A DNA stretch of 34,217 bases from Akkermansiaceae bacterium (lineage in GTDB: Bacteria; Verrucomicrobiota; Verrucomicrobiia; Verrucomicrobiales; Akkermansiaceae): positions 1-34,217 of the forward strand of contig CANHPN010000022.1 of assembly GCA_947462535.1 (NCBI GenBank). The letters are read 5' to 3'. Made by a program: the position numbers and the translations under genes. Positions within the stretch are counted from its first letter, which is position 1. Every line of letters starts with the position of its first letter. Positions 1 to 34,217 of this stretch are shown here, one piece after another. The notes under the pieces were generated by a model that ran no database searches, was not told the origin of the DNA, and was given only the letters and a program-made list of their open reading frames with translations.

Positions 1-331
1 CGAACTCATAGGCAGGCGCAAAATGCACCACCGCCGCCCCACTCCGAGACTCCGCACGGGAAGAGAATTCACCCCCGCGCCCCCTCGAAGAAGAACGGGA
101 AGAAGATGCAGGAAGAAGAATTTTGATAGAAGTTCTCGAAGAAGATCCAACGCAAGCGCCATCCGACGTTCACACCGCCCAAATCATCCGGCTTTCAAAT
201 CGCCGCCCGCAGCCGGGGGGGCTGGAAAAAAATCAGGCGGAATTTTTCAAGACGATGCCTTGACCCGGCGAGGGGAAGGGGAATAGGGTCCGCGCGATTC
301 TCCGTTTGAGCGCACGATTCCCGCCTCCATC
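1..331. other. Intergenic region upstream of sucC
   Basis: No gene is convincingly visible. Two GAAGAAGA-rich stretches lie near 86-107 and 135-147. One plus frame is open from about 12 to 260 and looks acidic, but it has no ATG and follows a stop at 9-11. On the minus strand a frame is open to the left edge with ATGs near 160 and at 7-9, so a divergent gene may begin here; this cannot be decided from the window. Confidence 0.4.
260..289 (+). promoter_or_regulatory. Candidate sigma-70 promoter for sucCD
   Basis: TTGACC at 260-265 and TAGGGT at 284-289 are separated by 18 bases. This would give a 5' leader of about 35 bases before the sucC ATG. The -35 is 5/6 to consensus; the -10 keeps only the T-A----T positions, so the call is tentative. 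Confidence 0.4.
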
Positions 332-1510
332 ATGAACATTCACGAATACCAAGCCAAAGAGCTTTTCGACCGTTTCCAAGTCCCGAGCCCCAAAGGCAAA
401 GTCGCCTCTACCGCCAAGGAGGCCTACGACGCCGCCAAATCGCTCGGAGTCAAGCATCTGGTGGTGAAGGCCCAGGTTCACGCCGGTGGCCGCGGGAAAG
501 GAACTTTTAAAAACGGCTTCAAAGGCGGCGTGCATCTTGTGGAATCCTCGGAATCCGCCCGCGACGTGGCCACCCAGATGCTCGGCGAGGTGCTCGTCAC
601 CAAGCAGACTGGTGACGAGGGCCGCCTAGTCCGCAAGGTAATGATCGCTGAGTCGGTGAACATTAGCCGCGAGCTCTATCTGGCCATCCTGATGGATCGC
701 GAAACTTGCCAGCCCGTCATCGTCGTCTCCACCGAGGGTGGCATGGACATCGAGGAGGTCGCCGCCAACTCGCCTGAGAAAATCCTTCGCGAATACATCC
801 ACCCGCTGGCCGGCCTGCAGGCCTATCAGATCCGCAAAATCTGCCACAACCTTGGGATGGGAACCAACGCCCGCCAGTTCGGACGCCTGCTCCACTCGCT
901 CTACAAGCTGTTCATCGACTGCGACTGCTCGATGGTCGAAATCAACCCGGTCGTCGTCACCACCGACGACCACGTGTATGCGCTGGATGCGAAATTCAAC
1001 TTCGACGACAACGCGCTCTACCGCCATCCCGAGATTTCCGCCATGCGCGACACCGACGAGGAGGATCCTCGCGAAGTCGCCGCTGCCGCACATGATTTGA
1101 ACTACATCGGTCTGGATGGAAACATCGCCTGCCTTGTCAACGGCGCAGGCCTGGCGATGGCCACCATGGACATCATCAAGCATTTCGGTGGCGATCCCGC
1201 GAACTTCCTCGACGTGGGCGGCGGCGCTTCCAGGGAGCAGGTGACCGCCGCGTTCAAGATCATCCTCGGTGATCCTAACGTGAAGGGTATCCTCATCAAT
1301 ATCTTCGGCGGCATCATGGACTGCAACATCATCGCCGAGGGCGTGATCGCCGCAGCCAAGGAAACCGGATTGCCGATCCCGCTCGTCGTCCGCCTGGAAG
1401 GCAACAACGTGGAGCTGGGCAAAGCTACCCTTGCCGCCTCCGGCCTCAACATCGTCTCCGCCGACGACATGTCGGACGCCGCCCGCAAGATTGTCGCCGC
1501 CGTCCAATAA
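332..1510 (+). CDS. sucC: Succinate-CoA ligase (ADP-forming) beta subunit
   Basis: This is the nucleotide- and succinate-binding subunit of succinyl-CoA synthetase, the TCA step that makes ATP or GTP from succinyl-CoA in the cytoplasm. The 392-residue product is close to the usual 385-400. It opens with the family signature [12 protein letters not shown]. An ATP-grasp region follows, with [11 protein letters not shown] at residues 46-56 and SMVEINPVV for metal and nucleotide binding. The C-terminal CoA-ligase domain carries NFLDVGGGA and [16 protein letters not shown]. No Shine-Dalgarno sequence precedes the ATG, which is chosen because the family N-terminus starts exactly there. sucD follows 33 bases downstream in the same direction, so the two subunits are probably co-transcribed. 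Confidence 0.97.
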
Positions 1511-1543
1511 CCTCAGCCTCACCGGTTACCAACCACTTCTCCC

Positions 1544-2440
1544 ATGTCCATCCTCATCGACGAAAACACCAGGCTCCTGATCCAAGGAATCACCGGCAGC
1601 TTTGGCGCTCGCCACGCATCACTTTCACTCGCCTACGGCACCAAGGTCGTCGCCGGCGTCACCCCCGGCAAAGGCGGCCAGACGTTTGAAGATGTCGTCC
1701 CCATCTTCGACACTGTCAGCCACGCAGTCAGCGAGACTGGAGCCACCGCCTCGGCCATCTTCGTGCCGCCAGCCTTCGCCGCCGACGCCATCCTCGAAGC
1801 CGCAGATGCCGGGATCGAACTCATCGTCTGCATCACCGAAGGCATCCCCGTCATGGACATGATGCGCGTGAAGGAAATGCTTAAGGGCTCGAAATCCCGC
1901 CTGCTAGGACCTAACTGCCCCGGCGTGGTCACCCCCGGCCGCGGCGAGAAAAGCCACGGCGGCTGCCGCATCGGCATCGCTCCCGGCTACATTCACAAGC
2001 GCGGCAATGTCGGCGTGGTTTCCCGCTCGGGCACGCTCACCTACGAAGCCGTCTGGCAGCTCACGCAACTCGGTTACGGCCAGAGCACCTGTGTCGGCAT
2101 CGGCGGCGATCCCATCAACGGCACCAACCACCGCGAGGTGTTGGAAATGTTCAACAACGACCCGGAAACCGAAGCCATCATCATGATCGGCGAGATCGGC
2201 GGCAACGCCGAGGTGGACGCCGCGCGCTGGGCCAAGGAGCATTGCAAGAAGCCGATCGCCGGATTCATCGCCGGTGCGACCGCGCCTCCGGGCCGCCGCA
2301 TGGGACACGCCGGCGCCATCGTCGGCGGGGAGGACGACACCGCCCAAGCCAAAAAGCGCATCCTTGCCGAGTGCGGCATCGCCGTCTCCGAGACTCCGAG
2401 CGACATGGCCAAGACCCTGCTTGAGCGCTGGGGCAAGTAA
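1544..2440 (+). CDS. sucD: Succinate-CoA ligase (ADP-forming) alpha subunit
   Basis: This CoA-binding, phosphohistidine-carrying subunit pairs with SucC. Visible motifs are the Rossmann-type [12 protein letters not shown] near residues 14-25, GVTPGKGGQ at 38-46, [11 protein letters not shown] at 122-132, and [11 protein letters not shown] with the predicted phosphorylated histidine at 255. The product is 298 residues against about 289 in E. coli. The difference is mostly a charged insert, RGEKSHGG, after residue 132 where E. coli has one residue. The insert sits directly before the conserved CRIGIAPG strand. No Shine-Dalgarno sequence is seen. The gene converges on the PDZ-protein gene 125 bases away, and no clear terminator was found between them. 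Confidence 0.97.
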
Positions 2441-2565
2441 CAACCAGGAGCGCGGAATTCAGAGTCCGCTAGCCTGGCAATGTATTCCGCCGAGCCTTAG
2501 GAGGTAAAGGGAGGATTTTGCCGAGCTCGGGTGTGAACCCATCTCCATGAAAAAATGTGGTGTGG

Positions 2566-3537
2566 TCAGTTGTCGGGGAAGCCCGGCTGGGCACCTGGCA
2601 ATATTTGCAACCTCAGACCGCCACCATTGAAGTTGGTGTCGAGATTGAGGCTTTGCACCCGCTGGCGCACGTCCTCAGGAGCTGCGGCCCGGTCCTGGGC
2701 GGTGTCCCATGGGCCGCTCCAGGTGATGTTTTCCTGATGGTCGCGGATCGTCACCTCCTTGCCTCCATCCTTGGATTTCACTTCCACGCTTCCCTGCTGG
2801 TCCTTTATCCTAACCGTTGCCGCGCCTTGGATTTGTGGCTGGTCGTTAGCTGCTTCCGGCGGCAGGAAATTTTTGCCCATGGCTCCCTCCATGCGCTTTT
2901 TCATGTCGCGAATGGCGTCCTCTATCTGCAGCCCCTCGTCTCCCAGTTTGAGATCCATTCCGCCGAGGTTGCCTTCGATGGCCTGGCGGATGCGGTCGGC
3001 CAGTTCCTTGGGCAGGCCGTCAAGATTGCGCGGATCGAGTTGTTGTGGTTCCAGGGCGGCGATCGCGGCTGGCTTGATGCCCAATGTGACATCGAGCTTG
3101 GCTTGCTTGCCCTTGTGGATGAGATCGATGGTAACGGTGTCGCCCGGCTGGTGGTTCGTGATTTCCTCCGAAATCGCCTTCGCCGATCCGATTTCACGGC
3201 CGGCGACCCGGAGGATGACGTCGTTGGTGCTGATTCCGGATTGGGCGGCCGGGCCGTCGGGGACCAATGATCTAACCAATACTCCCTCGCCGGGTTTCAG
3301 GTCGAGATGCCCGGCGAGCATTTCCGGGACATCGCCGGAGACGACGCCGAGGAAGGCGGTTTGCGCTTTTGGCGCGGGCATGTCTTCGGCTTGAAGTTTG
3401 ATTTCGGGGGGGGTGGTGTCCTTTTGTGCCGCGACGGCTGGTGGTGGCGCGTCATCCTCGGGCGCTTCGAGAGCAAAGGCCGGTATGGCCAAAGTGGCGA
3501 ACGCGACGGTGACGAATGGCAATTTGTGAGTCTTCAT
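2566..3537 (-). CDS. Secreted PDZ-domain protein (no protease domain)
   Basis: The 323-residue product has an N-terminal signal peptide (residues 1-22, likely cut after AFA). A proline- and acid-rich linker follows, then one PDZ domain at about residues 61-153, recognisable from FLGVVSGDVPEML and DGPAAQSGISTNDVILRVAG. The remainder is predicted to be partly helical (residues 165-215), then beta-rich (about 240-275). No serine-protease or other catalytic domain is visible. It is therefore probably a periplasmic peptide-binding or scaffold protein rather than an HtrA enzyme. It is the last gene of the sigma / anti-sigma-like operon, 54 bases after the second gene. This suggests that it takes part in sensing envelope state or is a product of the same response. 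The exact function is unknown. Confidence 0.8.
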   Translation of the reverse strand: MKTHKLPFVTVAFATLAIPAFALEAPEDDAPPPAVAAQKDTTPPEIKLQAEDMPAPKAQTAFLGVVSGDVPEMLAGHLDLKPGEGVLVRSLVPDGPAAQSGISTNDVILRVAGREIGSAKAISEEITNHQPGDTVTIDLIHKGKQAKLDVTLGIKPAAIAALEPQQLDPRNLDGLPKELADRIRQAIEGNLGGMDLKLGDEGLQIEDAIRDMKKRMEGAMGKNFLPPEAANDQPQIQGAATVRIKDQQGSVEVKSKDGGKEVTIRDHQENITWSGPWDTAQDRAAAPEDVRQRVQSLNLDTNFNGGGLRLQILPGAQPGFPDN

Positions 3538-3591
3538 GGCTATTTGATTGGAATCGAGGTCACCCTGGATTTTTGTTTGAAAATTTCCGGT

Positions 3592-4215
3592 TCAATCGGT
3601 TTTAGCGGGAACCAGCATGTAATCGACGCGCGGCTGCTCGACTTGGAAGGTTCTTCCGTTAGCATCCCTGAGCGTGATCAAATCCTTGTAAACGACGCGG
3701 ACCAAGGTGTGCGGCTGGTTGTTGGATTTCCAGACGACTCCTTCATCATGGACCTCGCTCAGCCTGCGGTTGAAACTGGCGGGAGCGAAATTCGGATTGG
3801 CGGTGCTCGTGACAGGCGGCGATACCTTGGTCACCTGACGGGTGGGATTCACGGGGCCTTTAGTCGAGGGGACCATGAGCGCGGTGACGGCACCGATCAC
3901 TGCGACGGCTGCGGCCGCGCCCCAGATCGGGCGTGGTCTGCGCGCGCGGACGACGGCCTTCGGGAATAGCAGGATTTTCTGGTCCACAGGGAAGGGGACT
4001 TCGCTGACGATAGATTCCAGCCTCGCCAGGAATCGCGGTGAGGGCGCGGCCGGTGAAGATTTGCGGAGCAGCTCTTCGAAGTGGATTTCTCCGGGGCCGA
4101 GCCGCGTGAGCGTTCCGTCGGCGGCCGCTTCGAGCCGTGCCAGCAGGGCTTCGTCGAGCACGGCGGCATGAAGTTCGCGAAGGTCCGCTTCGAGGGATGG
4201 CTGGTCAGGAGTCAT
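3592..4215 (-). CDS. Putative membrane anti-sigma factor
   Basis: The 207-residue product has a cytoplasmic N-terminal part of about 95 residues rich in short helices. One transmembrane segment follows at about residues 96-114 (IWGAAAAVAVIGAVTALMV), preceded by a basic RARRPRP stretch that fits an N-in orientation. The C-terminal part of about 90 residues would be periplasmic. The zinc-binding HxxxCxxC motif of the ZAS anti-sigma family is absent, so the assignment rests on topology and position: it starts 19 bases after the ECF sigma gene on the same strand. The periplasmic end has a short beta-rich stretch (VRVVYKDLITLRDANGR). A membrane sensor of another kind is possible. Confidence 0.65.
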   Translation of the reverse strand: MTPDQPSLEADLRELHAAVLDEALLARLEAAADGTLTRLGPGEIHFEELLRKSSPAAPSPRFLARLESIVSEVPFPVDQKILLFPKAVVRARRPRPIWGAAAAVAVIGAVTALMVPSTKGPVNPTRQVTKVSPPVTSTANPNFAPASFNRRLSEVHDEGVVWKSNNQPHTLVRVVYKDLITLRDANGRTFQVEQPRVDYMLVPAKTD

Positions 4216-4234
4216 GAAGGCTTGCTAAATTAAG

Positions 4235-4831
4235 TTAGATTGAAAGGTCGCCGCGGCGGCGGGCATTGGCGAGGTTGCGCTTGAGGGCTTCAAGTCCATA
4301 GCGATACCGCGAGGCCGCCGTGTTTTGGGAAACTCCGAGAATTTCACCGATCTCGGCGAAGGTGCGCTCTCCCCAGATTTTCATGGTGATGACTTCGGCG
4401 AATTTCGGAGGCAGTTCCTTGAGGCTTTTTTCGAGCTGGTCGCGGGTTTCGTCGTCCGAGGAATCGCTTTCGAACCATGGATTGAACGCGTCGAACTGGC
4501 CAGTCTCGGCGTCGGCACCGACGTTGTCCTCGCGGCGTTTCCGGCGGTCGTCGCGGCGGCTCAGGTCGATGGCGAGGCGGCGGATGGTGGTGTAAAGATA
4601 CGACTGCCAAGCTTCCTGTCCGCCGACGAATTCGCCCGAGCGGACTTTTTCCACCAGCTTGACGAGCGCGTCCTGGAAGACGTCTTCCGCATCTCCATGG
4701 GAGCGGGTTTGCTGGCGGGCGAAGAGCAACAGCTTAGGGCTGTGTTGTTCCAGCCACTCACGCCAGGCGGAAGCGGCTGGCGATGCTTCGGAGACTTCTG
4801 TTAGAGATGCCATGGGGGTGTCTTCGTCCAT
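4235..4831 (-). CDS. ECF-type RNA polymerase sigma factor
   Basis: This 198-residue protein has only sigma regions 2 and 4, as in ECF (group 4) sigma factors. Region 2 spans about residues 30-98 with the core-binding GDAEDVFQDALVKLVEK and the -10-recognising helix QSYLYTTIRRLAIDLSRR. Region 4 spans about residues 133-188 with LPPKFAEVITMKIWGERT and the helix-turn-helix FAEIGEILGVSQNTAASR. An acidic linker of about 35 residues joins them. It is the first gene of a three-gene minus-strand operon with a membrane anti-sigma-like protein and a secreted PDZ protein. That order is typical of a cell-surface signalling or envelope-stress switch. The start could also be the ATG six codons downstream. 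Confidence 0.9.
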   Translation of the reverse strand: MDEDTPMASLTEVSEASPAASAWREWLEQHSPKLLLFARQQTRSHGDAEDVFQDALVKLVEKVRSGEFVGGQEAWQSYLYTTIRRLAIDLSRRDDRRKRREDNVGADAETGQFDAFNPWFESDSSDDETRDQLEKSLKELPPKFAEVITMKIWGERTFAEIGEILGVSQNTAASRYRYGLEALKRNLANARRRGDLSI

Positions 4832-4893
4832 ACAGCGGAGCGGGTGGCGGGATTTGTCTGTGGGTTGGAAACTAAACCCCGCTCAGGGCCGGA

Positions 4894-5358
4894 TCAAGGT
4901 TTCCATCCGGCGAGCTTGCAGGCGCGCTTAAAATGCAGGGGATCGACCGGGTTGATCGAGAGCCGGGTGCCGCGCTGGCAGACCATCATTTCGGAAAGCA
5001 GCGGGTCCGCCTTGATCGCTTCGAGCGTGAGCATTCCGGGGAATTTCCCGACGAATTCGAAATCGGTAAGCCACCAACGGGGATTTTCAGGCTTGGATTT
5101 GGGATCGTGATATTCGCTTTTCGCGTCGAACTGCGTGGGGTCCGGGTAGGGGACTCCGACGACGCGGGCGATGCCGGTCACGCCGGGCGGCTTGGCGTTC
5201 GAGTGGTAGAAAAGGGCGAGGTCGCCGGGCTTCATTTCTTTCCACATGAAATTCCGTGCCTGATAGTTCCGGACGCCGCTCCACGGCTCGCGTTCGACCT
5301 TGGCGAGGTCGTCGATGCTGAAAACGTCGGGCTCGGATTTGATCAACCAGTGGCGCAT
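4894..5358 (-). CDS. EVE-domain protein
   Basis: The 154-residue single-domain protein matches the EVE (PUA-like) family, related to thymocyte nuclear protein 1 and to YTH domains. The start MRHWLIKSEPDVFSIDDL, then WSGVRNYQARNFM, GDLALFYHSNAKPPGVTGIA and FPGMLTLEAIKADP, are hallmark segments. EVE domains are thought to bind modified bases in DNA or RNA; the ligand here is unknown. The start codon lies 5 bases after the lipA stop, so it is probably translated from the lipA message. The link to lipoate synthesis has no obvious biochemical explanation and may be only transcriptional convenience. Confidence 0.9.
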   Translation of the reverse strand: MRHWLIKSEPDVFSIDDLAKVEREPWSGVRNYQARNFMWKEMKPGDLALFYHSNAKPPGVTGIARVVGVPYPDPTQFDAKSEYHDPKSKPENPRWWLTDFEFVGKFPGMLTLEAIKADPLLSEMMVCQRGTRLSINPVDPLHFKRACKLAGWKP

Positions 5359-5363
5359 GGCGG

Positions 5364-6374
5364 TCAGGCGATGGCTTTGACGAGGCCCGGATGCGGCGAG
5401 GGCAGGGCGAGGTGCTCGGGTCCGAGTTCGAGGCCGCGGGCGGCGCGGACATCGGCTTCGATCGCTTCAAGGACATCGAGCTCCGGGCGGAAATTCGCCG
5501 CATGATAGGAACTGCGGACCAGCGGGCCGCTGGCGACATGGCGGAAGCCTTTGGCGAGCGCGATGGCTTTGTATTCGTCGAAGGCGTCGGGCGTGATGTA
5601 TTCCACCACGGGAAGATGTTTCTGGGTGGGGCGCAAATACTGGCCCATGGTGAGCACCGTGACGTCGTGGGCGAGCAGGTCGTCCATGGCGCGGAGGATT
5701 TCCTCGTGGCGCTCGCCGAGTCCTAACATGATGCCGCTCTTGGTGGCAACCTTGTTGTTGACCATGGCCTTCGCCTTCTTCAAGACGGTGAGGCTGCGCT
5801 GGTATTGGGCGCGCGAACGGACGAGCGGGGTGAGGCGCTCGACGGTTTCGAGGTTGTGGTTGAAAATGTGCGGGCGGGCTTCCATCACCATGGCGAGCGC
5901 CCAGTCGCGGTCGTTGAAGTCCGGCACGAGCACCTCGATGATGATCTCCGGATTCGCCTGGCGGACGGCTTCGATGGTGAGTTTGAAATGCTCGGCTCCG
6001 CCGTCCCGCAGATCGTCGCGGGCGACGGCGGTGATGACGACGTGGCGCAGATTCATCCGGCGGGTGGCCTCGGCGACGCGGGCCGGTTCGTCGGACTCGA
6101 GCGCGTCGGGCTTGGCGGTTTTCACCGCGCAAAATCCGCAGGCGCGGGTGCACTTGTCGCCGGCGATCATGAAGGTGGCGGTGCCTTGGCCCCAGCATTC
6201 CCAGCGGTTAGGGCACTGCGCTTCCTCGCAAACGGTGACTAGTTTCAAGTCGGTGATCAGCGACTTGGTTGACCAGAACGCAGGATTGTTCGGCAATTTG
6301 ACTTTGATCCAGTCCGGCTTTTTTTCCCGGTGCAAAGTCGGATCCATCTTCATTTTCGGCCCACAGCTACTCAT
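5364..6374 (-). CDS. lipA: Lipoyl synthase
   Basis: This radical SAM enzyme inserts two sulfurs into the octanoyl group on lipoyl carrier domains, making lipoate for pyruvate and 2-oxoglutarate dehydrogenases and the glycine cleavage system. The 336-residue product has both iron-sulfur signatures: the auxiliary cluster motif CEEAQCPNRWEC near residues 50-61 and the SAM-cluster motif CTRACGFC near 76-83. The C-terminal RSSYHA provides the serine ligand of the auxiliary cluster. The N-terminal segment (KPDWIKVKLP) is typical. The ATG at 6372-6374 gives about 20 residues before the conserved region; an ATG five codons further in is also possible. It is divergent from murI, with a tandem repeat between them. 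Confidence 0.97.
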   Translation of the reverse strand: MSSCGPKMKMDPTLHREKKPDWIKVKLPNNPAFWSTKSLITDLKLVTVCEEAQCPNRWECWGQGTATFMIAGDKCTRACGFCAVKTAKPDALESDEPARVAEATRRMNLRHVVITAVARDDLRDGGAEHFKLTIEAVRQANPEIIIEVLVPDFNDRDWALAMVMEARPHIFNHNLETVERLTPLVRSRAQYQRSLTVLKKAKAMVNNKVATKSGIMLGLGERHEEILRAMDDLLAHDVTVLTMGQYLRPTQKHLPVVEYITPDAFDEYKAIALAKGFRHVASGPLVRSSYHAANFRPELDVLEAIEADVRAARGLELGPEHLALPSPHPGLVKAIA

Positions 6375-6432
6375 TTCGGCGGGAGGCTAGACCTGCGGAT
6401 GGCATCGGGGAAGCGGAAAGTGGCGTCAGCAA

Positions 6433-6470
6433 TTTCAGCCTTTCAGCCTTTCAGCCTTTCAGCTTTTCAG
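6433..6470. repeat. 8-bp tandem repeat, nearly five copies
   Basis: The unit TTTCAGCC is repeated head to tail from 6433. Copies one to three are exact, the fourth is TTTCAGCT, and a partial TTTCAG closes the array. It lies in the 125-base gap between the divergent lipA and murI starts, ending 29 bases before the murI GTG, so copy-number change could alter promoter spacing. Confidence 0.9.
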
Positions 6471-6499
6471 GATGCGGGCGGGCGTTCACAATCGCGCCA

Positions 6500-7303
6500 G
6501 TGAATTCAGCGCCTCTTGGATTTTTCGACTCGGGTGTCGGCGGTTTGACCGTCGTCCGTGCCGTGCAGGAACTTTTGCCTGCGGAAAATATTTTGTATCT
6601 CGGCGACACCGCCCGGCTGCCTTATGGCTCGAAAAGTCCGGAAACCATCCGCCAGTTCGCGGACGAGGACGTGCGGTTTCTCATCGCCCGCGGCGTGAAA
6701 GCGATCGTCGTCGCCTGCAACACCGCGACCGCGCACGCCTTGCCGAGCCTGCATGAGAAATACCGGATTCCCATTCTCGGGGTGATCGAGCCCGGCGTGG
6801 AAGCGGCGCTCGCCTGCCCGAATGCCGAGCGCATCGGCATCATCGCGACCCACGGCACGATCCGTTCCCACGCCTATCAGCACGCGCTCGCGCTGCGAAA
6901 AACCGGGCTGATGATCCACGGCCAGGCGACTCCGCTGCTGGTCCCGTTGATCGAGGAAAACTGGATCGACCACCCGGCGACTCGGCAGGTTTTGAAGACA
7001 TATTTGGACCCGCTGGTGGAGAAGGGGATTGATACGCTGATGCTCGCCTGCACCCATTATCCGCTGCTGATTCCTGTTTTGCAGCAGCTCCTGCCGGCGG
7101 ACGTCCGCCTGGTGGATTCGGCGACGACTTGTGCCGAACATCTGAAAAAGGAGCTCACGCGGCTGGATTTGCTAGAACCGACAGACCGCGAAGGAACGCT
7201 GGAGCTTCACCTGACCGACCTCTCGGAGGAGTTCGAGTCGCTGGCCCGCCAGTTCCTAAAGAAATCCCCCGGCCGCATTCACCGCGCGGTGCTCGGGGCT
7301 TAG
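6500..7303 (+). CDS. murI: Glutamate racemase
   Basis: It converts L-glutamate to D-glutamate for peptidoglycan precursor synthesis, in the cytoplasm. The 267-residue product shows FFDSGVGGLTV with Asp10 and Ser11, the first catalytic cysteine in VACNTATA (Cys73), and the second in MLACTHYPLL (Cys184). PYGSK at residues 41-45 is also conserved. The start is GTG at 6500, chosen because the conserved FFDSGVGG begins at residue 8 and no in-frame ATG lies upstream; no clear Shine-Dalgarno sequence is present. It stands alone on the plus strand between the divergent lipA and the convergent fabV, whose stop codons are about 22 bases apart. Confidence 0.96.
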   Translation: MNSAPLGFFDSGVGGLTVVRAVQELLPAENILYLGDTARLPYGSKSPETIRQFADEDVRFLIARGVKAIVVACNTATAHALPSLHEKYRIPILGVIEPGVEAALACPNAERIGIIATHGTIRSHAYQHALALRKTGLMIHGQATPLLVPLIEENWIDHPATRQVLKTYLDPLVEKGIDTLMLACTHYPLLIPVLQQLLPADVRLVDSATTCAEHLKKELTRLDLLEPTDREGTLELHLTDLSEEFESLARQFLKKSPGRIHRAVLGA

Positions 7304-7325
7304 GACTCGTCCGGATAGAGGGCGC

Positions 7326-8519
7326 TTATTTCTCCAGCGACGGGATGCCGACGGCGGGGTCGGTGTCCGCATCGTAATCGACACCTTTTAGGCCGAAGCC
7401 GAAGAGGCGGAGGAAGCTGGATTGGTAGCCTTCGAAATCGCCGAGCTGTTGGAAGTTCTCGGTGTTCACTTGGGCCCAGCGCTCGGCGACGATGTCCTGG
7501 ACCTGGGGTTTCATTTCCCAGTCATCGACGCGGATGCGGCCGGCTTCGTCGGGCTGCGGTTTTCCGTTATAAAGCCGCTCGCGGAGCAGGCGGTCCATTT
7601 GCTCGATGCAGTCCTCGTGACTGCCCTCGTCTTTCATCACTCGATAGAGCAGCGAGATGTAAAGCGGCACGACTGGAATGGCGGAGCTGGCTTGAGTGAC
7701 GAGCGCCTTGTTGACGGAAACCCAGGCCTTGCCGTGGAGCGGGGCGAGCTTGCAGTCAAGCAGGCGTTGGACGCGTTCGAGGTCTTCCTTGGCCTTGCCG
7801 ATAGTGCCGTTTTTGTAAATGGGCCAAGTCATGGAGGGCCCGATGTAGGAGTAGGCGACGGTCTGGACGCCTTGGGCAAGAACTCCGGCTTCGAGCAGGG
7901 CGTCGGCCCAGAGTGCCCAGTCCTCGCCGCCCATGACGGCGATGGTCTGGCGGATGTCGTCGCCCTCGGCGGGCTCGATGGAGATCTCGTTGACGACGCC
8001 GGTGGTGGTGTTGAGGTTTTTGTTAGTGTAGCTCTCGCCGACGGGCTTGAGCACCGATTTGTAAACCTCGCCGGTTTTCGGGTCGGTGCGGCGCGGGGAG
8101 GCGAGGCTGTAGATGACCAGATCGACCTGGCCGAGATCGGCTTTGACGGCGTCGATGACTTCCTTTTTGACCTCGTCGGAAAAGGCGTCGCCGTTGAAGG
8201 AGCGGGCGTAGAGACCGGCGGCGGCGGCTTCCTGCTCGAAGGCGCGGGTATTATACCAACCGGCGGTTGCCGGGCGGTCGGCCTCGCCGGGACGCTCGAA
8301 GGCGACACCGATGGTGGCTGCATTCGCGCCGAAGGCGGCGGCGATCCGCGAGGAGAGGCCGTAGCCGGTGGAGGATCCGATCACGAGCACGCGCTTCGGG
8401 CCGTTCTCGATGAGGCCGCGGCTTTTGACGACGGCGATCTGTTCGGCGACATGCTGGGCGCAGCCTTCCGGGTGGGCGGTGGTGCAAATGAATCCACGGA
8501 TTTTCGGTGCAATGATCAT
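7326..8519 (-). CDS. fabV: Enoyl-ACP/trans-2-enoyl-CoA reductase FabV
   Basis: This NADH-dependent reductase performs the last step of fatty-acid elongation. It replaces FabI in some bacteria and is typically insensitive to triclosan. I chose the ATG at 8517-8519, giving 397 residues and the family N-terminus MIIAPKIRGFICTTAHP; a longer open frame reaches 8612 but the extra 31 residues are unlike the family. The glycine-rich nucleotide motif GSSTGYG is at residues 48-54 with Tyr53. Asp111, Tyr225, Tyr235 and Lys244 fall at the same numbers as the known active-site Tyr-x8-Lys of FabV. No other fatty-acid gene is adjacent except acpS about 1.8 kb away. Confidence 0.96.
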   Translation of the reverse strand: MIIAPKIRGFICTTAHPEGCAQHVAEQIAVVKSRGLIENGPKRVLVIGSSTGYGLSSRIAAAFGANAATIGVAFERPGEADRPATAGWYNTRAFEQEAAAAGLYARSFNGDAFSDEVKKEVIDAVKADLGQVDLVIYSLASPRRTDPKTGEVYKSVLKPVGESYTNKNLNTTTGVVNEISIEPAEGDDIRQTIAVMGGEDWALWADALLEAGVLAQGVQTVAYSYIGPSMTWPIYKNGTIGKAKEDLERVQRLLDCKLAPLHGKAWVSVNKALVTQASSAIPVVPLYISLLYRVMKDEGSHEDCIEQMDRLLRERLYNGKPQPDEAGRIRVDDWEMKPQVQDIVAERWAQVNTENFQQLGDFEGYQSSFLRLFGFGLKGVDYDADTDPAVGIPSLEK

Positions 8520-8606
8520 ATGGGGGCGGAGGGTATCGGCGCGGGGCGGGGTGGCAACTGTTTTTGCGATGGTCAGCGAGCCACAAGCTGTTACGAATCT
8601 CCGCGC

Positions 8607-9089
8607 ATGCAATGGTATTACTCGAAAAACGGCACCCAGCTCGGCCCGGTCGGGGAAAGGGAGCTTCTCGCAAAACTGGCTTCCGGCGAGGTTTCCCCCG
8701 CGGATATGGTTTGGAAGGAGGGCATGGCCGACTGGCAGCCGGCGGGCAAGGTCGCGGAGCTCGCATCTTTTGCGGCGGGTCCGTCGCTCGTGAATTCTCC
8801 CTACGCGCCGCCATCGGTCCAGTCCGTGCCGATGCCCGGCGGGGCGAGCATCCCTAACTACTTGTGGCAGTCGATCGTAGTGACGATTTTCTGCTGCTGG
8901 CCCTTCGGGATTCCGGCGATTGTTTACGCGGCGAAAGTCGATGGCTTGAGGGCGCGGGGCGACATCGCGGGTGCGATGGCGGCCTCCACCAGCGCGAAAA
9001 CCTGGTGCATGGTCGCTGCGGGGATCTGGATCGGATTGATACTGTTGTGGATCTTGTTCGCGGGCGCAGCCGCAGTGTTTTCCAATTGA
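8607..9089 (+). CDS. GYF_2 / CD225 (dispanin-like) membrane protein
   Basis: The 160-residue product combines two recognisable parts. Residues 2-50 form a GYF_2 (DUF4339) domain: WYYSKNGTQLGPVGERELL and SPADMVWKEGMADWQPA. After a proline-rich linker, residues 83-157 resemble the CD225/dispanin family, with two hydrophobic helices at about 86-108 and 133-157. The conserved FCCWPFGIPAIVYAAKV and the loop after it (DIAGAMAASTSAKTWC) support that. It would sit in the inner membrane with the GYF domain in the cytoplasm, where such domains often bind proline-rich peptides. The ATG at 8607 is used because the GYF domain starts immediately; a longer frame upstream is antisense to fabV. The DUF2752 gene follows after 6 bases. 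Confidence 0.85.
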   Translation: MQWYYSKNGTQLGPVGERELLAKLASGEVSPADMVWKEGMADWQPAGKVAELASFAAGPSLVNSPYAPPSVQSVPMPGGASIPNYLWQSIVVTIFCCWPFGIPAIVYAAKVDGLRARGDIAGAMAASTSAKTWCMVAAGIWIGLILLWILFAGAAAVFSN

Positions 9090-9095
9090 ATCAAG

Positions 9096-9506
9096 ATGCG
9101 CGGCGACCGGGCAGGGTGGGTGGCGCTGGGGTTTCTGGCGTTCGCTTGCGGGGCGTTTTTCCTCCGGGAGCGCGGACCTTACGGCTTGCCATGGCTACCC
9201 GAGTGCACCTTTCATTGGCTAACAGGCCTGCATTGCCCCGGCTGCGGCATGACCCGCGCCGCCCACGCGACGCTGCACGGTCGGATCGGCGAGGCGTTTC
9301 GATTCAATCCGGTCGGCATGATTCTGTTGCCGCTCGCGTGCGTCGGCGTTGTGATCGAAATTCTCGGCTGGGTGCGGGGGAAGCCGCTGCCGTTCCGTCT
9401 GAATGTCGGCGCAGGCGGAGCCTGGGCCATTGTCTGGATCATGGCCGGATTCTGGATCCTGCGGAATATTCCTTGCCCGCCTTTCACGCTGCTCGCGCCG
9501 CCGTGA
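9096..9506 (+). CDS. DUF2752 membrane protein
   Basis: The 136-residue product has hydrophobic segments at about residues 7-23, 72-90 and 107-122, and the DUF2752 signature CPGCGMTRA at residues 47-55. The following NPVGMILLP at 71-79 is also typical. Cys37 and Cys127 add to the conserved cysteines. The family's function is unknown. It sits 6 bases after the GYF_2/CD225 gene, and the two families are often found together in bacteria, which suggests a shared membrane role. pdxJ follows 54 bases later. Confidence 0.85.
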   Translation: MRGDRAGWVALGFLAFACGAFFLRERGPYGLPWLPECTFHWLTGLHCPGCGMTRAAHATLHGRIGEAFRFNPVGMILLPLACVGVVIEILGWVRGKPLPFRLNVGAGGAWAIVWIMAGFWILRNIPCPPFTLLAPP

Positions 9507-9526
9507 TTTCGCGTAACAAGTGAGTC

Positions 9527-9555
9527 TTGCCGGACTCCGATCCAGAGTCTATCTC
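9527..9555 (+). promoter_or_regulatory. Candidate promoter for pdxJ, possibly leaderless
   Basis: TTGCCG at 9527-9532 and TATCTC at 9550-9555 are 17 bases apart. The -10 ends 5 bases before the pdxJ ATG, so transcription would begin at or near the A of the start codon. The same TTGCC-N17-TATCTC arrangement is found before efp. Sequence similarity only. Confidence 0.35.
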
Positions 9556-9560
9556 CGCTC

Positions 9561-10304
9561 ATGCCTTTGCTTCTCGGAGTTAACATCGACCACATCGCTA
9601 CCCTGCGTCAGGCCCGCTACGCGAAAACACCGGACTCGCCGAACGCCGAGCCCTGCCCGGTGGTCGCCGGCCATGACGCGCTCGCCGGTGGAGCCGATTC
9701 GCTCACCATCCACGTCCGCGGCGACCGCCGCCACATGCAGGACGCCGACGCCTATCGGATCCGCGAGGAAATCAAACTGCCGCTCAATCTGGAAATGGGA
9801 GTCACCGAGGAGATGGTCGGGCTCGCGCTCAAGCTGAGGCCGGAGTTCGTCTGCCTCGTGCCGGAAAACCGCATGGAAATCACCACCGAGGGCGGGCTGA
9901 ACGTGCTCGCCAGTTTCGACAAGACCCGCATGGTCATCGCCCGCCTGCAGGACGCCGGCATCCGCGTCAGCGTTTTCATCGATCCCGATTTGAAACAAGT
10001 CGAAGCCGCTTGTGAGGCCTGCGCCGACATGATCGAGCTCCACACCGGCGCGTTCGCCAATGCCACCGGCGACGTGGTCCAAACCGAGTTAGATCGCCTT
10101 GTCGCCGCAGCCAAGGAAGGCCATCTCAGTCTTCAGGTGAACGCCGGCCACGGCATCAACTACACCAACCTCGCGCAGATTCTAACGATTCGCCATCTCG
10201 CCGAGCTCAACATCGGCCACAGCATCATCGCCCGTTCCACCCGCGTCGGACTGACCGCCGCAGTGCGGGAAATGAAGGAGCTGATGGCCGCCTATTCCGC
10301 CTGA
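9561..10304 (+). CDS. pdxJ: Pyridoxine 5'-phosphate synthase
   Basis: PdxJ condenses 1-deoxy-D-xylulose 5-phosphate with 3-amino-2-oxopropyl phosphate to give pyridoxine 5'-phosphate, the ring-closing step of the DXP-dependent vitamin B6 pathway. The 247-residue TIM-barrel product is of normal length. It shows LGVNIDHIATLRQARY at residues 5-20, IHVRGDRRHM, LHTGAFAN, VNAGHGINY and NIGHSIIARS, all family signatures. The acpS start follows its stop after 2 bases, the classic pdxJ-acpS pairing seen in proteobacteria as well. No Shine-Dalgarno sequence is visible. Confidence 0.97.
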   Translation: MPLLLGVNIDHIATLRQARYAKTPDSPNAEPCPVVAGHDALAGGADSLTIHVRGDRRHMQDADAYRIREEIKLPLNLEMGVTEEMVGLALKLRPEFVCLVPENRMEITTEGGLNVLASFDKTRMVIARLQDAGIRVSVFIDPDLKQVEAACEACADMIELHTGAFANATGDVVQTELDRLVAAAKEGHLSLQVNAGHGINYTNLAQILTIRHLAELNIGHSIIARSTRVGLTAAVREMKELMAAYSA

Positions 10305-10306
10305 CC

Positions 10307-10690
10307 ATGCGTATTTTCGGAATTGGTATCGACGTGGTGGAGGTGGAGCGGATCGCTTCCGCCATCGAGCGTCATGGGGAGTCGTTTCTCGCGAAATTGT
10401 TCACCGCGGACGAGCGCGCTTACTGCGAGACGCAGAAGAAATCCGCGCTCAACTACGCCGCCCGCTTTGCCGCTAAAGAAGCGGTTTCCAAGGCGCTCGG
10501 CACCGGCATCGGCGGCCAAGCCGGCTGGCTGGAGATGGCAATCACCCGCGATCCGTCGGGGGCACCGAGGCTTTTGCTTCAAGGCAGCGCCGCCGAGTTC
10601 GCCAAACAGAACGGAATCACCGAAATCCAGATCAGCCTCACCCACGCCCGCGACTATGCCGCCGCAAACGCGATTGCCATTGCGGATTGA
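10307..10690 (+). CDS. acpS: Holo-[acyl-carrier-protein] synthase
   Basis: AcpS transfers the 4'-phosphopantetheine arm from CoA to apo-ACP. The 127-residue product is of normal size. It shows IFGIGIDVVEVERI with the metal-binding Asp9, RFAAKEAVSKALGTG with Glu58, and the C-terminal ISLTHARDYAAANAI. It lies 2 bases after pdxJ, and its stop at 10688-10690 overlaps a possible TTG start of hemB, so the three genes are almost certainly one transcription unit. Confidence 0.96.
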   Translation: MRIFGIGIDVVEVERIASAIERHGESFLAKLFTADERAYCETQKKSALNYAARFAAKEAVSKALGTGIGGQAGWLEMAITRDPSGAPRLLLQGSAAEFAKQNGITEIQISLTHARDYAAANAIAIAD

Positions 10691-10707
10691 CTATTCAAAA
10701 TATTCCC

Positions 10708-11688
10708 ATGAACCGCCCCCGCCGCAACCGCCGCACGCCAGCCATCCGCTCGATGGTGCGTGAAACCACGCTGAGTCCCGCCGATTTCATCCTGCCGTTG
10801 TTTTTCCACGAGGACGCGGAGGACGCGGCCATCGCCTCGATGCCCGGCGTCACGCGCTGGTCGTTGGCAAGCCTGGTCCGCGAGGCCGGGGAGGCACGCG
10901 CGTTAGGGATTCCCGCCATCGTGCTTTTCCCGAAAATCGATGAAGCGCTCAAGACGCCGCTGGCCGAGGAGTCGCACAACGACGACGGCCTCGTTTCCCG
11001 CGCCATCCGCGCGCTCAAGGCCGCGCATCCCACGCTTTGCGTCATCACCGATGTCGCGCTCGATCCTTACAACTCCGACGGCCACGACGGCATCGTCCAG
11101 CGCGACGGGCGAGGCGAGTTGGAAATCCTCAACGACGAAACCGTCGAGGTTCTCTGCCAGCAGGCGCTTTGTCACGCCCGCGCCGGAGCGGACATCGTCG
11201 CGCCTTCCGACATGATGGACGGTCGCGTCGCCGCCATCCGCGACGGGCTCGACAGCGAGGGTTTCACCAACGTTTCCATTCTCAGCTACACCGCGAAATA
11301 CGCGTCCGCCTTCTACGGCCCGTTCCGTGGCGCGCTGGATTCCACGCCCAAGGCCGGCGACAAGAAAACCTACCAGATGGACCCCGGGAACGCGCGCGAA
11401 GCCCTCCGCGAGACCCTGCTCGACGAGGCCGAGGGCGCGGACATGCTGATGGTCAAACCCGCCGGGCTCTATCTGGACATCATCGCCAAGGTCCGTGAGA
11501 CCAGCACGCTGCCGGTCGCCGCCTATCAGGTCAGCGGCGAGTATCTGATGCTCAAGAGCGCCGCCGCCGGTGGCTGGCTCGATGAAAAAGCGATCGTCCT
11601 GGAATCCCTGCTCGCCATCAAACGCGCCGGAGCCGACATGATCCTTACTTATTTCGCGAAGCAAGCCTGCGGCTGGTTGAAATCCTGA
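10708..11688 (+). CDS. hemB: Delta-aminolevulinic acid dehydratase (porphobilinogen synthase)
   Basis: HemB joins two 5-aminolevulinate molecules to porphobilinogen in haem synthesis. I place the start at the ATG at 10708 (326 residues) rather than the TTG at 10687, because MNRPRRNRRTPAIRSMVRET matches the family N-terminus. The two active-site lysines are Lys197 in LSYTAKYASAFYGPFR and Lys250 in MLMVKPAGLYLD. The metal loop DVALDPYNSDGHDG has aspartates and no cysteines. It therefore belongs to the magnesium-type enzymes rather than the zinc enzymes with a three-cysteine site. It ends the pdxJ-acpS-hemB run; a weak hairpin follows but no T-tract. Confidence 0.96.
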   Translation: MNRPRRNRRTPAIRSMVRETTLSPADFILPLFFHEDAEDAAIASMPGVTRWSLASLVREAGEARALGIPAIVLFPKIDEALKTPLAEESHNDDGLVSRAIRALKAAHPTLCVITDVALDPYNSDGHDGIVQRDGRGELEILNDETVEVLCQQALCHARAGADIVAPSDMMDGRVAAIRDGLDSEGFTNVSILSYTAKYASAFYGPFRGALDSTPKAGDKKTYQMDPGNAREALRETLLDEAEGADMLMVKPAGLYLDIIAKVRETSTLPVAAYQVSGEYLMLKSAAAGGWLDEKAIVLESLLAIKRAGADMILTYFAKQACGWLKS

Positions 11689-11799
11689 AAGTGTCCCGGC
11701 TGTCTCAGTCGGAGCGGAACTCCGTCTCCGGTGATCTTTCGTGCATGGCGTTTTCCGAAGAGGAACCAACAACGTTGGATTTGCGCCTTTTCATTATGA

Positions 11800-12084
11800 C
11801 GATCATGTGGCGTAGACTGCGAGCGTCTCGCCGAGACCCTGCAGTAGCAGGACTTGTCAGCGCGCTTCGTGGCCCAGTGGCTGGAGCTGCATGCCTACGG
11901 CAAGGCGCTGATAGCCGCAGGCATAAACGACCGCGAAGGGCTGGTGCGGCTGGCCACGCACCGCCGCGCGTTGGAGGCGTTTCTCAGAAACGAAATGCAG
12001 CCCGAGGCGGTCGCTGCCTTTGAAGCTCGCCGGTCGTATGTTCGGACTGCTCTCGGACATCACCGAGCGCAAGCGGATCGATAG
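11800..12084 (+). pseudogene. Unidentified broken coding fragment
   Basis: A frame running from about 11800 reads like protein (ERLAETLQ, stop TAG at 11845, then QDLSARFVAQWLELHAYGKA) for about 70 codons before losing character near 12040. Codon choice after the stop is coding-like (GC-rich third positions), and residues such as [20 protein letters not shown] look helical. I do not recognise the family. The in-frame stop and the lack of a proper start suggest a remnant. It runs into the histidine-kinase fragment in another frame, so two unrelated or shuffled pieces may be joined here. Confidence 0.4.
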
Positions 12085-12421
12085 CGCCATCCGCCAGCTC
12101 AACAAGGAACTGGAGCTTCGAGTCCGCGAGCGCACCGCCGATCTAATTGCAACCATCAAGGAGCTGGAGTTCGCTGAGATCGAGATCGGGGTGAAAGAAG
12201 GAGGGGACGGCGAGCGGATTTACTACGTCAGGGATAACGGCGTCGGCTTCGATATGCGATACGTGGACAAGCTTTTCGGTGTCTTCCAACGCCTGCACAA
12301 CCCGCAGGAATTTCCGGGGACCGGCGTGGGTTTAGCGCTCGTCCAGCCGATCGTGCTGCGGCACGGCGGGCATGTCTGGGCGGAGGGTCATTGGCGTCAA
12401 CCTAAGCACGCAAGTATCTGA
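12020..12421 (+). pseudogene. Sensor histidine kinase remnant with internal deletion
   Basis: The first part, [20 protein letters not shown] then a coiled-coil ([20 protein letters not shown]), is the end of a PAS/PAC domain plus the linker that normally leads into the dimerisation/phosphoacceptor domain. The frame then jumps straight to the end of a HATPase_c domain: [20 protein letters not shown] (G1 box), [16 protein letters not shown] (G2 box) and [10 protein letters not shown]. The phosphorylated histidine region and the N box, roughly 150-200 residues, are missing. After AEG the family's last strand (usually like GATFYFTL) is replaced by unrelated residues. It therefore cannot be a working kinase. 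The frame has only a TTG start. It is most simply a decayed gene. Confidence 0.75.
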
Positions 12422-12648
12422 TCCTTAGTTGATCTTCTGATTCTCGTTTCCAGTTTTAGAGGAGGAATCGATCTCTCTGGCAAGCTGATATCTGGTGATT
12501 GGATGTTGAGATTCGACAACAGAATCCCAATGGCTTGATGGGATTTCTCCAAACTCAAGTGAAGGTTTTTCTCCGTCTCACCGATGGCACTCACCATGGC
12601 CATCGTTAGCAGTGCATGAATAATTCCAGCCAGGACTAACGCTTCCAA
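12397..12648 (-). CDS. Possible small protein in a low-GC patch
   Basis: An 83-codon frame starts with ATG at 12646-12648 and has a hydrophobic N-terminus ([19 protein letters not shown]) followed by a helical-looking [20 protein letters not shown]. The base composition of 12421-12650 is clearly more AT-rich than its surroundings. I do not recognise the product. The last codons overlap the end of the kinase remnant. It may be a fragment of a transferred gene or a chance frame; the amino-acid pattern looks more protein-like than most shadows. Confidence 0.25.
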
Positions 12649-13425
12649 ATGATGGCGGTTGGGCCGCGCAAATTTTTTTCTGTAAAAGTGGCTGCGGGCG
12701 GAACCCAGACGATCGACGTGCCTCTCACCGTGCTGAATACCGTCCCGGACCCCGAGTTCACCCTCGTTCCCTCGACAACCTCATGGGACGGCCGGCAAAC
12801 GATGACCGTCACCGCCAACATCAGCAACCTCGCGGCGATGCAGTCGGCCGGATTCGGGACGCTCAACTATAAATGGAATGTCAGCGGAGTCGCGGTGATC
12901 AAGGAGACGAATAACGGCACGCTCACGCTCACTCGCTCGCAAGGCAGCGGCCCGTTGACCGCTAGCCTCACCATCGACAACGGCGGCACCCCTGTTTCAC
13001 AAAGCGTCGTCATCAATGTGCAGGAACCGGCCAGCGATCCGTGGGCGCAACGCACCCCCGATGCCAACGAAAAGCCGGTCAACAAACAATTCTTCTCGCG
13101 CGATCCTGGCACCGGCCTCGGCACGATCCATTACCGGGGCACCCAGTCTGGAGCCACCGATGTTTACCTCAAGGTTTACACCACCGACACCTGAGCGGAC
13201 GTCCTCTATGCTACCCACCGCCAGACGCTCGCAGGTGGTGCCTATTCCTTCGCCGCGCCGATCGCCGCAGGCAAGGTGACTTACAAGGTCACCTACGGCA
13301 CGAACAGCGACGGCAACGATTCCGCGCCTTTGGCCACGGTCTCCGACCTCGTTTGTGGAGATGCCTTCATCATCGAAGGTCAATCGAACGCTCTGGCCAC
13401 CGACAAAGGCGGGAATTTGGCATAA
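12649..13425 (+). pseudogene. N-terminal piece of a secreted SGNH / sialate O-acetylesterase-like protein
   Basis: From 12649 a 181-codon frame reads as beta-rich extracellular protein (VPLTVLNTVPDPEFTLVPST, YKWNVSGVAVI, ASLTIDNGG). It stops at TGA 13192-13194, but the same frame continues without a break in character: ADVLYATHRQTLAGGAYSF, KVTYKVTYGTNSDGND, then VSDLVCGDAFIIEGQSNALA. The last block is the start of an SGNH/sialate-esterase catalytic domain, where GQSNA carries the nucleophile serine. The frame ends at TAA 13423 a few codons later, so the rest of the catalytic domain is gone. One nonsense mutation plus 3' truncation, and no signal peptide at the 5' end, mark a dead fragment at both ends. 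Confidence 0.75.
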
Positions 13426-13469
13426 GCACTGCTAATTTTCGAATGCCCTCTAATGAAAGGTGTTCATCT

Positions 13470-14390
13470 ATGGACTGGGTTCCGGATTTAAGACAGCTGA
13501 GGGCGTTCGTGGCCGTGGTGGAGGAGGGCAGTTTCACGCTCGCCGCCCGGCGGATATTCGTAACGCAGTCGGCTGTTAGCCATTCGCTGCGGACGCTCGA
13601 AGAACAATTGTCCTGCCGCTTGCTGGACCGCACCGGCAAGCGGGTGGCTGTCACCGTCGAGGGAGAGCTGCTGCTCAGGCGCTGCAAACGGGTGATCTTC
13701 GAGTTGGAGCAAGCCAGCCGCGATCTCGATGGCCTGCGCCGCTGGGGGCAGACGCGAATTCGGATCGGCGCGCCTCACAGCCTTTGTCATTTTCTGATTC
13801 CATCGGTCCTGCGCGAATTCCGCGACTGCTTCCCGAGATGCGAACCGGTCATTGAGGCCGGTGATACGACAGTATTGCTAGACCGGCTGGCGGGGGCAGA
13901 TCTCGACTTGGTCGTCGGCCTGAGACCGCGGGGGAAGGGCGACGATGGTTACCGCCCGATGTTCAATGATCGTCTCGCCTTCGTGGTTTCGCCGTTTCAT
14001 CCGTGGGCGATCGACCACTCGTCGGTGATTTCCACGATCAAGGACCATCGGTTCATCATCTATGCCAAAGCCAGCGAGACCCACCGCCTGATCGAGGAAT
14101 GGCTGGAGCAAAACGGAGGCAGCTGCAAGAAGCCTCTGGTGCTTGGTGACATGCAGGCTATCAAGGAAATGGCTAAGCTCGGCATCGGCGTGGGGATCGT
14201 CGCGCCCTGGGTCGCCGCCCGCGAGATCGCCGACGGAAGCTTGAAAGTGGTCAACATCGACGGGCCCGGCATCGAGCGCGCCTGGGGAGTGTTTCACTCG
14301 CCCAAGCGCGAGCCGAGCCTCGTGGAAGAAGCATTCATTGGTCTTTGTGAAATGGCCTTCGCCGCGATGCCGACGAATCTCACGGAATAG
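13470..14390 (+). CDS. LysR-family transcriptional regulator
   Basis: The 306-residue product has the LysR N-terminal winged helix (residues 6-65: LRQLRAFVAVVEEGSFTLAA, TQSAVSHSLRTLEEQLSCRL, LDRTGKRVAVT). A periplasmic-binding-like effector domain fills the rest (IRIGAPHSLCHFLIPSVL, VVGLRPRGKG, LAFVVSPFHPWA, LGIGVGIVAPWVA). I chose the ATG at 13470 rather than 13443, because GAAAGG at 13455-13460 is a good Shine-Dalgarno sequence nine bases upstream, a rarity in this window. It is intact, right after the broken island, and lies upstream of a TSUP permease in the same direction. A role in controlling sulfur-compound export is plausible but unproven. Confidence 0.92.
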   Translation: MDWVPDLRQLRAFVAVVEEGSFTLAARRIFVTQSAVSHSLRTLEEQLSCRLLDRTGKRVAVTVEGELLLRRCKRVIFELEQASRDLDGLRRWGQTRIRIGAPHSLCHFLIPSVLREFRDCFPRCEPVIEAGDTTVLLDRLAGADLDLVVGLRPRGKGDDGYRPMFNDRLAFVVSPFHPWAIDHSSVISTIKDHRFIIYAKASETHRLIEEWLEQNGGSCKKPLVLGDMQAIKEMAKLGIGVGIVAPWVAAREIADGSLKVVNIDGPGIERAWGVFHSPKREPSLVEEAFIGLCEMAFAAMPTNLTE

Positions 14391-14519
14391 ACCAAGGACG
14401 CTCCGTTCGGCCGAGGCACCCTGCTTCCTTCAGCAACCGCGCTATCAAAATCAGGCTTCCCGCGTGTAGCAGGCTGGCGGTGGATAGCAATAGTGCGAAT
14501 TTCGTTTTCACGGATCGTG

Positions 14520-14546
14520 TGGCAATGGCTGCTGAAGGTTGCCATT
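14520..14546. promoter_or_regulatory. Candidate LysR operator upstream of the TSUP gene
   Basis: Two overlapping perfect inverted repeats share one centre region: TGGCAA-N13-TTGCCA (14520-14544) and AATGGC-N11-GCCATT (14524-14546). They sit about 60-85 bases before the TSUP start, in the 216-base gap after the LysR gene. Size and spacing suit a LysR-type dimer site. Nothing else was recognised in this gap. Confidence 0.4.
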
Positions 14547-14606
14547 CCGGTTTTCACAGGCAATGTATCCGGGCGGAGAGCAGAATGATTTTTCGCGGCC
14601 CGATCC

Positions 14607-15359
14607 ATGTTGTCTGATATTCTAACTTACTTCCCGCCGCTGGCGCTCGGCCTCGCGTTTTTCCTCGCGGCCGCTCTCTATGCGTCGGTGGGTCATGGCG
14701 GCGCATCGGCCTATCTCGCGGTGATGGGACTCATCGGCATGGCACCGGTGGAAATGAAACCCATCGCGCTCGTGCTTAACAGCGCCGTCTCGCTGCTGGC
14801 GTTCATCGCGTTCGGCCGGGCGGGTCATTTCCGGGCCCGCTTATTCTGGCTGTTCGCCGCAGCGTCAGTGCCGGCGGCGTTCATCGGCGGATGGCTACAA
14901 TCCCCGGATCCGGCTTTTAAACTCATCCTCGCTGCCGCGCTGGTCTTCAGTGCGTGGCGGCTCGCGTTTTACAGGAATGCGGAAGAATCCGAGCTTCACG
15001 AGCCGCCTCTTTCCGCCATAATCATTCTCGGACTGGTGATTGGATTTCTATCCGGGCTCATCGGCATCGGCGGGGGGGTATTTCTAACGCCCTTGCTGGT
15101 TCTTTTCCGCTGGACTCCGGCGAAGCCCGCCGCGGCGATCTCCGCCGCGTTTGTTTTCGTCAACTCACTCTCGGGCCTCGCCGGGTTCCTCACGAAGGGC
15201 GGGGGCGTTCCGCAGTTAGCCGGGTTTCTCCTCCCCGTGGTCCTCGCCGGTGCTTGGTTCGGTTCGGGGTGGGGAAGCAAGCGAGCGCGCTCTGTCGCAA
15301 TCCAGCGCGCGTTGGCCGCCGTGCTGGTGGTGGCCGCAGTCAAATTCGCGACCTACTAG
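14607..15359 (+). CDS. TSUP (TauE/SafE) family permease
   Basis: The 250-residue product is an inner-membrane protein with about eight hydrophobic helices in two repeats. Each repeat carries the family's glycine-rich turn: ALYASVGHGGASAYLAVMGL at about residues 28-47 and GFLSGLIGIGGGVFLTPLLV at about 149-168. TSUP proteins export sulfite, sulfoacetate or related organosulfur anions, or take them up; the substrate cannot be told from the sequence. The length is typical. The upstream LysR gene and the palindromes in between suggest regulated expression. No terminator was seen downstream, and the next 500 bases hold only a decayed transposase-like piece. Confidence 0.9.
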   Translation: MLSDILTYFPPLALGLAFFLAAALYASVGHGGASAYLAVMGLIGMAPVEMKPIALVLNSAVSLLAFIAFGRAGHFRARLFWLFAAASVPAAFIGGWLQSPDPAFKLILAAALVFSAWRLAFYRNAEESELHEPPLSAIIILGLVIGFLSGLIGIGGGVFLTPLLVLFRWTPAKPAAAISAAFVFVNSLSGLAGFLTKGGGVPQLAGFLLPVVLAGAWFGSGWGSKRARSVAIQRALAAVLVVAAVKFATY

Positions 15360-15544
15360 ACAGCTGGATGCAGTATGGATAACGATGCAATCGCCTTTTT
15401 GGGCCGCGACAGCAGCGATGATTTCAGCCACGAGCGCGAGGATCGGCAGGAAAAAGAGGACGATCTTGCTGACCAGCGGCAAAAAACGAATTGCCTGATC
15501 AACGAACTCGGTGGCGAAACTTCTCCGCCATCAAGAAGGACTAG

Positions 15545-15850
15545 GAAAACCGCTACAAATACGCCGAACAGCTTCTTGCGGGCCGCCCCGTCGATCTGGT
15601 GGGGGAACTCGAGCGCGGCCATGGCCGATTTGAGGTCCGGGACACCACGCTGGTGGCGGTGGACACCGAGGTCAGCCCGTTTCTCCACATCGCGCAGATT
15701 GTCAAATGCACCCGCATCCACAGGTTGGTGACACGACAAGGTGAAAGCTGGATTTGTTGGGTGAGGCTATTTGTCCAGCTGAAGCGCAACAGCGAGTGGC
15801 CGATGGCGGGCAGGACGTCGGTGAGGAACAGGCCGATCCCCCACGGATAG
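15545..15850 (+). pseudogene. Decayed transposase-like fragment
   Basis: After an in-frame TAG at 15542-15544 the frame reads ENRYKYAEQLLAGRPVDLVG, then GELERGHGRFEVRDTTLVAV, then PFLHIAQIVKCTRI and RLVTRQGES. The GHGR(I/F)E-R block followed by a hydrophobic AQI-x-RI segment resembles the middle of ISAs1/IS4-like DDE transposases. Before the stop the same frame reads NFSAIKKD, which fits. The similarity fades after about 15760, though the frame stays open to 15850. No start, no catalytic triad and no terminal repeats are visible. The region 15360-15544 holds no supported gene, only a short hydrophobic minus-strand frame. Confidence 0.45.
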
Positions 15851-15867
15851 AAATTGCGAGAGCCGCA

Positions 15868-17361
<1,494 letters not shown>

Positions 17362-17364
17362 TGT

Positions 17365-17392
17365 GATTTGAAATTTGAGATTTGAGATTTGA
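17365..17392. repeat. Four copies of a 7-bp repeat between gltB and gltD
   Basis: The plus strand carries GATTTGA, AATTTGA, GATTTGA and GATTTGA head to tail. This AT-rich tract fills most of the 42-base gap just before the gltD start on the minus strand, where an unstructured leader could aid translation without a Shine-Dalgarno sequence. Confidence 0.85.
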
Positions 17393-17403
17393 AAATTAGA
17401 CGG

Positions 17404-22074
<4,671 letters not shown>

Positions 22075-22367
22075 TGAGGTTATTGAGGAAATGAGTCGAA
22101 CTTAGGTGCGGCGGATCACGGCGCAAGGCGCGGAAACTTAAAAATGGAAGCTGAAATCGCACCGATTGAGCTGCGGAAACCCCTAATTTTGAGAGGAGCG
22201 CCGAAGATCTCGAGCGAAACGGGCGGAAATCTGCTTTCCGACGGGGGACGTGTCAAGACCGAGGGTATTGGCGGCAAAAGACATCCGGAATTCCGGATTA
22301 TTTGCCGATGGCCGGGATCGCTTCCCCGGCGGGTACCGCAAGCGTGTGGACCTTGAAGGAGGGGTCT
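22075..22367. other. Intergenic region upstream of gltB
   Basis: Nothing with coding character was recognised on either strand. Frames here of up to about 100 codons are rich in arginine, proline and serine, as expected of GC-rich shadows. The gltB promoter must lie here, but I cannot point to a convincing -35/-10 pair. Confidence 0.4.
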
Positions 22368-22611
22368 TTAGATGGGATTGGCGAAGGGGACTTTGACGCC
22401 ATCGCCCTGGTCTTCGCGGCAGGGTTTCGTGACGTTCCCATAGGGCGGCTTGAGGCGGTCTTTCGTTTACCAATTTTCGATGGTCGGATAGGGGACGCGT
22501 TTGAACCAGCAGTCGATGGCGCTGTTGTCAGGGTTGTCGGGTGCCTCGCCGATTTTTTGGATGAACCCCATCACACCGGACGGCTGAATGGGGCGTTGAA
22601 TTACGGCCGGT
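22368..22611 (-). pseudogene. Possible decayed reading frame downstream of bioD
   Basis: In one minus-strand frame the sequence reads VIQRPIQPSGVMGFIQKIGE, then NPDNSAIDCWFKRVPYPTIE NW and a TAA at 22467-22469. The same frame then continues TKDRLKPPYGNVTKPCREDQ, GDGVKVPFANPI and stops at 22368. Both halves have a normal amino-acid mix and GC-rich third positions. An ATG at 22569-22571 could start a 34-residue peptide, but the character extends upstream of it. I do not recognise a family. It lies directly after the bioD stop and could be the tail of a lost gene. Confidence 0.35.
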
Positions 22612-23241
22612 TTAGAGTTTGAGAAACGCGTCCGCGTCCAGGAAGTCCTGGCCGTAGATCAGGTGGTCCAGCAGGGGCACGCCCGTGAGATCCTCGACCA
22701 CGCCTTTGTTCGTGATCATGGCGGTGTCCATTTCGTCCTCCAGCTGGTTGAGGACGATGCCGGCGCAAACGAGCCCTCTCGCGCGGATGGCGTGGACGGT
22801 GAGCAGGATGTGGTTGAGCGCGCCGAGCTTATTGCCGGCCACGACGATGACGGGCAGTTTCAAATCCGCGGCGAGATCGGACACACGGTAGTTCGGCGCG
22901 AGCGGGACTTCCCAGCCGCCGGCACCCTCGACGAGGACTTCCGCGTGTTTCGCCGCGAGACGGTGAAATCCGGCGATCAGCTCGGCGGGATCCACCGTGC
23001 GGTTTTCCAACATGCCCGCGACATACGGCGCGACCGGGGTGTTAAGGTAAACCGGGTTGATTTCATCCAGTTCCAGTCCACCGGACGCGGCGGATAGAAT
23101 GACGGCGTCCTCGCGATCCCCGCAAGCGACGGGCTTGTAGCCGACAGCGTCCCGGCCCTTGTTTCGCAGGGTCTCCAGAATCAGGCGGGTGACGTAGGTT
23201 TTGCCGACGCCGGTGTCGGTTCCCGTGATGAAGATGCTCAT
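22612..23241 (-). CDS. bioD: Dethiobiotin synthetase
   Basis: BioD closes the ureido ring of biotin, using ATP and CO2 on 7,8-diaminopelargonate. With the ATG at 23239-23241 the product is 209 residues, the usual size, and begins MSIFITGTDTGVGKTYVTRL, whose GTDTGVGKT is the P-loop. The lysine in VGYKPVACG and the EGAGGWEVPL block are family hallmarks, as is VIVVAGNKLGALNHILLT. A longer frame extends 62 codons upstream but overlaps the nadB start and is unlike the family. It diverges from nadB with 94 bases between starts. No other bio gene is in the window. Confidence 0.95.
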   Translation of the reverse strand: MSIFITGTDTGVGKTYVTRLILETLRNKGRDAVGYKPVACGDREDAVILSAASGGLELDEINPVYLNTPVAPYVAGMLENRTVDPAELIAGFHRLAAKHAEVLVEGAGGWEVPLAPNYRVSDLAADLKLPVIVVAGNKLGALNHILLTVHAIRARGLVCAGIVLNQLEDEMDTAMITNKGVVEDLTGVPLLDHLIYGQDFLDADAFLKL

Positions 23242-23335
23242 GGCCGAGGGTTGGCGGGCAGGGGAGCGCGGGTCAAGGCGGGCGAATGATAAATTTCCCT
23301 TTCCCGGCGGAAATCCGCGTTCATGCTCGCGCCAC

Positions 23336-24949
23336 ATGACAGCAGACTTCCTGGTGATCGGCACCGGCATTGCCGGGCTTTCCTTTGCCCTGCGGGCGGC
23401 GCGACACGGATCGGTGATCGTGGTCACGAAAGGGAACGCCTACGATTCCAACACCGCGTGGGCGCAGGGCGGAATCGCCTCGGTGCTGCCGGAGGGCCTG
23501 CGCGATTTTGGGGATTCCGAGGAGTCGCACATCGCCGACACGCTCGATGCCGGTGCTGGGCTCTGCAAGGAAGCCGCGGTGCGGACGATCATTCACGAAG
23601 GCGCGGCTGCGATCGACGATCTGGTCGATTACGGGGTTTCCTTCGACCGGGAAAACTCCCGTTTCCTGCTCGGCAAGGAAGGCGGTCACTCGCACCGGCG
23701 GATTCTCCACGCCCGTGACACGACCGGGCGAGAAGTGGCGCGGGCGCTCATCGAGACGGCGCGCAAGACGCCGAACCTGACTTTGTTGGAAGATCATTTC
23801 GTCATCGACCTGATTACCTCCGCCAAGCTCGGCGGGGTGGTGGATGACCGGGTGCTCGGCGCTTACGTGCTGGAAACGAAGACCAGCGAGGTGAAGGTCT
23901 TCCGCTCCGACCGGGTAATCCTCGCCGCCGGCGGCTGTGGGAAGGTCTACCTCTACACGACCAATCCCGACTCGGCGACGGGCGACGGCGTGGCGCTCGG
24001 CTGGCGCGCGGGTGCCTCGATCGCGAACATGGAGTTCATCCAGTTTCATCCGACCTGTTTCTACAATCCGGGCGCGACCGGCCCCGAGGCGCGCTCGTTC
24101 CTCGTCAGCGAGGCGGTGCGCGGCGAGGGTGGCATTCTGATTAATGCGAAGGGCGAGGATTTCACCAAGAAAATCGATCCGCGCGGCTCGCTGGCACCCC
24201 GCGACATCGTGGCCCGCGCCATCGACCGGGAAATCAAGCGCACCGGCGCTCCGTGCGTCTATCTGGACGTCACCCACAAGCCGAAGGGCTTCATGAAGGA
24301 GCGGTTTCCCTATATCTATCAAACGCTGATGAAGTTCGGCCTCGACTGCGAGACCCAGCCGATCCCGGTGGTGCCCGCCGCGCACTACCAATGCGGCGGT
24401 GTGCTGACCGACGTGAACGGCAAGACTTCCATCCGCGGGCTGTTCGCGGTGGGCGAGGTGGGCTGCACCGGACTGCACGGCGCGAACCGCCTGGCGTCGA
24501 ACTCGCTGCTGGAAGGCAACGTCGTCGGCCGCCGGGCGCTGGATGAAATCATGCGGCTCTATCCGCCTGGTAAGGCAGCCTCCGAACCGCCGGTGATTCC
24601 CGAGTGGGAGCACGGCGACACCGCCGAGCCGGACGAGCTGGTGGTGATCTATCACAACTGGGGCGAGATCCGGCGGTTGATGTGGGACTATGTCTCCATC
24701 GTCCGCACCGACAACCGACTGCGCCGGGCCACCGCGCGCTTGAGAAATCTAAAGAAGGAAGTCCGTGAGTTCTACTGGGGCCACCGCGTCAACGCTGACA
24801 TTCTGGAACTGCGAAACCTTGTCGCCGTCGCGGGCCTGATCGTCGAGTGCGCCACCCGCCGCAGGGAATCGCGCGGCCTGCATTTCACCCTGGATCACCC
24901 GGAGTCCGACGAGCGTCTGTGCGCGGATACGATCCTGCGGAAGTTCTAA
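23336..24949 (+). CDS. nadB: L-aspartate oxidase
   Basis: NadB oxidises L-aspartate to iminoaspartate on FAD, the first step of de novo NAD synthesis; NadA and NadC are not in this window. With the ATG at 23336 the product is 537 residues. It opens with the dinucleotide motif FLVIGTGIAGLSFALRAARHG, then shows NTAWAQGGIASVL, HSHRRILHARDTTGREV, FIQFHPTCFY, RGSLAPRDIVARAI and GLFAVGEVGCTGLHGANRLA. The C-terminal helical part has HRVNADILELRNLVAVA. The upstream part of the longer frame (from 23201) is antisense to bioD and is excluded. A strong hairpin follows 33 bases after the stop. Confidence 0.96.
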   Translation: MTADFLVIGTGIAGLSFALRAARHGSVIVVTKGNAYDSNTAWAQGGIASVLPEGLRDFGDSEESHIADTLDAGAGLCKEAAVRTIIHEGAAAIDDLVDYGVSFDRENSRFLLGKEGGHSHRRILHARDTTGREVARALIETARKTPNLTLLEDHFVIDLITSAKLGGVVDDRVLGAYVLETKTSEVKVFRSDRVILAAGGCGKVYLYTTNPDSATGDGVALGWRAGASIANMEFIQFHPTCFYNPGATGPEARSFLVSEAVRGEGGILINAKGEDFTKKIDPRGSLAPRDIVARAIDREIKRTGAPCVYLDVTHKPKGFMKERFPYIYQTLMKFGLDCETQPIPVVPAAHYQCGGVLTDVNGKTSIRGLFAVGEVGCTGLHGANRLASNSLLEGNVVGRRALDEIMRLYPPGKAASEPPVIPEWEHGDTAEPDELVVIYHNWGEIRRLMWDYVSIVRTDNRLRRATARLRNLKKEVREFYWGHRVNADILELRNLVAVAGLIVECATRRRESRGLHFTLDHPESDERLCADTILRKF

Positions 24950-24982
24950 CGTCAGTGGGCGCTCCCCTGATGGACAAAAAAG

Positions 24983-25029
24983 AAAAGCGCGTTGGATATC
25001 CCCCCGGATCTCGCAACGCGCGCTTTTTT
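24983..25029 (+). terminator. Rho-independent-type terminator after nadB
   Basis: AAAAGCGCGTTG (24983-24994) can pair with CAACGCGCGCTTTT (25014-25027) with a two-base bulge, and the right arm ends in a run of six T. The loop is about 19 bases. Because the left arm begins after an A-rich tract it might also work for the opposite strand. Confidence 0.7.
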
Positions 25030-25238
25030 CGGAGCCACCGGCTTTGCCCTGTTCGGTTGACGTCTCACCGGAAATCAAAAACGAACTTGTGTGGGCTCGG
25101 CTTCTTGACTTTGAGCTGTTCGGGGCCGAATCACCTCAGGACGTAATCAATTTGCCTGAAAGTCAGGATAACGAAAGCTTTAGTGGGTCCTAATTCCGGC
25201 CAACTGGTCCCAAAAATGGCCACGATCGCCGGAATCGA
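25030..25238. other. Gap between the nadB terminator and ispH
   Basis: No gene, RNA or clear signal was recognised here; the stretch is more AT-rich than the flanking genes. nadB and ispH converge across it. Confidence 0.4.
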
Positions 25239-26468
25239 TCACGCCTTTGTCAGCATCTCGCGGCCTACGCCGCGGAGTTCGAAAATTTTGACCAGCGTCT
25301 CCTCGATCAGGTTGTTCGGGCATGAAGCGCCGGCGGTGATTCCCACGGTGACCGGGCTGTCATCGGAGAACAAACGCGAATAGTCGGAGGTCCGTTCCTC
25401 GTGGTGGTGCAGGTCGTAGTGGACGATTTCTTCCAGCGACTTGATGCACGACGCGCCCCGGATGAAAAACGTCGGCAGCTCGGGCTCGGCGATCTCGACG
25501 AGGTGGGCGGTGTTGGAGCTGTTATAGCCGCCGACCACCAGCAGCAGGTCCATCGGCTTACGGAGCATTTCGAAAAGCGCGTCCTGCCGTTCCTGGGTCG
25601 CTCCGCAAATCGTGTCGAACATCCGGAACGCCGCGTCGCCGCCATCGCGGTCGATGACCGCGGCCTTGAGCCGGCGCTGGATCTCCTCGGTTTCGCTCTT
25701 GAGCATGGTTGTCTGGTTGGCCACGCCGATCTGCCGCAGGTGGATTTCCGGGTCGAATCCCGCCGAGTGTTCACCTTGGAAACGCTGCATGAACGCCGCC
25801 TTGTCGCCGCCGTTGCGGATGAAATCGCAGACGTGATCGATGTCTGCTAGGGTCAGCACGATGAGATAGTTTCCATCGCCGTTTTCGCCGAGAGCGCGTG
25901 AGGCGGTGGCGCGGGTTTCCTCGTGGTGAGACTTGCCGTGAATGATCGAGGTGACGCCGTCCTTGGCGTAGCCGCGCACCCGCCGCCAAACTTTCATCAC
26001 GTCGCCGCAGGTCGTATCGACCACGTAGCAACCCCGCTCTTCGACCTTGTCCATGAAGAGGGTGGGCGCGCCGAAGGCCGGGACGATGACAACGTCTTCC
26101 GCCGTCAGGTCGTCGTAGCTGGCGTCCATTTCCTGCCAGGGCAGGGAGACAATGTCCATCTCGCGGAGGTGACGGTTGACGTCCGGGTTATGGATGATTT
26201 CGCCGATCAGGAAAATCCGGTTTTCCGGGAAAACCCGGCGCGAGGCGTAGGCGAGATCGATCGCCCGCTCGACGCCATAACAGAACCCGAACTGCTCGGC
26301 GAGGAGCACGGTGGTGTTGCCGACGGTGATTTTCCCGCCGCGGTCTCGAAGTGTCTCGACGATCGACGAGTGGAAATGGATTGCCACCTCGGCGGAGACC
26401 CGTTCCATGACATCCGGGCGTCGCACGTTGACCCGGGGTTTCTTCGCGTTGTATGCCGCTTCGCTCAT
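25239..26468 (-). CDS. ispH: 4-hydroxy-3-methylbut-2-enyl diphosphate reductase (long form)
   Basis: IspH makes IPP and DMAPP in the last step of the MEP isoprenoid pathway, using a [4Fe-4S] cluster. The 409-residue product is about 90 longer than E. coli IspH. It has an N-terminal extension (YNAKKPRVNVRRPDVM, residues 6-21) and a central insert around residues 185-255, the layout of cyanobacterial and plant-type enzymes. The cluster cysteines are Cys63 in FGFCYGVERA, Cys154 in DTTCGDV and Cys288 in FDTICGATQERQ. The active-site glutamate region appears as VANQTTM. The ATG at 26466-26468 is chosen; the frame is open further upstream but reads as arginine/proline-rich shadow. Confidence 0.95.
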   Translation of the reverse strand: MSEAAYNAKKPRVNVRRPDVMERVSAEVAIHFHSSIVETLRDRGGKITVGNTTVLLAEQFGFCYGVERAIDLAYASRRVFPENRIFLIGEIIHNPDVNRHLREMDIVSLPWQEMDASYDDLTAEDVVIVPAFGAPTLFMDKVEERGCYVVDTTCGDVMKVWRRVRGYAKDGVTSIIHGKSHHEETRATASRALGENGDGNYLIVLTLADIDHVCDFIRNGGDKAAFMQRFQGEHSAGFDPEIHLRQIGVANQTTMLKSETEEIQRRLKAAVIDRDGGDAAFRMFDTICGATQERQDALFEMLRKPMDLLLVVGGYNSSNTAHLVEIAEPELPTFFIRGASCIKSLEEIVHYDLHHHEERTSDYSRLFSDDSPVTVGITAGASCPNNLIEETLVKIFELRGVGREMLTKA

Positions 26469-26776
26469 CGGCGGGCGATATAAGCGCAAAACCCGGCGCG
26501 ACCAACTCATTTTCCGACTTGTGTCGGAGGTTTTTTTCAGAAATGCCGCTTTAAATCTCCCGGGCGCGGCGGAGTTCGTCGAGATCCGGCGGGCGGCCGA
26601 CTTGCCCGCCTGGATGGGCGGTGTGCGTGGTGAGGGGAAGCATAGCCTCCGGCGGGAGAAGGTGAAGTGGGTGTGTCCGGCTGGTGCCCTACCGGAGTTA
26701 GGAACGGAGCGATACGCTTCTTGCACAGTCTGGGGTGGGACACCCGCAGCCATTTGGCGGTGGGCGTGGCTCGTCG
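26469..26776. other. Gap between ispH and the site-2 protease gene
   Basis: No gene is supported. A perfect hairpin, GGCGGGC-N9-GCCCGCC (26588-26610), lies about 120 bases upstream of ispH but has no T-tract, so its role is unclear. Open frames here are arginine- and proline-rich shadows. Confidence 0.4.
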
Positions 26777-27406
26777 TTAAGGGTGTTGTTTGAGGCCTTG
26801 GAAGGCTTGCCAGGCGAACATGCCGAGGAAGATGGGGAAGATGATGGAGCCGGTCTGGGTGAACATCAGCACGCCGGCGACGCCCGCGACGATGATGGTG
26901 ACCCAGAGGGTGATCTTGATGCGCGCGGGGCCGAGGAGGGCGTTGAGCATTTGCCCGCCATCGAGAGGGACGACGGGGAGGAGATTGAGTATGGCCCAGA
27001 AGAAGCTGATGAGGATAAGGGTGTGGAGGAAATAATCGCCGTTGTCGCTGAGCTCGGGGAGGGCGCGTCGAAGGAAGAAGACGGCGACGCCGAGAATGAT
27101 CTGGATGCCGGGGCCGGCGGCGGTGACGAGGAAACTTTGCCAGCGGTTGAGGAGGCCGCCGGAGTAGGCGGCGTAACCGCCGAAGGCCTGGAGGGTAATG
27201 GCGCTGCAAGCTCCGAAGGCGCGGGCGGCGAGGGCGTGGCCGAGCTCGTGAACGAGGATGGAGATGAATCCGGCGAGGACGAACAGCCCGATTTCAAGGA
27301 TGGCGGCGGCGGAGTCCGCAGAGGACGCGCCGCCGAGGATGATGAGGGAGATCCAGAAGAATGGCTGGATTTCCACGGGGATGCCGAAGATGGAAAAGCG
27401 AATCAT
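26777..27406 (-). CDS. Site-2 protease family (M50) membrane metalloprotease
   Basis: The 209-residue product is a small polytopic member of the M50 family, which cleaves peptides within the membrane. The zinc-binding HELGH is at residues 53-57, and the third ligand aspartate (Asp149) lies in NLLPVVPLDGGQ. About five or six hydrophobic segments are visible. No PDZ or CBS domain is attached, so it resembles the compact SpoIVFB/YwhC-like members rather than RseP. Natural substrates cannot be inferred. It lies upstream of ispH on the same strand with a 308-base gap, and is divergent from the L,D-transpeptidase gene. Confidence 0.92.
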   Translation of the reverse strand: MIRFSIFGIPVEIQPFFWISLIILGGASSADSAAAILEIGLFVLAGFISILVHELGHALAARAFGACSAITLQAFGGYAAYSGGLLNRWQSFLVTAAGPGIQIILGVAVFFLRRALPELSDNGDYFLHTLILISFFWAILNLLPVVPLDGGQMLNALLGPARIKITLWVTIIVAGVAGVLMFTQTGSIIFPIFLGMFAWQAFQGLKQHP

Positions 27407-27614
27407 ACGGCCCGTGGTTAAGCGAAGATGGCGGGCGGTGCAAGTCCGGGACGGGATGAAGTAACAGGGAGCGGCGGAATCTGTCCGCCGGGGTCCATGG
27501 GAATGCAGTGGCGGGTGCTTGCGCTCGGATCATTGGTATTTCATGGGCCAGCGATCGGATATCGCCGCTCCGTGAGGACCCGGTGACGGCAGGGTATAGC
27601 CCGGTCGCGAGGCC

Positions 27615-27643
27615 TTGACCCATGGAGATTACGGGCCTATTAA
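27615..27643 (+). promoter_or_regulatory. Candidate sigma-70 promoter for the L,D-transpeptidase gene
   Basis: TTGACC (27615-27620) and TATTAA (27638-27643) are spaced by 17 bases, predicting a leader of about 50 bases before the ATG at 27703. The rest of the 296-base divergent gap contains one small perfect hairpin, CGGCGGA-N5-TCCGCCG (27472-27490), and no gene that I can support. Confidence 0.55.
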
Positions 27644-27702
27644 AATAGTCTGGTGGCGGGAATTCACGGTTATTTTTCTGCCCTGTGATTTTTTCAATCC
27701 CG

Positions 27703-28443
27703 ATGTCTCCTCGCTTTCTAACTTTTTCCCTGGCCGCCTTGTCGAGTATCGCGCTTGCGCTGCTGTGCGTGTCATGTGCAGTTTCGGGTGGTCCGGTGAC
27801 GTATCGGAAGCCGAGCCGGGTGTTGCACCAGTGGCACGACGACGGCGGAGAGGGCAGGATTTCAATCCGCATCAGCCTGACCGACCAGATCGCGGAGATC
27901 AACCGCGGCGACCGGGAGATCGGCTGGTGCTACGTGGCGACGGGCAAGGAGGGGCATGGCACGGCTCCGGGGAGGTACCGGATCACCGAGAAGATCGAGG
28001 ACAAGTATTCGAATTTGTACGGCTGGTTTGAGGACGAGTTTGGAAACGTGACGGACAGCGACGCGCGCTCAAGCGAGCGGGTGCCGGAGGGGATGGTTTA
28101 CGTGCCGGCACCGATGCCGCACTGGATGCGGCTCACGTCGTATGGCGTGGGGATGCACGGCGGGTTGATCCCGGAGCCGGGAAAGCCGGCCTCCCACGGG
28201 TGTATCCGTCTGCCGAGGGAGTTTGTGCCGTTGCTGTTCGACGCGGTGGTGGTGGGGACTCCGGTGACGATCACCAGCGCGCCGAGTCAAAGAAGTCGTC
28301 TGGAGATCGAGAGTCATCCGCCGGATCAGGACCCTTACAGGTATCCTGAGAGAGTCATGGGCCGGAACCCCGAGGGGCTCAGGGCGGACGGTAGCGCGGA
28401 CTCGGTGATCTATCGTAACGGTCTGCCGGCTCGCTTCTATTGA
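27703..28443 (+). CDS. L,D-transpeptidase (YkuD/ErfK family), probable lipoprotein
   Basis: L,D-transpeptidases form 3-3 peptidoglycan cross-links or attach lipoproteins to peptidoglycan in the periplasm. From the ATG at 27703 the product has 246 residues; a GTG six codons upstream is possible. The N-terminus is a signal sequence ending LLCVSC, where Cys25 may be lipid-modified, though the lipobox is imperfect. The YkuD domain covers about residues 50-190. It begins ISIRISLTDQIAEINRG and includes GHGTAPGRYRI and the catalytic block with His152 (GMHGG) and SHGCIRLP with Cys167. An extra C-terminal tail of about 55 residues is hydrophilic. The neighbouring convergent gene encodes a LysM protein, a fitting cell-wall context. 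Confidence 0.93.
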   Translation: MSPRFLTFSLAALSSIALALLCVSCAVSGGPVTYRKPSRVLHQWHDDGGEGRISIRISLTDQIAEINRGDREIGWCYVATGKEGHGTAPGRYRITEKIEDKYSNLYGWFEDEFGNVTDSDARSSERVPEGMVYVPAPMPHWMRLTSYGVGMHGGLIPEPGKPASHGCIRLPREFVPLLFDAVVVGTPVTITSAPSQRSRLEIESHPPDQDPYRYPERVMGRNPEGLRADGSADSVIYRNGLPARFY

Positions 28444-28467
28444 AGGCAGATCCAGCGCAAGGCCCGC

Positions 28468-29358
28468 TTACGGTTGGGCGGGAACGTAGAGTTCGGAGCC
28501 TTTGGCGAGGATGGTGGCTTCGGTGAGATCGAGTCCGTTGAGGGCGTTGAGCCGATCGGTGTTGGTGCCATGCAGGGCGGCGAAGGCGCCGTAGGTCATC
28601 TCGTTTTCGATCATGACCGGATGGAGCTTTTTGTCAGCGGGCGCGGCGGCGGGTGGTTCCGTTGCCGCCGTGGTGGCGGGAGCGGGTTTTGGAACGCTTG
28701 GCTGTGCGGCGGGCGATTTCTCAACCGGCTCGGGAGTTTTCGCCTTGGCAACGGGCGGGGCGTCGGCGCGAAGTTGGATGACCTGGCCCGGGCGGAGCGC
28801 GGTGGCCTTGACGGTGGGATTTGCCGCAGCCAGGGCTTCGGCGCTGATTTTGTATTTCCTCGAAATGCTGGAATACGTCTCGCCAGACTTCACCGTGTGG
28901 GTTTTGTCGTTGGTCTGGGAGGATGGAGCCGCAGTGGGGGTCTCGGCGATGGCCGGTGAGTTGGTGCCCGGGACCTTGAGCTTTTGGCCGGGCTGGATGA
29001 CGGCGGTGGTTTTTAAGCCGTTGAACTTGGCGAGCCTCTCGACGCTGGTGCTGAGCTTGCGGGCGATCTTTTCGAGGCTGTCGCCGGCTTTGACCGTGTA
29101 GGTCGAGGCGACGACCGGCGTGGGATTGGCGATGGTTTGCGTGCCGGTGGCGGACGATAAGGTTGGGGCTGCCGGGGTCGGCCGGGAGCGTGGGCCGCCG
29201 CTGTCGGAGCGCAGTCGGGTGTTTTCATCCTCCAACTGGCGGATCTGCCGTTCCTGTTCCCGGCAGAGCGATCGGAGCGTTTCTAACTCCGATTTTGCAA
29301 GCGCGGCGGGTACGGCAAAAGCCATGGACAAGGTGGCGAGCAGCAGGGTTGGTTTCAT
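28468..29358 (-). CDS. Secreted LysM peptidoglycan-binding protein
   Basis: The 296-residue product has a signal peptide (residues 1-21, cut after ALA) and a short coiled coil (24-52, CREQERQIRQLEDENTRLR). Proline/alanine-rich linkers follow. There are two clear LysM domains, YTVKAGDSLEKIARKL... at about 86-129 and HTVKSGETYSSISRKYKIS... at about 153-197. A third, diverged LysM-like unit ends the protein (about 245-293; LNALNGLDLTEATIL). No enzymatic domain is visible, so it is likely a wall-binding structural or scaffold protein. It converges with the L,D-transpeptidase gene, with 24 bases between stops. Confidence 0.9.
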   Translation of the reverse strand: MKPTLLLATLSMAFAVPAALAKSELETLRSLCREQERQIRQLEDENTRLRSDSGGPRSRPTPAAPTLSSATGTQTIANPTPVVASTYTVKAGDSLEKIARKLSTSVERLAKFNGLKTTAVIQPGQKLKVPGTNSPAIAETPTAAPSSQTNDKTHTVKSGETYSSISRKYKISAEALAAANPTVKATALRPGQVIQLRADAPPVAKAKTPEPVEKSPAAQPSVPKPAPATTAATEPPAAAPADKKLHPVMIENEMTYGAFAALHGTNTDRLNALNGLDLTEATILAKGSELYVPAQP

Positions 29359-29452
29359 GACGTCGAGCTTTTTTCAAATTCCTTGTTTTGAATCAAGCGA
29401 AATTACGGCGTTCTTAACTACTGAGGCTGTTTTCCTTCTGACGAAAGGACCG

Positions 29453-29483
29453 AAAAACGGGTGACCCCGAAGGACCACCCGTT
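29453..29483 (-). terminator. Rho-independent terminator after efp
   Basis: Read on the minus strand: AACGGGTG, then a G-T mismatched step, TCC, a TTCG tetraloop, GGG and CACCCGTTTTT. The stem of about 11 pairs with a TTCG loop and a five-T tail, 30 bases after the efp stop, is a textbook intrinsic terminator. Confidence 0.9.
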
Positions 29484-29512
29484 GGGATGCAGTTTGAAGA
29501 ACCGGGTTCGGC

Positions 29513-30079
29513 TCAGTTGGCGCGGCCGGTGTAGGAGTTGTCCTCGGTCTTTACGTTGATTTTCTCGCCGACATTGATGAACAGCGGGACTTGGACGATC
29601 AGGCCGGTTTGCATGACGGCTGGCTTGTAAACGTTGTTGGCGGAGTCGCCTTTGACGCCTTCCGAGGACTCGGCCACGGTCATCACCATCGAGAGCGGCA
29701 GGTCCACCGCGACGACGATGCCGTCGGCGACAAGCAGGTTGTAGAGCTGGCCTTCGATGAGGTAGTTTTTCACGCCTTCGATGAGGTCTTCATAGACGAC
29801 GGCGTCCTCGTAGGTGTTGGGGTCGAGGAAGTGGTAGCCGCTGCTGTCCTTGTAGGAATATTCGTGCGGGGTGCGTTCGAGGACGACGCCTTCGACGCTG
29901 TCGTTGGAGGTCATGCGGAGGTTGAAAACCTTTTTGGTGGCGACGCTGCGGATCGACATCTGGACGTAGGAAGCCATTCGCGGAGGCGTCTTGAGCTCGT
30001 GGTCGATGACCAAGCAGACTTCGTTGTTGTGGCGGACGGCGTGTCCTTTGCGGAGGTTGATGATAGGTGTGCTTGCCAT
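29513..30079 (-). CDS. efp: Elongation factor P (YeiP-like loop)
   Basis: EF-P binds stalled ribosomes and helps join consecutive prolines. The 188-residue product has the three-domain family pattern: an N-terminal KOW-like domain with LRKGHAVRHNNEVCLVIDHE, then FLDPNTYEDAVVYEDLIE, and the C-terminal QVPLFINVGEKINVKTEDNSYTGRAN split over the last OB fold. The tip loop reads LKTPPRMAS, placing Arg34 where E. coli EF-P has its modified Lys34. Its ending and the SP/TP-x-A/R loop are closer to the YeiP-like branch. No modification gene (EpmA, EarP, deoxyhypusine-type) is nearby. It starts without a Shine-Dalgarno sequence and is followed by a strong terminator. Confidence 0.93.
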   Translation of the reverse strand: MASTPIINLRKGHAVRHNNEVCLVIDHELKTPPRMASYVQMSIRSVATKKVFNLRMTSNDSVEGVVLERTPHEYSYKDSSGYHFLDPNTYEDAVVYEDLIEGVKNYLIEGQLYNLLVADGIVVAVDLPLSMVMTVAESSEGVKGDSANNVYKPAVMQTGLIVQVPLFINVGEKINVKTEDNSYTGRAN

Positions 30080-30091
30080 GATTTGTGCGGC

Positions 30092-30120
30092 GAGATAGGT
30101 CGGGATATGGGCTGAGGCAA
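30092..30120 (-). promoter_or_regulatory. Candidate promoter for efp
   Basis: On the minus strand TTGCCT (30120-30115) and TATCTC (30097-30092) are 17 bases apart; the expected start lies about 6 bases before the efp ATG, so the message would be nearly leaderless. The arrangement matches that before pdxJ. Confidence 0.3.
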
Positions 30121-30145
30121 GCCCGGATTGGGGGAAAACGGCGGA

Positions 30146-30661
30146 TCAGTCGCGCTGCTGCTTGATCCAGGCGGCAAGTTTCATGTCGTCGTCGCCAGCG
30201 GCCCAGAGCTGGTGTAGGAAATCGGCGGCATGGATGTCGCCGTGGTTTTTGAGGAATCTCCGGTCGCCGCCGCAGCCGAACATCAGGTCCGGATTGAGCT
30301 CGCCACGGAGTTTCGCCCGGCCCTTGGCGATGAGCCGGGGCAGGTAGGGCATGCCTTCGAGCTCGTCGCCGAAGGTCGGCACATCGTCGCGGGTGAGGAC
30401 CTTGTCGCTGGGAACGCGTTTCTGGACGGTTAGGAAATAATCGCGCCGGACCGCAGCGACGAGCAGCGCGGTCGAGATGGAGGGCAATCCTTCGGCGCAG
30501 AAATCCTCGACGAAGTCGAAAAACTCACGCGGCTGGCAGCCGATGCCGGCGAGAAACACGAGGTCGTCGGCACTGTAATATTTTTCGAAATCCGAGTTGC
30601 CGGAATTGAAGGCGGCGGCGCAGCGGTCGAAGAGAGTTAGAAATGTGTCGTTCCACGTCAT
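30146..30661 (-). CDS. DUF5069-like protein of unknown function
   Basis: From the ATG at 30659-30661 the product has 171 residues, soluble and without a signal peptide. It begins MTWNDTFLTLFDRCAAAF and includes FEKYYSADDLVFLAGIGCQP, FDFVEDFC, ISTALLVAAVRRDYFLTVQK, MPYLPRLIAKGRAKLRGELN and GCGGDRRFLKNHGDIHAADF. I believe this is the DUF5069 family common in Verrucomicrobia; the biochemical role is unknown. A longer open frame reaches 30850 but overlaps the aldo/keto reductase remnant and reads as shadow. The reductase remnant ends 20 bases upstream on the same strand; efp follows downstream. Confidence 0.7.
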   Translation of the reverse strand: MTWNDTFLTLFDRCAAAFNSGNSDFEKYYSADDLVFLAGIGCQPREFFDFVEDFCAEGLPSISTALLVAAVRRDYFLTVQKRVPSDKVLTRDDVPTFGDELEGMPYLPRLIAKGRAKLRGELNPDLMFGCGGDRRFLKNHGDIHAADFLHQLWAAGDDDMKLAAWIKQQRD

Positions 30662-30681
30662 GGGCGCAGTAAAGCGGAAAA

Positions 30682-31203
30682 TCAGCCTTCCGCATGCTTT
30701 TTCTTTTCGCCGGGGGCGATGGCGTCGATCGCGGCAAGCAGTCCTTCGTCCGGCATCGGCAACTGGAGCGCGTCGAGCGAATCGTCTAACTGCGCCACCG
30801 TGCGGGCTCCGATGATGGACGAGGTGACGGCCGGAGAGCGAAGCGACCACTGGATGGCGAGGTGGTGGAGAGGCATGCCGTGGGCGGCGGCGAGGTCGCC
30901 GAGCGCGCGGATCTTCTCCTGCCGGGCGGCGACCTGCTCGATCTGGAGGAATCCCTCGGCGCGGGCGGCGCGGGCGGCGCGGGAACCTTCCGGGATGCCG
31001 TCGAGGTATTTTGGGGTGAGCATGCCTTGCGCCAGCGGGCTGAAGACAACGCAGCCGATCCCCTCATCCAACAGATAGTCGAGGATCCCCTCGGTTTCCG
31101 GCCAGCGGTTGAGGAGCGAGTAGGGCGGCTGATAGGCGAGGCAGCGGACACCCATGTCTTTGAGGATTCTCACGGCCTTCTTCAGCCGCTTGAGCGGGTA
31201 CCT
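30682..31203 (-). pseudogene. 5'-truncated aldo/keto reductase
   Basis: About 170 residues of the C-terminal half of an NADPH-dependent aldo/keto reductase are preserved: YPLKRLKKAVRILKDMGV, CLAYQPPYSLLNRW, FSPLAQGMLTPKYLDGIP, HHLAIQWSLRSPAVTSSIIG and LDALQLP, ending in a normal tail. The N-terminal half, with the catalytic Asp-Tyr-Lys-His set, is missing. Upstream of about 31203 the open frame runs on to 31437 but the residues are no longer reductase-like. A non-coding palindromic stretch and a transposase remnant lie there instead. This looks like a gene cut by insertion or rearrangement. Confidence 0.8.
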
Positions 31204-31223
31204 GCAACCAGCCAATCCGCCAC

Positions 31224-31272
31224 CCATGCGAAATGGGGGCCAGCCCCCAAACCCCCGGAGTTTGACGCATGG
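31224..31272. repeat. Nested palindrome
   Basis: CCATGCG (31224-31230) pairs with CGCATGG (31266-31272), and inside it GGGGGC (31235-31240) pairs with GCCCCC (31243-31248) around a two-base centre. It lies about 20 bases beyond the point where the aldo/keto reductase homology ends. Confidence 0.75.
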
Positions 31273-31274
31273 AG

Positions 31275-31354
31275 CCAAAGGGCTTGATGCCTCCGAATTC
31301 GGGCCGTGCACAGTGATGAATTCGCGCAAGGCCCGGAGGCAAAAGCCCCTTTGG
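31275..31354. repeat. Long imperfect inverted repeat
   Basis: CCAAAGGGCTTGATGCCTCC with a final G (31275-31295) is nearly the reverse complement of 31334-31354 (reverse complement CCAAAGGGGCTTTTGCCTCC with a final G): about 18 of 21 positions pair. The 38-base centre holds two GAATTC sites and a GGGCC/GGCCC pair. The stem could form a stable RNA or cruciform, or mark a small mobile repeat. Confidence 0.8.
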
Positions 31355-31466
31355 CGAGGCCCGCCGCTCCGGTTGCTCTCCAGCAGAGCCGTATCCTGCG
31401 GGCGACTCCCAATGATCACTTGTAAAGCACTGATCACCAGCCAGTTGCATTACCACAAAACAGAAA

Positions 31467-31525
31467 TCCGGTTTTGTTCCGTCTGCCAGTCCGGTTTTGA
31501 ACCGTCTCTGTCCGGTTTTGTTCCG
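31467..31525. repeat. Three direct repeats of TCCGGTTTTGWWCCG
   Basis: Copies are at 31467-31481, 31490-31504 and 31511-31525, spaced 23 and 21 bases apart. The first two extend to share GTCT. The middle copy contains the perfect inverted repeat CGGTT-TTG-AACCG. About two helical turns per step would suit protein binding on one face of DNA. Confidence 0.8.
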
Positions 31526-31695
31526 GCCCCGACACCAACGGAATTTTTAATTGTCGCTGGACAAAAACTGCTTCTTGCCGCCCACGCCCGCATTCTCCCC
31601 GTGGTAGCCATCGGTGCGTTTGCCGGCATCCGACCCAAGGATTCGCATAAAGACGCTTCTTTTACGGAATCGGGCGTTCAGTTGACACGGCGGGG

Positions 31696-32361
31696 TTAGG
31701 CGTATTGGAAGTCGATGATGGCGGCGTCGTAGACCATGAGGGTGGAGCGGCCTTTGGCGGCTCCGCAGCGCAGTTCCTGCTTGTCTTGGCGTTTGAGGGT
31801 GGTGATCTCGTGTTCGGTGCCCCGGGCGGTGGGGCGGGCGAGGTCCATGAAGCGCATCCATCCGCTGCGCAGGTCGAGTTTGTAAATGGCGTTGACCGGG
31901 CGGTAGCCGCCTTTTTCGTTGCGAGGGTCATGGGTGGCGTGGGCGATGTGATGGCCGTCGGCGGCCCAGATTTCCATGTCATCGAGCTCGCTGAAGTGGG
32001 CAAGGCGGTCGTCGTGGGCGCGCAGCGAGGGGAGTTGTTGGCGCTGAAGCTCGCGTTCCAAGGCGATGAACATTTTGAGGCGGCGCGAACTGGCCAGACC
32101 GTCGAAGTAGTTGGAGCGGGTCAAGCCGGGGGTGGTGGGCATGCCGTGGGTTTGAATGAAGTCGCGCCCGGTCTTGCTGTTTTCCAGCACGCGCAGGACG
32201 GCCAATGTGGCAAATGAGGCGTCATCGACGACGGCGCAGCCGCGGGTGATTCCGGGGACCTGAAGCGCTTGGAAAAGCGGCGCGAGGAACACTTCTTCAA
32301 GCAACAGGGCGGGGGCGCAATCGGATGGGTTTGTAGGCACGGTTCTGGCAGTTTCTGACAT
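31696..32361 (-). mobile_element. C-terminally truncated DDE (IS4-like) transposase
   Basis: From the ATG at 32359-32361 the frame encodes 221 residues. The N-terminal part (LFQALQVPGITRGCAVVDDA, GMPTTPGLTRSNYFDGLASS) and the catalytic core start are visible: the first DDE aspartate in IWAADGHHIAHATHD and the likely second in LMVYDAAIIDFQ. The frame stops right after, at DFQYA, so the region with the YREK/third catalytic glutamate is absent. It is therefore probably inactive. Terminal inverted repeats were not found. The sequence to its 3' side (31526-31695) has no continuation I can recognise in another frame. Its insertion probably explains the broken reductase next to it. Confidence 0.65.
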
Positions 32362-32380
32362 GCGTGAACCTATCCGCAAC

Positions 32381-32831
32381 TCATTGATAGGTAGAGAAAA
32401 ATATGATTCAATGGGAGGATTTAAGGGGGTGGGAAATGAACCCCGCGGAGGGCGTGTATTTGGAGCCGGGAAGCAGCTGGAGCGGGTCCTGGCGTGGGAA
32501 GGTAGCGGCCGTCAATTTGCCCCGGTCAAATTCCGCCATGGCGGCGCAAGAGGGGTTTGCAAGGCGACCGGGGGGGGTGGAGTTGGAAATTTATGTTAGG
32601 GAGTCGAGATGGCGATGGACTGGCCTTCCGGGGAAGCACGCTTGCCGGCATCACGCCGTGGAAGAGTCGGGAAACACTCCGGCCCGCCCCAATTCGCGAT
32701 CTTGCGACCTATTGTCCGGTAGAGAAAACCAGAACCAGTCAACGCGCGCCTGCGTTGCGACCGGGCCCAAAATCACGGCGGAAGCATAGAATGTTAGACG
32801 ACAGGGTTCCCTGGACTAATTTTGACACAAA
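32381..32831. other. Accessory gap between transposase remnant and the rpsI terminator
   Basis: A plus frame at 32403-32789 (128 codons) has a fairly ordinary first half (MIQWEDLRGWEMNPAEGVYL) but turns shadow-like, and I do not recognise it. An 11-base direct repeat GGTAGAGAAAA occurs at 32390-32400 and 32718-32728, about 328 bases apart. No other signal was recognised. Confidence 0.35.
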
Positions 32832-32863
32832 AAAAACCGCACCCGGTGAGGAGTGCGGTTTTT
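32832..32863 (-). terminator. Rho-independent terminator of the rplM-rpsI operon
   Basis: AAAAACCGCAC (32832-32842) is the perfect reverse complement of GTGCGGTTTTT (32853-32863), with a 10-base loop. On the minus strand the stem begins 16 bases after the rpsI stop and is followed by a run of eight T. Confidence 0.93.
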
Positions 32864-32879
32864 GGGAAATCCAGGAAGA

Positions 32880-33275
32880 TTAACGCTTGGAAAACTGGAA
32901 ACGCGCGCGAGCACCTGGTTGACCAGGCTTTTTCCGTTCCTTCATCCGTGGGTCACGGGTGAGGAATCCGAGTGGCTTGATCACCTTGCGATTCTCGGGA
33001 TCGACGAGGGTCAGCGAGCGGGAAACCGCGTGGCGGATCGCGACGGCTTGGGACTGCTTGCCGCCGCCTTTGACCACCACGTTGAGGTCAAACTTGTTGG
33101 AAAGCGAGAGGGCCAAGAATGGCGCGAGGACGGCGTTCTGAAGCTCGATAGTCGGAAGATATTCTTCGAAGCTGCGGGCGTTGATGATGATCTGGCCGGT
33201 GCCTTCGGTCATCCAGACGCGGGCGACGGCGGTTTTGCGGCGGCCGGTGGCGCTTTGAGTAGTGGTGGCGGTCAT
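32880..33275 (-). CDS. rpsI: 30S ribosomal protein S9
   Basis: The 131-residue product has the family N-terminal GRRKTAVARVWMTEGTGQII, the central LNVVVKGGGKQSQAVAIRHA and AVSRSLTLVDPENR, and the conserved basic tail ARARFQFSKR that reaches the P-site tRNA. An alternative ATG exists only further in. It begins 18 bases after the rplM stop and has no Shine-Dalgarno sequence: the leader before its ATG is AT-rich (AATTTTTCTCCCAAA). The usual rplM-rpsI operon order is kept, and a strong terminator follows. Confidence 0.98.
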   Translation of the reverse strand: MTATTTQSATGRRKTAVARVWMTEGTGQIIINARSFEEYLPTIELQNAVLAPFLALSLSNKFDLNVVVKGGGKQSQAVAIRHAVSRSLTLVDPENRKVIKPLGFLTRDPRMKERKKPGQPGARARFQFSKR

Positions 33276-33293
33276 TTTGGGAGAAAAATTGGA

Positions 33294-33725
33294 TTATTTG
33301 ACGGCGTGGGCGACGGGTGCCTGGGCTTCGTGCGGGTGGGTTTCACCGGCATATACCTTGAGCTTGCCGAACTGGGCGCGGCCGAGGCGGGTCTTCGGGA
33401 TCATGCCCCAGACGGCGCGCTCGACGAGCAGGATCGGACGACGCTCGCGGACGGTGCGCGGGGTCTCGACCTTCTGGCCGCCGACATAACCGGAGAAACG
33501 GGTGTAAATCTTGGCGGTTTCTTTGGTGCCGGTGAGGACAACCTGATCGGCATTGATGACGACGACGAAATCGCCGGTGTCAACGTGGGAGGTGAAAATT
33601 GGCTTGTGTTTGCCACGGAGGAGGCGCGCGGCCTCAACAGCGACTTGGCCGAGGACCTTGCCCTTGGCGTCGATCACATACCACTTGCGCTCGACTTCAT
33701 GCGGCTTGGCGGAAAACGTATTCAT
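33294..33725 (-). CDS. rplM: 50S ribosomal protein L13
   Basis: The 143-residue product is normal in length. It shows [53 protein letters not shown], the [19 protein letters not shown] block and [21 protein letters not shown]13 is an early-assembling large-subunit protein. It is the first gene of the rplM-rpsI operon, with a good promoter upstream and a leader of about 45 bases that contains no Shine-Dalgarno sequence. Confidence 0.98.
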
Positions 33726-33776
33726 GTGCTTGTATAAAAATGGCCTCGGACACGTGGCGTGCGCGAAGGGAGTGGC

Positions 33777-33805
33777 AAACTAGGGAGCCGGTTTCCGGGT
33801 GTCAA
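33777..33805 (-). promoter_or_regulatory. Sigma-70-type promoter of rplM-rpsI
   Basis: On the minus strand a perfect -35 TTGACA (33805-33800), a 17-base spacer and TAGTTT (33782-33777) as -10. The expected start near 33770 gives a leader of about 45 bases. The -10 shares the T-A----T skeleton with that proposed for sucCD. Confidence 0.65.
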
Positions 33806-33837
33806 CCGGGAATCTCGGGAAATTTGCGGAAATAAAT

Positions 33838-34014
33838 TCACTCCGCCGCGTCCGGGGATACGGCTTCTGCGGTGGCGGGCTCGGAGGCGTCTCCGTCATG
33901 CTCTGGAGGATGAGCGGCGGCGGCTTCCAGCTTGTGTTTGCGCTTCTCTTCTTTCTTCGCTTTTTTCTCTAACTCACGGCGGCGTTTCTCGAATGCGTAG
34001 TTTGGTGTGGCCAT
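33838..34014 (-). CDS. Small charged protein of unknown function
   Basis: From the ATG at 34012-34014 the product has 58 residues: MATPNYAFEKRRRELEKKAK, a highly basic helix rich in lysine and glutamate, then an alanine-rich and acidic tail (HPPEHDGDASEPATAEA). The first twenty residues match a widespread small-protein pattern in bacteria, often annotated hypothetical. The frame is open for 21 more codons upstream with other ATGs, but the conserved pattern begins at MATPNYAFEK. No partner gene is evident. Confidence 0.65.
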   Translation of the reverse strand: MATPNYAFEKRRRELEKKAKKEEKRKHKLEAAAAHPPEHDGDASEPATAEAVSPDAAE

Positions 34015-34157
34015 ATTGGAGGGCATCTTGCCTGCCGGAATTTCCAAATGCGAGAACTGAATTTGATAATTTGGCATTTTTGCAGGCCGGGCGGGTTGTG
34101 GACGGAATTGTGGACGGAATTTGCAAAAAGGCCGGAACGCGCGTAGGATGCGAAGCT

Positions 34158-34217
34158 ATGAGTGCTATCGAACCGGTCAGTCCCGCATCCGCCGATCCCC
34201 GCTCGCCGATGGCTCCG
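34158..34217 (+). CDS. Possible start of a gene running off the window
   Basis: An ATG at 34158 opens a frame (MSAIEPVSPASADPRSPMAP) that is uninterrupted to the window edge. Only 20 codons are visible; the proline/serine-rich start is not diagnostic. It diverges from the small charged protein gene. Confidence 0.3.
   Translation, partial: MSAIEPVSPASADPRSPMAP

Follow-up and report, generated by a model that had tools for sequence, protein, structure and literature searches.

The closest described systems to the locus reported here are RpoE-RseA-RseB of E. coli, acting with DegS and RseP, and CnrY-CnrX-CnrH of Cupriavidus. The roles of the former proteins, RseB included, are described in PMC4598750, and the features of the latter, which has a class II anti-sigma factor, in PMC4598750 and PMC7406223. 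A further system, in Pseudomonas, is AlgU-MucA-MucB with AlgW. In the current study a three-gene module was analysed, its products being an ECF sigma factor, a membrane protein with one transmembrane pass (here termed the middle protein) and an exported PDZ protein; on our best reading it would be comparable to both RpoE-RseA-RseB-DegS and CnrYXH. A literature search of titles and abstract openings found, among the matches listed, no description of such a sigma/anti-sigma/PDZ unit, nor of envelope-stress signalling by one in the Verrucomicrobiota, a phylum abundant in water, soil and gut.

Gene organization and conservation

The window, i.e. the whole stretch of DNA analysed (34,217 nt; contig CANHPN010000022.1 of an Akkermansiaceae bacterium), carries the three genes at nt 2566–4831 on the minus strand, where the ORFs and their translations confirm the co-directional arrangement given in a preliminary description of the sequence. 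That description had made its proposal dependent on the gene order being conserved in relatives, and the order is indeed kept. Among 113 loci inspected, all of them having a relative of the middle protein, the PDZ gene adjoins the middle gene in 112 and the sigma gene adjoins it in 111, a count in which four genomes appear twice (L057, L059, L061 and L062). The loci were collected by searching with the middle protein, and linkage is therefore counted from that side only. In loci L001–L030 the middle gene is immediately preceded by the sigma gene in 30/30 and immediately followed by the PDZ gene in 29/30, the sole miss being at a contig end. For L057–L104, the PDZ gene is adjacent in 48/48 and the sigma gene in 46/48, no sigma gene having been found beside the middle gene in L090 and L103. 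Complete trios are present at all 14 loci of L121–L134, at all 20 of L204–L223, and in L048, a paralogue within the window's own genome. The linkage of the three genes is far beyond chance, and they form a conserved unit.

The unit spans at least three orders of Verrucomicrobiota, and some genomes hold two loci. As 8 or 12 candidates per genome were scored in the genome searches, their counts are lower bounds; matches near E = 0.001 may be due to chance. Removal of the four duplicates, of L009, L090 and L103, and of the repeat L126 left 105 distinct triples for further comparison; L027, whose middle gene is interrupted by an internal stop, was dropped from the alignment and its longer piece retained among the triples. 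No link of the locus to defence systems was found, and scans for sigma-70-type promoters and terminators over nt 2400–5400 gave no excess above shuffled sequences.

The sigma gene (nt 4235–4831, minus strand) encodes a protein of 198 aa, with a possible alternative start at a second in-frame ATG (nt 4813). Its ECF identity, as first described, is borne out by a match to TIGR02937 of 90.5 bits (curated cut-off 42.9) and by Pfam matches over cut-off to regions 2 and 4, region 3 being absent from the matches. In a phylogenetic tree, 81 sigma factors of the module cluster apart from five other ECF sigma factors of the same genome (support 96/75); these outgroup sequences gave a usable match at just five of nine tested loci, and those five form long branches.

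The putative anti-sigma factor

The middle gene (nt 3592–4215, minus strand) specifies a single-pass membrane protein of 207 aa, the proposed anti-sigma factor. According to the alignment and an AlphaFold2 model, residues 1–76 (nt 3988–4215) form a cytoplasmic part of two tandem helical hairpins, i.e. four helices modelled with modest confidence. The hairpin has the pattern LExxLRxLxPAxLxxxLLxRLE and, by alignment, is present in two copies in 10 of 30 diverse relatives and in one copy in the other 20. The transmembrane helix is assigned to residues 97–115 (nt 3871–3927), the most hydrophobic 19-residue stretch of the protein (Kyte-Doolittle 2.19), where AlphaFold2 confidence is low. Alignment and model place a periplasmic beta domain at residues 140–207 (nt 3595–3798), which extends to the C-terminus (PRVDYMLVPAKTD).

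The preliminary description had noted that this protein carries no zinc anti-sigma (ZAS) motif and matches no familiar anti-sigma class, and had named clear membership of an unrelated enzyme or transporter family as grounds for rejecting its proposal. The zinc motif is indeed absent, HxxxCxxC occurring in 0/105 relatives, and a Pfam search with the window's own protein gave no hit at E ≤ 1. Across 30 members, 12 Pfam families were hit at E ≤ 0.1; going by their descriptions, none is an anti-sigma family, the lowest E-values being those of CwsA (0.00086, one member) and DUF3379 (0.0013, two members). The NCBIfam model NF052375 ('anti-sigma factor') gave weak matches in 9/30 members (best E = 5.2e-5), and reached 18.9 bits with the window's protein, under its curated cut-off of 100 bits. 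No known enzyme or transporter family was found in the profile searches. Sequence searches for solved relatives returned none that is credible (best E 0.43 and 0.21), and fold searches with the model gave nothing convincing (Foldseek best E 0.08; VIA-align best Z 4.8), the VIA-align rows listed covering mainly residues 125–207, so that the helical part was barely probed.

The C-terminus of the middle protein falls at the same position in 97/105 relatives, against 58/105 for the sigma factor and 8/105 for the PDZ protein. Within the genus of the window the last residue is D in 36/37 and H in 1/37, unlike the hydrophobic end of a classical PDZ ligand; outside the genus, the last residue is hydrophobic in just 23/68 triples.

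The exported PDZ protein

The PDZ gene (nt 2566–3537, minus strand) encodes 323 aa and, from its ORF, Pfam matches and model, an exported protein without a protease domain, in agreement with the initial reading. Residues 1–22 (nt 3472–3537) are a probable signal peptide, judged by eye from a hydrophobic N-terminus ending AFA-L. The PDZ domain (residues 58–155, nt 3073–3366) matches PDZ_2 with 55.1 bits (cut-off 27), and PDZ families are the only Pfam matches of the protein at E ≤ 1. No protease domain was detected by Pfam, NCBIfam HtrA models align to the PDZ part alone, and the serine-protease motif G[DN]SGG occurs in 0/105 relatives. Towards the C-terminus lies a conserved domain of four strands and two helices (residues 240–297, nt 2647–2820) that has no Pfam match.

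Pfam, sequence and fold comparison assign the PDZ domain to the HtrA type. Among the members of this class are the envelope-stress sensors AlgW and DegS, together with DegP, DegQ and MucD. Its best structural match is AlgW with bound peptide (Z 17.4, rmsd 1.2, 100 aligned residues), followed by DegQ, MucD and DegS with peptide, within one Z of each other. A motif resembling the carboxylate loop is present in 98/105 of the PDZ proteins, by a pattern that is anchored but loose. Among plasmid relatives (90 records), none reached 80% query coverage, and 12 of 15 among the matches listed were annotated as Do or DegQ-type proteases. The PDZ protein could, as first suggested, read envelope peptides, and it may signal to the anti-sigma factor.

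Promoter-like sites and paralogous modules

ECF promoters consist of two boxes at a fixed spacing. A two-box motif, RACAA-N16-CGCT, newly recognized here, precedes both the sigma gene and the PDZ gene. In the window, the first site (P1, GACAA-N16-CGCT) is at nt 4834–4858 and the second (P2, AACAA-N16-CGAT) at nt 3553–3577, in the intergenic space that separates the PDZ gene from the anti-sigma gene, both on the minus strand; P2 is a relaxed match, and has CGCT in many relatives. Counts were made over the 105 triples, comprising 37 from the genus, 62 others and 6 paralogous. The form RACA[AG]-N16-CG[CT]T precedes the sigma gene in 32/37 genus loci and 33/62 others, and the PDZ gene in 23/37 and 16/62, respectively. 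It is found before the anti-sigma gene in none (0/37 and 0/62), and the reversed pattern, used as a control, precedes the sigma gene in 2/37 and 1/62 and the PDZ gene nowhere. The motif was originally read from genus loci, making the non-genus loci the fairer test; among the latter it is missing before the sigma gene in 29/62 and before the PDZ gene in 46/62.

These paired sites suggest that the sigma factor probably drives its own operon, for which it would use P1, and that the PDZ gene is probably a second, separate target, served by P2. As a probable sigma target itself, the PDZ gene may specify an output or feedback component as much as a sensor. The preliminary description had proposed a search for the sigma factor's own promoter motif upstream of nt 4831 and elsewhere: P1 is a candidate at the former place, and RACAAA-N15-CGCT showed no genome-wide excess over its reversed pattern either in the same genome (9 sites vs 11) or in 61 genomes of the genus (1010 vs 1092). 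A wider regulon beyond the module was accordingly set aside. One RACAAA-N15-CGCT site precedes a 428-aa ORF and recurs in four close genomes.

The genome also carries a second, diverged copy of the module (L048), and the module comes in at least two paralogous types. In the paralogous clade the RACA[AG]-N16-CG[CT]T form is absent (0/6), and GACAAA-N14-GCATT is found once per locus in 6/6, always before the sigma gene; the -35 half is kept and the -10 half is different. All six of these modules retain the PDZ gene.

Proposed mechanism and alternatives

We consider it probable that the three genes constitute an autoregulated envelope-signalling switch of sigma factor, membrane anti-sigma factor and periplasmic PDZ protein. 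The middle protein would hold the ECF sigma factor inactive at the inner membrane, binding it through the cytoplasmic hairpins as the anti-sigma domain, and its periplasmic beta domain would be the end that receives the signal, with the secreted PDZ protein as soluble partner. On envelope disturbance, competitors, most likely the exposed C-termini of unassembled envelope proteins, would occupy the PDZ groove, and the altered contact between PDZ protein and anti-sigma factor would lead to the latter being cleaved or changed. Other parts of the genome hold genes for an RseP-type site-2 protease (225.6 bits) and a DegP-type protease (479.6 bits), each scoring above its cut-off. Freed sigma factor would then transcribe its operon from P1 and the PDZ gene from P2, and surplus PDZ protein would either amplify the response or shut it off. 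Counted against this switch are the weak model of the middle protein (pLDDT 66, pTM 0.29), with its lack of a convincing solved fold, a PDZ domain that lies nearer in sequence to MucD and DegP-like proteases than to a dedicated sensor, the C-terminal residues of the middle protein and the missing genome-wide motif excess given above, the loci L090 and L103, the non-genus loci that lack the motif, the window's own P2, which fits the pattern only with CGAT, and a partial-correlation test of coevolution, in which 25/105 triples were usable and the expected pairs were not favoured (antiC with PDZ given sigma 0.29, antiC with sigma given PDZ 0.42; antiN with sigma given PDZ 0.05, antiN with PDZ given sigma 0.31). 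A more specific version we think unlikely: that the free-standing, non-protease PDZ protein senses, throughout the phylum, by gripping the C-terminal tail of the anti-sigma factor until C-termini of unassembled envelope proteins displace it, so that stress would be sensed as competition for a single PDZ groove, the short hairpin being an unclassified anti-sigma domain duplicated in some lineages.

Other roles can be envisaged for the PDZ protein. It may shield the anti-sigma factor from site-1 cleavage as RseB does, and be overproduced after activation to end the response; the gene order matches that of rpoE-rseA-rseB, and a sigma-type promoter-like site stands immediately ahead of the partner gene, but the RseB-type domain is absent, with a PDZ domain in its place, and such a cover is possible though doubtful. 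It might otherwise be purely an output, a sigma-induced envelope chaperone or client binder that makes no contact with the anti-sigma factor, which would then sense by itself or be cut by DegP- or RseP-type proteases. P2 as the gene's own sigma-type site, the HtrA and RseP proteases encoded elsewhere and the sequence proximity to DegP-like proteases would all suit this role. However, the strict linkage of PDZ and anti-sigma genes across very diverse genomes exceeds what a mere target would need, and in all six paralogous modules the PDZ gene is retained, but their own motif occurs just once, before sigma; on balance we do not expect the protein to be an output only.

The remaining alternatives concern the other components. 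P2 lies, in many members of the genus, within an inverted repeat, TACTACGCTTATAGTA, that resembles an operator, as might be expected if P1 and P2 served another regulator; against this, two boxes at fixed spacing occur at both genes in the style of ECF promoters, and the six paralogous modules have a different -10 half in common, making another regulator quite improbable. That the middle protein is an envelope membrane protein merely sharing the operon, and no anti-sigma factor, is very improbable. Its lack of a Pfam match, the weakness of all 12 family matches among its 30 relatives and a CnrY match no better than shuffles (30/100 scoring as high) would allow it, but a sigma gene is its neighbour at 111/113 loci, its layout is single-pass, and the NCBI anti-sigma model matches, weakly, 9/30 members.

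Relation to known systems

The module recurs across the phylum with recognizable promoter-like sites of its own, and its paralogous types, with a common -35 half and distinct -10 halves, make sigma specificity and insulation directly testable. If the PDZ protein of the proposed switch is the sensor, then the reading of envelope peptides has been separated from proteolysis, two activities that reside in a single protein in the case of DegS and of AlgW.

CnrY was tried as a relative of the middle protein and rejected, since its hhalign score was no better than those of shuffled sequences. CnrYXH is likewise a three-gene unit with an ECF sigma factor, a small anti-sigma factor whose short cytoplasmic part consists of two helices, and a sensor in the periplasm; it differs in gene order and in using a metal sensor, CnrX, in place of a PDZ protein. 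The single two-helix-like unit seen by alignment in 20/30 diverse middle proteins may correspond to the cytoplasmic part of class II anti-sigma factors of the CnrY type. The window's own protein, with four predicted cytoplasmic helices (modest confidence), might be compared with the class I anti-sigma domain (ASDI), a three-helix bundle with a fourth helix that embraces the sigma factor, but its helices appear as a two-helix unit repeated in tandem, of which the 20/30 have one copy, and the motif of the zinc type of ASDI is absent from all 105 relatives.

The gene for AlgW, a protease, lies outside the AlgU-MucA-MucB unit; the PDZ domain of AlgW is the top structural match to that of the module, which differs in having the PDZ gene inside the sigma unit. 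RpoE-RseA-RseB of E. coli, like the module, comprises an ECF sigma factor, a single-pass anti-sigma factor and a periplasmic partner, and a relative of RseP is encoded in this genome. Unlike RseA, the module's putative anti-sigma factor has no match to a Pfam anti-sigma family (30 members), and its periplasmic partner has no RseB-type domain (PDZ families only at E ≤ 1). The HtrA-type PDZ domain of DegS resembles that of the module's protein, but DegS carries both PDZ and protease, whereas in the module the PDZ domain sits on a soluble protein without a protease.

Organization and conservation of the module

The ECF sigma gene (nt 4235–4831), the gene of a single-pass membrane protein proposed as its anti-sigma factor (the middle protein; nt 3592–4215) and the PDZ protein gene (nt 2566–3537) are ORFs on the minus strand, separated by gaps of 19 nt (sigma/middle) and 54 nt (middle/PDZ). 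Among the genus loci L001–L030 the sigma gene adjoins in 30/30 and the PDZ gene in 29/30, the one miss being due to a contig end, and the two gaps range from 11–56 nt and 27–100 nt, respectively, leaving aside L027, where the middle gene has an internal stop. In L057–L104 the middle gene is flanked by the PDZ gene at all 48 loci and by the sigma gene at 46; in L090 and L103 no sigma gene was recognisable beside the middle and PDZ genes within the fetched stretch. The order sigma/middle/PDZ is also found in 14/14 of L121–L134 and 20/20 of L204–L223, including two genomes outside the class, so that the gene order described for the window is kept in its relatives. The downstream gene, which we take to be sucD, faces the module convergently and was seen in only 1/30 genus loci (within the short fetched flanks), while the upstream gene, presumably EVE-domain-like, precedes the operon in 15/30. 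The constant part of the locus is the three module genes, not the neighbours.

By protein search, 60 of 99 relatives have the middle protein: 58 among the 61 genus genomes (the window's own included) and 2 among 38 genomes belonging to other families of the order. A profile search recovered it from 77/239 genomes of the order, and a more diverse profile from 60/387 genomes of the phylum, other orders of the class among them, as well as three genomes outside the class, one of which matched no better than E 6.6e-4. In genus g21, of the same family, the first profile gave no match among the 20 genomes listed, while four genomes matched the second profile, and both of those inspected (L204, L205) carry the whole module.

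The middle protein

Comparisons used 105 distinct sets of sigma, middle and PDZ proteins (37 from the genus, 62 others and 6 from paralogous modules). The zinc anti-sigma motif occurs in 0/105 relatives of the middle protein, in agreement with the preliminary description. The window's protein has no match in Pfam, and 30 relatives gave 12 weak Pfam matches, none described as an anti-sigma family; 9/30 members weakly resemble an NCBI anti-sigma model.

In alignments of 30 diverse rows, the unit LExxLRxLxPAxLxxxLLxRLE is present in two copies in 10 and in one copy in 20, and the two copies are similar to each other and to the lone copy found in distant members (hhalign probabilities 56, 85 and 73%; P 2e-5 to 7e-7). 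An AlphaFold2 model of low overall confidence (pLDDT 66, pTM 0.29) has two helices per unit copy and a three-stranded outside domain, with the membrane stretch as a helix at pLDDT <50. The outside domain is kept across the order (probability 99%) and reaches the C-terminus, which lies at the same model position in 97/105 middle proteins, compared with 58/105 sigma factors and 8/105 PDZ proteins, the models having been built in part from the sequences scored on them. Anti-sigma domains of class I comprise four helices, those of class II (CnrY) two (PMC7406223, PMC4598750). The single-copy unit is similar in size to class II, but CnrY was rejected as a relative, and the middle protein is not placed in that class, because no sequence relation to CnrY was found.

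The PDZ protein

The PDZ protein comprises a signal peptide (judged by eye), one PDZ domain and, towards the C-terminus, a conserved domain that is modelled as four strands and two helices and has no match in Pfam. A protease motif occurs in 0/105 relatives, which bears out the earlier description of a PDZ protein lacking a protease domain. In structural comparisons of the PDZ domain, for which Foldseek was used as well, AlgW bound to a decapeptide ranks first (Z 17.4, rmsd 1.2, 100 residues aligned), followed by DegQ (16.0), MucD (15.9) and DegS with the YQF peptide (15.8), which are tied; the DegS/YQF superposition has an rmsd of 1.4 over 93 aligned residues. Among solved structures, the closest in sequence are those of a DegP-like protease (E 9e-17) and MucD. 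Under a loose pattern, 98/105 have a carboxylate-loop-like motif at the expected place in the PDZ region. Two pairs of adjacent HtrA-like PDZ proteins occur elsewhere in the genome (G000:C2:18322–19961 and G000:C62:13408–14968), one C62 match spanning a stop codon.

Promoter-like sites

A two-box motif (−35-like RACAA, −10-like CGCT) emerged from the aligned sequence upstream of the sigma gene. In the window, P1 (nt 4834–4858, minus; GACAAATCCCGCCACCCGCTCCGCT) precedes the sigma gene and P2 (nt 3553–3577, minus) the PDZ gene. Since P2 has CGAT in place of CGCT, it is counted under relaxed patterns only. The form RACAA-N15..17-CG[ACT]T lies before the sigma gene in 25/30, the PDZ gene in 22/29 and the middle gene in 0/30 of L001–L030, with a further 16 matches elsewhere in the 213,170 nt scanned (both strands). 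Corresponding values for a fixed-spacing form in L063–L104, six of which are genus members, are 24/40, 17/42 and 0/42 (49 matches in all, 374,788 nt). A form excluding CGAT gave 32/37, 23/37 and 0/37 for genus triples and 33/62, 16/62 and 0/62 for the others, whereas its reversed control gave 2 (sigma) and 0 (PDZ) in the genus and 1 and 0 in the others.

The suggested look for a promoter motif of the sigma factor upstream of nt 4831 and elsewhere gave P1 and P2 as candidates. Counted over whole genomes, the core motif is no more frequent than its reversed control, either in the window's genome (9 vs 11) or in the 61 genus genomes (1010 vs 1092). The visible regulon is therefore the module itself. 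One further copy (L137; G000:C6:75607–75631, plus) lies 8 nt upstream of a 428-aa ORF that starts with GTG and follows a gene that we take to be secG-like; as this site returns in four close genomes, with a changing spacer, a further sigma target is possible.

In many genus members (L005, L008, L016 and others) P2 sits inside an inverted repeat, TACTACGCTTATAGTA, which is absent from the window's gap (nt 3538–3591). A longer pattern built on it matched in 34/61 genus genomes vs 8/61 for the reversed control, a few matches falling elsewhere than P2. The repeat could be an operator, an mRNA hairpin or an overlapping promoter.

The window's sigma gene has two in-frame ATGs, at nt 4831 and 4813, 18 nt apart. 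Of the 49 loci that carry the motif upstream of sigma, 39 have an in-frame ATG no more than 8 nt from the −10-like box and 33 have one 12–30 nt past it (both in 25, early only in 14, later only in 8, neither in 2). The early ATG, if it is the start, would give a nearly leaderless message.

The same genome carries a paralogous ECF/single-pass/PDZ module, L048 (G000:C7:17000–23500, local nt 2453–4182), with all parts on the minus strand: sigma at 3655–4182, middle protein at 3198–3668 and the PDZ end at 2453. Its sigma factor is 38.6% identical to that of the window over residues 17–187 and, in a tree of the sigma factors, forms one clade with its relatives L206–L210 (support 100/100). The CGCT-type form is absent from all six paralogous modules, each of which has GACAAA-N14-GCATT once, directly before sigma in L048 and L206–L209.

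Possible mechanism and comparison with known systems

The module probably works by hold and release: the membrane protein would keep the sigma factor inactive, an envelope signal would free it, and the freed factor would start transcription of its own operon at P1 and of the PDZ gene at P2. For a proteolytic step, an RseP relative (C2:72310–73638, 225.6 bits) and a DegP-type protease (C49:4460–5776, 479.6 bits), both above the cut-off, would be available in the genome.

The PDZ protein may be either a sensor whose groove reads C-terminal peptides, an RseB-like cover, or a plain output; as P2 precedes its gene, an output or feedback role must be weighed. That the groove holds the anti-sigma tail itself is an idea based on the constant position of the anti-sigma C-terminus and on the loop of the PDZ domain. 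Against this, the last anti-sigma residue is D in 36/37 genus proteins (H in 1/37) and hydrophobic in only 23/68 non-genus proteins, and the expected pairs did not come out ahead in a coevolution test that could use 25/105 triples.

Within the literature library searched, no paper was found joining an ECF sigma factor and a PDZ domain, or an anti-sigma factor and PDZ, in Verrucomicrobia, nor anything on an Akkermansia ECF sigma factor with an anti-sigma factor. The sigma group may already figure in the main ECF classification, that of Casas-Pastor and colleagues (2021). On the tests made, the module is filed with neither RpoE-RseA-RseB-DegS nor CnrYXH, although its proposed working is similar to that of both.
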